DNA of 64,000 bases from Pyrenophora tritici-repentis. Lineage: Eukaryota; Ascomycota; Dothideomycetes; Pleosporales; Pleosporaceae. Location of the stretch: contig NC_089395.1 of NCBI RefSeq assembly GCF_003171515.1, positions 310,001-374,000 on the forward strand, given 5' to 3'. The position numbers were made by a program, and so were the translations under genes. Below are positions 1 through 64,000 of the stretch, piece after piece (position 1 is the stretch's first letter; each line of letters opens with the position of its first letter). Under the pieces are notes generated by a model. It saw only the letters and a list, made by a program, of their open reading frames with translations, searched no databases and was not told where the DNA came from.

Positions 1-332
1 CTGTTGTTTATACACGTTCGATCAACAAGCTAAAATGAAGAAAATCTGTAGGGATAATAAGGCTACGGCTAACAGCCGTGGAAGTTGCTAGAGAGGTGGC
101 TGAGGCTGGGGGCTCACGGAAAAGATTGAGCTTTTCGGTTCGATTTCGATGCGGTTCACACGGGTTATATATAACTTGGGGAAGGGGACATCATCGCCTC
201 TTTCAATGCTCCTAGCTTTTCAATCTCGTTGGACAGGGTTAGCCGTCAGCCAAGGACGTTGCATACAGCATAGGCCCTAACAATTCATGGTTCTTGCAAA
301 GCCCACAATTGGGAAGCAAACGCGCTCCTAGC

Positions 333-890
333 CTAGATAGGAATGAAAGCAGAGTGATAGCGAGTACCACAAGCTGCAATATTACCATTATCGAACATGA
401 CGACCATTGGTGAAGCTTTCACGTTTGGAGCCACTGCTTGCAAGTGATAGGTCTGCATTAGCACTGGCATCCGTGTTGGCATCTTTATCGCTTCATTGGT
501 GAGAAGCTGAATGAGAGAATACATGTAGAAATACTTTTGCCTGTCGCCTGGCGGTTTCACAAGGAGCCTCAAAGCGGAGTTTGAAGCGTCGAACGCTATA
601 TGTCCTTGGTCCTGCTCCTGCCCTAGCCAGACGAACACTTGGTGCGCCCTAAACTACATCTTGCCCATTAGCACGACTTGTGCACTCCTAGGTATTCGTC
701 TCATCCATGCAGATTGCGTCAATTTAGATGTAAGCCTTTTCAGGCAGGTGGACATGCCGCAAAGCCCACCATATATTGATAGAGCTCCGAACATACCTTT
801 TCTAACTCATAACGATCGATCACGAGGCCTGAAGAAGTTGCAAGGAATAGTCACACCGACAGAACCCCCGAATGACGACGCGTCCCCTAT
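333..890 (-). pseudogene. Decayed HET-domain (heterokaryon incompatibility) gene fragment
   Basis: On the minus strand, pieces of a HET domain can be read in order but not in one frame. From about 885 down there is GDA..VTIP, then ALRHVHLPEKAYI, a TAA stop (724-726) where the family has Trp, then IDAICMDETNT. A one-base frame change near 690 follows, then RSAQVVLMGKM, a TAG stop (654-656), and RAHQVFVWLGQ, which opens a 101-codon frame ending at 333. HET domains normally read W-[IV]-D-A-[IV]-C-[IM]-x-Q..ERS.QV..M..IY..A..V.VWLG, so the order fits well. HET proteins trigger programmed cell death on non-self fusion in fungi. With two stops and a frame change this copy cannot make a full domain. 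The region downstream on this strand (1-332) shows no further recognisable domain. Confidence 0.72.
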
Positions 891-1978
891 AATGTCTCGA
901 TATATAGTCGTGTGTGCGTGTGCGAACATACCGCGAATGTCTCCGATTATTGATGCGAGAAATTATTTGGAATCGGATGTCATAAGGATGGGTCGATTCT
1001 TTTTGCTTTCAGTCATATCTCCGTAAGCCTCGTGTTTTTTTTTGGGAGACCGTGAGACGGAGTGCGCTACGGATGTCCGACCTATCCCCCAGGCTGACGA
1101 CATTTCCCCGCGCAACTATAGCGCCGGACTGATTTCTTACCGCCTATCAGTGCGGGTGTCGAGTTTTACATGTTGACATGCAACCAGTTGGTCATTGTCC
1201 GGTGCCGTGTCTCATCTACGTCTGGAGTATGTCATGTCGCTGATTGCTGATGTGAACCGTCACGGCCAAGTCACATCGGCCGACGCGGTTTCTTATCGCC
1301 TCACAACTTCTGTTACTCGGCCCTTGCCTGGTTGAAGATCACCACTACCCCACTGCGGTCTGCAGGACGGTATTGATGCGGGTTGAGGGATAGCGTGTCG
1401 ATCTTGAAGCGCTTCGCATCTGTCCATCCGTCGATATTTCAAGTAACATTTACCGGTGTGTGTGGGCACCAATTGGAGAAATCCGGATTCCAGTGCTTTA
1501 TCTGGAGATGCGGAGACGGAGACTTAATATTGATACTATATCTGTCATGATGCTATATCTATCACTGGCGCTGGCAAGATGCCAGTATCAGCCCTCTCCC
1601 GGTGAACTATAACCAGGGACTACTTTTAGCCCGGTTGCGTGCTCGGTGGTCAAAACACCAGTTTCCCTACAAGCATCTCAAACGTTGGCTGGGATTTCGC
1701 GTTATTGAATTCCGTGGATGGATCGTTTCAAGTTGTCAAGTGTCAGGTCAAGTGTCAGGTCAAGTGTCAGGGATGTCAAGGCTGACTGCCTTCTCGGCAT
1801 TGCGTCACTGAAATCAATTCGTGGCCCAAGCTCAAGCTTCTGCTCAAGCTGAACAATACAACCTCAGCATCGCGACTGGTGCTGCGGGAACCTTTTCGCG
1901 GAGATACCTTGTTTCCTTGTCTGATCGACTATTGATCTCTTTTGCCGTTGCTGAGTAAGAGCGCGCAGCTACCCCACC
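891..1978. other. Intergenic, nothing coding recognised; short tandem repeat inside
   Basis: No convincing gene. The open frames here are short and resemble no family. The only structure seen is the 12-bp tandem repeat at 1735-1770. The stretch next to the HET relic may hold further decayed sequence, but nothing could be aligned by eye. Confidence 0.5.
1735..1770. repeat. 12-bp tandem repeat, three perfect copies
   Basis: The unit GTCAAGTGTCAG occurs three times in perfect tandem (1735-1746, 1747-1758, 1759-1770). It is followed by a related GGATGTCAAG. A 12-bp unit keeps frame, but the surrounding frame is not convincing coding sequence. Confidence 0.9.
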
Positions 1979-3945
1979 ATGCACGGCATCATCGAGCTCT
2001 CGCTTCAGCTCCTCAACTCATTCCAGCCGGCCAATTTCGGTGCGTAATTTTAGGCTGACCAGCAACTTTACTTTTCCGGATCCTCCTGCGACTCGTGGTA
2101 AATTGGCTAATCCTGGGGAGGTCGTGCCGGAATCCAAGTGCCTCTGCAAGACCAAGATCATGTGCGCCGTAAGTACTACAATCTGACATGGTCATGACAG
2201 CCCAGAGTCACAAGGCTGGGCATCAACTGATCTTACATCAGCTACACCAGTGACAAAGTCCTCTGGGCTTCCGGACTACTTTGTGACTGATGATGGGCAC
2301 TTTCAAGGTCCTACCCAGACTGGCTCAGCCCCGTTCCTTGCGCAGACCAATCTAGCGCCGTTTGCTGGTGTGTCTTACATACCCAACACGCCTCTTGAGA
2401 CCCAAGTCCCTATTGTCGGCAATGTGGACAATAAGAACATTTTCCAGAGCCTTGCCAACATTAGTCCGTACTTTCCGAATCCACGCGGTTTCGGTGTCAA
2501 TGAGTACCCAGTACCAGCTGGCACTAACGTGACATGGCTGAACATGGTACATCGGCATGGTAGCCGATACCCCGAAGTATCCGGGGAAGCCGCAGAAAGG
2601 ACTCTGGGCAAGAAGCTCACTGATGCTGCGGGCAAGTTTACCGGACACGGGCCACTGTCGTTCCTCAACGACTGGAAGTTTTTGCTGGGTGCCGAGATCT
2701 TGGTGCCGAATGGGAAGCAGGAGCTGTTCACGTCGGGCACACTGCATTATTACCAATACGGTCATCTGTACCCAAACAATGGGAGCAAGATCGTTGTCAG
2801 GAGTACTACGCAGCGTCGCATGACGGAGTCTGCAGAGTACTTTTTGGCAGGTTTCTTTGGCTTGGGCTGGCCGCAAAACGCTACCTTGGAGTTGGCTATT
2901 GAGGCACCTGGCTTCAACAATACGTTGGCTGGTTACAAGCAATGCAATCATTCGAGCTGGCACATGGCTCGCGGAGGTATGCATGCTGTTTGATCATGTG
3001 TGTTTAGACTGACGCTATGTAGCCCTCATGGAGTGGGTTGGCGTGTACCTCCATGATGCCCATCAGAGGTTCAGAAGCAACCTTACTGGTGACCTTGATT
3101 GGACCATCAACGACACATGTAGGTCAAGTGATGTATTTCAAGTGTCAATCTGACCCTCCCAGACAATGCTCAAGCCTTGTGCTCCTACGAGACTGTCTCC
3201 CTAGGCTTTTCTCACTGGTGTGGTCTATTCACCTACGAGGAGTGGGAAGGCTACGAATATGCACTTGACATTGCATTCCAAGCCGGAACGGGTTTTGCGT
3301 CTCCCGTTGGACGAGCAATCGGCATTGGTACTACTCTTTCTCCCAAGATGAAAACAAGAAAACTAACCCTTCCAAGGCTATGTGGAAGAAGTCCTCGCCC
3401 GAATGCAACACCACGTCATAACGTCCCCCTCCGCCCAAATCAACATCACCCTCGACAACAACACCGTCACCTTCCCCGTAGACCAAAACCTAAACCTCGA
3501 CTTCTCCCACGACGCCGGCATCCTAAGCATCCTCGTCGCCTTCGGCCTCACCCAATTCGCAGACATGCTACCAACTACACACATCAAACAGGACCGCGAG
3601 TTCATCCTCTCCCACCTGCAGCCCTTTGCCGGCCGCCTCGACATTGAAGTCATCAAAGCGCCTGCACCTGTGAACCCTAGACGCGGCGATAAGACGGTTT
3701 ATCTTGAAGGTGGGCCGACTAGTTATGTGCATTTTATACTTAACCAGAGGACTATTCCGCTAGGGAGGAGTCATGAGGCGTGTGGGAAGAGGGACGATGG
3801 GTGGTGTGAGATGAGCGCTTTTCTAAAAGTCATGGAGAGGCAGATTGAGCTCGCGGATTATGACTACGCTTGCTTTGGGGAGTACGAGGAGCCGGGGTAT
3901 GGGGATGTTAGGGATGGAAGGCCGATTGTACGGAAGGAGGTGTAG
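1979..3945 (+). CDS. Histidine acid phosphatase, phytase-like
   Basis: Clade-2 histidine phosphatase that hydrolyses phosphomonoesters such as phytate; members are usually secreted. The catalytic motif is VHRHGSRYP, with the nucleophilic His in RHGxRxP, at about 2549-2575. The proton-donor HD lies in LDFSHDAGIL near 3500-3530. RSTTQRRMTESAEYFLAGF is the conserved second Arg region. Exons with matching phase: 2251 (or 2242)-2976, 3023-3118, 3163-3327 and 3377-3945 (stop); introns are 44-49 bp. The N-terminus is uncertain. The long frame starts at an intron acceptor, not an ATG. Exons 1979-2039 and 2121-2168 would join in phase and give an ATG, but this is tentative and I see no clear signal peptide. 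Many possible N-glycosylation sites (NVT, NAT, NNT, NIT) fit secretion. Confidence 0.82.
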
Positions 3946-6137
3946 GTAGGCGTAGAGGTAGAGGTAGATATAATACGGGGTAGAGATAGTATACTTACTA
4001 CAAATCATCGTACGAAATACCCCATTCTATGGGTGTGAGTCTGTATAAAAAAGAATCTATTCACTACCTACACCTCTCTCTCTCTATTCTCTATTCTCTA
4101 TTCTCTATTCTCTATTCTCTATTCTCTATTCTCTCGCTGTAGTCACCACACATCCTTCTTCCTCCATCCTATTCCACCCAACCAATCCCACCAGACGCAA
4201 CGCCACACAGATTAAGTTTAATCCCCGATGCGTCATGCAACCTCTCACCTATTAAACTCCCACCCTCACCCTTGCCTCCAAAATCACCGACGCTGATGTG
4301 CCGAATGCAGTATGCAGATTGTTGTATGCAGCTTGGTACAGGAAGGGTATAGTGGGGTGCTTCCTTCTGCATGGATGCAGATGTGTGGCTGGATTTAGTG
4401 GAGAGCCCACGAGGGTTCCGAGATAGCCGCGGGTTGTTGTTGGTTGTTGTTAGTGAGGGGTTGGAGTGGGAATAGAGGGATTTGGGTGTTGTTGGGTTGG
4501 GAGTGGGGTTGTGGTCGTGTGCTGCTATTCTAATGTAATGCTTTGTATGGGGTTTTTTGTTTAGGATTTGCTGTTTACTATCTATGCGTGTATATGTGTA
4601 ATATGTGTGTATGTATATACCCCTCTATCTCTGTATTATGTACCCCTCCATGACATCTCATCTCTACATATATCGAACCGACGGTTTCAATCCGCTCTCT
4701 TCTGTTTGGTTGAACAGTAATAGCAACGACGTCAGTCAGTATCTGGTAGGCCTAAAACAAAAGGGAAACTAGAAAAGCTAAATAAGATCCACCTGCAAGG
4801 TCGAACAAAAGGGATTCGCAACATTGATATCTTGCTAACAATCCCAACAACCCCATTATCCATCCTGTATTTCGCGGTACCAGATTCCCCATCTCCATCC
4901 TCATCCCACCCCTATTTCCCTGTCCTACTCCATCTTCCCTGTTCTGTTCCGTTCCGTTCCGTTCTCTTCCGCCGCCGCTCCCTACTACTTACACTCCTCC
5001 CACATCCACCAAAGTACCGATATGCACTCAACACCCCCTTTCCACGCTACCTACCCTTTCCGTTCTCTTCCGCCTCATACTGTACGCGTACGCAAGTCTT
5101 AACCTCCAATACCAAGTACCGTGCCATGCCCCGTTCCTAGTAATTAGTCCGATTTTTTTTCCAGTACCGGATATCGCTGTCCCTTGGTAGCCAAGTACAA
5201 ACGCATATACATGCTGTTCCTGGCATTAGGTTAGGGTTACGTATGTTGCCCATCATCATCACTGTCACCATGATCAGATTATCGTATTCGAGTCATACAC
5301 AAACCATCACCGGTAACAAACACGGCACTTCCCCATGTATCCACCTTACCCTATCCCACCCAGTACCGTGTCGGTATCTCCCATCTACCCATTCATTCAT
5401 TCCATATACGTTCCCCAGATGTCCATGTCACCTCACCACTTTCCCTACCCTAACCCCCTCCTCTTCCGACTGGTCCCGGCAATCAAACCCGCTCAATGAT
5501 GAACATGCAAAAGCACTAGAACAGGAAAACCCCATCTCGCACAATGGCCAGCGCGTGCATGGGCAGTCAGACAGTACGTACTGTACATACCGGTGAATAA
5601 GGGTAATCAAGTAGACATGAGCATGGATCGGTAATATACAACCGTCTCATCCATCATCCGAAGATCATCACTCACTGCCTCGCTTGCATTTCTGTGTCAA
5701 AGGAAATGCAATTAGAAATCCAGAGAGTACTTACTATAGAGAGCAGGGATAGGATAGGACAGAGAAAAATGTCGCGTGTTTATACCCATTCAGCGCAATT
5801 CCCGCGTTTGCAACCACATACCATTCCATAATCTCACTGCCTTGTTTTCAACTACCGCTTTATGTTTACTCAATCAAACCATACATCGACCATTCCAACC
5901 ATGCAAAGCAACGTGTCGTCGCCAATATTGATTCAATTAGATCGCAACAGTTGCTTCTCCAACTCAATCACGACATCAACAAACAAAGCAGCTGAAATAT
6001 TTCCATATCGAATTTCATCCGACTAAAGTGTACACAAAATACATATCCTCTCTCTATGCTGTCTCCTCATCCCATCTCACATCCCCCCCTTCCCTTTCAC
6101 AAACCCTCCTTACCCCCCTTATACATCTTACACCACT
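3946..6137. other. Intergenic, C/T-rich, no gene recognised
   Basis: About 2.2 kb between the phosphatase stop and the MPP-beta stop. It is pyrimidine-rich and low in complexity, with a 7-bp microsatellite at 4081-4129. Open frames on the plus strand (4832, 5243) are Ser/Pro/Thr/Tyr-rich translations of C/T-rich DNA and are not credible genes. Confidence 0.6.
4081..4129. repeat. (TCTCTAT)7 microsatellite
   Basis: Seven perfect tandem copies of TCTCTAT followed by a partial copy, about 135 bp beyond the phosphatase stop codon, so perhaps in its 3' UTR. Confidence 0.95.
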
Positions 6138-7796
6138 CTACGACAACATCCTACTCATATCATTCCTAATCCGATTATAATCCAGCAGCCCCTCAATCTG
6201 ACCGACGGCCGAGACCGCCACATCCTTATCCCAAAGCCTGTTGCGAGCAAATTGCATCACATCCTTCTCCGAGATGCGACCAACGACGCGCTCAATCTCC
6301 TCTGGTGCTAACCGGCGACCGGTGGTGACGATTTGGCGACCAATGTCCTCTGCGACGGCCGTGGTGCCGTCGAGGGCGAGGAGGAGCGAGGCTTTGAGTT
6401 GGGCTTTGGCGCGCTCCACTTCGGCGGACGTCACGTTCATCGAGAGGCGGGTCCATTCGCGAAGGGTGAAGTGGACGAGGTCGTCGAGTTGGGTGAGGTT
6501 GGAGCTGGTTAGGTAGATGCCCCAGAGACTGTTGGGGGTTAGTGTGGTTATATTTGATGTTGGCTGGTCGCGACTTACCCAGTGTCCGAGTAGCTGGTGG
6601 AGAAGCTCATGAAGCTGTTGGCCAGAGCATTCTGCGAGACAAAGTTGCTGAGCTTGCTGCCAAGGTAGTCTGAGGTGCCCATGGCACGGTCCCAGTTACC
6701 GACAATAGCTTGTGTGACGAGAGCAGTGAAGTAGTCGGGGTCGCTCCAGCTCACACCCTCGACAGCAATGGCAATGTTGGCGGTACCCATGGTGTCGTCA
6801 CGGAGGCGGACTTCTGATCCAATAAAGTCGGGCTTCTGCTTCTGCTCAGCCGCGAGAGACTTGGCAGAGTAGTCCTGGGGCTCGGCGGGTAGGTTGGCAA
6901 AGTACTTTTCGGCAAGCTCGACCAATTGCTCGTGAGGAATGCCACCAGCACCAACGAGAACCATGCGGTCGGCAGTGTAGTTGGTCTTGATGTAGTTTTC
7001 GAGGTCGGCGCGCTGGATGCTCTGAATGTTCTCCTTGGGTCCGAGAATGGTGCGGCCGAGGGGCTGGCCCTGGAAAGCAGTGGCGTGTAGGTGATCGAAA
7101 ACAACCTCTTCAAGCTGCTTGTCGACTTCTTCCTGCTCGCGGAGAATGACATCACGCTCGCGCTCAATAGCCTGGGCCTCGAGCTTGGAGTTTTGGAGGA
7201 TATCGGAGAGAATGTCGACGGCAGCCGGGACGTCATTGTTGAAGGCCTTGGCGTAGTAGACGGTGTTTTCGCGCTGTCCTTATCAACACACATTCTATAT
7301 CAACACAATTTCCGCACATACCGAAGTGTAGGCGTTGAGATGGCCGCCCATGTTTTCTATCTCGAGTTCCAATTGCTGCTGTGTGCGCTTCTGGGTACCC
7401 TGTTGCCCGCATCAGCTTCCTGTGTACTCCGTCTGCCATTGGGACGTCCTACCTTGAAAGCAAGGTGCTCGAGGAAGTGTGCAGTTCCGTTGGTCTCGTC
7501 TGTCTCGGCGCGGCTACCAGCATCAATCCACACACCAACGGTCGATGTCTGGGCCCATGGAGAGTGTTCGGTAGCAATCTGCGCAGTCGGGTCAATTGCA
7601 GCCCTCTCATGTTTCATCGTGTCCAGCCTACCGTGAAGCCATTGCCAAGTGTCGTCGACTCAGTCTTTGCGCCGTAGGAGACGGGCGTGGCCAGGCCGCG
7701 GGTCAAGGGCGAGGCTCTCGATGTCTTTACGGCATTGATGGCGGCGCGGGAGCGCATCGATTGCCGCAGGTTGAGTGCGAGCCGGCGGGAAGCCAT
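6138..7796 (-). CDS. MAS1: Mitochondrial processing peptidase, beta subunit
   Basis: Catalytic subunit of the matrix processing peptidase (M16B), which removes presequences from imported proteins. In Neurospora the same polypeptide is also core protein I of complex III. Five exons join in phase: 7796-7632, 7578-7453, 7399-7322, 7273-6579 and 6528-6138, giving 484 residues, the usual length. The N-terminus is an Arg/Ser/Ala-rich presequence ([19 protein letters not shown]). The zinc motif HxxEH is seen as [11 protein letters not shown] at residues 89-93. RENTVYYAK and the [15 protein letters not shown] segment, with the further Glu ligand, follow in exon 4. The C-terminal part carries [20 protein letters not shown]. 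The start ATG at 7796 faces SDH4 across a 282-bp shared promoter. Confidence 0.95.
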
Positions 7797-8078
7797 TGCG
7801 TGTGCTCGCTGTGGCTTTTTGTATGGGAGATGGGGCTTAGATGGGGTTGGGGTTGGGTTCGTCGAGCTGCAGCTTGGCCAAGGTGAAGTCGATGATGGGT
7901 GAAATCTGCTGTTCGGAATTTCCCGGCCCCGCCCGCTGGCCAATGAGCGCATTGGTGTTGACGACAATGCCATATCCTCGGCAGAGTGTCGTCGAAACAC
8001 CAGTTCGTCCCGATACTGCAGCTTGCGACCTTTAACCCCCTCCAAGCTGAAGTAGACGTATAGACGTAAACTGCAGAT
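7797..8078. promoter_or_regulatory. Shared divergent promoter of MPP-beta and SDH4
   Basis: Only 282 bp separate the start codons of two divergently transcribed genes for mitochondrial proteins, so both promoters must lie here. No binding site was identified. Co-regulation is an inference from the arrangement. Confidence 0.6.
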
Positions 8079-8769
8079 ATGGCTTCCTCTCTACGTCCCG
8101 GGCTCTTCAGGCAAGTCTGCGCAAAGCCTCAATCATCGCAGCGCATGCTATCAACCTCCACCACCTCCACCATCAATCGCCCGCTCGCCCAACAGCTACG
8201 ACCAGCATTCCAGCGCTCAGTCATCCAGCAATCCACACGCATTGCCGCCTTCCACGCTACCCAGCGCAACGCCATCTTGCCCCCACTACCCCAGAAGATT
8301 GTCGGTACCGCAAACGACCCCACGCCCGTACCCGACCCAGACTACACGCACGGAAGTTACCACTGGAGCTTTGAGAGGTGCGACATATCACGTGTCCTAT
8401 TGTATCTACAACTAATAATCTGACCTAGAATCGTCTCTGCTGGTCTCATTCCCCTAACCGTTGCGCCCTTCGCCGCTGGCTCGCTGAACCCTGTAACCGA
8501 CTCCATCCTCTGCGCTCTTCTGGTAGTCCACTCGCACATTGGTTTTGAGTAAGAACTCCTTGTTTCACATACGTACATCTATAGCTATATTAACAACCCT
8601 CAGATCATGCATCATCGATTACTTCCCCAAGAAGCGCGTCCCCAAGACTCGCGCGGCCGCCAATTGGGCTCTTCGCGCTGGAACCGTCGCCCTCGGTCTT
8701 GCGCTCTACTCGTTCGAGACGAACGATGTTGGTATTACCGAGGCTGTTGTTAGGCTGTGGCATGCATAA
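8079..8769 (+). CDS. SDH4: Succinate dehydrogenase membrane anchor (CybS / small cytochrome b subunit)
   Basis: Small inner-membrane anchor of complex II, which helps bind heme b and ubiquinone and passes electrons from succinate to the quinone pool. Exons 8079-8377, 8429-8548 and 8604-8769 join in phase to 194 residues. The N-terminal about 65 residues are a Ser/Thr/Arg/Gln-rich presequence containing AFHATQRN. YHWSFERIVSAGLIPLTVAP opens the CybS domain. HSHIGFESCIIDYF carries the conserved His (heme) and Asp-Tyr (quinone site). A last membrane helix, ALRAGTVALGLALYSF, precedes the C-terminus RLWHA. Introns are 51 and 55 bp. It is divergent from MPP-beta. Confidence 0.94.
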
Positions 8770-9722
8770 GCGGGTTTGGGATGTATGAATAAATACAAGC
8801 ATATTGAGTGATTTTACATGAAATACATTGGAACGATGATTTCGTTATTAGTGGTGTGTTTTGTGATTGTGTTATAGTCTTCATCCCTCATGTTATTCTG
8901 ATTGTTCTCCTGAAGACTATCTATTTGATCCGTTCGAACGATTTCAAAGGAACAGGAAAGTTTGCACAAAGTGAACCATTGATCCTTTTATCCTAGAAAC
9001 CCTACTCAACCCCCTTCCACGCACACAGGTCGATGTCCCACCACTCCGTCACCACTATTCTCGATACGATGTCATTGCCTGAAAGAATTGATGTTGTGGG
9101 ATGTAAAGTGGACGATGACGAGGTTTAAGATTAGATTAGATTGGATTGGATTGAATATATAGGGTGATAGTAGTAGTTACTAGATTTGTAGACTGAGGGG
9201 GGGAATGAGGAGAGGGAGGTATCTGGGAGATATGTGGAGATAGAGGATAGATAAGGTGGAGTTTGGGAGTTAGGTTTAGGAAGCGGGATGGTTAGGTTAG
9301 TATTGTTAGGGTTATGCTTGTGCTTATGCTTGGTGTTTTGCCGAATTTAAGGATAGGGTTCACATTGCAAATAGGTTACGAATCCTGGGTATCAAAGGTA
9401 GAAAGTGGTGTGTGGTGTGTGAGAAAGAGAGGAAGAAACCGTCTAGGGCTAGTCGGAAGGTGAAGCATATGAGTTCATTGCCTGGGGTTTACACTACCAG
9501 GTAGAGTTCGAAACGAGTGATTTAGCACTCAATAACAAACACACCATAATAGATGTATACACCGCCATCAGTGTACATGAACTGACAGAATACCAAAGCA
9601 TACTTGATTCAAGAATGCCAGTGCTTCTATTCTCAACAACGAGGGCAAGCTTCCCTTGTACACCAAAGTCTACCAAACAGCTGTTATTGTATGACCAAAA
9701 AACCTTGATATCCGGAGTGTAC
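8770..9722. other. Intergenic, no gene recognised
   Basis: About 0.95 kb between convergent SDH4 and the F-box-like gene. AT- and G-rich low-complexity sequence; nothing structured was seen. Confidence 0.6.
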
Positions 9723-10724
9723 CTATAAGTGGCCGTTTGCCTGCTGTCTCAAAAACCATGTCCAAGCATCCTCCTCCTCAGGCTCCTCCAAGGGATCCTC
9801 AGTATTCCACACATCATCCCATCTTCTCGGGTGGCGCTCCACCGTGATGGTCGTGCTTCTTTCAAGCACAGCCCAAGCGGGGGGATCAAGGCTCATGTCC
9901 CAAAACCGATCATTCTCGCTATATTCTTCCTTCACTGTGGACTTGATATCGCGTCGCCTGGAAAACTTGCCCGGGGGCGCCAAGTATGTTTTAATCCGCG
10001 CCAGGGCCTTTTTCTCCTCACCCCTAAGCACACCTATAGCCCGGATCCGTTTCGGATTCCATTGTCGTAGGAAGTCGGGGGCGAAGTCGAAGACGCGACA
10101 GCAGACTATCGGACAAAAGGCTTCGCTGACATCCAACTCGAGCTTATCAAGTTGGCATTGAATTGACAGCAACCTTTGGCTCGCACCCCGCCATTCCCTT
10201 GCCAGGCTGTCATGCGAATAATGATGTGCTTCCAGCATGCGGCTGAAATGAAACGACGACTTGAATCTATGGTACATGTTGTGGACACCTGGATTACGAC
10301 TCGAGTCGAGCTGGTTCCATGAACTAGAACCCATCATGAAAGGGATATCGTGCCGTTGAGTATAGCTGATGCTGAGATTCTTGAGGTTTTTGCTCTGAGC
10401 CGAGAAGCATGGGCGAGGTTGTCGAGCATTCTGAGCGAATGAAAAGGTTTGGGGTAGAACGAATAGGTTCTTGGTGAGATACTCATATTCGGCCTCTTTG
10501 TGTATCAGCTTGCAAACGAGGAAGATTGATAGTGACGGAGTCGCGTATTTTTTACAGCCCCAGAATCGGAGATAGCCAGACCGTTCGCGTATGTTTGGCG
10601 AATAGAAGACCTTGCCAACCACTACGAAGTACTTGTAAATTTTGACTCTTATCTCGGACGGTAACTTCAGGAAGGGAAATGGTGCCGGGATAGTTGGGTC
10701 AATGGGGGTGGAAGTTGACGCCAT
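9723..10724 (-). CDS. Hypothetical protein with F-box/2EXR-like N-terminus
   Basis: Uninterrupted 333-residue frame from ATG 10724 to a stop at 9723. After a Pro/Thr-rich start comes FPFLKLPSEIRVKIYKYFVV (about residues 17-36), the LPxEIRxxIY motif shared by fungal F-box-like and 2EXR-domain proteins. LSIFLVCKLIHKEAEYEYLT (residues 65-84) matches the usual following 'L..C+..+.EA...' helix of that group. The C-terminal part is basic (RRDIKSTVKEEY, ERHPRRWDDVW) and then acidic (EDPLEEPEEEDAWTW). No catalytic residues are recognised and the function is unknown. F-box proteins usually bring substrates to SCF ubiquitin ligases, but this short motif alone does not prove that role. Confidence 0.72.
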   Translation of the reverse strand: MASTSTPIDPTIPAPFPFLKLPSEIRVKIYKYFVVVGKVFYSPNIRERSGYLRFWGCKKYATPSLSIFLVCKLIHKEAEYEYLTKNLFVLPQTFSFAQNARQPRPCFSAQSKNLKNLSISYTQRHDIPFMMGSSSWNQLDSSRNPGVHNMYHRFKSSFHFSRMLEAHHYSHDSLAREWRGASQRLLSIQCQLDKLELDVSEAFCPIVCCRVFDFAPDFLRQWNPKRIRAIGVLRGEEKKALARIKTYLAPPGKFSRRRDIKSTVKEEYSENDRFWDMSLDPPAWAVLERSTTITVERHPRRWDDVWNTEDPLEEPEEEDAWTWFLRQQANGHL

Positions 10725-11519
10725 AGCTGGCAGCCGACCTGGGATTTTTTGTCACTTTTTGAACTGATCGACCATCGTATATGAGTCAAGAATAATGTTG
10801 TGCTTACCTGACAATAGGATGAACTGGCGATTGACGAAAGAAGAAGTGGGGTAATATATTCCGATGGAGACTAGACTCTCGTTGAGAATGGCGAGTGGAT
10901 GGGATGTAGAAACTATGGTGGAAAGAGAAACGATAGTAATAACAGTGACAAGCGACGTAAGTAGTCCATAGAATGTGTGCGTCCTTGTCTTCTGTGCAGT
11001 GTTGACTTGGAAGGCGCCATGAGGCCGTCACCAGGAGCACGTTGTTACAGGAAACAGCTATCAACCCCTTCGGCCTTGCCCTAAAGCCATATCGAGTTAG
11101 TAGTTTAATACATGCACCGCATACAACCGTGTATCAAATGGCTTTGGATATAGTCTTTGTTATCAAGTCTTCTAAAGGGATTGTAGGGAAAGCAAAACCA
11201 TGAGCCACCAGACACTCCCTAGCTGCGCAAAAGACGTCGATGTCAACACCCAACTTGTACTCATCAAAACTTGAGCCTTGAAGGTCAGACAAGGACTCGT
11301 ACAAGACACATGTAGGATATGGACAGTGGCAAAAAAGTGTAACGTGGGCTGTAGACGGGATGAGAATTCGAAGTCTAACAAAGCGCGTCCGGCCTGAAGC
11401 ACCCTAGGATATATCCTCTATTCCACTAGGAAATGATGGGCGTGGTATCATTTACCTTTACCAAGATGCACCATACCATTAACCCCTGCCATTTTTGCGT
11501 CTGATATGGGATTTTCGAT
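10725..11519. other. Intergenic, no gene recognised
   Basis: About 0.8 kb upstream of the F-box-like gene and downstream of the 14-3-3 gene. No supported coding frame or repeat. Confidence 0.6.
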
Positions 11520-12523
<1,004 letters not shown>

Positions 12524-13926
12524 GGTAAAGTGTGGTCTGTGAAAAGCGCGGTTAGTCCATGTAAGCCCAACTCAAAGCGCGCAACAGGTGCGATCAGGCG
12601 TTATCGCAATTGTAGAGCAACGGGGCCCTCAGCATTCGCTATGGCACTGCTCGCAAAACAGACGGCCTTGCTGGCGCCATGGCTTGCTTTACGTGTTGCG
12701 TTGGTGACCTCGGAGGGGCGGCAAGTGGAGCTACGCCAATTGCTTGCGTAGCCTTTGCACCTGCCAGCAGAGGGCGCAAGGAGGGGCGGCGAGAGCTATC
12801 ACGGCTCTCCAAACAGGACACCAACAAACGCCGGCTGCGACGAGAGCGATGCGGGGAGTCGAAGCAAGCGATTTCGAGAGCCGGCCATGCTGATGCGAGC
12901 GAGCGACTTTGTTGCGGCTGCTGAGGGCGCAAATTGCACCGGTCCAGGGACCTGGGGGTGGTGACGAAATGCGGTGGAGCACTTACGGGAAGAAAAGCTG
13001 GTATGACGGGTGTGAGTGAGCAAAAGCGTGGGTGGGTGGGAGAGGGTGACGAGCGGGTAGACAAGAAAGCGATGTGCAGGAGTTTTGTTCAACGGCGGCT
13101 TGTGGTTGAGTTATCAGAGGAGGGGACTTTGGAGGGAGAGAAGCCGATTCCGCTTGGCGTCGATCACGCCTGCCTATCCTTGGTTGTTTCACACGGCCCA
13201 GAACAGGCGCGACCTCTCACTCTGACAGGCGAACAGCATGGCCGTCACCGCCTGAGCGGCCCATTCACTGTCCGACTCGCGCCTGCTGCTCAACCGTCTC
13301 TCGAGTGCTTGGTCGACGACGATAGAATACCCTGCGACCCTTTCCATGACTGCTCGACCACACTTTGCACGGGAATTGGGCATCACGTTTGGTCCTCAGG
13401 CACATACATTGGCTCTGATCACGCGCCGGTCGGATTCTTTAGTCCTGATACCTAGGTACCGGTAGCCCGAATTACACACTTACCAATGAAAGCAACGTGC
13501 AACATGTGAAGCCTACTACAAACATCAACGAGCACAACTCGCCTTCATAACCCGCGTTTCCATGACTGTACATGTGGCTATGTAGACACAGATACCCACG
13601 GACCACGAGATGGATCTGACAAGTACACAACACAGTAATAATCATCTCCAAGCGTACAGCCCCTTACGCTCGGCCCAGTCAGACACAGCATCTCTCGTAT
13701 CCCATCCAGCCCCTTTGCTCCCAACCGGGCACGTAGCGTAGCCTGCAGCCATGGCCAAAACCTGCCTGGCATCACGTGCTGTCAACCTATGACGCACTTG
13801 TTCGAGAGGTCCAAGCTCCTCAAGCCTTCAACACCACAGGTCACCCCATCACACCACCACACACGCCGTCGAATATAGTCACCCAGAGACGCCTCAAATC
13901 CCTAATTGCTCCAACAACCCGCTATA
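12524..13926. other. Intergenic between 14-3-3 and IF1
   Basis: About 1.4 kb that must hold the 14-3-3 promoter and the IF1 promoter (divergent genes). Several open frames on both strands overlap each other (for example 12639-13455). They are Arg/Ser/Pro-rich, match no family, and look like chance frames in GC-rich DNA. Confidence 0.55.
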
Positions 13927-14442
13927 ATGCTCCGCACATCCATCATCAAGAGCGCGCGCTCAATTGCCGCTCCCCGTTACTTCTCCGCTTCTGCTCTCCG
14001 CATGTCTGCGGGCGCCACTGGTTCTGGTTCATCAAGGCCTACAGGATCCGCCGGCGGGTAAGTGGAAGCCTAATCTGAAATTTTAAAATTCGAAGATGCA
14101 AACTGACCGCATTACCAGTGATGCCTTCACCAAGCGCGAGGCAGCTAGCGAGGAGCTCTACATCCGTCAAGAAGAGAAGGCCAAGTACGCTGCCCCACGA
14201 CATTCACCTCCAACACCTACGATGCATGGGAGATGATATTCAAAGCAAAACACTGACGGAATATAGGCTTCTGGCCATCAAGGAAAAGCTAAAGCAGCAG
14301 AGGCAGCACATGGAGGACCTCGACAAGCACATGTTAGTAAACCCTTCGCCTCCATTGGCCCGGAAACGAGCACATCTGACAACAACACAGCGACGACGTT
14401 ATTAGGGAATCTGAGGCCTCTGGCCAGGGCGAGCAGAAGTAA
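13927..14442 (+). CDS. INH1: Mitochondrial F1F0-ATPase inhibitor (IF1 family)
   Basis: Small matrix protein that blocks ATP hydrolysis by F1 when the membrane potential falls. Four short exons join in phase: 13927-14057, 14119-14184, 14267-14332 and 14391-14442, giving 104 residues. It is too fragmented to show as one open frame. The N-terminus is a presequence (MLRTSIIKSARSIAAPRYFS). The inhibitory core follows: GDAFTKREAASEELYIRQEE, with the conserved Gly..F.KRE..E..Y pattern. Next comes the predicted dimer-forming coiled coil, LLAIKEKLKQQRQHMEDLDK. The tail is short and acidic. The donor of exon 3 is GTTAGT, a slightly unusual form. This is the third mitochondrial-protein gene within 8 kb. 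Confidence 0.92.
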
Positions 14443-16124
14443 GCTCAGCTCAGCGCTTACGGTAACCACGGACTGCCCATGCGTCATATTACCTGTGAAA
14501 AATAAAATAAACACAAACTACATTGAACAGCTTGCAACTTCACCCTCGGCACAATGTGGAGATACTGCATACTGAGGCTGACGTGCTGTTTGCTTTTTCT
14601 CAGCATAACTGCTTCCGTCTAATGTTGCAAGGTTCAAATCGTCATAGGCCTATTTTAATACTCACCAAGGATTCACAGCTCGGCCGAAACTATCCACTCT
14701 CCGTGTGAGGTCTGCTTTACTCATTGTATTGACAGCTAGGTTCAAATTTCTGGTTTTGTGTGTTGGCACGGCCTCATACTCTCCCGCTGCCGTGTATCGA
14801 TGCAAAGTATCGCCGAAGTGTAAAAGAAAGGTCCGGCAGTCTGCGGATAGTCGTCATTCGAGAGGACAACCTGCTTGTAGACTTTTACGAGCACTGCAGA
14901 GAGCCCACAGTGGTCCAGCCATGGTCCGACACTTGACCGCAATAGAACACTCGCCGTCTTCTTGTTAACCCCGCAGGCTTCGACGGCAACGGATCCTCGT
15001 GTTGTTTGCTTCTGTCGTCAATGATTGACCGCCACCAACTTCATTCTGACGCCGCCATATGCAACTTCTATCAACGTACATCGTTTCTTGCAGGTGGTGT
15101 GTGTACCTCACCCGTCGGATTCTCCAATTCGCTTTGATGGCTTCATCACGATTGAGCACATTGTCTAATCTGCCAAGTCGAGTAGTGTTGAAGCCCAACG
15201 TTATGCTCGGAATTCGGGCTCTCTGTGACACTAGACACGCCTGAAAGCCTAGGCTATTCCGCATCCGCTATTGTCGGGCCATTTAAAGTGTCCCTGGTGT
15301 CCGCGCAGCTGGGTGTTTTACCTTCGTAGGTAGATCAGGTACCAGGGTCCAAATGGATACCTGGAAGCAGGGATTTCCCGCCCGCACGGGAACATCAACA
15401 CCAAGATAGATCTCAGAACTAAGCGACGCGACCACAAACATCCCGGTTGCAGCTACATGTACAAGCGACTACCATGGCTACGGACGTGTCGGATGAGAAT
15501 CCCGCGGCCTTGTTCCATCTTCTAATTCGTCAAATACAATCGTCCGTATAACTACCCGAGCTGTCTCAGCTTCAAAATCGCGCTTGCATGTACCCACTAG
15601 GAATGCATGCTTTTCTGACATGCTTTCCCTTGTCATCAGCATGTTTCCTTTATTTTTTGCTGTGTCAAGGGTCAGTAAACGACGTCATATTTGTTATTGC
15701 TTGGACTTGGATATGACAATCCTGGATCTGAAGTCTACCCGTTGCTGCCATCGAGTAGGAAAGCACGGTCAAAGGGTCGCTTTGCGCCGAGACGAACGCG
15801 GGAAGAAGACACTGGGCCAGATTAGTATGTCGAGGGAAGTTGGTCGGTAGTTCTGTTCAGGGTCCTCACCGTCTCCCAAGGCTACGAGCATATATGATCT
15901 TTGACATCCCTCTTACACAGCATATCAACCAAACCTCATCAACATCCCCAAGCTAATTTTACTACTCAATCACCTATACCTCGCTCGAACCATCTGAGCA
16001 TTATCGCATCCTGAAAGAAGTTTCCAATCTCTCCGATCTAGCCAGTCCCAATAACACACATTTACTCTCCTCTGGTACCCTCTATATCGCCAATCCAGCA
16101 GGTACCTCCTCTCAGCTCGCCTAA
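14443..16124. other. Intergenic, no gene recognised
   Basis: About 1.7 kb between IF1 and the aquaporin start. Short frames only (14705, 15059, 15584), with no family resemblance. Two GGTTCAAAT strings (near 14630 and 14740) resemble tRNA T-loops, but no cloverleaf forms. The last about 250 bp, pyrimidine-rich, probably serve as promoter and leader of the aquaporin gene. Confidence 0.55.
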
Positions 16125-17823
16125 ATGGCGCAAACTAGTCCTCTTCCTCAGTTCTACGGACAACAACTTCCAGATGGCACAATAATTGAGTCCCCACCAC
16201 CTAATACTCGCACATCCCTAGACTCAAGGCGAGATCTCTTGCGTCTTCCCATCCAGCCACACCCAGCGCATATTGATCCCTCCATGGATCCTGGATCACC
16301 TGCTGCGGCAGCAACTAGGCAATCAAACAACAACCTTGGAATCACACCCATGCGCCCTCAACGTCAATCCAATGCTGTACCTTTCAGCCCAGGACAGCAG
16401 CGCATGGCTTATGTAGAGGATTACTCGGATGAAGATGAGCAGGAACGAGTGATTTACCGTCGTCGCTCCAACCGACCTCACCAGAAACCTCCCGCCTCGT
16501 ACAACAACTACGCTGAACAAAATTCGAGATACGGACCACTACCCAGGAACAGTGTTGATCAAAGTGTGCACCCAGGATACAGTTCTCCGCCCAGCAAACC
16601 TAATTACGAAATGTACTATCCGAATTACGACGACTATGGGCGACGTGTCATTTACACGGGAGGCGCTGGAGGTGGTAGACCACCACCACCACCTCACAGG
16701 CCGGAGAGTGTGATGAGGCTACCCTGGGCCATCTGGATGGGAAGTAATGCCAAGAACCGTAAGTTACACACATGAGAAGCACATACACGATGCCTTTTAC
16801 TAACACATGAAATACAGACTTTGTAGCTTTCGTTGGCGAATTTGTAGGAACAACAATGTTTCTGTTCTTCGCCTTCTCAGGCACCCAAGTCGCAAACATT
16901 GGGTCCAGTGCAGCGTCATCGGAAAACACAACCACTGGTCAGGCTTCGGGCTTCTCGCCAATTGTTCTGCTGTACATTGCCATTGTCTTTGCGTTTTCCC
17001 TCATGGTCAACGTCTGGGTTTTCTTTCGTATCTCTGGTGGCTTGTTCAACCCTGCTGTCACGTTTGCCATGTTGCTCTGCCGTGCGCTGAGCCCGATCCG
17101 CGCCTTTTTGTTGCTAGCAGCACAGATTCTGGGTAGTATCTTCGCAAGCTGGCTGGTGTCAATACTATTCCCGACGGATTTCAACGTACGAACTACGCTG
17201 GGAAGCGGCACGAGTTTGGTACAAGGAGTCTTCATCGAAGCCATCTTAACAGCCGAACTGGTCTTTACCATTTTCATGCTTGCAAAGGAGAAACACAAAG
17301 GTATGTCATCTCCCCTCGCTCTTCTTCACTCCAGGAACTAACAACCACCCCAGCAACCTTCATCGCGCCCGTCGGCATCGGCCTCGCCCTCTTCATCGCC
17401 GAACTCGTAGGCGTCTACTACACAGGCGGCAGTCTCAACCCCGCGCGCTCCTTCGGGCCCTGCGTCATAACCGGCGTCTTCGACGTCGAGCACTGGATCT
17501 ACTGGATCGGGCCCGGCATGGGCGCCATCATCGCAGTCGTCTTCTACAAGATCATCAAGGTGCTCGAGTACGAAGTCGCTAACCCGGGCCAAGACGACGA
17601 CGATAAAGACCAGGAGGAAAAAGAGGTGCTGGAGAAAGAAGCGAGACGACCGAGTGTGGATGCTGCTGCTGCTGCGGAGCGGTCGTCGCCTCGCCATATG
17701 AGTATTGATGTGGAGAGGTCGGGGGCGATGGGCTCGGGTGGGGTTATGGTTATGACGAGGAAGAAGAGTAGGGGGGATAGGGATGGTCAGGGGTTTGCGG
17801 GGAGGGGGAGGGATGTCTATTAG
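16125..17823 (+). CDS. Aquaporin (MIP family) with long N-terminal tail
   Basis: Water channel of the major intrinsic protein family. Exons 16125-16758, 16818-17300 and 17354-17823 join in phase to 528 residues. The first about 210 residues are a hydrophilic, Pro/Ser/Gln/Tyr-rich cytosolic tail with an acidic patch (DYSDEDEQE), a poly-Pro run and RRRSNRP. The channel follows: GEFVGTTMFLFFAFSGTQ begins helix 1, the first pore motif is NPAVTF (289-291) and the second is NPARSFGP (401-403). Ser after the second NPAR, instead of the Asp of glycerol facilitators, points to a water-selective type. The C-terminal tail (about 90 residues) is charged: DDDDKDQEEKEVLEKEARR, then Ser/Gly/Arg. Tails this long are common in fungal aquaporins and likely carry gating or phosphorylation sites (inference). 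Confidence 0.93.
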
Positions 17824-17865
17824 GGGGATTGCTGGGGGGGAGTGTGGTTCGGGATGGTTGATGGT

Positions 17866-17887
17866 AATGATGATGATGATGATGATG
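17866..17887. repeat. (ATG)n trinucleotide microsatellite
   Basis: About seven ATG/GAT units just after the aquaporin stop codon, probably in its 3' UTR. Confidence 0.85.
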
Positions 17888-18166
17888 TGGGATGGGGTTT
17901 GTCTGGGACGAGCGAATGAACGAACGCAAGACACGGATTTGTACGAATATTTTGTAACACACACAGGGACTGTGTGGTATGGAGGAGATGGTTTAGCGAC
18001 GTTGTATAGATGTCTTGACGATAATGGCTAACGCTATGAATGTATATACATGTATGGATACTTCTGTATCTTTTTTTACTCTACTAATACTTGTATGTTG
18101 GGACATCAGATGAGGTACCTGTGAGCTTGAATGATATGGTGATTAATACACACTCAACCTTTTAGT

Positions 18167-18412
18167 AATATGCAACACAACACAACACACTTCATACCCA
18201 AATCCATCCACCGCCGCCGACATCATGGTTATTATATCACTAGAGCTTATCCACCATCAACCCCATCCACCTCAAACACCCCTTCCAGCAATATGCAACA
18301 CAGCACAACACAACACAATTCGCACTCAACTCCATCTACCACAGCCGCCGCCGACATCATCGTCATTACATCACTAGGACTCTTCCACCTCCACCACCGC
18401 CATCTACATCAT
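18167..18412. repeat. Imperfect tandem duplication, about 123-bp period
   Basis: Two diverged copies start at AATATGCAACACA (18167 and 18290). Both contain CCGCCGCCGACATCAT followed by (A/G)TTA(T/C)ATCACTAG and a C/A-rich end. They differ by scattered substitutions and small gaps. No protein-coding sense was recognised. Confidence 0.75.
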
Positions 18413-19190
18413 CACGTAACACAACCAACCCATCACAAAAACGATACCCCTTCCACCCCACCACATCCCCCCAATCCCTCCACCACCACACCCCACAGCT
18501 TCCCTACCCAGCACATGCCACACACACACGCACATGCAAAAACCACCACCCACAATGACGTAAGTGAAACCGCGCAGGCCCTTGAAACGCGTTTCCTCAC
18601 TTCTGAGACAACCGCGGTTTATGCGAGATTTTTGGTTCCTCTGGGTACTTTGGGAGATTGTCGGTATGTCGGTGAGTTCGGTGAGTTCGGTGACTTGGGT
18701 AGGTGTTCTGGGAGATTGTCGGATGTCGGTGTGTTCGGGGCGGGCGAGATTGGAGGGTTTGCTAGAGAAGGGGGGAGGGGTAGGGATGATGCTTGGGGAG
18801 ATGCTTGGGGGGAATGGGAAATAGGGATGTGGAGGGGAGGGCGGTGAAGGAAAATAGAAGTGAAGGGATAGAGGAAGAGAGGGTAGAGGGAAGATGGGGA
18901 GAGGGGGATGGTAGGTATGTGGTTGAATTATGAGTATGTTCAAGATGCAGAACGCTGGAAATGCTACATGGAAGTAGACAATGAGCAAGACATGAGGTAG
19001 ACAGAAAAAAACACAGATACAAGACCACGCTTTTACACAGTTAGTCCCTCCCTCATCCAGCTTTTTATACAACACCCACACACTCACCCTCAACCACACT
19101 CTCACCAACTCTTAACACAAGAAAACACAAAAATGCCTCAACAGTGATGATGGATAAAAGAATATCAGAGAAAAAACACCCTTAACGGCG

Positions 19191-20684
19191 TCATCTTCTA
19201 ACAACCCCCTCCGGCACCTCCCCAGCCCTAACCTCACTCATCGCAAACCCCGGCCTCCACGCAGGATGAATCTCACTATACGCCTCCGCAACGGGCGCCG
19301 TACTCCGCGCTTCAGCTTCAAGAATATAACTAACGCCGTCTTCGGACGCATAACTGGGTGGTCTAGGTCCCATGTCTAGTTCCTCTGCCTCATCTACATC
19401 GCCGCTGGGGGCCGCAACAGCACTACCCCTCGTACTACCGCCGCTACTGGCGAGAGGAGAGGAGCGAGGAGCACCCCCGGTTACAGACCCATTCCTACTA
19501 GTCACAGACCCATTCCGCGACCCACCACTGCCGATGTTACTCGACATGGCACTCCCCCGCATACTCCCCGCCGCTGCGCCGTCAACACGCTGCCAATGCA
19601 GCAGATCCGGATTCACCCTAACACTGCTCCTCCACAGCCCATACGCCGGCGGCGGCGGGGGCACGAGATCCTTCTCCGGGTCGGCAGCGTCAACAAGGTC
19701 GTTTTCGAGATCTGCGGCTGCGGCCTCCTCGTCGCGGCGCAGGTGCACGCGGATGGGCACGACGGGCTGGAAGCCCTCGGAGGGGTTGGCGATGGAGAGG
19801 GAGAAGGCTGGGTTGTTTGGGTCGGGCGGTGGGGGCGGGTTGAGGATTAACATGCACAGGCGGATGAGGGAGTGGCAGAAGAAGATTGTGATTGTGAGCA
19901 GGACCATTATGAAGAGGATGTGGATTTCTTGGCCGAGGTCGCTGTTTGTTAGGGCTATTGCTAGGTCTGTGGGTGTTTGTTAGTATCAAACTTCTTGTTG
20001 TGGGGGGTGGGGAGTGAGGGGGATGTTTTTTTTTGTTGGAGGAAAAGGGGACTTACAGATTGCGAGAATGGTGATGAGAAAGGTACCAGAGATTATACAT
20101 GCGATTAGTTTCCCCCGCGCGGCCGAACCTCGCACGGCTGTGTCTCGCTGGTTTCGACGTCGTACCCATCCTCTGGTTCCGGTGCTGGATGTGGAGCCGG
20201 AGCGTTGGTGGTCCTCGGGGTGCTGTCTTCTTCGGTGCCTTCGTCGTCGTTGTCGTCGACGTCCATTGATGTCGTCTGCTAGTTGTTGAATCTCTGGGTC
20301 TGCAAAGCCATCCGTCTGTGGTAAGGGTACATCTGCGGGATGACGGGCGTAGACGGTGGTTGGTTCAGAAGTTTCCTGGATGGCGCCAATGTAGGAGCTT
20401 GCGCTGTGGTCGGCAGTGGGAGGGGATCCTGGCTCTTGCTGCGCGTCGTGAGATGGGCGTGGTGGTTCATTTGGGTTGGGTGATCGGTTCCAGAAACCTA
20501 AAAAGGGCGTTTTTGGTGTTGTGGTGTTGTTTGTAAGAGCAGGTGATTGCGAGTAGACGGATGATCCATTGACCGTTGTCCGTACATTGCTTCGCAAGGC
20601 GCCGAACCGTGACGGCGACTGTGTAGGTGGCGAGGCCTCGAGGTCCGAGTTTGTTTGTGGCGACCACGCAAATAGGGCTGGCAT
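19191..20684 (-). CDS. Hypothetical two-helix membrane protein
   Basis: Two exons in phase (20684-20057 and 19966-19191) give 467 residues. I do not recognise the family. The first about 190 residues are hydrophilic (Ser/Thr/Pro, then a basic block NGRRRQRRRRHRRRQ and RGWVRRRNQR). Then come two hydrophobic segments, KLIACIISGTFLITILAI (about 191-208) and IHILFIMVLLTITIFFCHSL (about 222-241), with only a short polar loop between them. The C-terminal half holds a Pro run (NPPPPPDP), acidic residues and VPPPPPAYGLWRSSVRV, a PxxY-like motif that could bind WW domains or arrestins. Arg/Lys before helix 1 and the hairpin shape suggest both ends face the cytosol. It is convergent with the aquaporin gene. 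Confidence 0.78.
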
Positions 20685-21926
20685 GGTGGGAGGATGCTGA
20701 ATATAGCGATGGAAGTATGTGTTGATGTCCAGAAATACACGTTCACAAGCCCCAAAGTGCTATCTTGGGTACACCCTGTTGCCTTATAGCAAAGCGTCTC
20801 CCGTGCTCAATGCGACAAGAAAGCTATTATCTTGTGATGGATGATATAGCGGCGAATGAGCGGACAGTGCTGCTCGCTCATGCAGAGAGACCTCGTGGCC
20901 GCAAGCGAAACAAGACAGAAAGTATGGAGTCGAAGGGTAAACGACTGGACCTGGGCTTCCCTCGCACGACTTTTGGGGTGAACTGTTGGCTATACCTTTT
21001 CCACCTGTGTCGAAACCGGGACCCCCTCCAAGTTCCCGCCAAACTGTTATTATTGTAAAAGAAAGAAAGCGTATGTGTCGAAAGGGCAGAACCAGAGGGC
21101 CGCCTGGGCCAAACAAAGACAAAAGAAGGATTAGACGCGAAACAAGCAGAGCACAGCACCGCTACCAATTACCAGCGAGTCTGGGGAATGAGCAAGAGAA
21201 CCATGATAGTTGAAGGAGAGGGAGTAGGCCGCGCAGTCACACCAACAACAGGTGTGTGGATAGCAAAGGATAGTCACGAGCGAGCGAGCATTGAGCGCCA
21301 GGAAATTCCGCGACGATTAGCGTCGCAGGCTAAGATCGCACTGAGGGTGAAACACAGGTCGCTCCTCCTTCAGCGATCCTCCGCGTGTCACGGACCGCGT
21401 TCGTGTAGGTGGGTGCGTCAGATCTGGCCTTCTTTGGAGCGGTTGGCCATGGTACGGCTATTGACCGGTACATGAGTGGTTACGCCGTGGTTGGCTCGGG
21501 TCAAAACATTATGAAACGCACATCCCAATCAAGCCAACAGACCTCCTTGACAGCGCCTGCACGCCGCAAGGCTGCAAGTGATTAGCATGCCACGCACATT
21601 ATATATCAGCATAACGGACGCGTCGTCTGTAATCTTATTCCGTCGATGCTCATCTGCTATGATTTTCGTCTAGCTTTGCACACGGATGTATATAATCGCG
21701 ATTCTCCGACGTCTTCCCGAATCCTGACTTCCTCGTTTCGGTGCGACATTGACATTGTACATGCGACTCCAAACCCTGTCAAGAGTCGCACCGGCGTATC
21801 CAGTCTATAAACGGCGCCTTGTGACGTGACGTCTCTGGGGCCGGAACCTACTCGGGCCTTTCTCCAGCTTCTTGCGCCGATCTCTTCGAGTCAAAGTTGC
21901 GTAGCACAATTGCTTCACCTCTGCCT
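20685..21926. other. Intergenic, no gene recognised
   Basis: About 1.2 kb upstream of the two-helix protein and downstream of the U5-40K gene. Short frames on both strands overlap and resemble nothing. No repeat was seen. Confidence 0.55.
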
Positions 21927-23410
21927 TCACTTACCTAGCTCTCCTACCATGAGTTTGCGATCCGAAGATGCGGAGAGCACTAAGAATTGCCAAGTCAGCC
22001 TGATGTTCCTCCTGGTAGCGGTGAGGATGCTGAGACGCTTGGTCTCCGCTGCCAATGTTGCCAATGATGCCAATGTTGCAATATCCTCTCCTTTCCGCCT
22101 CAAGCGCGCAGGCACGCGACAGTTGAAAGCTTGAAAAACGGAGAGGCGGGGAATTAAACGCAGCATGCGTTCCAGAAGGATTGGATGAAGCAGAAGAAAC
22201 TTGGATTCAACTTACAAATCGGTTCACCGAGCGGATGGAAGCGAACGTCGTTGACAGCACCTCGGTGACCAGGCAACTTGTTTAGAAGCTTTCCTGTACG
22301 CGTCTCCCAGATGGCGACGCTTTGGTCTCCACTTCCCGCTGCAATCTTCTCGCCCTTGGGGTCCCAGCTTGCCTTTAGAAGGTTGCGCTCCTGGCCGGTC
22401 GGCGCTCCATCGTATGTCTGAATGCGCCGGTCCGCAGGCGCAAAAGGTCTCACATCCCACGTCCGTACCGTCGAATCATGTGCGTTGGAAAGTAGGGTTT
22501 GGTTGTCTGGCGACATTTGGAGTGAGGTGACGGTGTCGGTGTGACCAAGCAGTGTGTACGTAACCGCTTGTTTCCGAAGGTCCCAGACCTTGATGTCGTT
22601 GTCAATGCCGCCGGTGAAGAGCTCGTTGCCGGCTTCGGCCAAGCATATGGCCGTTATGGGGAAATCCGTAGGGATGAAGGTTACCGCATCCTTGGTTCGT
22701 GTGTCCCAGATCTGTTGGTCTTGTTAGCGAAAGTTTATAGGGTCTGGGATACCTGCTCACCCCGATATAGCCGTCATCTGAGCCACTGACGAGCATCTCC
22801 TCACCGCGCTTGCTCACGTCCATGCAGTTGATGACCTCTTCGTGACCTGGGTGTCTCCGTATCCTCTCGCCAGTCTCTACATCCCAACTTGCTAGATACA
22901 TGTCTGCCGAGGCGGAGAATAAGACCTTGGAGTCGCGCGACCAGTGGAGGTCTAGTACTGCCTGTTTGTGTCCAGTGAGGATGCCGTAATTCTCGCAAGA
23001 CCCAGAACTGCGCCAAAGTACTATTCATAATCAGCGCAGGCCTTTTGCACAACTTTCCAAGGCGACTCACATATTGACCGGTCCATGGATCCAGAAGCTA
23101 TGTACTGTCCGGTTGGGTCGAATCGGGCTGCGAAGACTTCACCAGAATGGCCTGTCAGCTCCATGACGGGCGACTGCAGCGCGCTGGTACGCGACTCCTA
23201 CAGTACCTGTCAGCGCATGGCAACTTCAGCTATGGTACTCATAAAAGATGCTTGATTGTGACATACCGCTTGGATGAGGGCGCCATTTGCGCGCGAACCA
23301 TTCACTACAGCTACAGCAGAGCTTCCCGCGAGGTTCGCGTCCGACTTTGTGCGCTTAACCAGCTGACTGGTGCCGAATGCTTCGTGCGCAGGTCGCTTTT
23401 CCTTGGACAT
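21927..23410 (-). CDS. SNRNP40: U5 snRNP 40 kDa protein homologue (WD40)
   Basis: WD40 propeller subunit of the U5 snRNP, which works with Prp8 in the spliceosome. Five exons join exactly in phase: 23410-23267, 23197-23071, 23020-22761, 22711-22216 and 21979-21927, giving 359 residues. A basic N-terminus (EAFGTSQLVKRTKSDANL) precedes about seven WD repeats. Examples are LTGHSGEVFAARFDPTGQYI, LTGHKQAVLDLHWSRDSKVL, HPGHEEVINCMDVSKRG, LLGHTDTVTSLQMSPDNQTL and GHRGAVNDVRFHP. The last exon is only 53 nt and encodes LLSASSDRKLMVGELGK, the family's typical ending. It is divergent from BET3 over 291 bp. Confidence 0.93.
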
Positions 23411-23701
23411 GGCGACGGGTGCGTGTTGATGGGTTTTATTTGTGGTGGGGTCTCGTGGTGTTCAAGTTGGTTGGAGCTGCTATCATGGTCACGGTTTCTA
23501 CGTAAACTTTCCTGCAAGGCGGATCTACGCCAAGCTATATCGACTCCACCGCCCGAACCCACCCTCCGCATGCTTCCCGACGCCAACAACACCTCCCCAA
23601 AGTAGCGAGCGCATATAACCTAACCCTACCCCGCATTTACAGGACCCTTTATTCTCGGGAAGCCAGGTACATTGGGGCAAGAGACTAGAACAGCCGCTCT
23701 C
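23411..23701. promoter_or_regulatory. Shared divergent promoter of U5-40K and BET3
   Basis: 291 bp between the start codons of two divergent housekeeping genes; both promoters must lie in it or overlap the 5' leaders. No element was identified. Confidence 0.55.
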
Positions 23702-24487
23702 ATGGCTTCGTCCACCAAAGCAGCCCGTCTGGGCGAGGAGTGAGCTCCACATGCTAGCAGTTGCTTTGAGATGTGCTAATACACGTTAGAGTATGGAAGT
23801 AAGTCCTGCGCATGACTTCCTGAAGCGACTTGTTCTGACTCTCCAAGGACTCGAGTGGACAAGGTCAGCGCTGAGCTCGTCACCCTTACCTACGGCACCA
23901 TTGTTGCGCAACTGTGCAAGGACTACGAATACAACTACATTGATGTCAACAAGCAACTGGAGCGCATGGGCTATAATATCGGTATACGGCTGATTGAAGA
24001 CTTCCTCGCAAAGTCAAGCGCGCCTGCTTGTACAAACTTCCGGGAGGTGTCCGAGATGATCTCAAAGGTACTTCTGCTCATATATATAATGCTGCGCCCA
24101 GGCTGATGCGCCAGTAAAGGTCGGATTCAAGATCTTCCTCAATATCACACCGACGATTACCAACTGGTCAAGCGATAACAAGCAGTTCTCCCTCATCTTC
24201 GAAGAGAACCCGCTTGCCGACTTTGTGGAGTTGCCCGACGATGGCCGCGCACAGGACGAGCTGTGGTTCTCCAACATATTGGTCGGTGTGCTGCGTGGCG
24301 CATTAGAGATGGTACGTCTGTGTCGTGTTATACTGGGCGAGGGATGATATGTGCTGATACAGACTAGGTACATATGCAGGTGGAGGCACACTTTGTCAGC
24401 GATGTCCTACGGGGCAACGACACTACAGAGATGCGGATATCCTTGGTCCGCTACATTGACGACGAAATGCCACCCGACGATGAGTAA
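23702..24487 (+). CDS. BET3: TRAPP complex subunit BET3 (TRAPPC3)
   Basis: Core subunit of the TRAPP tethering complexes at the Golgi, part of the nucleotide exchange factor for Ypt1/Rab1. Five exons join in phase: 23702-23739, 23790-23798, 23848-24067, 24102-24311 and 24368-24487, giving 198 residues. The N-terminus reads [26 protein letters not shown]. The middle residues come from a 9-nt micro-exon, without which the family's GEE.WK..V segment would be broken. [19 protein letters not shown] carries the conserved Cys that is acylated in BET3. [17 protein letters not shown] and the C-terminal block [17 protein letters not shown] are also typical. One intron is only 34 bp (24068-24101), very short even for fungi. 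Confidence 0.93.
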
Positions 24488-25600
24488 GAGCAGACATGGG
24501 GCAAGGCGTCTTCAAGACATGGCCACGGGTGAAGGAACAGGTACAGTACGAGGGACGAGGGAGAGGAACAGCGCTACCAACGAGACAGCAACATGCGCAG
24601 AGCAGTATCCGCCAAGCAGTTGCAAGGCGGTTGTAGGGCTCGTCGAAAGCGTATAGTATGTCAGATTACTCTTGGCATATTACAATGCAGTAACAAAATA
24701 GAATTGCGCAATTGAAAGCAGTCCAGGGGGAGGCAATTGCACTGCTTGGAAGCGTGTGGTTGTAGTTAGTAATGCAACTATGTGGTTGTGGATGGGTGCG
24801 CTGACAAGGACGGCAAAAGTGCCAGTGCCAGTGCATCAGAGGCGGCCATCTGCTGCAACTGTTGGGACAGCCGTCGAGGTCGCGTTACATGCATGCCCCA
24901 CCAAGCTGGTAGCCCCCGTGGATGTCGGGGTGCATGCCCTGAGCATCACGACACCTCAAAATGTTGCCACGGTCATGCATCTTTATTTTGCTGCATTTCG
25001 TGGCAAAAGCAAATGCAGGAATCGTGATGGTAGGCGTGTCTCGGTGCGCGATGGGGGAGGCTGGAACATGATCGCAAATCACGTGGCTTGCACCTTGGCG
25101 GCGCACTGAGCGGCCGCACTTCCCCTCGTCTTCTTGGTCATAAACTTCGCCCAACTTCAGTACTTCTCATCTGCGCCGTCCATCTAGACGCGCCCCATCG
25201 CGCCGTCGTCTTGCCGTCTACCGTCCGCCGTCGTTGTTGTCGTGATCCCATCTCTTGGCAGATACCCCCTTCACGCTAACCCCCGACCCATACCGTGCAT
25301 CAGCCGCCGCCTTTTCATCGCGACACCGTCCTCCTCCGGCAAACCAACATCTCTGCCGCCTGCCCTTTGCGCGACGTGACGGTCCTCAGTTTGCCCACAT
25401 CGCCCATCGCCCATCATCCTTGGCACGCCGCCCCCGCCCCGACACCGAAACCCGCGGCGGCGACGTTCCATGCTGGTGTAGAGGCTCCGACAGCACTGAG
25501 GTGCACGACACATCGCGTCCATTACCACGACCGCGCACCCATCGCTAACCCCCCACCCGTCCCCCGCGCCCAAGCCACGACCACAGCTGCTTCCTTCGCG
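24488..25600. other. Intergenic / 5' leader of the LisH gene
   Basis: About 1.1 kb between the BET3 stop and the LisH gene ATG. The second half is C-rich with no good gene. A plus-strand frame runs from 25295 into the LisH gene in the same frame, so an N-terminal extension cannot be ruled out, but its sequence is biased and unlike the family. Confidence 0.5.
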
Positions 25601-27993
25601 ATGCAGAGCTCTCAGCAGCACATGGCGCACATGGCTGCCATGAATGCGAACAACAACGGCTCCGTCGATAACACGCCCATCATGGGCAACATGGCGCATC
25701 CCAAGCGCATGGGCACCGACCCCACCGAAAAGCTCAATACGTACATCTACGACTACTTTCTGCGCAACAAGCATCTTGACCTGGCGCGCGCCATGCTAAG
25801 CTGCGACCTGAAGATGTTGACCGAGAAAGGCAGCCCCGGCAACCGGCCCAACGGCGTCGACTCGATCGACCAGATAGAAGACCTGCCCTTGCCCCAGCTG
25901 CCCCCAGGCCAGGTTGCTGACAATTCCTTTCTGCTCGACTGGTGGGTTCAGTTTTGGGACATTTACATGGCCAGTAAGCCGCGCAACACGGCCTCGAAGA
26001 ACGCGAACCAGTATCTTAGCCACAACCGGGTATGTATAGTGCACAATCATGTGACAGTAAGTAGACACTGACGCCCCAAACAGAATCTTGGCCACATGCA
26101 GAATGAGCAAAGGAACCAGCGCATGATGATGAACAGCAATATGAATGCTCAATATCAAATGATGCGCAATGGGGGCATGGCCAACGGCACCCAAACCGAC
26201 CTCAAGCGGACCGCAGCCATGAACAACAACCGACCGTACGTGCCCGTGAAATTAATCCTGAAGTAACCCAATTGCTAACCCTCAGCAGAACCGGCAACCC
26301 CATGGCCGGAATGCAACCTATGAAAAATCCAAACATGATGGCTGCCAACATGCAGCGCGACGGCTCAGGCATGAACGGCCAGCGGCCGCAATCGCCAGGG
26401 TCCAACGAGAATGCTCCGTCGCCGAATAAGCGCCCCCGCGTTGACGGTACGTCATTTGTCCTACCCATCTCCCTCCTACAAACTAATGCATTGCCCTCCA
26501 CAGGTGGCATGAATGCCGGGAACATGCCCAACCAACAATTCAACGAGTTCATGCCGCAAGGCCCAGGTGCGCAGCAGAAGAACATCGAGGTATATGCCCA
26601 AAGTTTGGCCCATCAACACAGAGTGGCAATGAGTAACACTTCGTCCCCCCAGGGTATGAACTCTGGCATCCAAGGTTCCCCAATGGCCCAGCCAGGTCTC
26701 GACGGCCAAGAAAACATGTTCGCTGGCAACGGCCCGCGTCCCAACAATGTTCCTCCCAATCCTCCAGGCGCGCCTCAGCAAGGCGGCAACCACGCACTCC
26801 AGGACTACCAGATGCAGCTGATGCTGCTTGAGCAGCAGAATAAGAAGCGGTTACTCATGGCTAGACAAGAGCAAGACAACCAATCTGGACACCCTCAGCA
26901 GGGCGTCATGGGCGGTCCGGGCTTTGGGGCTGCCATGTCACCTCAAGGCAGCAGAGCCGGCGGTCCATCGCCCAACCCGTCCGACCAGATGAAGCGAGGT
27001 ACACCAAAGCTTGGCCAGCAAGCCCTCCCTGGCTCACCAATGCCTGAAGGAGTCATGGGCCAGCAACGTGGCTCCCCTGCGCCCAACATCAATTTTGATC
27101 CCATGACTGCGCCTCCCGGGATGCCTCCGCAATTCTACCCCCAGATGCAACAGAACAACCCCATGGGCATGCGGCCCCCGAGCTCACACCCCCAGGCACC
27201 CAACTTTAATGGCGGTCAGCAAATAACGCCTGCACAAATGGAAGCCATGCGCAACGGCCAGATGCAGCAGCAGAATGGCGCTGTGTGGCGTGGACCTCAA
27301 CCCAACATGATGCAAGGCGGCCAGCAAATGGGAGGTCCCATGGGCCAAACCCCTCAACAGCGTCAGATGCCACCGCCCCCAGCGCCTACCAACGAACAAC
27401 CACGGCCAGAGCCGTCTCCGTCAATCTCCAACCAAGCACCACCCACGCCATCGCAAACAAACAAGGCCAACCCCAAGAAGAAGCCAACCAAGGATGCCAA
27501 GGTACGTTCGTCACTTTCTTTTCGCCCCTGAGCAACGTTGATATTGATTGTAGAAGCCCGCAAACAAGAAGGGTGCGAATACAGGTTCAACTCCAGCAAC
27601 AACAAACGGCGAAGAGCCTCCCACACCGACAACCTCCACCCCTGTGGCTCCAATCACGCCCGTTCACAAGCAATCGTTTAACCAAGGGCAAAACGGACAG
27701 CAGCAGCAACAACAGCAGCCCGTGCAACCACAGCCTCCATCTGACCAGCCCATGGACAATGGCGGCCCACCGTTTGGTAACATTGATAACGACGTAAGTT
27801 CTTGATTGTCTCCATCTATATTCGTCCGCTAACACGACGATAGCCCAATGGTTTTGACCTTGGCCTCAATTTTGGCGATGACAATGGCGCGCTGGAAAAC
27901 TTTGACTTTGACTCCTTCTTGCACACAGGCAACGACAACGATGGTTTTGGCGCTATACCTGATTTCGATTTTGGCAATACTACAGAAGTATAG
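25601..27993 (+). CDS. somA: LisH-domain transcription regulator, SomA/Flo8-like (LUFS family)
   Basis: Nuclear regulator of the LUG/LUH-Flo8-SSDP family. In Aspergillus and Magnaporthe, SomA/Som1 acts below cAMP-PKA in adhesion, conidiation and virulence. Six exons in phase: 25601-26029, 26084-26235, 26286 (or 26289)-26446, 26504-27501, 27554-27793 and 27844-27993, giving 709 (or 708) residues. The LisH motif is KLNTYIYDYFLRNKHLDLAR at about residues 45-64. It is followed by PPGQVADNSFLLDWWVQFWD, the Flo8/SSDP signature. The rest is Met/Asn/Gln/Pro-rich disorder with QKNIEVYAQSLAHQHR and a poly-Gln run. The end is acidic and aromatic (FDFDSFLHTGND, IPDFDFGN), resembling an activation domain. 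Exon 3 has a tandem CAGCAG acceptor. The ATG at 25601 is chosen by homology to the usual N-terminus. Confidence 0.87.
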
Positions 27994-28986
27994 GTTGTTG
28001 TTGCTGTTGCGTGTGTGTTGGTTGAGCAAGTTTGGTTGGTGTGGCTTTTGGAAAACCAAAAACTGTTTCATATACCCGTCTTTTTATCGACCTCGATCGC
28101 TTTCTCTCTCCCTCTCTCGCTCTCTCTCTCTTCCACTCCCAATCTCTCGCTCCTTCTCTTCCTTCTTCTCTCTTATTTAGGAGCGCGGCCATTCCAACTG
28201 GGTTGTTTGTTGGCCTGTCCGAGGAAGAAAAGGAGAGAGGGGAGGTGGTTTGGGACAGAAGGAAACTACTATTTATATAACACACATGTGTGGGCTTTAC
28301 AGTTGGGAAACTCCTTGTTTTTCTTTGACGGGCGTTGATCTTGTGTGTCTCTGTGTGTAAGGGCGCGATATAGCTTGAGGGTTTTTTTTGAAATGTGTTT
28401 TGTGTTTTTGTTTCTTCCTTATACTTACTACCATTTTGTTTTTGGATGTTTCTCTGATAACTTACTACTACCCTACTCTCCCCCCTATCATACACGCATC
28501 ATCATCATCTCGAGCTTGAGTTTGAGTGTTTGAAGAGCAACGGCATGGTTATATACTATTATTTATATATTAGTATGGAAAACTTATTTACACCCTGTTC
28601 TCTTTTTTTGGCATTTGTTTGGCATTTATATATGTGTCCACATCCATTCACTTTGTATGACTTCAAGTCGGTTCCCTTTTCTACACGCTTGTTTACTTGC
28701 TTTGTGCGGTTTGTTTGTGTTTATTCGCCTTTTTCTTGTTTTCCTTGTTTTTGTTTTTGTTTAGTAATACGTCCCTAAAACGTCATGTATGTCTATATAT
28801 GAGGAAATGTTTATGGGAATCTTTCTGTTTTTTGTTTTGATGATGTGGTGGGATAGTTTGTGGGAGGCGGTAGGGAGGGTTATACCAATATTACTTGCTA
28901 CTTTTTTTGATAGGTTTTTGTGTGTTTTTGCGTGTATGTGTGTGTGGGAGAGGGAGAGAGACGGAGAGACGGGTGTAGAGAGAGAG
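27994..28986. other. Low-complexity 3' flank next to transposon
   Basis: About 1 kb of T-rich and CT/GT-rich sequence containing the 3' UTR of the LisH gene (CT runs at 28095-28180) and G/A-rich repeats just before the hAT insertion. Plus-strand frames are Leu/Ser/Phe-rich translations of this DNA and are not genes. Confidence 0.6.
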
Positions 28987-28994
28987 GGAGAGAG
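28987..28994. repeat. Left 8-bp target-site duplication of outer hAT
   Basis: GGAGAGAG lies directly before the transposon end and is repeated exactly at 34866-34873. Eight bp is the hAT duplication length. The flank is GA-rich, so part of the match could be chance. Confidence 0.85.
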
Positions 28995-29018
28995 CAGTGA
29001 TCGGAATGGTCTGGTCTG
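28995..29018 (+). repeat. Left terminal inverted repeat, outer hAT
   Basis: 24 bp beginning CAGTGATCGGAATGG, identical to the reverse complement of 34842-34865. The CAG/CTG-type start fits hAT ends. Confidence 0.95.
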
Positions 29019-29570
29019 ACTTGGTCTTGGTCTGGTCTAGACCGCCAAGACTTGGTCTGGTCTGGCGATTTTTTGAGACCGTGGTCGGACCGGTCTAGAT
29101 GATCGGACCGGTCCGGCTATAAATAGGTCCACGTGACTAGATCTTAGACTAATCTAGCCAGAAAATTTAGCACAATATGAGTCATTAAGATCAAGGTAAG
29201 TCTTCTACTTACATAGAACAATCAAGTCCTTAACAACCTACTTATATACTATTGTTATGGAGCCTTCAACACCAACCTCACCGTCCCCATCGAATATTAT
29301 AAGACTAGATTTAACGTCTCTTACTCCATCTCCTATCCCCACGTCATCACCCACCCCTATACTATCACCCACTCCTATTCAATATCACGAATCTCCAGAT
29401 GAGTTCGTGCAGGGCGGTATCACGTACGTGAAACGTGCAATAATTGCAAGGAAGGATTTCCGTCAAGGTACATCACACATCTGGAAGTACGGACTCCAAT
29501 ACATTCGAGATAGCGATAAGAAAGAGGTGTATTACTGCCATGAGTGCAGGGTTGGGAAGAGCAAGCAAGA

Positions 29571-29578
29571 GTTGTTTG
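29571..29578. repeat. Left 8-bp target-site duplication of inner hAT
   Basis: GTTGTTTG just before the inner element, repeated exactly at 32711-32718. It lies inside transposase codons of the outer element. Confidence 0.95.
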
Positions 29579-32500
29579 CAGACTTTCCAAAAAGCAAGTT
29601 GACTTGGATTACTTGCTTGACTTGCTTGGTTTAAACCAAGCAAGCAAGTCAAGTAAGAGCTGGGCAGCTAAGCAAGCAAGTCAAGTCAAGATACTTTGCT
29701 TGCTTGGCTTACTTGGTTTACTTGGTTGTTTTAGCGTTACTGTGATGAGGGTGCTAAAACTGCTGTACGGTAGATGTCGCGATGGTTTTGAAGTGTTGCA
29801 GTTGCCTCGGTTGAGTCCCAAACAGGCTAAGCGGCTATCAAATAACGTTAGCCTTAGTCTAGCGCATTGCTCCAATCTCGACGTACGCCTGTCTAGAAGC
29901 CTATCGCAATGCAGTATCCCCTATAGCAACGCGTTTTCCAGTGATTTATACTGCCCTGATACCCCCAATATGGCCAAACGTCGCCTACCACAAACTTCTG
30001 CTCGGAGCAAACGTACGAAAGTAGCCGCTGCCACCAACAACGTCGCCTCAACTCCTGAGGCTTCACCTGAGCCTGCATCTAAGCCTGCATCTAAGCCTAG
30101 ACCTCAGCGTCGATCACCTCGCAAAACCCTAGCTGCCGCAAGCCAGGCTAACGCCTCGCCGCCAATACCTACCTTCGAGTTGCAGTTCTTAGAGTCGCAG
30201 GCGGAGGCTGAGATTGTCGCGCCCACCGAGGGCAGCCGAGCTGGCACGGTGGCTACAACTGAGGCTGGAGAGGGTGGTCAGGATGAGACAAACAGCGCAC
30301 TAGTTGAGAACTTTGACGGCATTGACTGGGCACGTTTACCTGATTTTATCAAGCCATTGGCGCGTTCTAAGCGCCCAAAAAGTTGGATCTTTCAGTATGG
30401 CTACCGCGTTGTTGAGCGCCATGCTACATCTCGAATCTGGTTTGTGTGCAAGTACTGCCATGTACACAAAACTATCGACGCTGGCCGTGGTGGTTTGTTT
30501 AACATTACTCAGGCTACAACCTCAGCAGCCACCCATCTCAGCCAACCAAAGCCTGGCCACAACCTTACGAAAGATGGCCCAAAGTTAGCGCAGAGAGCTC
30601 GAGGCCAGCTGTCGTTGCGGCAAGCTTTTGACGCTGGTTTAGACGTACAACAAAACACTGCTAACGCGTTTGGAAACTTCGACGTAGAGGGCTTTCGAAC
30701 AGCCACTGTCATGTGGCTTGTTAACCGAAACCACCCGCTCAGCGAACTTACGACGCCTGATTTTAGAGAGATGATGAGATTTGCCAACCCAGAGGCAGAG
30801 GCAGCGTTGTGGGTAAGTAATACCAGCGTTTCTACCTTTGTGATGAGGTTGTTCCGGTCTATACGACCGCAAGTTATCGACACCCTGTCAGGCTCAGTAA
30901 GCAAAATACACGTAAGCTTTGATGGCTGGACAACAAAGGGTGGTAAACGTGGCTTCTTTGGAGTAGTCGCTCACTTTGCCGACGCAGCTGGAATAATACG
31001 AGACTTACCAATCGATCTGCCTGAGCTCGCTGGCGCCCACACCGGTGAGGCTATTGCCAAAGCTATCTCGACGACGCTCTCAGCATACGGAATAACAAGC
31101 GACCGATTAGGCTATTTTGTACTCGACAACGCTACCAACAACGACACTGCGATCGCCGCGCTCGCGCGCGAGTACGAATTTGAGTCCGCTCACCGGCGCC
31201 TCCGCTGCAGTTGTCACACGCTTAACCTCATCGGCCAGGCTATTATATTTGGCACCAACAAAGACGCCTACGGCAACACTCAAGAGCAGTACAATACCGA
31301 GGAGCAGTATATGCGAGAGTGGCGGAAAGATGGCCCTATTGGAGTGCTAGTTGACGTCATCAACTATATCAAAACGCCGCAACAGTACGAGCTTTTTCGT
31401 GGCTACCAGCGCCTTGCCAACAACAACCTGCCTGCTGAAGGGCGTCTCAAAGTACTCGAGCCAGTCAAGCCTGTCGTCACTCGCTGGAACTCATACTATG
31501 CTGCTTTTGAGCGCGCTACCAAGCTTCAAGCCGCGTATAACTTGTACGCTGAGCATCATATCAATAGGGTTATCCTTGAAGATGCGCACGCTGCGCAGCG
31601 GAATAATAAGCGGCCCGACGCCCCAAACTGGATGAGATCAACTGGGCTCCGAGCTGCTGACTGGGCGGTGATTGCAGAGTACCAGGACTGCTTAGAGCCG
31701 CTCAAGTACGCCACAAAACGCCTCGAGGGACGCTCTAAGGATGGCAAATACGGCGCAATCTATGAGGTTATACCCGTTTTTGAGTACGTACTCAGCAAGC
31801 TTGAGGCCCGGGCGCGCCCGTTCGAGCACGTCGACTTCAACGCTCATGCCGAGGCTCCAGAGGATCACCTCAACGTCAACCTCCGCGCCGCGTGGAGCAA
31901 AGCCAACGACTACTACAACAAGCTCGACGACTCGCCCGCTTACTACGCCGCTGTTTGCCTACACCCGTACTACAAGAACTACTGCGATGTGGCGTGGGCA
32001 GACAAAGCTGATTGGCTTACTAGTGCCAACGCGTCGTTCCAACAGCTTTGGGCGGCATACAAACCTCAACGAGCACGCCAGCGGTATACAACTGCGCCGA
32101 GTAGCAACAACATAGACGAGGCAATTATTGCTATACTTAGCCGCAACAATGACCGAGAGGCTCCACTTGACGAGTTTGAGCGCTGGAAAACACAAGAGCC
32201 GCAGTGGACGCAGGAGCAGTACAACGCAGATGGAAATCCTGTCCAATACTGGATACAACTACTGCCGAAATACCCGCATTTAGCGCAGTTTGCAATCGAT
32301 ATCATGACTATCCCAGCATCAAGCAGCGACTGTGAGCGCCTCTTCAGTGAGCTTGGCGACCTTCTTGAACCTAAACGACGTGCTCTGGGCAGTGAGCTAC
32401 TCGCAGCTCTTCAATTAGTAAGGTCATGGGTGCGAGCTGGTTATAAACCGTACAACTGTAGCGAGGCTAAGCTTTCAGATGAGCAGCTTGTAGGAGATTA

Positions 32501-32710
32501 CAACATACTAGAGTGGAACACTGAGTTTTGGTAATTTGTATGTAGCTTAATCTCTTTGTAGTAGTCAAGTAATCCAAGTACTTGCAAGTAATACAAGCAA
32601 GTCAAGCAAGTAAAAAAATCACCCCAAGCAAGTCAAGTAAAGCCTATGTTTGAACCAAGCAAGTCAAGTTTAGAGCGGTGACTTGCTTTACTTGCTTGTT
32701 GGAAAGTCTG
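29579..32710 (+). mobile_element. Inner hAT DNA transposon, 3.13 kb, nested in the outer one
   Basis: Terminal inverted repeats of 21 bp with one mismatch: CAGACTTTCCAA-A/C-AAGCAAGT at 29579-29599 and inverted at 32690-32710. It is flanked by the 8-bp duplication GTTGTTTG. Both ends, about 140-170 bp deep, are packed with the motif AAGCAAGTCAAG and its inverse CTTGACTTGCTT, including a near-palindrome centred on TTTAAA at about 29632. These are probable transposase-binding sites. It carries one long intact transposase frame. The end sequences and transposase differ from those of the outer element, so this is another hAT lineage, not a self-insertion. Confidence 0.95.
29970..32534 (+). CDS. 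Inner hAT transposase
   Basis: Cut-and-paste transposase of the hAT superfamily, 854 residues from ATG 29970. The frame is open back to 29544, through the element's left end, but the Lys/Arg-rich start MAKRRLPQTSARSKRTK is the better N-terminus. It is followed by a Pro/Ala/Ser-rich linker with SKPASKPRPQRRSPRK. A BED-like zinc finger has WFVCKYCHVHK (C-x2-C) and THLSQPKPGHN. The catalytic core includes HVSFDGWTTKGGKRGFFGV, RLGYFVLDNATNNDTAIA, RLRCSCHTLNLIGQAIIFG and KPVVTRWNSYY. The C-terminal hAT dimerisation domain is IPASSSDCERLFSELGD and ELLAALQLVRSWVRAGY. No stop or frame break is seen, so the protein may be functional. Confidence 0.95.
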   Translation: MAKRRLPQTSARSKRTKVAAATNNVASTPEASPEPASKPASKPRPQRRSPRKTLAAASQANASPPIPTFELQFLESQAEAEIVAPTEGSRAGTVATTEAGEGGQDETNSALVENFDGIDWARLPDFIKPLARSKRPKSWIFQYGYRVVERHATSRIWFVCKYCHVHKTIDAGRGGLFNITQATTSAATHLSQPKPGHNLTKDGPKLAQRARGQLSLRQAFDAGLDVQQNTANAFGNFDVEGFRTATVMWLVNRNHPLSELTTPDFREMMRFANPEAEAALWVSNTSVSTFVMRLFRSIRPQVIDTLSGSVSKIHVSFDGWTTKGGKRGFFGVVAHFADAAGIIRDLPIDLPELAGAHTGEAIAKAISTTLSAYGITSDRLGYFVLDNATNNDTAIAALAREYEFESAHRRLRCSCHTLNLIGQAIIFGTNKDAYGNTQEQYNTEEQYMREWRKDGPIGVLVDVINYIKTPQQYELFRGYQRLANNNLPAEGRLKVLEPVKPVVTRWNSYYAAFERATKLQAAYNLYAEHHINRVILEDAHAAQRNNKRPDAPNWMRSTGLRAADWAVIAEYQDCLEPLKYATKRLEGRSKDGKYGAIYEVIPVFEYVLSKLEARARPFEHVDFNAHAEAPEDHLNVNLRAAWSKANDYYNKLDDSPAYYAAVCLHPYYKNYCDVAWADKADWLTSANASFQQLWAAYKPQRARQRYTTAPSSNNIDEAIIAILSRNNDREAPLDEFERWKTQEPQWTQEQYNADGNPVQYWIQLLPKYPHLAQFAIDIMTIPASSSDCERLFSELGDLLEPKRRALGSELLAALQLVRSWVRAGYKPYNCSEAKLSDEQLVGDYNILEWNTEFW

Positions 32711-32718
32711 GTTGTTTG
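32711..32718. repeat. Right 8-bp target-site duplication of inner hAT
   Basis: GTTGTTTG, identical to 29571-29578. Confidence 0.95.
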
Positions 32719-34841
32719 TCATCAATGGCACTTCTAGGATCCGGAATCACCTGGAACAGAAGCACCAGATTGATCCCCAGAGTGGCATCAAGCGAAAGGG
32801 TTCTGTACGGAAGTCTATAATCGACCAGCAAAAGGATGGGGCTGCTTCCAGCATCTTTTTCTGGAAGGAGTCAGTAGAGAAGTTTAAAGAGCTTCTAATT
32901 CGTTGGATTGTGTACTGCCATATCGCCTTCTTTCAATTAGAGAACCAGTACTTTCGTGAACTACTCCTCTTTTTAAATCCGGCACTACTCAACCACCTCC
33001 CGAAGGCTGCGAAGACTATCCGAAGCTGGGTAATGAATGCATTCATATCGAAGAAGCAACAGCTTAGGGAGGACCTACACCATTCACGGAGTAGGATCTC
33101 TATCTCCTTTGATCTCTGGACTTCACCAAACCCTTACGCTATCCTAGGCGTCGTCGCTATGTGGATTGATACTACCGGCATGCGACGTGTTACCGCTTTA
33201 GGTATGCGACGTATATACGGCGAACATACTGGAGAGAATCTTGGATCGGTGGTCCTTGAATTGCTGGAAGAATACGACATTAGCGGAGATCAGATTGGAT
33301 ACTTTATGCTGGATAATGCCTCGGCAAATGATACCGCTGTTGAGTTTATACTCAAGGATCTCTGCCCATGGATGAAGTCAAAACAACGTCGTCATCGCCG
33401 GCTGCGTTGCTTGGGCCATGTCATCAACCTCTGTTGCCAGGCGTTCCTTATGGGGCGAAACTGTGAGAAGTATCTTGCGAAGCTGGAGAAGCATCATCAA
33501 CGTGGCGACTATACGAAGGTGGAAGAGCTCTGGAAGAAGTTCGGATGTTTGGGTCGTCTTCACAACCTGGTGCGATACATCAGGCTTACTCCACAACGGC
33601 GTGAGGAGTTTGCTACAATTATTATCGGCGGAGATCTTTCGCAATTCGACGGGCTTGAGCTTATCCAGAACAACTCGACCCGCTGGAACTCATGGTTTTA
33701 TTCGATTACACGTGCATTAAATGTTCGAGAACGTTTAGAGCTCTTCTCGGCTCGTCATGTACCTGGAAAGGGCTCCGTAGGGATCGCGAACTTTAAGCTT
33801 GATGGACAGCACTGGTTTGAGCTTGAAAAGATTGAACTCGCTCTCAAAGACTTCTATGCTGCAACTTTGCTTTCTGAAGGTAAGAAGACGTCACTTGCGG
33901 ACTGGTTTTCAACTTTGGACTGCCTTCTCCGGGAGATAAGCGAGACGAAGGATCACTACCACGACATCCACACTGAGGACGATAACAACTTTACATGGAA
34001 GTACCTTCAAGGCTGCGCTGATGCTGCTTGGTTAAAGTGCGTTGAGTACTATAACAATCAGCAGCTGAATTGGCAAAATCGATTCCCTGAAGATACTGAC
34101 CTTCCACCGGCATATTATGCGGCTCAAATCCTTGATCCATATCGCAAGTGGGGATGGTTCAGGCAAGAGTGGGTTCTTCATGGCGACGAAGAGAAGAAGA
34201 GGTGGTTTGAAAACGCACAATTAGCGGTGAAGCATCTCTGGGAGACAGAGTATAAGGGAAGGTACCCTGTCGAGATGCTGCCACCACCAGCCAGGAAGGA
34301 GAGAGATCCTGACCCAGCATTTGATCGCCAGCGGGAACATAAGCGCATTCGAATAGACGCTCCAGTTTCTACAACTGATTTGTATGAACAATACATCTCT
34401 ACTGACCGGCTTCATAACGAAGAGGCAGGTTGCAATGAGGCTATTGCGTACTGGCTATCTCGCTACGACTCCCAACGAGATCTCGCTCGCTTCGCTCTAG
34501 ACATGTTTGCGATCTCGCCTATGTCGGATGAATGCGAACGTCTTTTTAGTAGCGCGAAGCTTACTATCGTCGATCGCCGTGGTAGGCTGAAGGCAGATAT
34601 TATAGAAGCGTGCGAGTGTCTCCGGGCCTGGTATGGAAAGCCCCAAGCTGAGGGGAACAGCGATATCGAGGATAGTGAGAACGAAGACGACTAGATTGAC
34701 AGTCAGTAGTAAAACACATTTCCTCGGCTTCCTTCTTTGCTTCAGCCTCATTCTTGGCGGTCTTGTTGGTCGGACCGGTCTGGTCGGACCGGTCCTTATG
34801 TAAGCACCTGGTCTGGTCTGGTCTGTACCCTCAGACCAGAC

Positions 34842-34865
34842 CAGACCAGACCATTCCGATCACTG
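34842..34865 (-). repeat. Right terminal inverted repeat, outer hAT
   Basis: Exact reverse complement of 28995-29018, ending in ATTCCGATCACTG. Confidence 0.95.
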
Positions 34866-34873
34866 GGAGAGAG
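34866..34873. repeat. Right 8-bp target-site duplication of outer hAT
   Basis: GGAGAGAG, identical to 28987-28994. Confidence 0.85.
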
Positions 34874-35386
34874 AGAGGGAGTGGGGATGGAGATGGGTAG
34901 GGGATGAGTGTAGAGACGTGGATAGGGATGTGTGTGTGGGCATGGAGATGAGGTTAGCGTAGAGAAGAAATCGTTACTTGGAAACGAATTAATGCTAGAA
35001 ATCTATATAACAAGCTGTTTTTCTTCTCTTTTCTAGGGTGAATGATGCGGGTTCGCTGCTATGATACACAACAGACAATAGATATAGTTATCTTATAAAC
35101 AGCTAAATAACCTATTGTCATCTATTACTCTCTCACTACCCTATACTCCTCCCCTATTGCTCTTACTCTTTAGCTCGTGATTACACGTTAGCACAGCCTC
35201 CTTGTTAACCCTAGCTATACCTCTCCACTCCACATCCTAACATCAACTCCTATCCTCACTTGTCCCACCTACCTACCTACCTACCTACACCCAAATCCAA
35301 ACATTATATTTTCTAACACAACCCCCTCTCAAGAATCTACCTTGGCTGTCTGTCGCAAAACTACACAACGGCATAGGCTCAAAAGA
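34874..35386. other. Intergenic between transposon and MITE
   Basis: About 0.5 kb without genes. It contains GA-rich sequence, AT-rich sequence and a short (CTAC)n run near 35267-35288. Confidence 0.6.
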
Positions 35387-35394
35387 TTGCTTGT
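35387..35394. repeat. Left 8-bp target-site duplication of MITE
   Basis: TTGCTTGT, repeated exactly at 35553-35560. Confidence 0.92.
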
Positions 35395-35552
35395 CAGAGA
35401 TGTCAACAAGCAAGTCAAGCTGGCTTGATTCTTATCGATTGCAGATCACAGACCATTCTCTGGGACGTGCCACTGTGCACGAGCCTCTATATTGTCTGTG
35501 ATCTGCAATCGATAAGAATCAAGCCAGCTTGACTTGCTTGTTGACATCTCTG
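35395..35552. mobile_element. 158-bp foldback MITE, hAT type
   Basis: Two perfect 59-bp inverted arms (35395-35453 and 35494-35552), beginning CAGAGATGTCAACAAGC, surround a 40-bp loop. The 8-bp duplication TTGCTTGT on both sides places it in the hAT class. It has no coding capacity. Each arm contains AAGCAAGTCAAG, the subterminal motif of the inner hAT 2.7 kb away, and the outermost bases CAGA are the same. It may therefore be mobilised by that transposase or a close relative (inference). A single-stranded form would fold into a long hairpin. Confidence 0.95.
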
Positions 35553-35560
35553 TTGCTTGT
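35553..35560. repeat. Right 8-bp target-site duplication of MITE
   Basis: TTGCTTGT, identical to 35387-35394. Confidence 0.92.
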
Positions 35561-37047
35561 ATTGTGTGGAGGATATGTATAGGAGAGGCGCATGGGCTGG
35601 TGGGTTGTATGGGGTGGGGTTGTATAGGGCTAGGTGGGAGGTAGTAGGGAGGCGCTGGTGTAGGTCGGGAGGGTGGGAGGGTGGAGGATGAATAAGGTGG
35701 AAGGAAGAGAAATCGATGGTTGTGTATGCACTCTGGTTTATACTATCTGACCAGAACATTACGATCGGCAAACGGCACTCGTACTCTTGTGCTCTTGTGC
35801 TCTTGTGCTCTTGTGCTCTTGTGCTCTTGTAGTGGTTAGATCAGCACTGCTGGATGCTTGGGGAAATTGTGCACTTGGGTTGATCTGAGGGTGCTTTTGT
35901 GGTTAGTTTCGTGATGGGGTAGTTTTTATGGTGTTGTATCTGGTTCGTTTGTGTGTGGTGGGGTGGATTTTGGAGGGGATGGTTTGGTGTTTGTCATCTT
36001 AATCGATTGTGTGCACAGTTGTTGTAGTATTGTTGTGCCTGTTTTGGGCCGGAGTGGTCTTGGATTGAGTATGCAGGCTATCCATTTTTTCACTGTGGTG
36101 GGGTGTAGGTAATGGTACTTGGCTGTAGTGGCGTCAATCACCACTACTACTGGGTCTATCCTAGCTCAAAATAATCACAAGATTGGCATGTAGACTATCC
36201 TTTTCCCCTAAGGAGTGTGTTAAGGTAGAACCTTGATTGTAGTGGAGTTAATGCTAGGTTGCCGTGTGTTCGGTATGTCCTATGACTTGGCCAACAACTC
36301 ATTGTACCTATGAAGTCTTCTCAACATTCACTTCAAACTGTGTGATTTTTGGACGAAATGTATATGTCGTGGTGCTAGTTGATCAAGAGTCGAAAGAATC
36401 ATCTTTCATGAGGTCTCAATCAAGCCTCAAGCTGACTGATGCATGCGGAGACGGTCAGCGGGAGCTAGGCGAATCTAACCCTAATCGCAAGACATCAGCT
36501 TCTACAACGACGCGATGCGATGCGATTTGATTAGCGACACGATCAGATGCGCGATAATCCCAACCCCTCGTGCCGACGTACGAAGTGATAGTCGCCACCT
36601 GGCGCCAATAGAGACGACAAACTGGAGATGACGCGTTCGAAGGCGTAAGCACATGGCAGCCACGACACGAGGACTTGCAAAAGATCGTCACGAGGGGCGA
36701 AGAATGTTCGCGAATCCCACCAAGACGGAGAGGCGGCCGTAGATACGTCCAGACATGTCCAGACCTTAGTGTTGGTGTTGCCATTCGGTTTTACACCCAA
36801 GAGAGGCGCAGTCGCACAGCCACAGGGTCTCTGTTGACGTAACCGCCAACCCGCAACAACACCTGCAGCAGGTTGGGCGGCTCCTTGTCGCCTGCGTTGC
36901 TTAAAAAAGGTCGCTCCTTCTGCACTCGTACACCGAATTAGACGATACCCCTCCTTCTCTTTCACCTCAGCACACTTGTAACTGTGCACCTCTTTTTTTC
37001 CAGCAACCAACCCACGCCGCATACCCCGCGAAAGCGCCGTCGCAAGC
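35561..37047. other. Intergenic, simple repeats, no gene recognised
   Basis: About 1.5 kb. It holds an 8-bp microsatellite (35783-35830). A possible old duplication pairs TATCC..GTAGTGGCGTCAAT near 36078-36137 with TATCC..GTAGTGGAGTTAAT near 36196-36251. The last few hundred bp are probably promoter and leader of the spartin-like gene. Minus-strand frames at 36455-37049 are rejected. Confidence 0.55.
35783..35830. repeat. 8-bp microsatellite (GCTCTTGT)6
   Basis: Six tandem copies of GCTCTTGT, the first with A in place of G. Confidence 0.93.
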
Positions 37048-38666
37048 ATGAGCGGCCATGGAGATCCTCGATTGCTTTATACCATCGGCGGTATAAAGGC
37101 CTACCATATTCAACAGGGCGAAGAGAGCTCTCTTACGCCTTCGGGACCACAGACACTGTCGCTGTTGATGGTTCCTACCAACTCGCCTTTTGCAGACCTC
37201 AGCAACTCGCGCGGCCAAAATGAAGCACCCGAAGAAGACTTCTATCTACACCTCAACCTCCCACCCGAGCTCGACCTCCCGCTCCCCGCGACCACACAAA
37301 TCTACCACCAGCCGCCGCGTAGTTACCTGATACCGCGTTGGGATTTGGGCCCAGAGAGTGGCGCCTTCACGCGCATCGAGTTTCCGCCAATTGGAAAGGG
37401 CTCGACGTCGGTCACGCAAGAGGATGTCGATACCTTTGAGACTATCTTGGCGCAATGTACTGCCTTCCTTGAGCGTGCCCAGGCCCCAATACACGAGAAG
37501 GGCAAGGGCAAGGGTGACGTCAAGGCATACAACCCTCAGGACTACCGTCCCGGCGAGGGCTACGCAGGCAATGGTGGTAAGAATGGCGAGGTGGTTCTGG
37601 TAGACGAGGAGAATGGTAGCGTCGTGGGCGAGCTGGCCGAGGGTGCCATGATACACGCGGATCCAGCACTACAACAAGGGTCCAAGAGTAAGTTGTTTAC
37701 AGCCATATCCGAGACTACGTCACTCATGCTAACACAGGGAAAGATCCCGTCGAGATTGTCGTTTCGTCGGATGGAAAGCGCATTGATATCCGCCCGCTCG
37801 ACGAAGACTACCTCGACATGGCCCGCCATCCCGCATACAAAGACTCTGGTCTCGTACAAAATGCCGCTGCCGCATCACGCCTTATCGTGACCGGCTCCAG
37901 CTATCTTAGTAACATGATGGTGTCTGGTGCAGAGAACTTCATCAGCAAGACGAAGCCGAACGAGAAGCCCATGATGTTCAAGCCCGCTACACACGAACGC
38001 GCTCGCAAGATTAACAACCTCACCACTGGCGTTGCTGGATACTCTGCCAAGACTGTGGGACAACTTACAAAGTACGCCCAAAATGCGGCAGCAGGAATGG
38101 CAGGTCACAAAAAGACACATGCCAGGAGCGTTAATCCCGATGGCACGCCCAACCAAAACTACAAGCCTGGTCTACTGAACAAGTCGATGATCGCCTTTTC
38201 CACTGTCGCCGACGGCATCACACATTCCGGCAAACAACTTCTGACCAGCAGCGGTGCAGCCGCCAGTGCAGCCGTAGGACACAAATACGGCGCCGAAGCC
38301 GGACAAATCACCACCAACCTCGCCGGCGGAGTCAAGAACGTCGGCCTCGTATACATTGACGTAACCGGTGTCAGCAGAAAAGCAATCATCAAGTCCGTCG
38401 CCAAGGGCATGGTAGTCGGTAAAGTCAAGGACAAAAAGGGCAACGAGCAAACCGTCATGGTCGGCGGTGGCGACGGCGGTGCTATCGATCCTACAGACTT
38501 GAGCCCACATATGGGTATCACGAATGACAGCGCTCCTCCTAATCAGTCCAACACTCCTGCTCCTGGTGGTCAGGTGTCGTTTGGTGGACCCCCGCCTGCG
38601 TACCGTACTGGTGTTGGCGAGTCGCTTGAGGGACAGCCGGCGTACTATCCACGGGAAAAGAGGTGA
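37048..38666 (+). CDS. Spartin-like protein with senescence domain
   Basis: Two exons in phase (37048-37687 and 37738-38666) give 522 residues. The N-terminal half is soluble: DPRLLYTIGGIKAYHI, then LPPELDLPLPATTQIYHQPP and YLIPRWDLGPESGAFTRIEF. This resembles the N-terminal part of fungal spartin-type proteins. A Gly/Lys-rich linker follows. The C-terminal half (from about residue 240) is the Ala/Gly/Val-rich senescence-associated domain. It includes ASRLIVTGSSYLSNMMVSGA, INNLTTGVAGYSAKTVGQL and GLVYIDVTGVSRKAIIKSVA. In animals and plants such proteins bind lipid droplets or endosomes and transfer lipid; the role here is inferred from the domain only. The tail ends FGGPPPAYRTG, a PPxY motif that could bind a WW-domain ubiquitin ligase. 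Confidence 0.85.
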
Positions 38667-41600
38667 GGTGGTGACGTTGAGCCCTTGTGGCTTGATGAGG
38701 TATGATGTCATGATATGAGATAAGTATGATAGGAGGTAGTGGTGGAAAGTCAGCTGTTAGATCAGGCATCTATGTTTCTTCTTATTGGTTTATGAAGCAT
38801 CTGACATCACTGTAGTTGGTGTCTTGCCTTTTTTTGGAGCGGGTGTGTAGGGAAAATCGTGGATTAACGAGAATACATACTTGATTCAGTCAACTTTGTT
38901 GTGTTGTGAGTGGTGTATGTGTGAGTGAGTGAAATGTTTTGTTTTGAATCGTTGTGCACTTTGTCCGTCAGGGCTCTTATGAGTATGAATGTTTTCTATC
39001 TTTTCGTCCGTTGTTTTTGTTGTTGTCAGGTATTCCAAGGCTCGGTCTATTCACATCTTTTCATTCGTGACATATCCCTTCGCTGTTATCCTAGGTCCAT
39101 CTCTCTCTTCAAATGATAGTAAACCGATAACACGTTTGTCTTGTCTCGCCACTCTTCTTACCCACAAACGCTTCTTTTGCCTCGTTTCATCGTCGCTTTA
39201 TAGCACCGATACATACCCCTACTCAAACCTCGCCCGATATTCATACTCTGTGTCTGTGTCTTTGAGTTTATCTGCATTTCTGTAGTCTTATTACGTTGGC
39301 TCTTTAGGCGGTCGTTGCTGATGTATGACATGGTGGATGTAAGTAGAGGGGGTTGTGTTTTTCAGTGAATAGTGGGGTTGGGTTGGGTGAAGGGTGGGTA
39401 GTGAGGGGGAGGCGGGAGGCGAGGTTGTGGAGTGATAGAGGTGGTATATGAGGGTATCTGGTTCTGTGTGGACGTGGGCGTGGGTGTGGGTGTGGATAAG
39501 AAGGGAAGTAATGTGGATTTGGACGTTAGCAATTAGGGGAAAGGAAGGAAAAGAGGAGTGTTGTTGTGTTGGATATGATCAATTGAGAATGGCATGGGAA
39601 TATATTAAAATCGAGTCTTTCTGAGTAAGGCTAGTATAGTTATCTGTTTCTCCTCAAGATAAAAGCAGCTCTTTTGCTTCACGTTTACCATTCCATAGTT
39701 CATGACTTCGCCACCCAATTTAAGTTTACAATAACTTGCGAGTAGAGCGCAGGAGTAGTCCTATCTCTTAAACTCCTTCGAGAGCGAAAGAACCTACACT
39801 GGCAGATTATTGTTGTCTCTCCATGCGTCTTTTCGAAATACAGTTTTAGTTGGGAATGTAAGTGGATAGAGCAAGGAACAGTGTTCTTTAGAATCTTATA
39901 AGATGAGCTCTATTGATAGGTTATTATTGTCACTGATTAAGGATTTTACGGGTTGGATTTGATTTATGTAGATCTGGGTAGAGATAGAGAATTGATTGAC
40001 AGGTTGTTATCTTCACTGCATATAGGATTTCAACACTGAAATTTTAGTTAATAATGCTTGCGGGTACACGATAGAAATACTTATACAGATAAGGAGACGG
40101 GGTGTGTTGTTAATTCATGCTTCCTTTCCAATCTAACACACGATTGATTATCCTTTTCAGTGCGTGATAGAAAAAACTGTACAGAAAACGAGAGAGACTA
40201 TATTGGGCATTTTCCCTCGCTAGTTCGTGCGTTCTTCGACACTCAATGGCTATTGACAGTTTCTGCGAGTAGACTATAGAAACGTCTACACAGATAGCGA
40301 TAATAGTTGATTCTCTGCATGTCTGGTACGAATCACTCAACACACAACATCCGACCCAGTATATCCATCATTAACTTCCAAGTCCATCTCAAAAGATCCA
40401 GACGATATCCCTTCGACTCTGTTCTTGCTCCGCAACCTGCTCAACCCTTGCTTCTTCCCATACCACTGTCCCACCCAAATCCGATCCAACTACAGCACCC
40501 TGAACCCATCGCTATCCCATGTCCACGAACAACGATTCAGATCTCATCGTCACCAACACACTCATGTCTATAAAAATCATGTCCTACATTCGTCGCAGTG
40601 ACATCCTGTCGAACCCCTCTCAACTCCCCCATGCACATCCCCACCGACAAACCTTCCCCGTCCTTGTCCGTATCCCAGTCACCAATGTGACGATAGACGC
40701 ACTCCTAGCCCCAGTTGCCAGTCTCCGATGTAACAGTCACAGTGTTCCAAAGTATAGCCCAGGGATACGTTAGGTTCCGGATAATTCGCAGATCGTCCCA
40801 CACGACACGACACGACATCCAACCCCCTGGCCCTGACCCAGAGGGGTGAAGCGAGGTGAACACCCCCTACACCGCTAAAAGAAGGACCACTAGAAGGCTT
40901 GACGAAGAAGAAGTTTCGACTCTAACACTGGGTCGCTTGGACTTGTCCCGGAAAGGCGTTCGCTTCGGCTTCACATGTGCAGCACACACTCGCTACACCC
41001 CGTCCGTCCGTCCGTCTACAGTACCGGTACGCTCGCCGCTAAACAACCCAGACTCCGTCGGAGCAAGTAAAGCCGTAACTTACACACTAAGTAAGTAGTG
41101 GAAACCGGAATCCACTCCCTCATACAGTACGATACGTCCGCCACAACGCTCATGTCACATGTCATCGCCCTCGCCCGCTTTGCCTCACTACCGAAAAACC
41201 GGCTAGTACCTTCTTCCCTCACCTAAAGTAACCCAGGGTTTTTTTCTAATTTTACTTGAGAGTCGCGCATATAGGGTAATCGTAGACGAGGGACCACGGA
41301 CGACGGACGTTGCGGAGACAGTGCACCGGGGTCGTTTGGGTTTGGGTATGCTTTGGCGGCCTTGGTTATATGTTTGTGGTACGATTACTATACAGTATAC
41401 TGAAGATGTGGGCTCCGGGGCGTTTTGCTACTCGCTCGCTGTCCTTGGATGGCTTGTTCTATGTTGGATCTGCGGTTGGGGTTGGGTTAGTGTTGTGGCA
41501 CTTGTAGACTGCGTGGACACGTGTGCCGAGGTACGTACCTCAGAGCAAGGGGTTTCTTATCATACGATTATGTATGGATAGGCTCGTGCTGTGTTACTCG

Positions 41601-41761
41601 CTAGGTACAGACTGTTTGAGTGGAGATAAGTCTGTGAGAGAGAAGAAGAAAACTTGATCGACGGGGTATCTTCGGTTCAGTGTTGTCTGCCCATGCCATC
41701 CCTTCCCAGCTTCTCGTCCCATGTACGTACACTTGCTAGAACACGACGTCCTTTGTCAGAT

Positions 41762-41789
41762 CTACCTACCTACCTACCTACCTACCTAC
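41762..41789. repeat. (CTAC)7 microsatellite
   Basis: Seven tandem CTAC units. The same unit recurs near 35267-35288. Confidence 0.92.
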
Positions 41790-42308
41790 TCTGTACCCTC
41801 CGGTCCATCTAACTCGTCCCACGCGCCAAGTCCCAAGATTCCCAACTTCTCACCTTAGCGTCCGCCAGCAGACGACAAGACAACACATTCTCATACGACT
41901 TTGTTTTGACACCCGGTGCCACGTACGTTCCGTTACGTTACGTTAGACCCAAGCGCAAGTTGACCTCGGAAAGACAGCCGGACGAGGTCCACTGGGGGCC
42001 CACTCTGACTTACTGAACTCCACTCCACTAACTCCACGTCAGGTCAGGTCACGGCAGTGCCGAGGGAAAAGAAGAAGCATGTGTACCGACCGTGCTTGTT
42101 TTGCTTTTCATGCCGGCGGGATACATACGACAATAGACGATCCTCATGTTGTTCGCTTTCATGCAGATGGGGATGGATACGACCGTCCGTCCGACACTAG
42201 ATCATCACACGTCGTATCGAAAGTAGTGGGCGAAGCAAGCAAGGCGCAAGCGGTTAAGCCAAGGACACATCACTCACAATCACCAGTCATGTCCCACGTC
42301 TATCTGTT

Positions 42309-42311
<3 letters not shown>

Positions 42312-42341
<30 letters not shown>
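42312..42341. repeat. (TC)n dinucleotide microsatellite
   Basis: About 15 TC units. Confidence 0.92.
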
Positions 42342-42343
<2 letters not shown>

Positions 42344-45300
42344 CAGCACCAGCACCAGCAATCACCACGGGCGGCACTCCCTCCTAACCCTTTCCCACGT
42401 CCCTCGTCCAAAACGTACAGTATGTACCCGCCCAGTCTACTTAAACAGCTAACGCCAATTCATGCCGCTCGCCCCTTCCGTTTAAGACCGAGGACCGGAT
42501 CCGAACTTCGGAGGCTGGCTGGTTTGGCAAGGGCGGACTGATTCGTCGTCAAACAGATCTTCGGGGGGGATACGATATTGATGCGGTCGGTCGGGGAATT
42601 AGGGCTGCGAACCAACGACCGGCTAGGTTGGCTGGCTGGCTGGCTGGTGCCGACCGACCAGCATGAAGGTGTTGCAACCGTGCTGGCTACGAACCTGCAC
42701 GTTTGGTGTTAGAAACGGGGAAGGGGAGGGAGGGGAGAGAGAAAAGAGCAGGCTGGGCGAGTTGAGCTACATCGTTGTGGTGGAGAGATCAGATGTTATG
42801 GTATAGGGAGAGGGTTTTATGCTATACACTTGCGACCCGGACCCGAACACGCAATTTGATGATGATGAATAATGAGAAGCAAAGGAGAAGGGATGAGGGG
42901 AGTTCAATGTGTACAGTCGGTCCAGTTCAGTTCAGTTCAGTTCAATGTGACCAAACACCGTACTGAACCACTCACTCTCTACCACTCCCAAGACCACACA
43001 GTCCACTCTTCCCCTCACCTTCTTTGCTTTTCCCGCCACATCACAAGCCCACAAGCCCACAAACTACTAATCTCTGACTAAGTCCTTACACCAATCAACC
43101 CCCCGCTCACCCAAAAAAAACATGCAACACACTATATACCCACAAGACCTATACCAAACACACCGACACGACACGTACCGCACCGACCGACCGACCCGCT
43201 TCCCGACCGAGATCCAAGGCGGAACGACAATCTCTACTTAATCAACCACGAAAAGAAAAAACAGGCGGCTAAAACCTAGCCCGCAGCAAGAGCACTGGGC
43301 ACGACGGTATATGCCGTCGACATGGACTGTATGTATGTATGTGTTGTCCTATTCGCGCCTTTATCCGTCACGGGTAGCGGAGCCTCGGGGCGATTGGGTT
43401 TCAAGCGGGAAGTGGAGGGGGGTGCGGAAGGAGAAGGGGAGGGGGTGCTTGCAGAGAAGTCGAGAAAAGGTAGGGATAATGGTTGTAAATTGTTAGTAAA
43501 AAGGGTAGTTTGGAGGCATGGCTGCGATCATGGCTACCATGGATATCATCTGTGTGACGGCATGTTGATGCCAGGTATCGAGTCCCCTTGAGAGTTTGTT
43601 CGGCGGTATTGGCGTGGGTTGAGTTTGGTGGTTGGGGGTGTAGTTAGTTCAAGGAAGACGGAAAGAGACTTTGCTTAAGTTGGAACGAAAGCATTAAGAC
43701 CGACCACCGACCGTCTCCGCTAACTAATCAACCTCTCGCTTTGCCTGCCCGGCCTTGCGTGCGTACGCATGTGTGTTGTCTGCCTTGGGCTTTGTGTAGG
43801 TAAGCAGCAACAAACAAACTCTTGTCAGCATCCCACGATCTGGATTCCCTTCTTTCATCGGCGCCGAAAGAGTTTGGGGGAGCAGAAAGTCGAGGCTGAC
43901 TGGCTCAAGCGTGCGGAACCGGAGAGGTCGGGTTCCCTGTTGACGAGACAGAGACTGCAGATCTGCTTCATGGTGTGCATATCCTGTGACAAAGAGAGAC
44001 AAGACGCCCATGCAACTACAAGGCCATGTCGCTATATTCCCATGCTTGTTTCAACATTTTTTTTCTCTTTCAACGGTTGAAAACCTGGATGAGAGCTTGG
44101 GAATGCTGGTCCGTTATCCCAACAAGGTTCTGTCCTTCTCCTCAGCTTGCCAGGACAGGCCAAGATCGGAGCCTTATACCGAGATCTGCTATACCCCAAA
44201 GCAGAACTTTGCACATGCGCATGTGTTTGTATACAGGCTAGTCTGCGGCGAGACCTTGCATATATGCGCCTTCTTGGTTCATTAATCAACACACCGGTTT
44301 TTACATGACTTGCATACTAAGCTTGCGTGTTCACCATCGGAAGCAGCGGGGAAGGGGGGAATCCCTGTTTGAGTTGGCGTGCGGCGAACCCGCTGGGTTC
44401 ACTGGGTTCTGGGTTTGAGACTGTTGCTATATAAGGGTAGTTGTATATGGGATAGGGCTGGGCCATGGCCAAAAGAAAGTGACTAGGCTAGGCGAGCGCT
44501 ACGTAACTACAGTCCGGAGCAAAGCGGAATACTACATGAGGAGATTTCCGCCAAGTGCACGTGTGGCTGAGTAATTTTTCGAGAGAGAAATCTGCTGACT
44601 GTGTTCTGTGAGTAGTCAGGTACCGACCGGATTTCGCTGACTTGGCAGTTGTTGTTCTTGTGCGGAGTATGTCGCTCCGGCCCTTCAAGCTCCGAGACTA
44701 ACACTAAGACAATTCTGGAATGTTGATGATGTAACTAAATCAGTGTTGCATATTACGTGCATGAGCATAGCGTTCTGGATTCTTCTTTTGGTTTTATCAT
44801 GTCGCGCATTATCTTCGGAGATCATTCTCCTCGTATTCTAGAGACACGGGAAAAAACTCAATACTTTGGCTTTCGGTACGGGGTTCTTAGCTCTTCATGC
44901 AAATGGAGGTGTAATGGGGAAATGGGAGCGGAAGGCCATGCTGACCGAATCAAATCGCCATGTACGCCGTGTCCGACTGATCCTCAGGGGACGTATCCGG
45001 TACTTGGCTTAGTTGCTGACCTTCAAGGTACCGACAAAGTTTGGACAGGGTCAAAACAAAAAGCGCCGGTCCCTTGGGCGGATTGTTACTTCCTCGGTAC
45101 TTTAGCAATTACCATTACATCGCCAATGCAGGTTACGGACTCATTTTTGTAATGAACGTGCGCCTAGGACTTACTGTGTGTATGTGCACCTGCCCGTTTG
45201 GTGATACTGTCTCAGATACCAACAGCCTAGATGGCGCGTTGTCGTGTTTGTGCGTTTCCGGATATCAAGGGTCCCGAAATCTTAGTAACGACAGATACAG

Positions 45301-46985
45301 TAGTCGACAAACCAAAACTTTTACATTGTACTTGCATGCTGAACCTTGTGAGAGGACTAGGACATGGACATGGCCGCGCGGTAGGCGGAAGTACCCTTGG
45401 TGTCCATGATGCGACCGGCTCGCGACCTGGCGACTCGTGAACCGGCGGCTTGCGAGTAAGTGAGTAAGTGAGCCAACGCGAGCCGGCTCTCTCTCTCAGT
45501 CCCTCTCTCTTTCGGTTAGACATAATTCTCCGACGCAAGGCCGTTGGGGATGATCTGCGACACGATTCTGCATATCCGCCCCCCCTGGTTTCCCTTTTCT
45601 GCACTGAGGCTTGAGCTCGACGCTCGGGCTGCTGTCGAGCGAACTGGCTGATGCTGCGAGTAAGCAAGCTGGCTACTGGGTTGTTGCAACGTTGCAACTA
45701 TCCGGGGACGCCGCCGTGGGGGCAGCGGAGGCGCCACCGCAGTTGACGGACGGATAGAATCTTGGGGGTTTAGTTTGGATGAGAGTCCACGTCTCGGGTG
45801 TGGCGTGTTTTCTTGGGGCGCAGGCACAAGCGATTTTCGGAGTCTTCGGAGTTTGAGGCAACTTCTCGGAGTTCTATGAGCGCCGTGGGCGCGTCGACTG
45901 TGCTTCGACTTGATTGCTTTTTTACTTTTGGGGAAACCGCTTCGTGTTGGGGTAGGAGATGTAATCTAGGCGCGCAGGTCCGAGGTCCGTGTAGATGGAT
46001 GATTGATGTTGTGGCGCGCACGTGATAGTCAGCCACTTTCAATGTCTTTGCGATGCCCACCGTAGCGACTGCGACGTTTGATCAACATGGTTCACACAGC
46101 TCGAACGCCGTAGAGAGGACACGTGATTCAATGAACACCCAAGTGCCTTTCGGTCAAATGCAGCAAAGGCGCGCATCTAGCAGTGATGAAGTGCTTGCTG
46201 GCTTGCTACATATTGCCATCCCATGCATCAGCCCCGCCGTACGCACCATACATCCCCACCCCAACATTGCGATCATCAAAACACGCATCTTCTCTGCACT
46301 ACCCGTATCGCATGCATGGTGTCGTTCACAAGAAGAAAATAGCCATGATCATGTGTTGTGAATCTGTGACATCCGCACACCACCTGACCACAAGCCCGCC
46401 AACACCATACCCCAGTCGGATTCCATCGCTACACCTGCACTCATGACGTGTAAAGTTAATCTCATGCCGCCTCATCACCCTCCCCCCAGTCCCCACAGCG
46501 AACGATATCAGCGCACGTGGAGCCACAAAAAACGTAGCGTGTTTTAGTGGAGATTTGAGGTCGGCATCGAGATTTACGGCGCTGAGGGAGAGTGTTTTGT
46601 GCAACGCGTGTTGCGCTGTTTGCTGTATATTGTGGGATGGGAGGGTGTGAGGGGGCCTGTGCTCAGCTTTCTGAGCGCAGGTTTGTGAGCGTTTGAGCCC
46701 AACGGTCAATTGAATGTGTGTGGTTGGATTGGACTCGTTGGTGTTGGTGGTTGATGAGTGCACACAGAATGAGGCGTGAGGGCTGGGGATATGCCGGGTG
46801 AGTTGGTCGTTTGGATGGCTCACATGCAATGAGTGCGTGCGTGGCTTCTTGTCATCTTGTGAGAGGGATGATGATATATACTGCCTATCTACCTTTTTCA
46901 TGTCTACAACATACACAGATACATCATACTCCTCAAGCCAAACACTCCTCTCATTCTTACCCCAAACGCCCAGCCTTTCTTCACA

Positions 46986-47087
46986 ATGGTGTTCATCCTC
47001 GAGACCCTTGCTGTTGCCTTTGTCGTCGTTAGCGGATTGAAGCTCACAGCCGTCGGTCTGGTAGTCAAGCGACTGAGGAAATACTAG
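46986..47087 (+). CDS. Possible 33-residue single-pass membrane microprotein
   Basis: An ATG in good context (CACAATGG) opens a 34-codon frame ending at TAG 47085-47087. The product starts MVFILETLAVAFVVVSGLKL and ends LVVKRLRKY. It is one hydrophobic segment with an amphipathic second half and a basic C-terminus, the shape of small inner-membrane or ER proteins. Its preceding about 100 bp are pyrimidine-rich, like a promoter/leader. I do not recognise a family. A frame this short could be chance, and it could be the first exon of a longer gene or an upstream frame of the oxygenase gene that starts 230 bp later. Confidence 0.35.
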   Translation: MVFILETLAVAFVVVSGLKLTAVGLVVKRLRKY

Positions 47088-47318
47088 GCGCTTTAGCCAC
47101 CCATCTCAAAGACTCTTTGGATTGGAGAGAAAAGATAACGTCGACCGCCATCGTTTATGCCATAGCCCCACCGGATGGTGCGAGAGCAACGACGAAAGCG
47201 GATATATTACCCCGCAGCCGCAGCCGCACACCAGGGACGACCGACAGAACACCAAGGGCCCCCAACCCAAGATAACCAACCGACAACACCACGACAACTT
47301 ATACTACAAACCTTCATC

Positions 47319-48932
47319 ATGACATCGCCACCACCACCACAAACATTCACACAAATCCCTGTGCTACCACTCAGTGCGGCGCTCGATGAATCCACCAAGC
47401 CGCAGTTCCTACGCGACTTGCGCTCCGCACTGCTCAACGTGGGGTTTCTCTATCTGTCCGAGACAGGGCTGCCAGATCAGCTGATCAACGATGTAATACG
47501 CGAGTGTGGGAATTTCTTCGAGAAGCTACCGTTGAGCGAGAAGGAGAAGATTGAGATGAAGAACGAGAAGAGTTTCTTAGGCTGGTCGAGAGTAAGTTAG
47601 TTTTCTTGTCTACTGTCTCAAGGCGGGGAGGGTTGTGCAGAATAGTATGTATTGGTTCTATTAGGATCTCTATCACTATATGCTGCGCTATGCATCAAGG
47701 GGAGGTGTTGACGCAAAGGAAACTATGATACAAGAGGTGGAAGGAAGAAGGAAAGCCGGCCGTTGTACCCATGAGCGCGTAAAACCAAAATAAGAAAAGC
47801 CTTCCCCGTGTTTCCCCAACGCCCCAGTTCTCTACAAAAACAAACAAGTTATTCACCCGGGTATATCCCTATAAATACAGACGACGCCAACAATGTTTGT
47901 TACCTGCAATCGTTATATATCGACTCCTGCCATTACCCGTCCATCTCTTTTGTTCTCATGTTTTTACTCCATTCGCTTTTTGTGTTTCTTGTTTCTTCGT
48001 TCGTCTTAATCGTCGTCCGACCTCTTCCTTCGTAAAACGCATTGCTGACAGATTCCAACCCTCGTTAGCTCGATAATGAGACCACTGCGTTCAACCCAGA
48101 CCATAGAGAACAACTCGATCTCTCCACTCCGCATCCTGTTCCAGGACCCGACGCCCCACTGTACCACAACCTTCTTGCGCCAAACCAATGGCCATCGCCA
48201 GAATATTTGCCAGCTTTCCGTCCCGTATATGAGGACTATATACGCCGCATGTCGCACATTTCCACACTGTTTACCTCGCTGATTGCCGAAGCCATCGGCT
48301 TAGCACCCGATGCGTTTGGAAAGTTCTTCGATCGGGACCAGCAGCACAAGCTCAAGATAGTAAAGTACCCTGAAGTAGATGTCCCCGAACTACCAGCGCA
48401 GGCGAGCGAAGTCGATCGAAAGAAGTGGGAGATTAAGCGCCAAGGCGTGGGTCCGCACAAGGATAGCATGCTCACCAGCTACCTCTTGCAAGCAAGCCCC
48501 CAGCTCGGACTGCAGGCACAAAACGCAAAGGGCGAGTGGATAGACTGCGCGCCAATCCCAGGCACGCTCGTGGTAGCGATCGGCCAAGGCATGGAGGCTC
48601 TAACTGATGGCGTCTGCGCTTCAACCACGCACCGTGTCCTCAGCCCACGCAAAGGCGAAGGCGCACGGTACTCGGTCCCCTTCTTCCAAGGCGTCAGCTA
48701 TGACGCGCAATTTGAAGGCATGCAGGTGCCCGAAGACGTGCTGAAGCTGAGGGACGAGGCTCGCAAGAAGCGCAGAGACGACGTCGAGTTTACGTTTGTA
48801 AAAGGCAAGTGGGGACATCTCGGCGAGGCAACATTGATGAACAGGATCAAGAGCCACCCCGACGTCGGGGAGCGATGGTATCCACAGGAGCTGGAGCAGA
48901 TTCGGAGACAACAAGCCGCAGCGCTATCATGA
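47319..48932 (+). CDS. 2-oxoglutarate/Fe(II) oxygenase, isopenicillin-N-synthase-like
   Basis: Soluble non-heme iron dioxygenase fold of the plant-type DIOX/IPNS family. Exons 47319-47591 and 48069-48932 join in phase 0 to 378 residues. The N-terminal DIOX domain shows IPVLPLSAAL, LNVGFLYLSETGLPDQLIND and FFEKLPLSEKEKIEMKNEKS-FLGWSR. The second exon continues LDNETTAFNPDHREQLDLST, as expected. The iron ligands are H221 and D223 (GVGPHKDSM) and H279 (STTHRVLSP). The 2OG-binding pair is R-x-S in GARYSVPFF. The substrate is unknown; fungal members act on secondary metabolites, gibberellin-like compounds or thymine. The single 477-bp intron is about ten times longer than most introns in this window. 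No biosynthetic neighbours are visible. Confidence 0.9.
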
Positions 48933-50369
48933 GGGCGACTCCAACTGCAGGCAGGGTACTAGGATAGTACATAGTACAGTCCACAATCAAACTCTGTCGC
49001 AACGGCTTGATGATGCGGTGAGAAGCCACGATGATGCGCCGCCAGATACGATGCGGTGTGCTGCGCCCAGGATACTGTGGCCCAAAGCGGACTCGCGTGA
49101 CCCACAATAGCGTCCCGCGATGCGATTGGCCGGAAGCGTCCCCGAGCCCATGTGTTCGGATCCGCGGGAAGCCACGCATCGACTCCACCAGCTTCAGGGC
49201 TTCCAGAGCTTGCAGCCACCCAAATTTCTGCTGGGCTCGGCGTTTCGGCCAGTCCTAGGCAAGGCGGAAGCACTCTGTCTGTGAATAGTGCCGGAGTTGT
49301 AGCGATGGCATGGCAAGCCACAGGAGACGGGAATGTTGGGGCGTTGCTACCAAGAGGGTCCGGTGTACCGAAGGTTAAAAGTAGGGTAGCTCGTAGAGTT
49401 GGGTATTTGGCATCTCGTGTTTCAGCGCCACGCTAGTCAATCCGTAGGTGGATATTTTAGCAGACTTTTGGCACATGTGGGGCTAGCCTCTTTCCTCTTT
49501 TCCCTCATCTGTCTCGTACCCACGAGATCGACAGACGGCGCGTGGGCGATACGACGGACAGTCGGCAGTCGGGAAATCTCGGTTGTACTGCTTCATCCAG
49601 GACTCGTCTCGCTGCAATGCTCGGAGTAGCTGAAGCGAGAGCCGAAGCAGGCACGCGCGAATCTCGCGACGACAGTGTAATCCTTGGCCGCGGAGAATGG
49701 AGGATCCACGGAATGTTCCATTTCTCATTTCCACAATCGAAAGAAGCTTCCACCAGATCCACTTCTTCACCGTTCATCCTGCAAAGCCATGCGAACACAG
49801 TTGCCCAATGCGCCAGCTGTGGTGTGCCGCCAAGGGAGCCGTCCTTGGGTAACCAGGCGGGCGACTGCAATCCTGATCAAATGCCATAGCCCAAAAGTGG
49901 GGTCATCCGTGTCGCTGTTTCACTGTCGTTTATGCCATCGTGGGGGGCGCAACACAGGTTGAAGCGAAATTGTCAAAAACCGAGCCGTGGAAAACATGCA
50001 CTGTGCGCACAGTGCCATGCTTCTAGTGTGCGTATTTCGAAGGATCGTGCCATGGTCGTCCCATGCATTTCCCGGAAAATCGCGTCTTACCATCATCGAT
50101 GAGAGGCGGCCGAAGATACTTGTTTTGGAACGACGCTTGCGGAACATTTGGTCTGCAATCGCCGAAGAGCAAAGCCGATCGTGTTTGCGCCAAGTGACGT
50201 GCCGCGTGTCGAATGATTTGGAACAGGCTTGCGAGCAAACAAGTGCTTCTGTCGTCTTGGTAGGTCATGGATGAATGCAGCGGCTCTGAAGCCGTAGCCT
50301 CGAGTTGCTGGTATCCCTGCCAACGGTCTGCAGCCACGGAAGATTTGCGAACGGGCTGAACAAGGTGCA
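48933..50369. other. Intergenic between convergent genes
   Basis: About 1.4 kb between the oxygenase and bZIP stop codons. Many overlapping short frames on both strands, Arg/Ser-rich and without family resemblance. No repeat was recognised. Confidence 0.55.
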
Positions 50370-51872
50370 TCAGCCAGAGTGCTCAACCTTCATGTTGGGT
50401 TGATACGGCTGGTACATGATGTGTTGCCCTTGCTCGTTCATCATCTGGGCCTGACCGTGCTGTGCGTGCATCATGGGCATCTCGCCGCCGTGGTTGCCTT
50501 GCGGTGTGTAGCCCTGCTGAGGACCGACCGGATACGAGCCGTAAGGCGCAGAAGTGTGGTGCTGCTGATGCTGGGGTGGGCCCTGGCCCTGTACAGGCTG
50601 GTGATGCATGGGTACGCTCATGTGTCGTTGGTACTCGGAAGCGTGCGGCGAAGGATGCGACGTCGGCGTACCATACCCTGACATTGGCATGGGCTGCGAA
50701 GTGACCATGGACGCATTCTCGAGTGGGTATGACATGGCTCGCGCGTTGCTTTCCATGACATATGGGCTGGGATATGACATGTTTGGCTGCTCAACGGCAT
50801 GCACCGACGCATCTTGTACTGGCATCGAAACTTGATGGTGCTGTTGTTGCTGCTGGGGGTGGCCAGGATGAGGACTCCAGCGGACAGCCTCGTGCTGAGG
50901 CGCTTGCACTTCACCCATGGCAGGTGGCGTATCGACATGTGGCGACGAAACGTGATGAGCATACGTATGCTGCTGCTGCCAATGGCCCGGCTGCGAGACA
51001 GGCGTTGCTATTTCGGGCACAGAGTGAGCGCTCCTTGCCGTCCCCGTCGACATTCGCCGAGGTTGGCTGAGCATCTGGACGCGATCACTGGGTGAAGGTG
51101 CACCTGAAGATAGCGAGTTAGCCACTATGCATGTATATCACATTGGTTTGAGAATCAAAGACAATATGTTCTCGTCTCGCTCGGCCAACAAAAGAAATCG
51201 GACGTTACAGATGCTGCACGTCGCTAAATCGAGCGGAGAAACCGGATTGTGGAAAATGAGCAAAAAGGAAAAGGTGGTGATGTGACGAAAAGAGGCTCGG
51301 CTGCACCAAAACGGTTGCGGGCCGAGACACCAAAAAGCAAACCAACATGACGCGAACAGCGTTGCAAGCAGAACAATTGGACAGTGCTTTTGTGAAATCG
51401 ATAATAACCACATACCTGCTCCTTGTTCCGGGACGCCTAGGGCTGAGACTGCGTGTGACAGGCGCGAGCGGAGGACGGCGTTCTCTTGCTCCAACTCTTC
51501 GTTCCTCCTGATGAGGTCCATCATCTTGGTGGACGAGTTGTTCTCGAGCTGTGCTGTCAGGTCGCGAACTTGACGCTCGAGAGTGTCGATGTGGTCCTTT
51601 GTTCTTTGGCGGATGGCCCGTTGTGCTTCTCGGTCGTTTGCCCTCTTGCGTTCCAGCTGAGCAGCAGTCAGAGTAGTGACACTGCGAGTGCCTGCTCTTG
51701 AAGGCCGCTTCTTCGCACCGGGAGTCAATTGCCTGGCTTCTGAGCCAGACGAGTGGCCCTCGTACGGCGGCGAGCGCTTCTGCTGGTCCATGTGAGGCGA
51801 GTGGTAACTAGAGGTACTCATCAGGTCGCTCCGGTAGGCGTTTGGGTCACGATAGTGGAGAATGGAAGTCAT
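50370..51872 (-). CDS. bZIP transcription factor with Asp in the basic region
   Basis: Two exons in phase (51872-51416 and 51103-50370) give 396 residues, split by a 312-bp intron. A Ser/Tyr/His-rich start is followed by KKRPSRAGTRSVTTLTAAQL. The bZIP basic region is ERKRANDREAQRAIRQRTKD at about residues 74-93. A leucine zipper follows: HIDTLERQVRDLTAQLENN, then LIRRNEELEQENAVLRSRL. Aligned with Yap/Pap1-type NRxAQRAFRxR, the invariant Asn is Asp here, with Asn one residue earlier. The C-terminal two thirds are His/Gln/Pro/Met-rich and disordered, probably a regulatory or activation region. The target genes are unknown, and no Cys-rich redox domain of the Yap1 kind is present. Confidence 0.88.
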
Positions 51873-54800
51873 CGAGGATCCGCGAGAGGCGGTGAGAGTA
51901 TATGCGATGTCGAGGTTGCTATGTCAGCGGGGGCCCAAACAGAGGCGGTCCAAGCGTTTGGCAATGTAAAAGTAGGCGTCTGTGAGGGATGGGTGTTCCC
52001 GGACTCGAAAAAAGAGGGGACCAGTGACGAGGGCGAGCGTGAATGCGAGCCGTGTCTGTCTCGGGCCCTGGAGGAGGTGATGATGTCAGGCAAAGTAGTG
52101 ACAACAGGAAGAAGTGAAGCGAGAGGCCTTGACTTTTAAAAAAGGGACGACGGGAAAGGTGTCGAGACAGAAGGTAACGATGCAAGACATGGCAGGCATG
52201 AGTCTATAACCTGCTATCAGGACTGGTGAATAGCGTACTTTGCGTCCCATGCTTGGACCCTAGGCTAGCGCCAGCATCCTGATCCTGATCCTGGCCAGCA
52301 GTGGGTAGACCACACAACGTGGGTTCTGGGGAAATCGTTTCACTTTAGCTCCTACATTAGTGGCTACTTGTGAGGCTTGAGACCTGGCCGCTGCTGGGGT
52401 CTCTTCGGGCAACAAGCTCTGGGTAGCTCGTGCACGCGTCCAAGGATTATTTTTTGCGGCATGCGGCAGAAACTCTCAGGTCCCCAACGGCGGTGGCAGA
52501 GGGGCTTTGAGGAGCCAGGCCCTGCATCTGGAGCAACTATGACGGCTCTTCTGGAAAGGGACTACAAGCCTTAGGCTGGGACATTGGACCCCACTAAAAA
52601 AGTGGCATGGCCGACTTCCTGCGCAACACGCTTCGGCCCACCTGACGTCGAGGGCTTGGTTGGAGGGGGGGGAGGGGGCAGCAGAAGAGTGCCGTGGGTC
52701 TGGCTGGGATGAAGGTTTACAAGACGGTCAACGCATAAGACGGCAAGACATGGTTCAGATGTCGCCATGGCCGGCTGCCAGTCACAAAGCTGGTCGTGTT
52801 TGCGGACCGTAGCGAAGTTGGGACGACAGGCAAGGCCGACACGGGCGAATTGTGACGTTTGAGGAGCGTAGGAGGGTATGGCGTGGGCAGGCTGGGATGA
52901 CACCGGCCAGTGTGAAGGGAGCGCTTGACGGTGCAGGCCCCCGGCTGCGCTAAGAGGGTCAGCACGTGGAAGCCCTGCATGGTGAAAATTAGCCCGAGAA
53001 TCAGGCATGCACATGCTTCCTCTCTCTGTTCCCCCCTGGCGACGACAAGGCCGCTCCGGTCGCAGCGCCGCCGTGCGCTGAGCGTCTCGCAAATGCATGC
53101 CTCGAGGGAAAAGGGTCCGCTGTGGATCTTCCAGCTGTATTGAGACGTAGGGGTGCAACCTGGACAGCCAACGTCGATCATGCCGGGGCCTTTGGCTCCG
53201 CGAACACTGGCGCTGGCTTGTCCAGGAGCTCCCAGTTGCGTCGAGCAGGTCCCGAAGTATTGCCATGGCGGATGCATGTTGTTTGTTGCGGGCGCGCGCA
53301 GTGAAATATCAAAACAATCGAGTGCGAACACCTCACCTCCTACTGAGTTACTCTCTGAATACCCGCGGTAAGACGTGCTTGCCGGCACGGGCGCGCATCA
53401 TACTGTACGCGTGATAGGACGTGCAAACTCTATCGAAGGCCCCTCCTGGGGGTGTCGCCGTGTGCTGGCCATGCATAGCGACCGTGTCTCCATCGGGCGT
53501 CCTGCAGACTGCAAAGACCAAAAGGCCATGGTCGGCACGTGGAAGCATTCGACAATTGCTCCGCCATTCGCAGGGCTCGCATTGCCGACTGTCGGACTGC
53601 AGCAAAGGGCCGGAGAGTCCGTGATTGATGATTGATGATTGAGGCTCGCCACAAGCAACCTCGTCGATTCCCAAACGGGCCAGCCCAGGCCGACCACACC
53701 AACCACACCGACCACGTCAAGTCCCAAACAGGCAGTGACGGAGCTTTGAAAAGATTGGTGGATTTGATTCATGGATTCATCATGGATCGATGCATCGCTG
53801 ATTGAATCGCAATCATGACCCCCATGGTGATGGCATTAGCTACCGTACCGGTACTGGTACAGTAAATTTCCGCAATGTCCACCACCACCACGCCTCCCGC
53901 ACGCCTACGCTCACGCCCACCCACCAGCCGATCTACTGCGCTATCCTGCTCATCCTGCTCATCCTGCCTATCCTTCACATCCCCCAGCATTCGATAAAGC
54001 AAGAATCCTCCGAGCAACCTCACCGCTCCATACACCACCCGGCACACACCCGGCCTAGCCACCCTCTTTCCCAGCCGCACCACTCTCTCCTTGGCGCCGT
54101 CTTTGGTCAACAGCCCATTTCGGCACCTGTTTTGCAGCATTGAAAACGATGCATGTCGGCAGCACTAGGCTAAGCAGCCGCCAGCCGCCAGCCGCCATGA
54201 CAGAAAAGGACCGGAGCGCGCGATCCTCATGCCTTGCTCATTCTCCTCCCACGCAGCATCTCGCGATGCACCAGCAGGCAAGCAAGCAAAATTGCAACTG
54301 CACCTATTTGTAGCCTGCATCGTAGCCTGCAACCGGGGGCAAAGTGGGGAGGAAGGATCCGATTACGCCGCACCACATGCAACGTCCATCTGATTGGGGT
54401 TAGCAGCAACGTTATTTGACGTCCAGCAGGCGCGGTTGCGTATACTTGAGACGGCGACAGCTGTATCTTGTCCGAAAGCGTCCTTCATTTCCAGCGCCTT
54501 CTCCATCCTTGGCCTCAGGTTTCGGTGTACAACTCCAAGAGCTGGCCTCGATCAGAAGCCGGCAACTCTCGCTAGCCTCATTTTCCACTACGCACTCCCT
54601 ACGTCAATGCCGTCTGGAGCTCGCCAAACTCGCACAAGTCTTAGCGTCAATAAACTCACTGTCCATGCAAATATTCTAGCCTTGTCGCCGTAAGTAGCCC
54701 AACCTCTACACAGTTAGGTAGCGGGCTGAGATGATGCCACTCGGAAAGACTACACTTGGGACGCTTTAGGGCAGCTGTTCCGACAGCGGTGCGAGCAAGC

Positions 54801-56923
54801 CTCGAGGGTTAATGCCCTCGTGATGCTAGCGCCCTGCATACTACCATTACCAGAGACGACTGAGTAACGTGCTCGTGATAAGACGCCAGATGCTGTTCCT
54901 GAGCCCACCCTGCATGCCCTACCATGTTCATAATGACGACTTTTGTAAAGCTAGTGCACGCCGCCCTGTCCCCTACCAGACGTTGATCATGACCCCATCC
55001 GTCGGCTGCGGTATCGTACCTGACGGCTACTATACGTGCAACTCCATGCCTGATGGCACGTCGTGCGTCGTCCTCCGCGCGGCTTCTTATCCCACCCTGT
55101 AGTGTATCGGAACTGAATATATGGCCGATCTGGGCCTGCTGTGTGACGACGGATCTAAGCTGCTGTGTCACCAACCAGAAGCAACTTAATTCTGACCGCG
55201 AGGGGCCTGGCGGGCGCCGCCATCGCTACACCTGTCTTACTCGTACAATCGTACAATGGTCCGGCTGCAGGTATGCTTGGTTCAGCTATGCAAACGCCAA
55301 CCAGCTACCGCGAAACCACGGGTGCGACACGGATTGCGCAAGTAGACCTGCATCGGCCGCATAACATAGTTACCTGGCCGCAATGTTGGATTTTCTCCAT
55401 GCCTCGCATCAATTGCCGATGGGAAAAGAGTAATGCACTCTGCCGCGGCCGCTCGTTCGTCATCAAGGCTTCCAGAATCAAACATCCAAAACTTACTTCG
55501 TTACCACACCACACCAACTACCGGTAACTACTCGTCCACTCAAACAAGCCACCTCAAAATCAGCCGACATGCACATGCAACCACAAAATCCCTCAATCCA
55601 TCCCACCTTTATCCATCTCTCGTCTGCAGCACCGAGGAAAATCTCGCTTTGCCTCATACGAAAGTTTAAAACTCAAAATAAACAGTCGACACACTCTCCC
55701 CTTGCAACCGCAGTCCATTTTTAGCGCCGCGTCCAGGGCAGGAACCTCTTGCTCTCTCTGGGCGTGAGCGCGTCTAACCAACGTCCTAGTCTGAAACGTA
55801 CTCGTTGGAATTTAGAGTTTGGCGGGACTACATTACCCCAACAAGGATTGGAGCCCACTTTCTTTACGCTGCTGCAAAGGCAACCACTCCAATGCGAGTC
55901 GCCGTGTGGCCCCTTGTCCCCATTTCCCACGGCCTCGCTAATGCTACAGCTTCGCTCCCTCCCTCACCGATCACGCTTTACGATTCGTGCCAAGCCATGT
56001 TGCCTGGTTGCGCCATCACACACTTTGTTCCCTTGACCTTCTAGCCTGAGGGCTAGAAGGCGGCGGATAGCGCAACTAAGGGAATGGGTGAAGGGGGGAA
56101 TCCGGCATTTGTGTGCTGGCCGTACCTGGCTGAATCGTATTCGCTCTCTCTTTCTTGCGCATCCCCGTCGTCGTCGTCTCCGCAATCGTGCGTCGTGCAA
56201 TTGCGAATGCGAGATCTTCACAGGCCTCCCATATACCCATGTTCTCGACTGCCCTTTCTTGGTCAACCTACCAACTTGAAATGTACGCCATCTGTGGGGT
56301 ACATGGCCCAAAGGATATACCGTGTGCCGGCTTATTCACGTTGGTAGTTGAGTTTGGAAATGTGAAGGGGTTGCAGAGAAGGCAGGGGGAAGAGCGAAGC
56401 CCGCTCATTCGTTCGCATCACTACTACCTCAGCTCTGCATGCATCTTCCCTCCACCACCACTACCACGCCTCCACAATGTCATCGAGATGATCTGTATCT
56501 GGAAGTGACAGCCAAGCAGGATCTAGGTCTTTGCGCAGATGAGGAGTTCGCCTTAACACGGCATCCACACTGCGACGCTCGCTCAAGCGAGAGATGTGCG
56601 CGCAAACCCCTACTATTACCCTGACACACAGACATGGTGCAATTACTCCGCTTCTAGACGGCATCTGAAGATGCTGAAAATTCGAGATTGAAGATCCATC
56701 TATCGCAGACTAACAAGGACTTCGCACAGGTACCGCATCCGCGCACTAATTTCCCAAACCGGTCCTGGATATACCGTATACGATACGCTCTGCTCCACTG
56801 TCCATATGCGACGCTAGAAGAATGCTAGAAGAGCTGACCAAAAGCTGACCCATCATCCACTCTGATTTGATGGCAAGCATACCCGGCTACACCGTCATAC
56901 GCCACATCCGTCCCGCATCTGGA
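51873..56923. other. 5-kb intergenic region, no supported gene
   Basis: It includes the bZIP promoter (51873 to about 52300). Longer frames at 52571-53388 (-), 53769-54143 (both strands) and 54394-56350 (+) overlap opposite-strand frames, have biased composition and match no family. A multi-exon gene could be hidden here. TATA-like AAATATATC strings were not informative. Confidence 0.45.
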
Positions 56924-58903
<1,980 letters not shown>

Positions 58904-59702
58904 GTTTGCTCAAGCAGTCTTTTTGGGTTCAAGGAAGATTAACGTTTGGCAATTTACAAAGTCAGAAGGGCGAACTAGCAGCGGGACACATATACTCATG
59001 TACGTTTGTGATGGATGCGGAGGACGTCCCGCCCTAACCGTCCTCACGCCGTCGACAAGACATCTACGAGGCGCGGCAAGACACATGAGGAACTTGGTAC
59101 CGTTCCGTCATGCTCAGCCGGCCGGTTAGTCAATTTTTCGAGCCCTCAATGGCTCTTGCCGACGGCTGACCCCACTCATCATCACCACGTCTGGGGACTA
59201 TAGCTTCATCGCACATGACGACGCTGTACTTTTGCGTCCATTCTGCCCCCCAAGCCTCACGATGACCAAGGCGGTCAGTGGCATGACGGGCCGTCGATTC
59301 AGCCTGCCCATTAACCTGCTAGGCGTGCGAAGTCATCGTGGGGAAGTGGAATGGCGGGGTATCTGGGCAAGTTGACGCGCTTCTCTGCTTTCCGACGACC
59401 TTCACCCGTATGGTGCGCCGAGCAGAGCATTCCTCCTCTGCTTATTCGCGAGTACCGGAGCTCGTGACGAAACAACATGGAGAACGTCGGAAGCCTTGCT
59501 CTTGAAGTGGTGACGATTACGAGCATGGGGCACGGGTAGAGCTGACAGATTGCGCTAAACTTGATGCAGGAGAGCTTCCGTAGGTACAGTATCTTTCTAC
59601 CATGGCTTGGCTGGAGATTTTGTCGGAACTACACCAGGGCCTCGTAACACAACAGCGTAAGCAGGAGATATATAATGGCGGGTCGCTGGGGATAGGAATG
59701 CT
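58904..59702. other. Divergent intergenic region of GH1 and DUF1479 genes
   Basis: About 0.8 kb holding both promoters. No conserved element was recognised. The frames inside are not credible. Confidence 0.55.
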
Positions 59703-61329
59703 ATGCGCGCAGCATTGGTCAATCACATAGCCGCCAATCGAGCTTCTACGATGTTTTCCGCAATTCGAAGAATCCCATATCCGACAAGACGCGCCGCGAC
59801 ACAATTGCGCACAGTCGCGACACAATCTCAGAAGCGCGCGGGTGATATATCAGACGCTTTTGCGTCGCTTTCTGGCCACGACTTCAAGCCTCTAGCGCCT
59901 GGATATGCCGCCATCAAAACCCGACTGATCCAGGGATACGAAGACCAAGTACGGGAATCATGGGAACGCCTCCTCCGAAGCCTGCAAGAAGAGATACCGC
60001 TTATCGTCGAGCTCGGTAGCAAGGTTATCCCAGATATCGATTTCAAGGACATTGACAATGCGCCCGAAGCCTTTAGCAGTGAATTACGGAAGAGAGGCGT
60101 AGCGGTTGTGAGGGGTGTAGTATCAGAGAAAGAAGCGCTGCAGTGGAAAGAGGACTTGAGAGAGTACATCCGCCAGAATCCTCACACCAAGGGTAAGTCA
60201 CACCCAAACTACCCATATACCCATGATTAACAGCTTCACAGCATACCCCACCGACAACCCCCAAGTCTTTGAACTCTACTGGTCGCGCAGCCAGCTTCTT
60301 GCACGCGGCCATCCGAACCTCCTCAAGACACACCGTTTTCTCATGTCATACTGGCACAGCGCAAACCCCCATGTCCCCCTCTCCACAAAACACCCCATAA
60401 GCTACGCCGACCGCCTCCGCATGCGTCAACCCGGCGACGCCAAATTCGCACTAGGACCACACGTCGACGGCGGCAGCGTAGAACGCTGGGAGGAAGAAGG
60501 CTACGGGCTCGGAAAAGTCTTCGACGCAATCTGGCGCGGGAAATGGGAGTCGTTCGACCCCTGGGAAGCGACATGTCGTCTCCCCGTCAACGCCGACCTG
60601 CACCAAGGCGTCGGCGCCTGCAACGCTTTCCGCATGTTCCAAGGCTGGCTCTCCCTCTCCACCACAGGCCCACACGAGGGAACCCTCCTCGTCAACCCGC
60701 TCCTCGCAAAAGCAACAGCTTACTACCTCCTCCGTCCTTTCTTCTCCCCTAAACGCGGTGTCACACAGCCCAACGCGCAAATAGCCTCGGAAGCGGACGC
60801 TACAGCACACACGTCGTCTTTCCTAGACCCAGATAACTGGATACTAGATTCACCGCAAACCTCCTGGATGCACGGCGCTACACCAGGCCACGGCCAGGAA
60901 CTCTCTCACCTCCTCCACCCGCACCTCCGTCTTCAGGAAAGTATGATTCATATTCCCACTGTTCGACCAGGCGATTACGTCGCCTGGCACTGCGATACCA
61001 TACACGCGGTTGACAAGACACATGCTGGCTCCGCTGACTCGACCGTCTTGTATATCCCCGCTTGTCCCATGACGGAAGATAATGCGAATTTTCTTGTGAG
61101 GCAGCGCGGGTGTTTTGTTGAGGGTACACCCAGCCCGGACTTTGGCGGCGGCGTGGGTGAGAAGGGACATGTGGGGCGGGCGGGTGTGGAGGATATGGAT
61201 GCATTGGTCGGGGAGGAGGGGTGTAGGAGTTTGGGGTTGGCGGAGTGGGATAGTGATGCTGAGGGGTTGGGTCCTGGGGAGAGGGTTATTTTGGATAGGG
61301 CGAATAAGATTTTGGGGTTTTATGATTAG
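59703..61329 (+). CDS. DUF1479 protein, predicted 2OG/Fe(II) oxygenase-like
   Basis: Exons 59703-60192 and 60242-61329 join in phase to 525 residues; an in-frame ATG at 59751 would give 509. The start (MFSAIRRIPYPTRRAATQLR) is Arg/Ala/Thr-rich and looks like a mitochondrial presequence. The rest matches fungal and bacterial DUF1479/YbiU proteins: LKPLAPGYAAIK-like start, ELRKRGVAVVRGVVSEKEAL, FELYWSRSQLLARGHPNLL, HVPLSTKHPISYADRLRMR. ALGPHVDGGSVERW carries an H-x-D metal motif. The distal His probably lies in GDYVAWHCDTIHAVD, and YIPACPMTEDNANFL follows. The cupin-type fold and iron binding are known for relatives; the substrate here is unknown. The C-terminal 70 residues are Gly/Glu-rich. 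Confidence 0.87.
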
Positions 61330-62294
61330 GGGGAAGAGGGAAAAGGGGGAGGTGGCTGTATAGCAGTATTCTGGGATTGAGATATCTTTGACGATTTGGA
61401 CTAGAGATGTAGACGCATTGCAGTTCTGGTAACCCTCCTTACAACAACAACAACAACAACAACGACAACAACCTCAGCGTCATCCCGTAACCTCATCCCT
61501 ATTCTCTTATAACTTAACTTATTCTACTCTTTCTCCATACTTCTTCCCCTTCTGTTACTGATAAACAACATGCCTAATCTTACATCCCTCCCCTTCTCCC
61601 CTTCTATTATTATTTATGTATTCCTTCTTAACCTATCCCTACCTCTCTATATCCTTTCTCTTCTATATAAGCACTAGCACTCCCACTCAATCCCACCACG
61701 CTAGACCCTCGACTCTGAACTCTAAAACCCCTTTCTATCATAGACTAACGTGTAATGTTGGGTTCATTGCCTAGCGTGGTGGATTGGACAGGTTGAGTAA
61801 GGGAGGGTTGGTGTTGTTGTCTGTAAAGGTGGGGTAGAAGGGGTGTGGGTGGTTCGGAGGGTGAGTGTAGGAGTGGAAGAAGGATAGGAATGGAAAGAGA
61901 GAAGAAGGCATATAGTACTGGTTATGTGGAAGTAGTAGGGTGGTGATTGGGTGTTTGAGATTCAAGATGATTGGATAAGAAACACGCGGGTGTAGTTTTG
62001 GTTAAAATGATGTTCTGTCTAGTGCGCGGGGAAGTAGTGTCTACTTTACCTTCTCCATGTCGAGACGCGCGATTTTATATCATAGGACTAACACTACCAC
62101 AGAATACGTTGTGTTGCTATCAGATGTGAAAAGGGCATTGTATGAGCGACGTCGTGTGCTGAAAACCAAGAGAAAGAAATATCATGTCAAAAAGCAGGGA
62201 ATCTGCTACTACCTCGACCTCTTCGCCATGCCCAACGAAAATTCTATTCTGCCGTTACCTACGCACAAGATTCATTTCGTCGTCGCTTTTGTAT
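61330..62294. other. Intergenic between convergent genes, AT-rich
   Basis: About 1 kb with a (CAA/ACA)n run at 61441-61478 and pyrimidine-rich sequence. TAGCGTGGTG(G) near 61764 is the inverse of CCACCACGCTAGA near 61694, a weak inverted pair. No gene seen. Confidence 0.55.
61441..61478. repeat. (ACA)n trinucleotide run
   Basis: About 12 ACA/CAA units with one CGA interruption, 110 bp past the DUF1479 stop codon. Confidence 0.85.
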
Positions 62295-64000
62295 TCAAAA
62301 GGGCGGTACCAACGCTTTCAGAAGATGACTTCGCTGTTTCCATTCGGGCCAATGCATGTCGCGCAAATCTTTCCAGGCATGCACCAAATCGGACGGGTAG
62401 CGGCTGCGCGCTGTAGGGTTGAGAGTAGTGATGCTCCTCTGGGAGCCCAAGACATTGATCTCGGCTGCGCTGAGATGTCCATGGCGGAAGGCGTACGTGA
62501 GCGACCAGCTAGGATAGATTGAGTTGAGTAGCTTTCCGTGGCCATTGATCCAGATCTCCCACGGTAATGGACTTCGACCAGGATGCGGTCTCTCGATCAC
62601 GGGAAACTTTCTCATCTCGCTGATCATGTCTGAGAACAGGAGAAACAGTTGTCGCTGGAGCTTGGCGATGGATATGGTGGTTTGTTCTTGCCAGCCAGAG
62701 GGGCAAATGAGCGTCAGCTTGATGGTCGCTTTGGGATGTAATTTGCAGTTGAGGAGCAGCTCCATTAACTTTTCAATGTTGATCTTGACATCGGACAAAG
62801 TCGCAGCGTGTTGAGGATATATTGTCAGTGACAGGATGAGGGGCTCGTCATCTATCTTCACCATGTTGATCATGCTTTCGAAGATCTTTGGTCCATTATC
62901 ACTGGTGGTAAGGGAGGACAGATGTCCGAAACCATTGAAGTCGGTAACAACCGTGTCACTTGTCGCTTGTATTGTGACATGGTTCGTGTGCGAAATATTA
63001 CTCCCGAATGTCGTGTTGCTCAGCGCGAACTTGCTCCGCTGAAATAGGCCGGTGTTAACACCGTGCAACGTGCGTGTATCTAGGTCGAACGTGACACCGT
63101 CGGGATTATAGCATGCGAATCTGTATATCCGTGACATGATGTGCGGGGGCATATCGGTGAGTTTTGGTGGCGTACGTGGTGTCCATGCCAGATGCCTGCC
63201 TTGCGATGAAGCTTCGAAATTGAAAAGTGTAAAGCAATGGCCTTGTATATTTGAGGGAAACGGTGGATGGGATTGTTAAACTTTACGAAGCCTCGTGCTC
63301 TAGTGTTGGGGACTTCAATAGACTGTAGAAGCCGGTTGGAGATGTCGAATCTTCGAAGGTTGAGGGCGTCCCTCTCCACAAATGCCGCAAGTAGGTTATT
63401 GAATACGTTTGCGCGAATAACGCTAGATGTCTCTTCTTCTGGGGGCCCGTATGCATTAACCTGTAGCGATCCACAATTCTGCCACTCTGTCCACAAGTGA
63501 CAACATCTTTCATACTCGGATTATGCCAGAGGAAACGCACCAACGGGAGAATATTATACACCTCTGAACTGTAGTCGCATTTAACAGGGCACAGGGTGTC
63601 TGTGTCAATAATGACCTTCCGAAGCAATTCAGCTTGCGAACCAAGGTTCGACAGGCAATGAGCCGCATGTATGGGTGGCAAGTATTCCTGATGTTCATAT
63701 ATCGATGTATCATATGTATCGGTTTCGTCATGCCGAATCACAGCCCGGGATATGATGAATGAATTATGGCCATACAGTACACCAGAAGCCTCGTGATACA
63801 ACTGACGACACGATGACAACAAGGCAAGCCCATCACCGAAATTATGACGGAACTCTTCATCAAGTCCGGCATCTTCCTCATAACTTTCCCAATACTCCCT
63901 CATATTTTGCGAGTAGGCGTCGTCGGTATGAGGCCATTGCAGCTGGCTCGGCTCTTCTGGATGGAACGCTGCAGCGTTGTGAAGCAGGATGGGCTTGTCT
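62295..64000 (-). pseudogene. Hypothetical F-box/2EXR-like gene, frame broken twice, runs off the right edge
   Basis: Three minus-strand frames read as one protein in order. Frame 1 is open from the window end to 63283 and contains LALLSSCRQLYHEASGVLYG. Near 63494 the sense moves to frame 2 (LWTEWQNCGSLQVNAYGPPE, DALNLRRFDISNRLLQ). Near 63223-63226 it moves to frame 3 (FNFEASSQGRHLAWTPRT, KLTDMPPHIMSRIYRFACYN, then on to the stop at 62295). Each change equals one missing base in a T run of the coding strand. The pieces resemble Dothideomycete hypothetical proteins with 'L..C+Q.Y.EAS..LYG' and 'LP.HI..RIY' motifs. Function is unknown. It is either a young pseudogene or an intact gene with two homopolymer base-calling errors. 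Treating frame 3 (62295-63152) as its own gene is the alternative. Confidence 0.62.

Follow-up and report, generated by a model that had tools for sequence, protein, structure and literature searches.

Nested young hAT transposons in Pyrenophora tritici-repentis, and target site duplication swaps in the family of the outer element

How did one hAT transposon come to lie inside another in the genome of Pyrenophora tritici-repentis, and what have the two families done elsewhere in that genome? The locus lies in a window of 64,000 nucleotides (the whole stretch of DNA that was analyzed), and its features are listed in Table 1. The sequence-only reading had proposed a complete hAT nested in another, each with its own ends and 8-bp duplication, and we confirmed this. 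The outer element (28995-34865) is interrupted by the inner element (29579-32710); without the inner element it measures 2,731 bp, and the composite is about 5.9 kb. The perfect 24-bp inverted ends of the outer element and the duplicated GGAGAGAG were as described, base for base, and the inverted match continues to 33 nt at 91%. The 3,132-bp inner element likewise has the 21-bp inverted ends with one mismatch and the duplicated GTTGTTTG that had been reported. The target site duplication (TSD) of the outer element sits in GA-rich low-complexity DNA and, taken alone, is weak evidence; it is sound on the strength of the other outer copies in the genome.

Table 1. Positions of the nested elements and of a neighboring MITE in the window.
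Feature	Position	Strand	Remark
Left TSD of outer element	28987..28994	.	GGAGAGAG
Left TIR of outer element	28995..29018	+	same end on 95 left tips in the genome
Outer transposase frame, 5' part	29257..29578	+	as far as the inner insertion, within the BED-like finger
Left TSD of inner element	29571..29578	.	GTTGTTTG; native outer sequence
Left TIR of inner element	29579..29599	+	
Inner transposase	29970..32534	+	854 aa, intact, hAT dimerisation domain
Right TIR of inner element	32690..32710	-	
Right TSD of inner element	32711..32718	.	GTTGTTTG
Outer transposase frame, 3' part	32719..34694	+	
Right TIR of outer element	34842..34865	-	
Right TSD of outer element	34866..34873	.	GGAGAGAG
Neighboring hAT-type MITE with TSD	35387..35560	.	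158 bp (35395-35552); TSD TTGCTTGT

The outer element inserted first and the inner element second, as had been proposed. We found that 19 of the 33 fully read 2,731-bp outer copies were base-identical to the outer element of the window minus the inner element and one TSD copy, which bears out this order of events. GTTGTTTG was found once in the uninterrupted outer copies read, and these copies are paralogous empty sites for the inner insertion. The outer transposase frame has 765 codons and is interrupted by the inner element at about codon 105-107, where the CxxC and HxxxxH motifs of a BED-like finger come to lie on opposite sides of the insertion. Both transposases had been called nearly intact and both elements autonomous-looking. 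This held for the inner element, whose frame is intact, but not for the outer copy in the window, because the inner element splits its frame.

Based on these results, we conclude with high confidence that the nest arose when hAT transposons from two lineages each inserted recently by the cut-and-paste route. In this order of events, an outer element of 2,731 bp first landed on contig C6, where the locus spans C6:338.9-345.0 kb, duplicating GGAGAGAG, and a 3,132-bp inner element with its own intact 854-aa transposase then entered the outer transposase gene, duplicating GTTGTTTG. By analogy with hAT biochemistry, each transposase presumably binds subterminal repeats and brings both ends together before cutting the element out and integrating it at an 8-bp staggered cut. 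The outer copy in the window can no longer make a full transposase. With its outer ends intact, the composite of 5.9 kb may still be mobilized in trans, as judged from outer copies that moved again with a MITE in their frame.

It is very unlikely that the nest is an assembly artefact in which two high-copy families were wrongly joined. Both families are high-copy and nearly identical, which would favor repeat collapse, but all four junctions are base-exact with their own perfect 8-bp TSD, which is not expected from a misjoin, and the PacBio reads, described in the available part of PMC5913888 as averaging 15 kb at 75x and combined with optical maps, exceed the composite in length. Even less credible is one old element with an acquired second transposase, moving as a unit: outer copies made composite by a MITE insert have indeed transposed again, but only one outer copy with exact tips has the inner element at the window position, the other 5,871-bp copy carries it elsewhere and reversed, and the 19 base-identical copies described above equal the uninterrupted sequence.

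Both families are large and young, and each has spread through the P. tritici-repentis M4 genome to dozens of nearly identical copies. The 24-bp outer tip (at most two mismatches) occurred 194 times in the genome and the 21-bp inner tip (at most one mismatch) 97 times, so that the ends of both elements are shared by many other copies. The control patterns (reversed, for the outer tip) occurred 0 times in the genome, and we therefore rejected chance ends or TSDs. We read 192 of the 194 outer tips (95 left, 93 right and 4 further right) and obtained 89 paired copies, 57 of which were read whole, besides the window copy. The 765-aa frame is kept in 30 of the 33 fully read 2,731-bp copies. The 97 inner tip matches were paired by script into 44 pairs; 34 of these are exactly 3,132 bp, three sit in a complex cluster at C1:5.63-5.65 Mb, and at least 36 inner copies are full-length and near-identical. 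The candidate copies scored in the family comparisons were 40 of 99, 40 of 108, 40 of 336 and 150 of 565. TSDs were perfect in 57 of the 89 outer pairs, with one difference in two more, and 32 of the 89 have unequal halves. Both flanks were read for 14 of the 44 inner pairs, with perfect TSDs in 10 and unequal TSDs in 4. The dozens of near-identical copies, the frames mostly intact where read and the perfect TSDs support the recent mobility that had been claimed for both hATs.

The 33 copies of 2,731 bp have 11 variant sites, five of which are G>A, three of these after T. We rejected RIP as the main mutator, since only one of the outer copies compared (L018) is clearly biased, with 9 of its 18 substitutions being TpG>TpA.

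Both proteins have hAT features and, as had been proposed, they are from different hAT lineages (25% identity over 721 columns). The 8-bp duplication that serves as a hAT criterion is present in the outer family (the window copy and the 57 perfect pairs) and in the inner family (the 10 perfect copies). The hAT dimerisation domain PF05699 was found in the outer protein of an uninterrupted copy (L015; 30.1 bits versus a cut-off of 21.4) and in the inner protein (56.9 bits). The elements thus resemble Hermes and the hAT superfamily in having an 8-bp TSD, short inverted ends and a single transposase with this domain. The inner protein also matches Hermes chains by sequence (E 2e-11 to 4e-10 in a PDB search) and contains the hAT motifs SFDGWT, VLDNATNND and DCERLFS. 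The outer protein differs from Hermes in that a PDB search by sequence gave no relative. Pfam yielded little for it besides the dimerisation domain, and its zf-BED match (12.8 bits) is below the cut-off of 20.6. In 31 aligned rows, the outer finger residues C94, C97, H118 and H123 are invariant or almost so, and D239 (FDLWTS), D306 (LDNAS) and E714 (ERLFS), which we take to be the DDE catalytic residues in hAT motifs, are invariant.

The nest in the window has counterparts in which the two families met again. An outer element lies inside an inner one at C2:4917580-4923450 (TSD GCCTCTCG), and therefore the active periods of the two families overlapped. A second inner-in-outer nest is found at C6:1149049-1152180 (TSD ATAACGAA). 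The host element has unequal TSD halves both in the outer-in-inner nest and in the second inner-in-outer nest. Two inner copies, at C1:54384 and C10:2015327, border outer sequence on one side only, have unequal TSDs and were kept outside the nest count. There were two intact inner-in-outer nests and one outer-in-inner nest, where uniform insertion would give 0.56 nests (P about 0.02 for at least three). We rejected a special attraction between the families: the excess is modest, the events are few, and they could equally reflect selection against insertions into genes.

Outer copies whose frames are broken transposed again, and therefore did so in trans. Three interrupted outer copies of 3,067 bp have three different perfect TSDs. 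The MITE in the window, 0.5 kb from the nest, is identical in sequence to MITEs that lie within outer copies at other loci.

The relatives of the outer transposase suggest that its family came by horizontal transfer. The protein is 88% identical over 732 aa to a protein of Fusarium oxysporum (P0010), which belongs to another fungal class and was compared as protein records only; this identity is what suggests the transfer. The F. oxysporum complex was the sister group in a quick tree of 52 rows chosen from the 120 listed of 337 matches, in which many relatives are metagenome rows and from which partial matches such as P0105 (Cryomyces) were left out. Judged by protein similarity only, the family probably reached the species by a transfer involving Hypocreales. 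Vertical inheritance from an ancestor of Dothideomycetes and Sordariomycetes seems improbable to us. It would accommodate a partial match (86%, 17% of the query) named Cryomyces minteri, presumably a Dothideomycete, and metagenome relatives that could belong to Dothideomycetes, but the 88% identity across two classes contrasts with 85% for a host gene in the window compared with that of another species of the same genus, and the 120 listed of 337 matches include no Pleosporales name other than P. tritici-repentis. A limited search of the literature on Fusarium hAT families and horizontal transfer found no paper on the outer family.

The unequal TSDs of the outer family can be read as a record of rearrangement. 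TSDs serve as barcodes, and each swapped pair is therefore a base-exact rearrangement that can be checked. The 32 outer copies with unequal TSDs include three closed swaps that are reciprocal (a/b, b/a). In each of them the partners are inverted copies on the same contig, and these swaps point to putative inversions of 11-53 kb. Outer pairs on C4 and C5 form two open chains (a/T, T/b) with the shared TSDs TTGTCGGG and GACGCAGC; 15 of the 32 copies are left without explanation.

All of the swaps probably come from ordinary recombination between copies (NAHR), with none from alternative transposition. The three closed swaps between inverted copies are a signature of recombination, contig C15 has a head-to-tail junction of the kind that direct copies on C7 would produce by recombining, and two successive recombinations can also yield open chains. 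However, a single reversed-ends transposition would account for each open chain, which otherwise takes two recombinations, and the outer halves of the chains pair with no other tip among the 192 of 194 read. On both C4 and C5, one new 8-bp TSD is common to the two breakpoint elements and the other halves are unmatched among the 192 tips, as expected of reversed ends. Reversed-ends transposition would also call for a progenitor in which two copies lay in direct orientation, and for loss of the DNA between them. The open chains fit reversed-ends transposition without proving it.

We tentatively put forward a broader account, which we consider possible rather than probable: a hAT family horizontally acquired from Hypocreales would have multiplied in a burst to about 95 copies, rearranging the genome both passively and actively. 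In the active mode, its transposase would have joined ends of two neighboring copies, by reversed-ends transposition of the type seen in maize Ac/Ds, and so made at least the inversions C4:3,083,576-3,085,385 and C5:2,418,732-2,423,250. The element impala is a Tc1-mariner transposon and not a hAT. It gives a fungal precedent, in Fusarium, for alternative transposition (available part of PMC8225341), and a thin search of open papers, together with that part of PMC8225341, found no case of hAT reversed-ends transposition in a fungus. As in maize Ac/Ds (available parts of PMC8225341 and PMC3744419), two inverted outer pairs each share one TSD, the inversion enclosing one element of the pair and the other lying immediately beyond it. 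In maize the progenitor alleles are known; in P. tritici-repentis two recombinations could mimic the pattern. In Atlantic cod, hAT-derived repeats also lie at inversion breakpoints and are explained by ectopic recombination (available part of PMC12368964); those are tandem MITEs, in contrast to the full-length elements with TSD swaps in P. tritici-repentis.

P. tritici-repentis was already known for weak RIP and for transposons that amplified recently, and young hATs nested in one another are ordinary in such a species. The available part of PMC3538342 describes recently amplified, near-identical DNA transposons, inefficient RIP and a MITE family with more than 200 members in P. tritici-repentis; of the five families richest in reads, three are hATs. 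It also describes H3L, a transduplicating hAT that carries histone H3, is about 5.6 kb long and has a 2.3-kb form. The families studied here come from the same species as H3L and, like the DNA transposons described there, are near-identical and recently amplified; H3L, as described, carries histone H3. Frames of at least 100 aa between the inverted ends in the window were limited to those of the two transposases and some short overlapping ones, and no histone H3-like ORF was found among them. The nest and its families open two questions. By what route did a transposon whose protein is 88% identical to that of F. oxysporum copies reach a Dothideomycete, and to what extent does a single recent hAT burst account for chromosome plasticity in the wheat tan-spot fungus?

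The nest of two hAT elements described in the sequence-only reading was borne out, both as an observation and in its core interpretation. The window lies at C6:310001-374000 in a genome of 40.9 Mb, and the TIRs and TSDs re-read in the sequence placed both elements at exactly the coordinates proposed. The claim that both transposases were nearly intact held for the inner element but not for the outer one, whose frame is interrupted within a BED-like finger, after its CxxC and before its HxxxxH; in an uninterrupted outer copy (L015), the same transposase is a single 765-aa frame. Both proteins scored above the PF05699 cut-off, and the inner one matched Hermes. Outer residues D239, D306, and E714, located in the usual hAT motifs and presumably catalytic, were invariant across 31 rows of an alignment. 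The two transposases were 25% identical and therefore belong to different hAT lineages, as had been claimed. Each element had private short repeats in the terminal 200 bp at both ends, with none in the middle stretch tested.

Features in the window, and inverted pairs of outer copies elsewhere in the assembly (contigs C1 to C5) with exchanged or shared TSD halves; a, b, and T label the 8-mers flanking the two ends of a copy
Feature	Position	Description
Outer element	28995-34865	perfect 24-bp TIRs; TSD GGAGAGAG on either side
Inner element	29579-32710	21-bp TIRs, one mismatch; TSD GTTGTTTG on either side
Inner transposase	29970-32534	single intact frame, 854 aa
Outer transposase frame	start 29257, cut at 29578, resumes 32719-34694	broken by inner element
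hAT-type MITE, 158 bp	35395-35552 (35387-35560 with TSDs)	perfect TSD TTGCTTGT
DUF1479 (Gig2-like) host gene	60223-61329	368-aa open frame, full domain; yardstick
Closed swap (a/b, b/a)	C1:7600937 and C1:7614907	inverted pair, one contig; implied inversion 11.2 kb
Closed swap (a/b, b/a)	C1:6813342 and C1:6869608	inverted pair, one contig; implied inversion 52.8 kb
Closed swap (a/b, b/a)	C3:2146217 and C3:2160125	inverted pair, one contig; implied inversion 11.0 kb
Open chain (a/T, T/b)	C4:3080679 and 3085386	inverted pair; 1.8 kb between
Open chain (a/T, T/b)	C5:2416001 and 2423251	inverted pair; 4.5 kb between

Both sets of ends proved to be high-copy when searched against the whole genome. 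Outer tips were counted 194 times, and the 95 left and 97 right tips that were read formed 89 pairs, with TSDs that were perfect in 57 and differed by one base in two more. Forty-four pairs spanned exactly 2,731 bp. Among the 33 of these read whole, 19 were identical to the window's outer element minus the inner one, 30 kept the full transposase frame, and the mean pairwise difference was 0.00043 per site. With respect to the inner insertion, these uninterrupted outer copies serve as paralogous empty sites. The inner family had 44 tip pairs and at least 36 full-length matches (window copy included), with perfect TSDs in 10 of the 14 copies having both flanks read. A domain search found at least four more frame size classes of hAT-domain genes (843, 859, 882, and 902 aa), with runs of identical scores, and the burst therefore extends beyond these two families. 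A published account of Pyrenophora tritici-repentis (Ptr) already describes recent DNA transposon amplification, with three hAT families ranking with those richest in reads, and inefficient RIP (PMC3538342). In one outer copy (L018, C3:2105481-2108369) of an otherwise RIP-poor family, 9 of 18 substitutions were TpG>TpA, a pattern consistent with weak RIP-like mutation of one copy or more.

Each family had inserted into the other. An inner element carries an outer element of exactly the reference sequence at C2:4917580-4923450 (TSD GCCTCTCG), and at C6:1149049-1152180 a second inner element lies in another outer copy (TSD ATAACGAA), at a different position and in the opposite orientation from that in the window; both host elements have unequal TSD halves. 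The active periods of the two families therefore overlapped. Nesting between them was modestly enriched over chance. Within a young hAT burst, the window's nest is unremarkable.

Elements without a full transposase also moved. The tip of the 158-bp MITE occurred 206 times in the genome (~103 copies), and MITEs identical to the window copy sit inside L019 and L026, two members of the outer family. The tips of this MITE are similar to inner-family tips (CAACAAGCAAGT), so it may be mobilized by an inner-type transposase. MITEs with 8-bp duplications were present in many size-variant outer copies. All three 3,067-bp outer copies carried the 158-bp MITE at one common offset and had three distinct perfect outer TSDs, and the two read whole had two MITEs in common within the transposase frame. 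Another pair (L017 and L025) had a different MITE site in common and different outer TSDs. Given the interrupted frames, shared MITE sites, and different outer TSDs, copies without a full transposase were thus re-mobilized. The outer ends of the window composite are intact, so it could likewise move again in trans. Two further outer copies, L028 (C4:2080210) and L029 (C1:6813342), had in common an insert of 674 bp, whose duplication is 14 bp long and is neither TA nor an 8-bp TSD.

TSD halves were unequal despite exact tips in 32 of the 89 outer pairs. Eight 8-mers were common to left and right tips of different paired copies without a common flank; the chance expectation was 0.33 identical pairs per 103 simulated insertions (maximum of 4 in 2,000 runs). 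In both open chains, T faces the partner element at one copy and points away from it at the other. Recombination and reversed-ends transposition leave contrasting marks in maize (PMC8225341; PMC3744419). Two successive recombinations could also yield the open chains, and we therefore consider reversed-ends transposition a rather doubtful source of them. Misassembly at repeats can mimic TSD swaps. Isolate M4 was sequenced with PacBio (75x) and optical maps to a total of 40.9 Mb, and chromosomal rearrangements between Ptr isolates are already reported in the same paper (PMC5913888). Fifteen of the 32 unequal copies were left without explanation.

Several other outer copies had unusual structures. 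One (C15:10883-13613) joined the left flank of C7:287820 to the right flank of C7:223306, with identity over the 60-68 bp of flank read. A tandem duplication or circle would give such a head-to-tail junction of a 64.5-kb C7 interval (stretch compared, C7:220576-287820), as would an assembly variant. A piece near the left end of C15 matched C7 at the expected offset (100%). The piece near the right end was a dispersed repeat with one copy at the expected C7 offset (99%); its best match elsewhere was another C7 copy, and support on this side is therefore weaker. A copy with two left tips (C10:2149070-2152000) lay mid-palindrome, its arms 1.47 kb or longer and 251/251 bases matching 1.2-1.5 kb out, and is either a real inverted duplication or a long-read artefact. 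At C9:2162563-2166871, one TSD pair encloses a full copy and, immediately after it, a partial right part, an internal tandem duplication. One or both TSD halves and flanks of C3:140107 and C9:189252 recur at other outer copies. Copies at C3:5147, C8:2387328, C16:9964, and C27:2022 (three complete, the last read as a right end only) had a common TSD and common flanks and represent duplicated segments.

The outer transposase resembled proteins from another fungal class. Among the matches listed, its closest named relatives outside Ptr, a Dothideomycete, were from Fusarium oxysporum, a Sordariomycete (88% over 732 aa), with further Fusarium species and Hirsutella next in similarity. In a quick tree of 52 chosen rows, the 10 Ptr rows formed one clade (support 100), joined by three metagenome rows (support 82), and the sister group was eight rows from the F. 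oxysporum complex and other Fusarium; the remaining named members of the surrounding 31-row clade were Hirsutella and F. proliferatum, and the tree's long branches were elsewhere. The single yardstick gene, DUF1479, was 85% identical to its P. seminiperda counterpart, and Fusarium names were absent among 120 listed of its 2,115 matches. The inner family's relatives look different from those of the outer family: among 120 listed of 244 matches, the named ones outside Ptr were from Stemphylium, Alternaria, and P. teres, at 46-54% identity where query coverage was at least 89% and reaching 78% in shorter alignments, and one metagenome row among the matches listed reached 83%. The cross-class protein similarity suggests horizontal transfer of the outer family, and a partial match named Cryomyces (86% over 17% of the query) makes other routes conceivable. 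What these elements add beyond the nest is this cross-class similarity, together with TSD halves that serve as barcodes of rearrangement.
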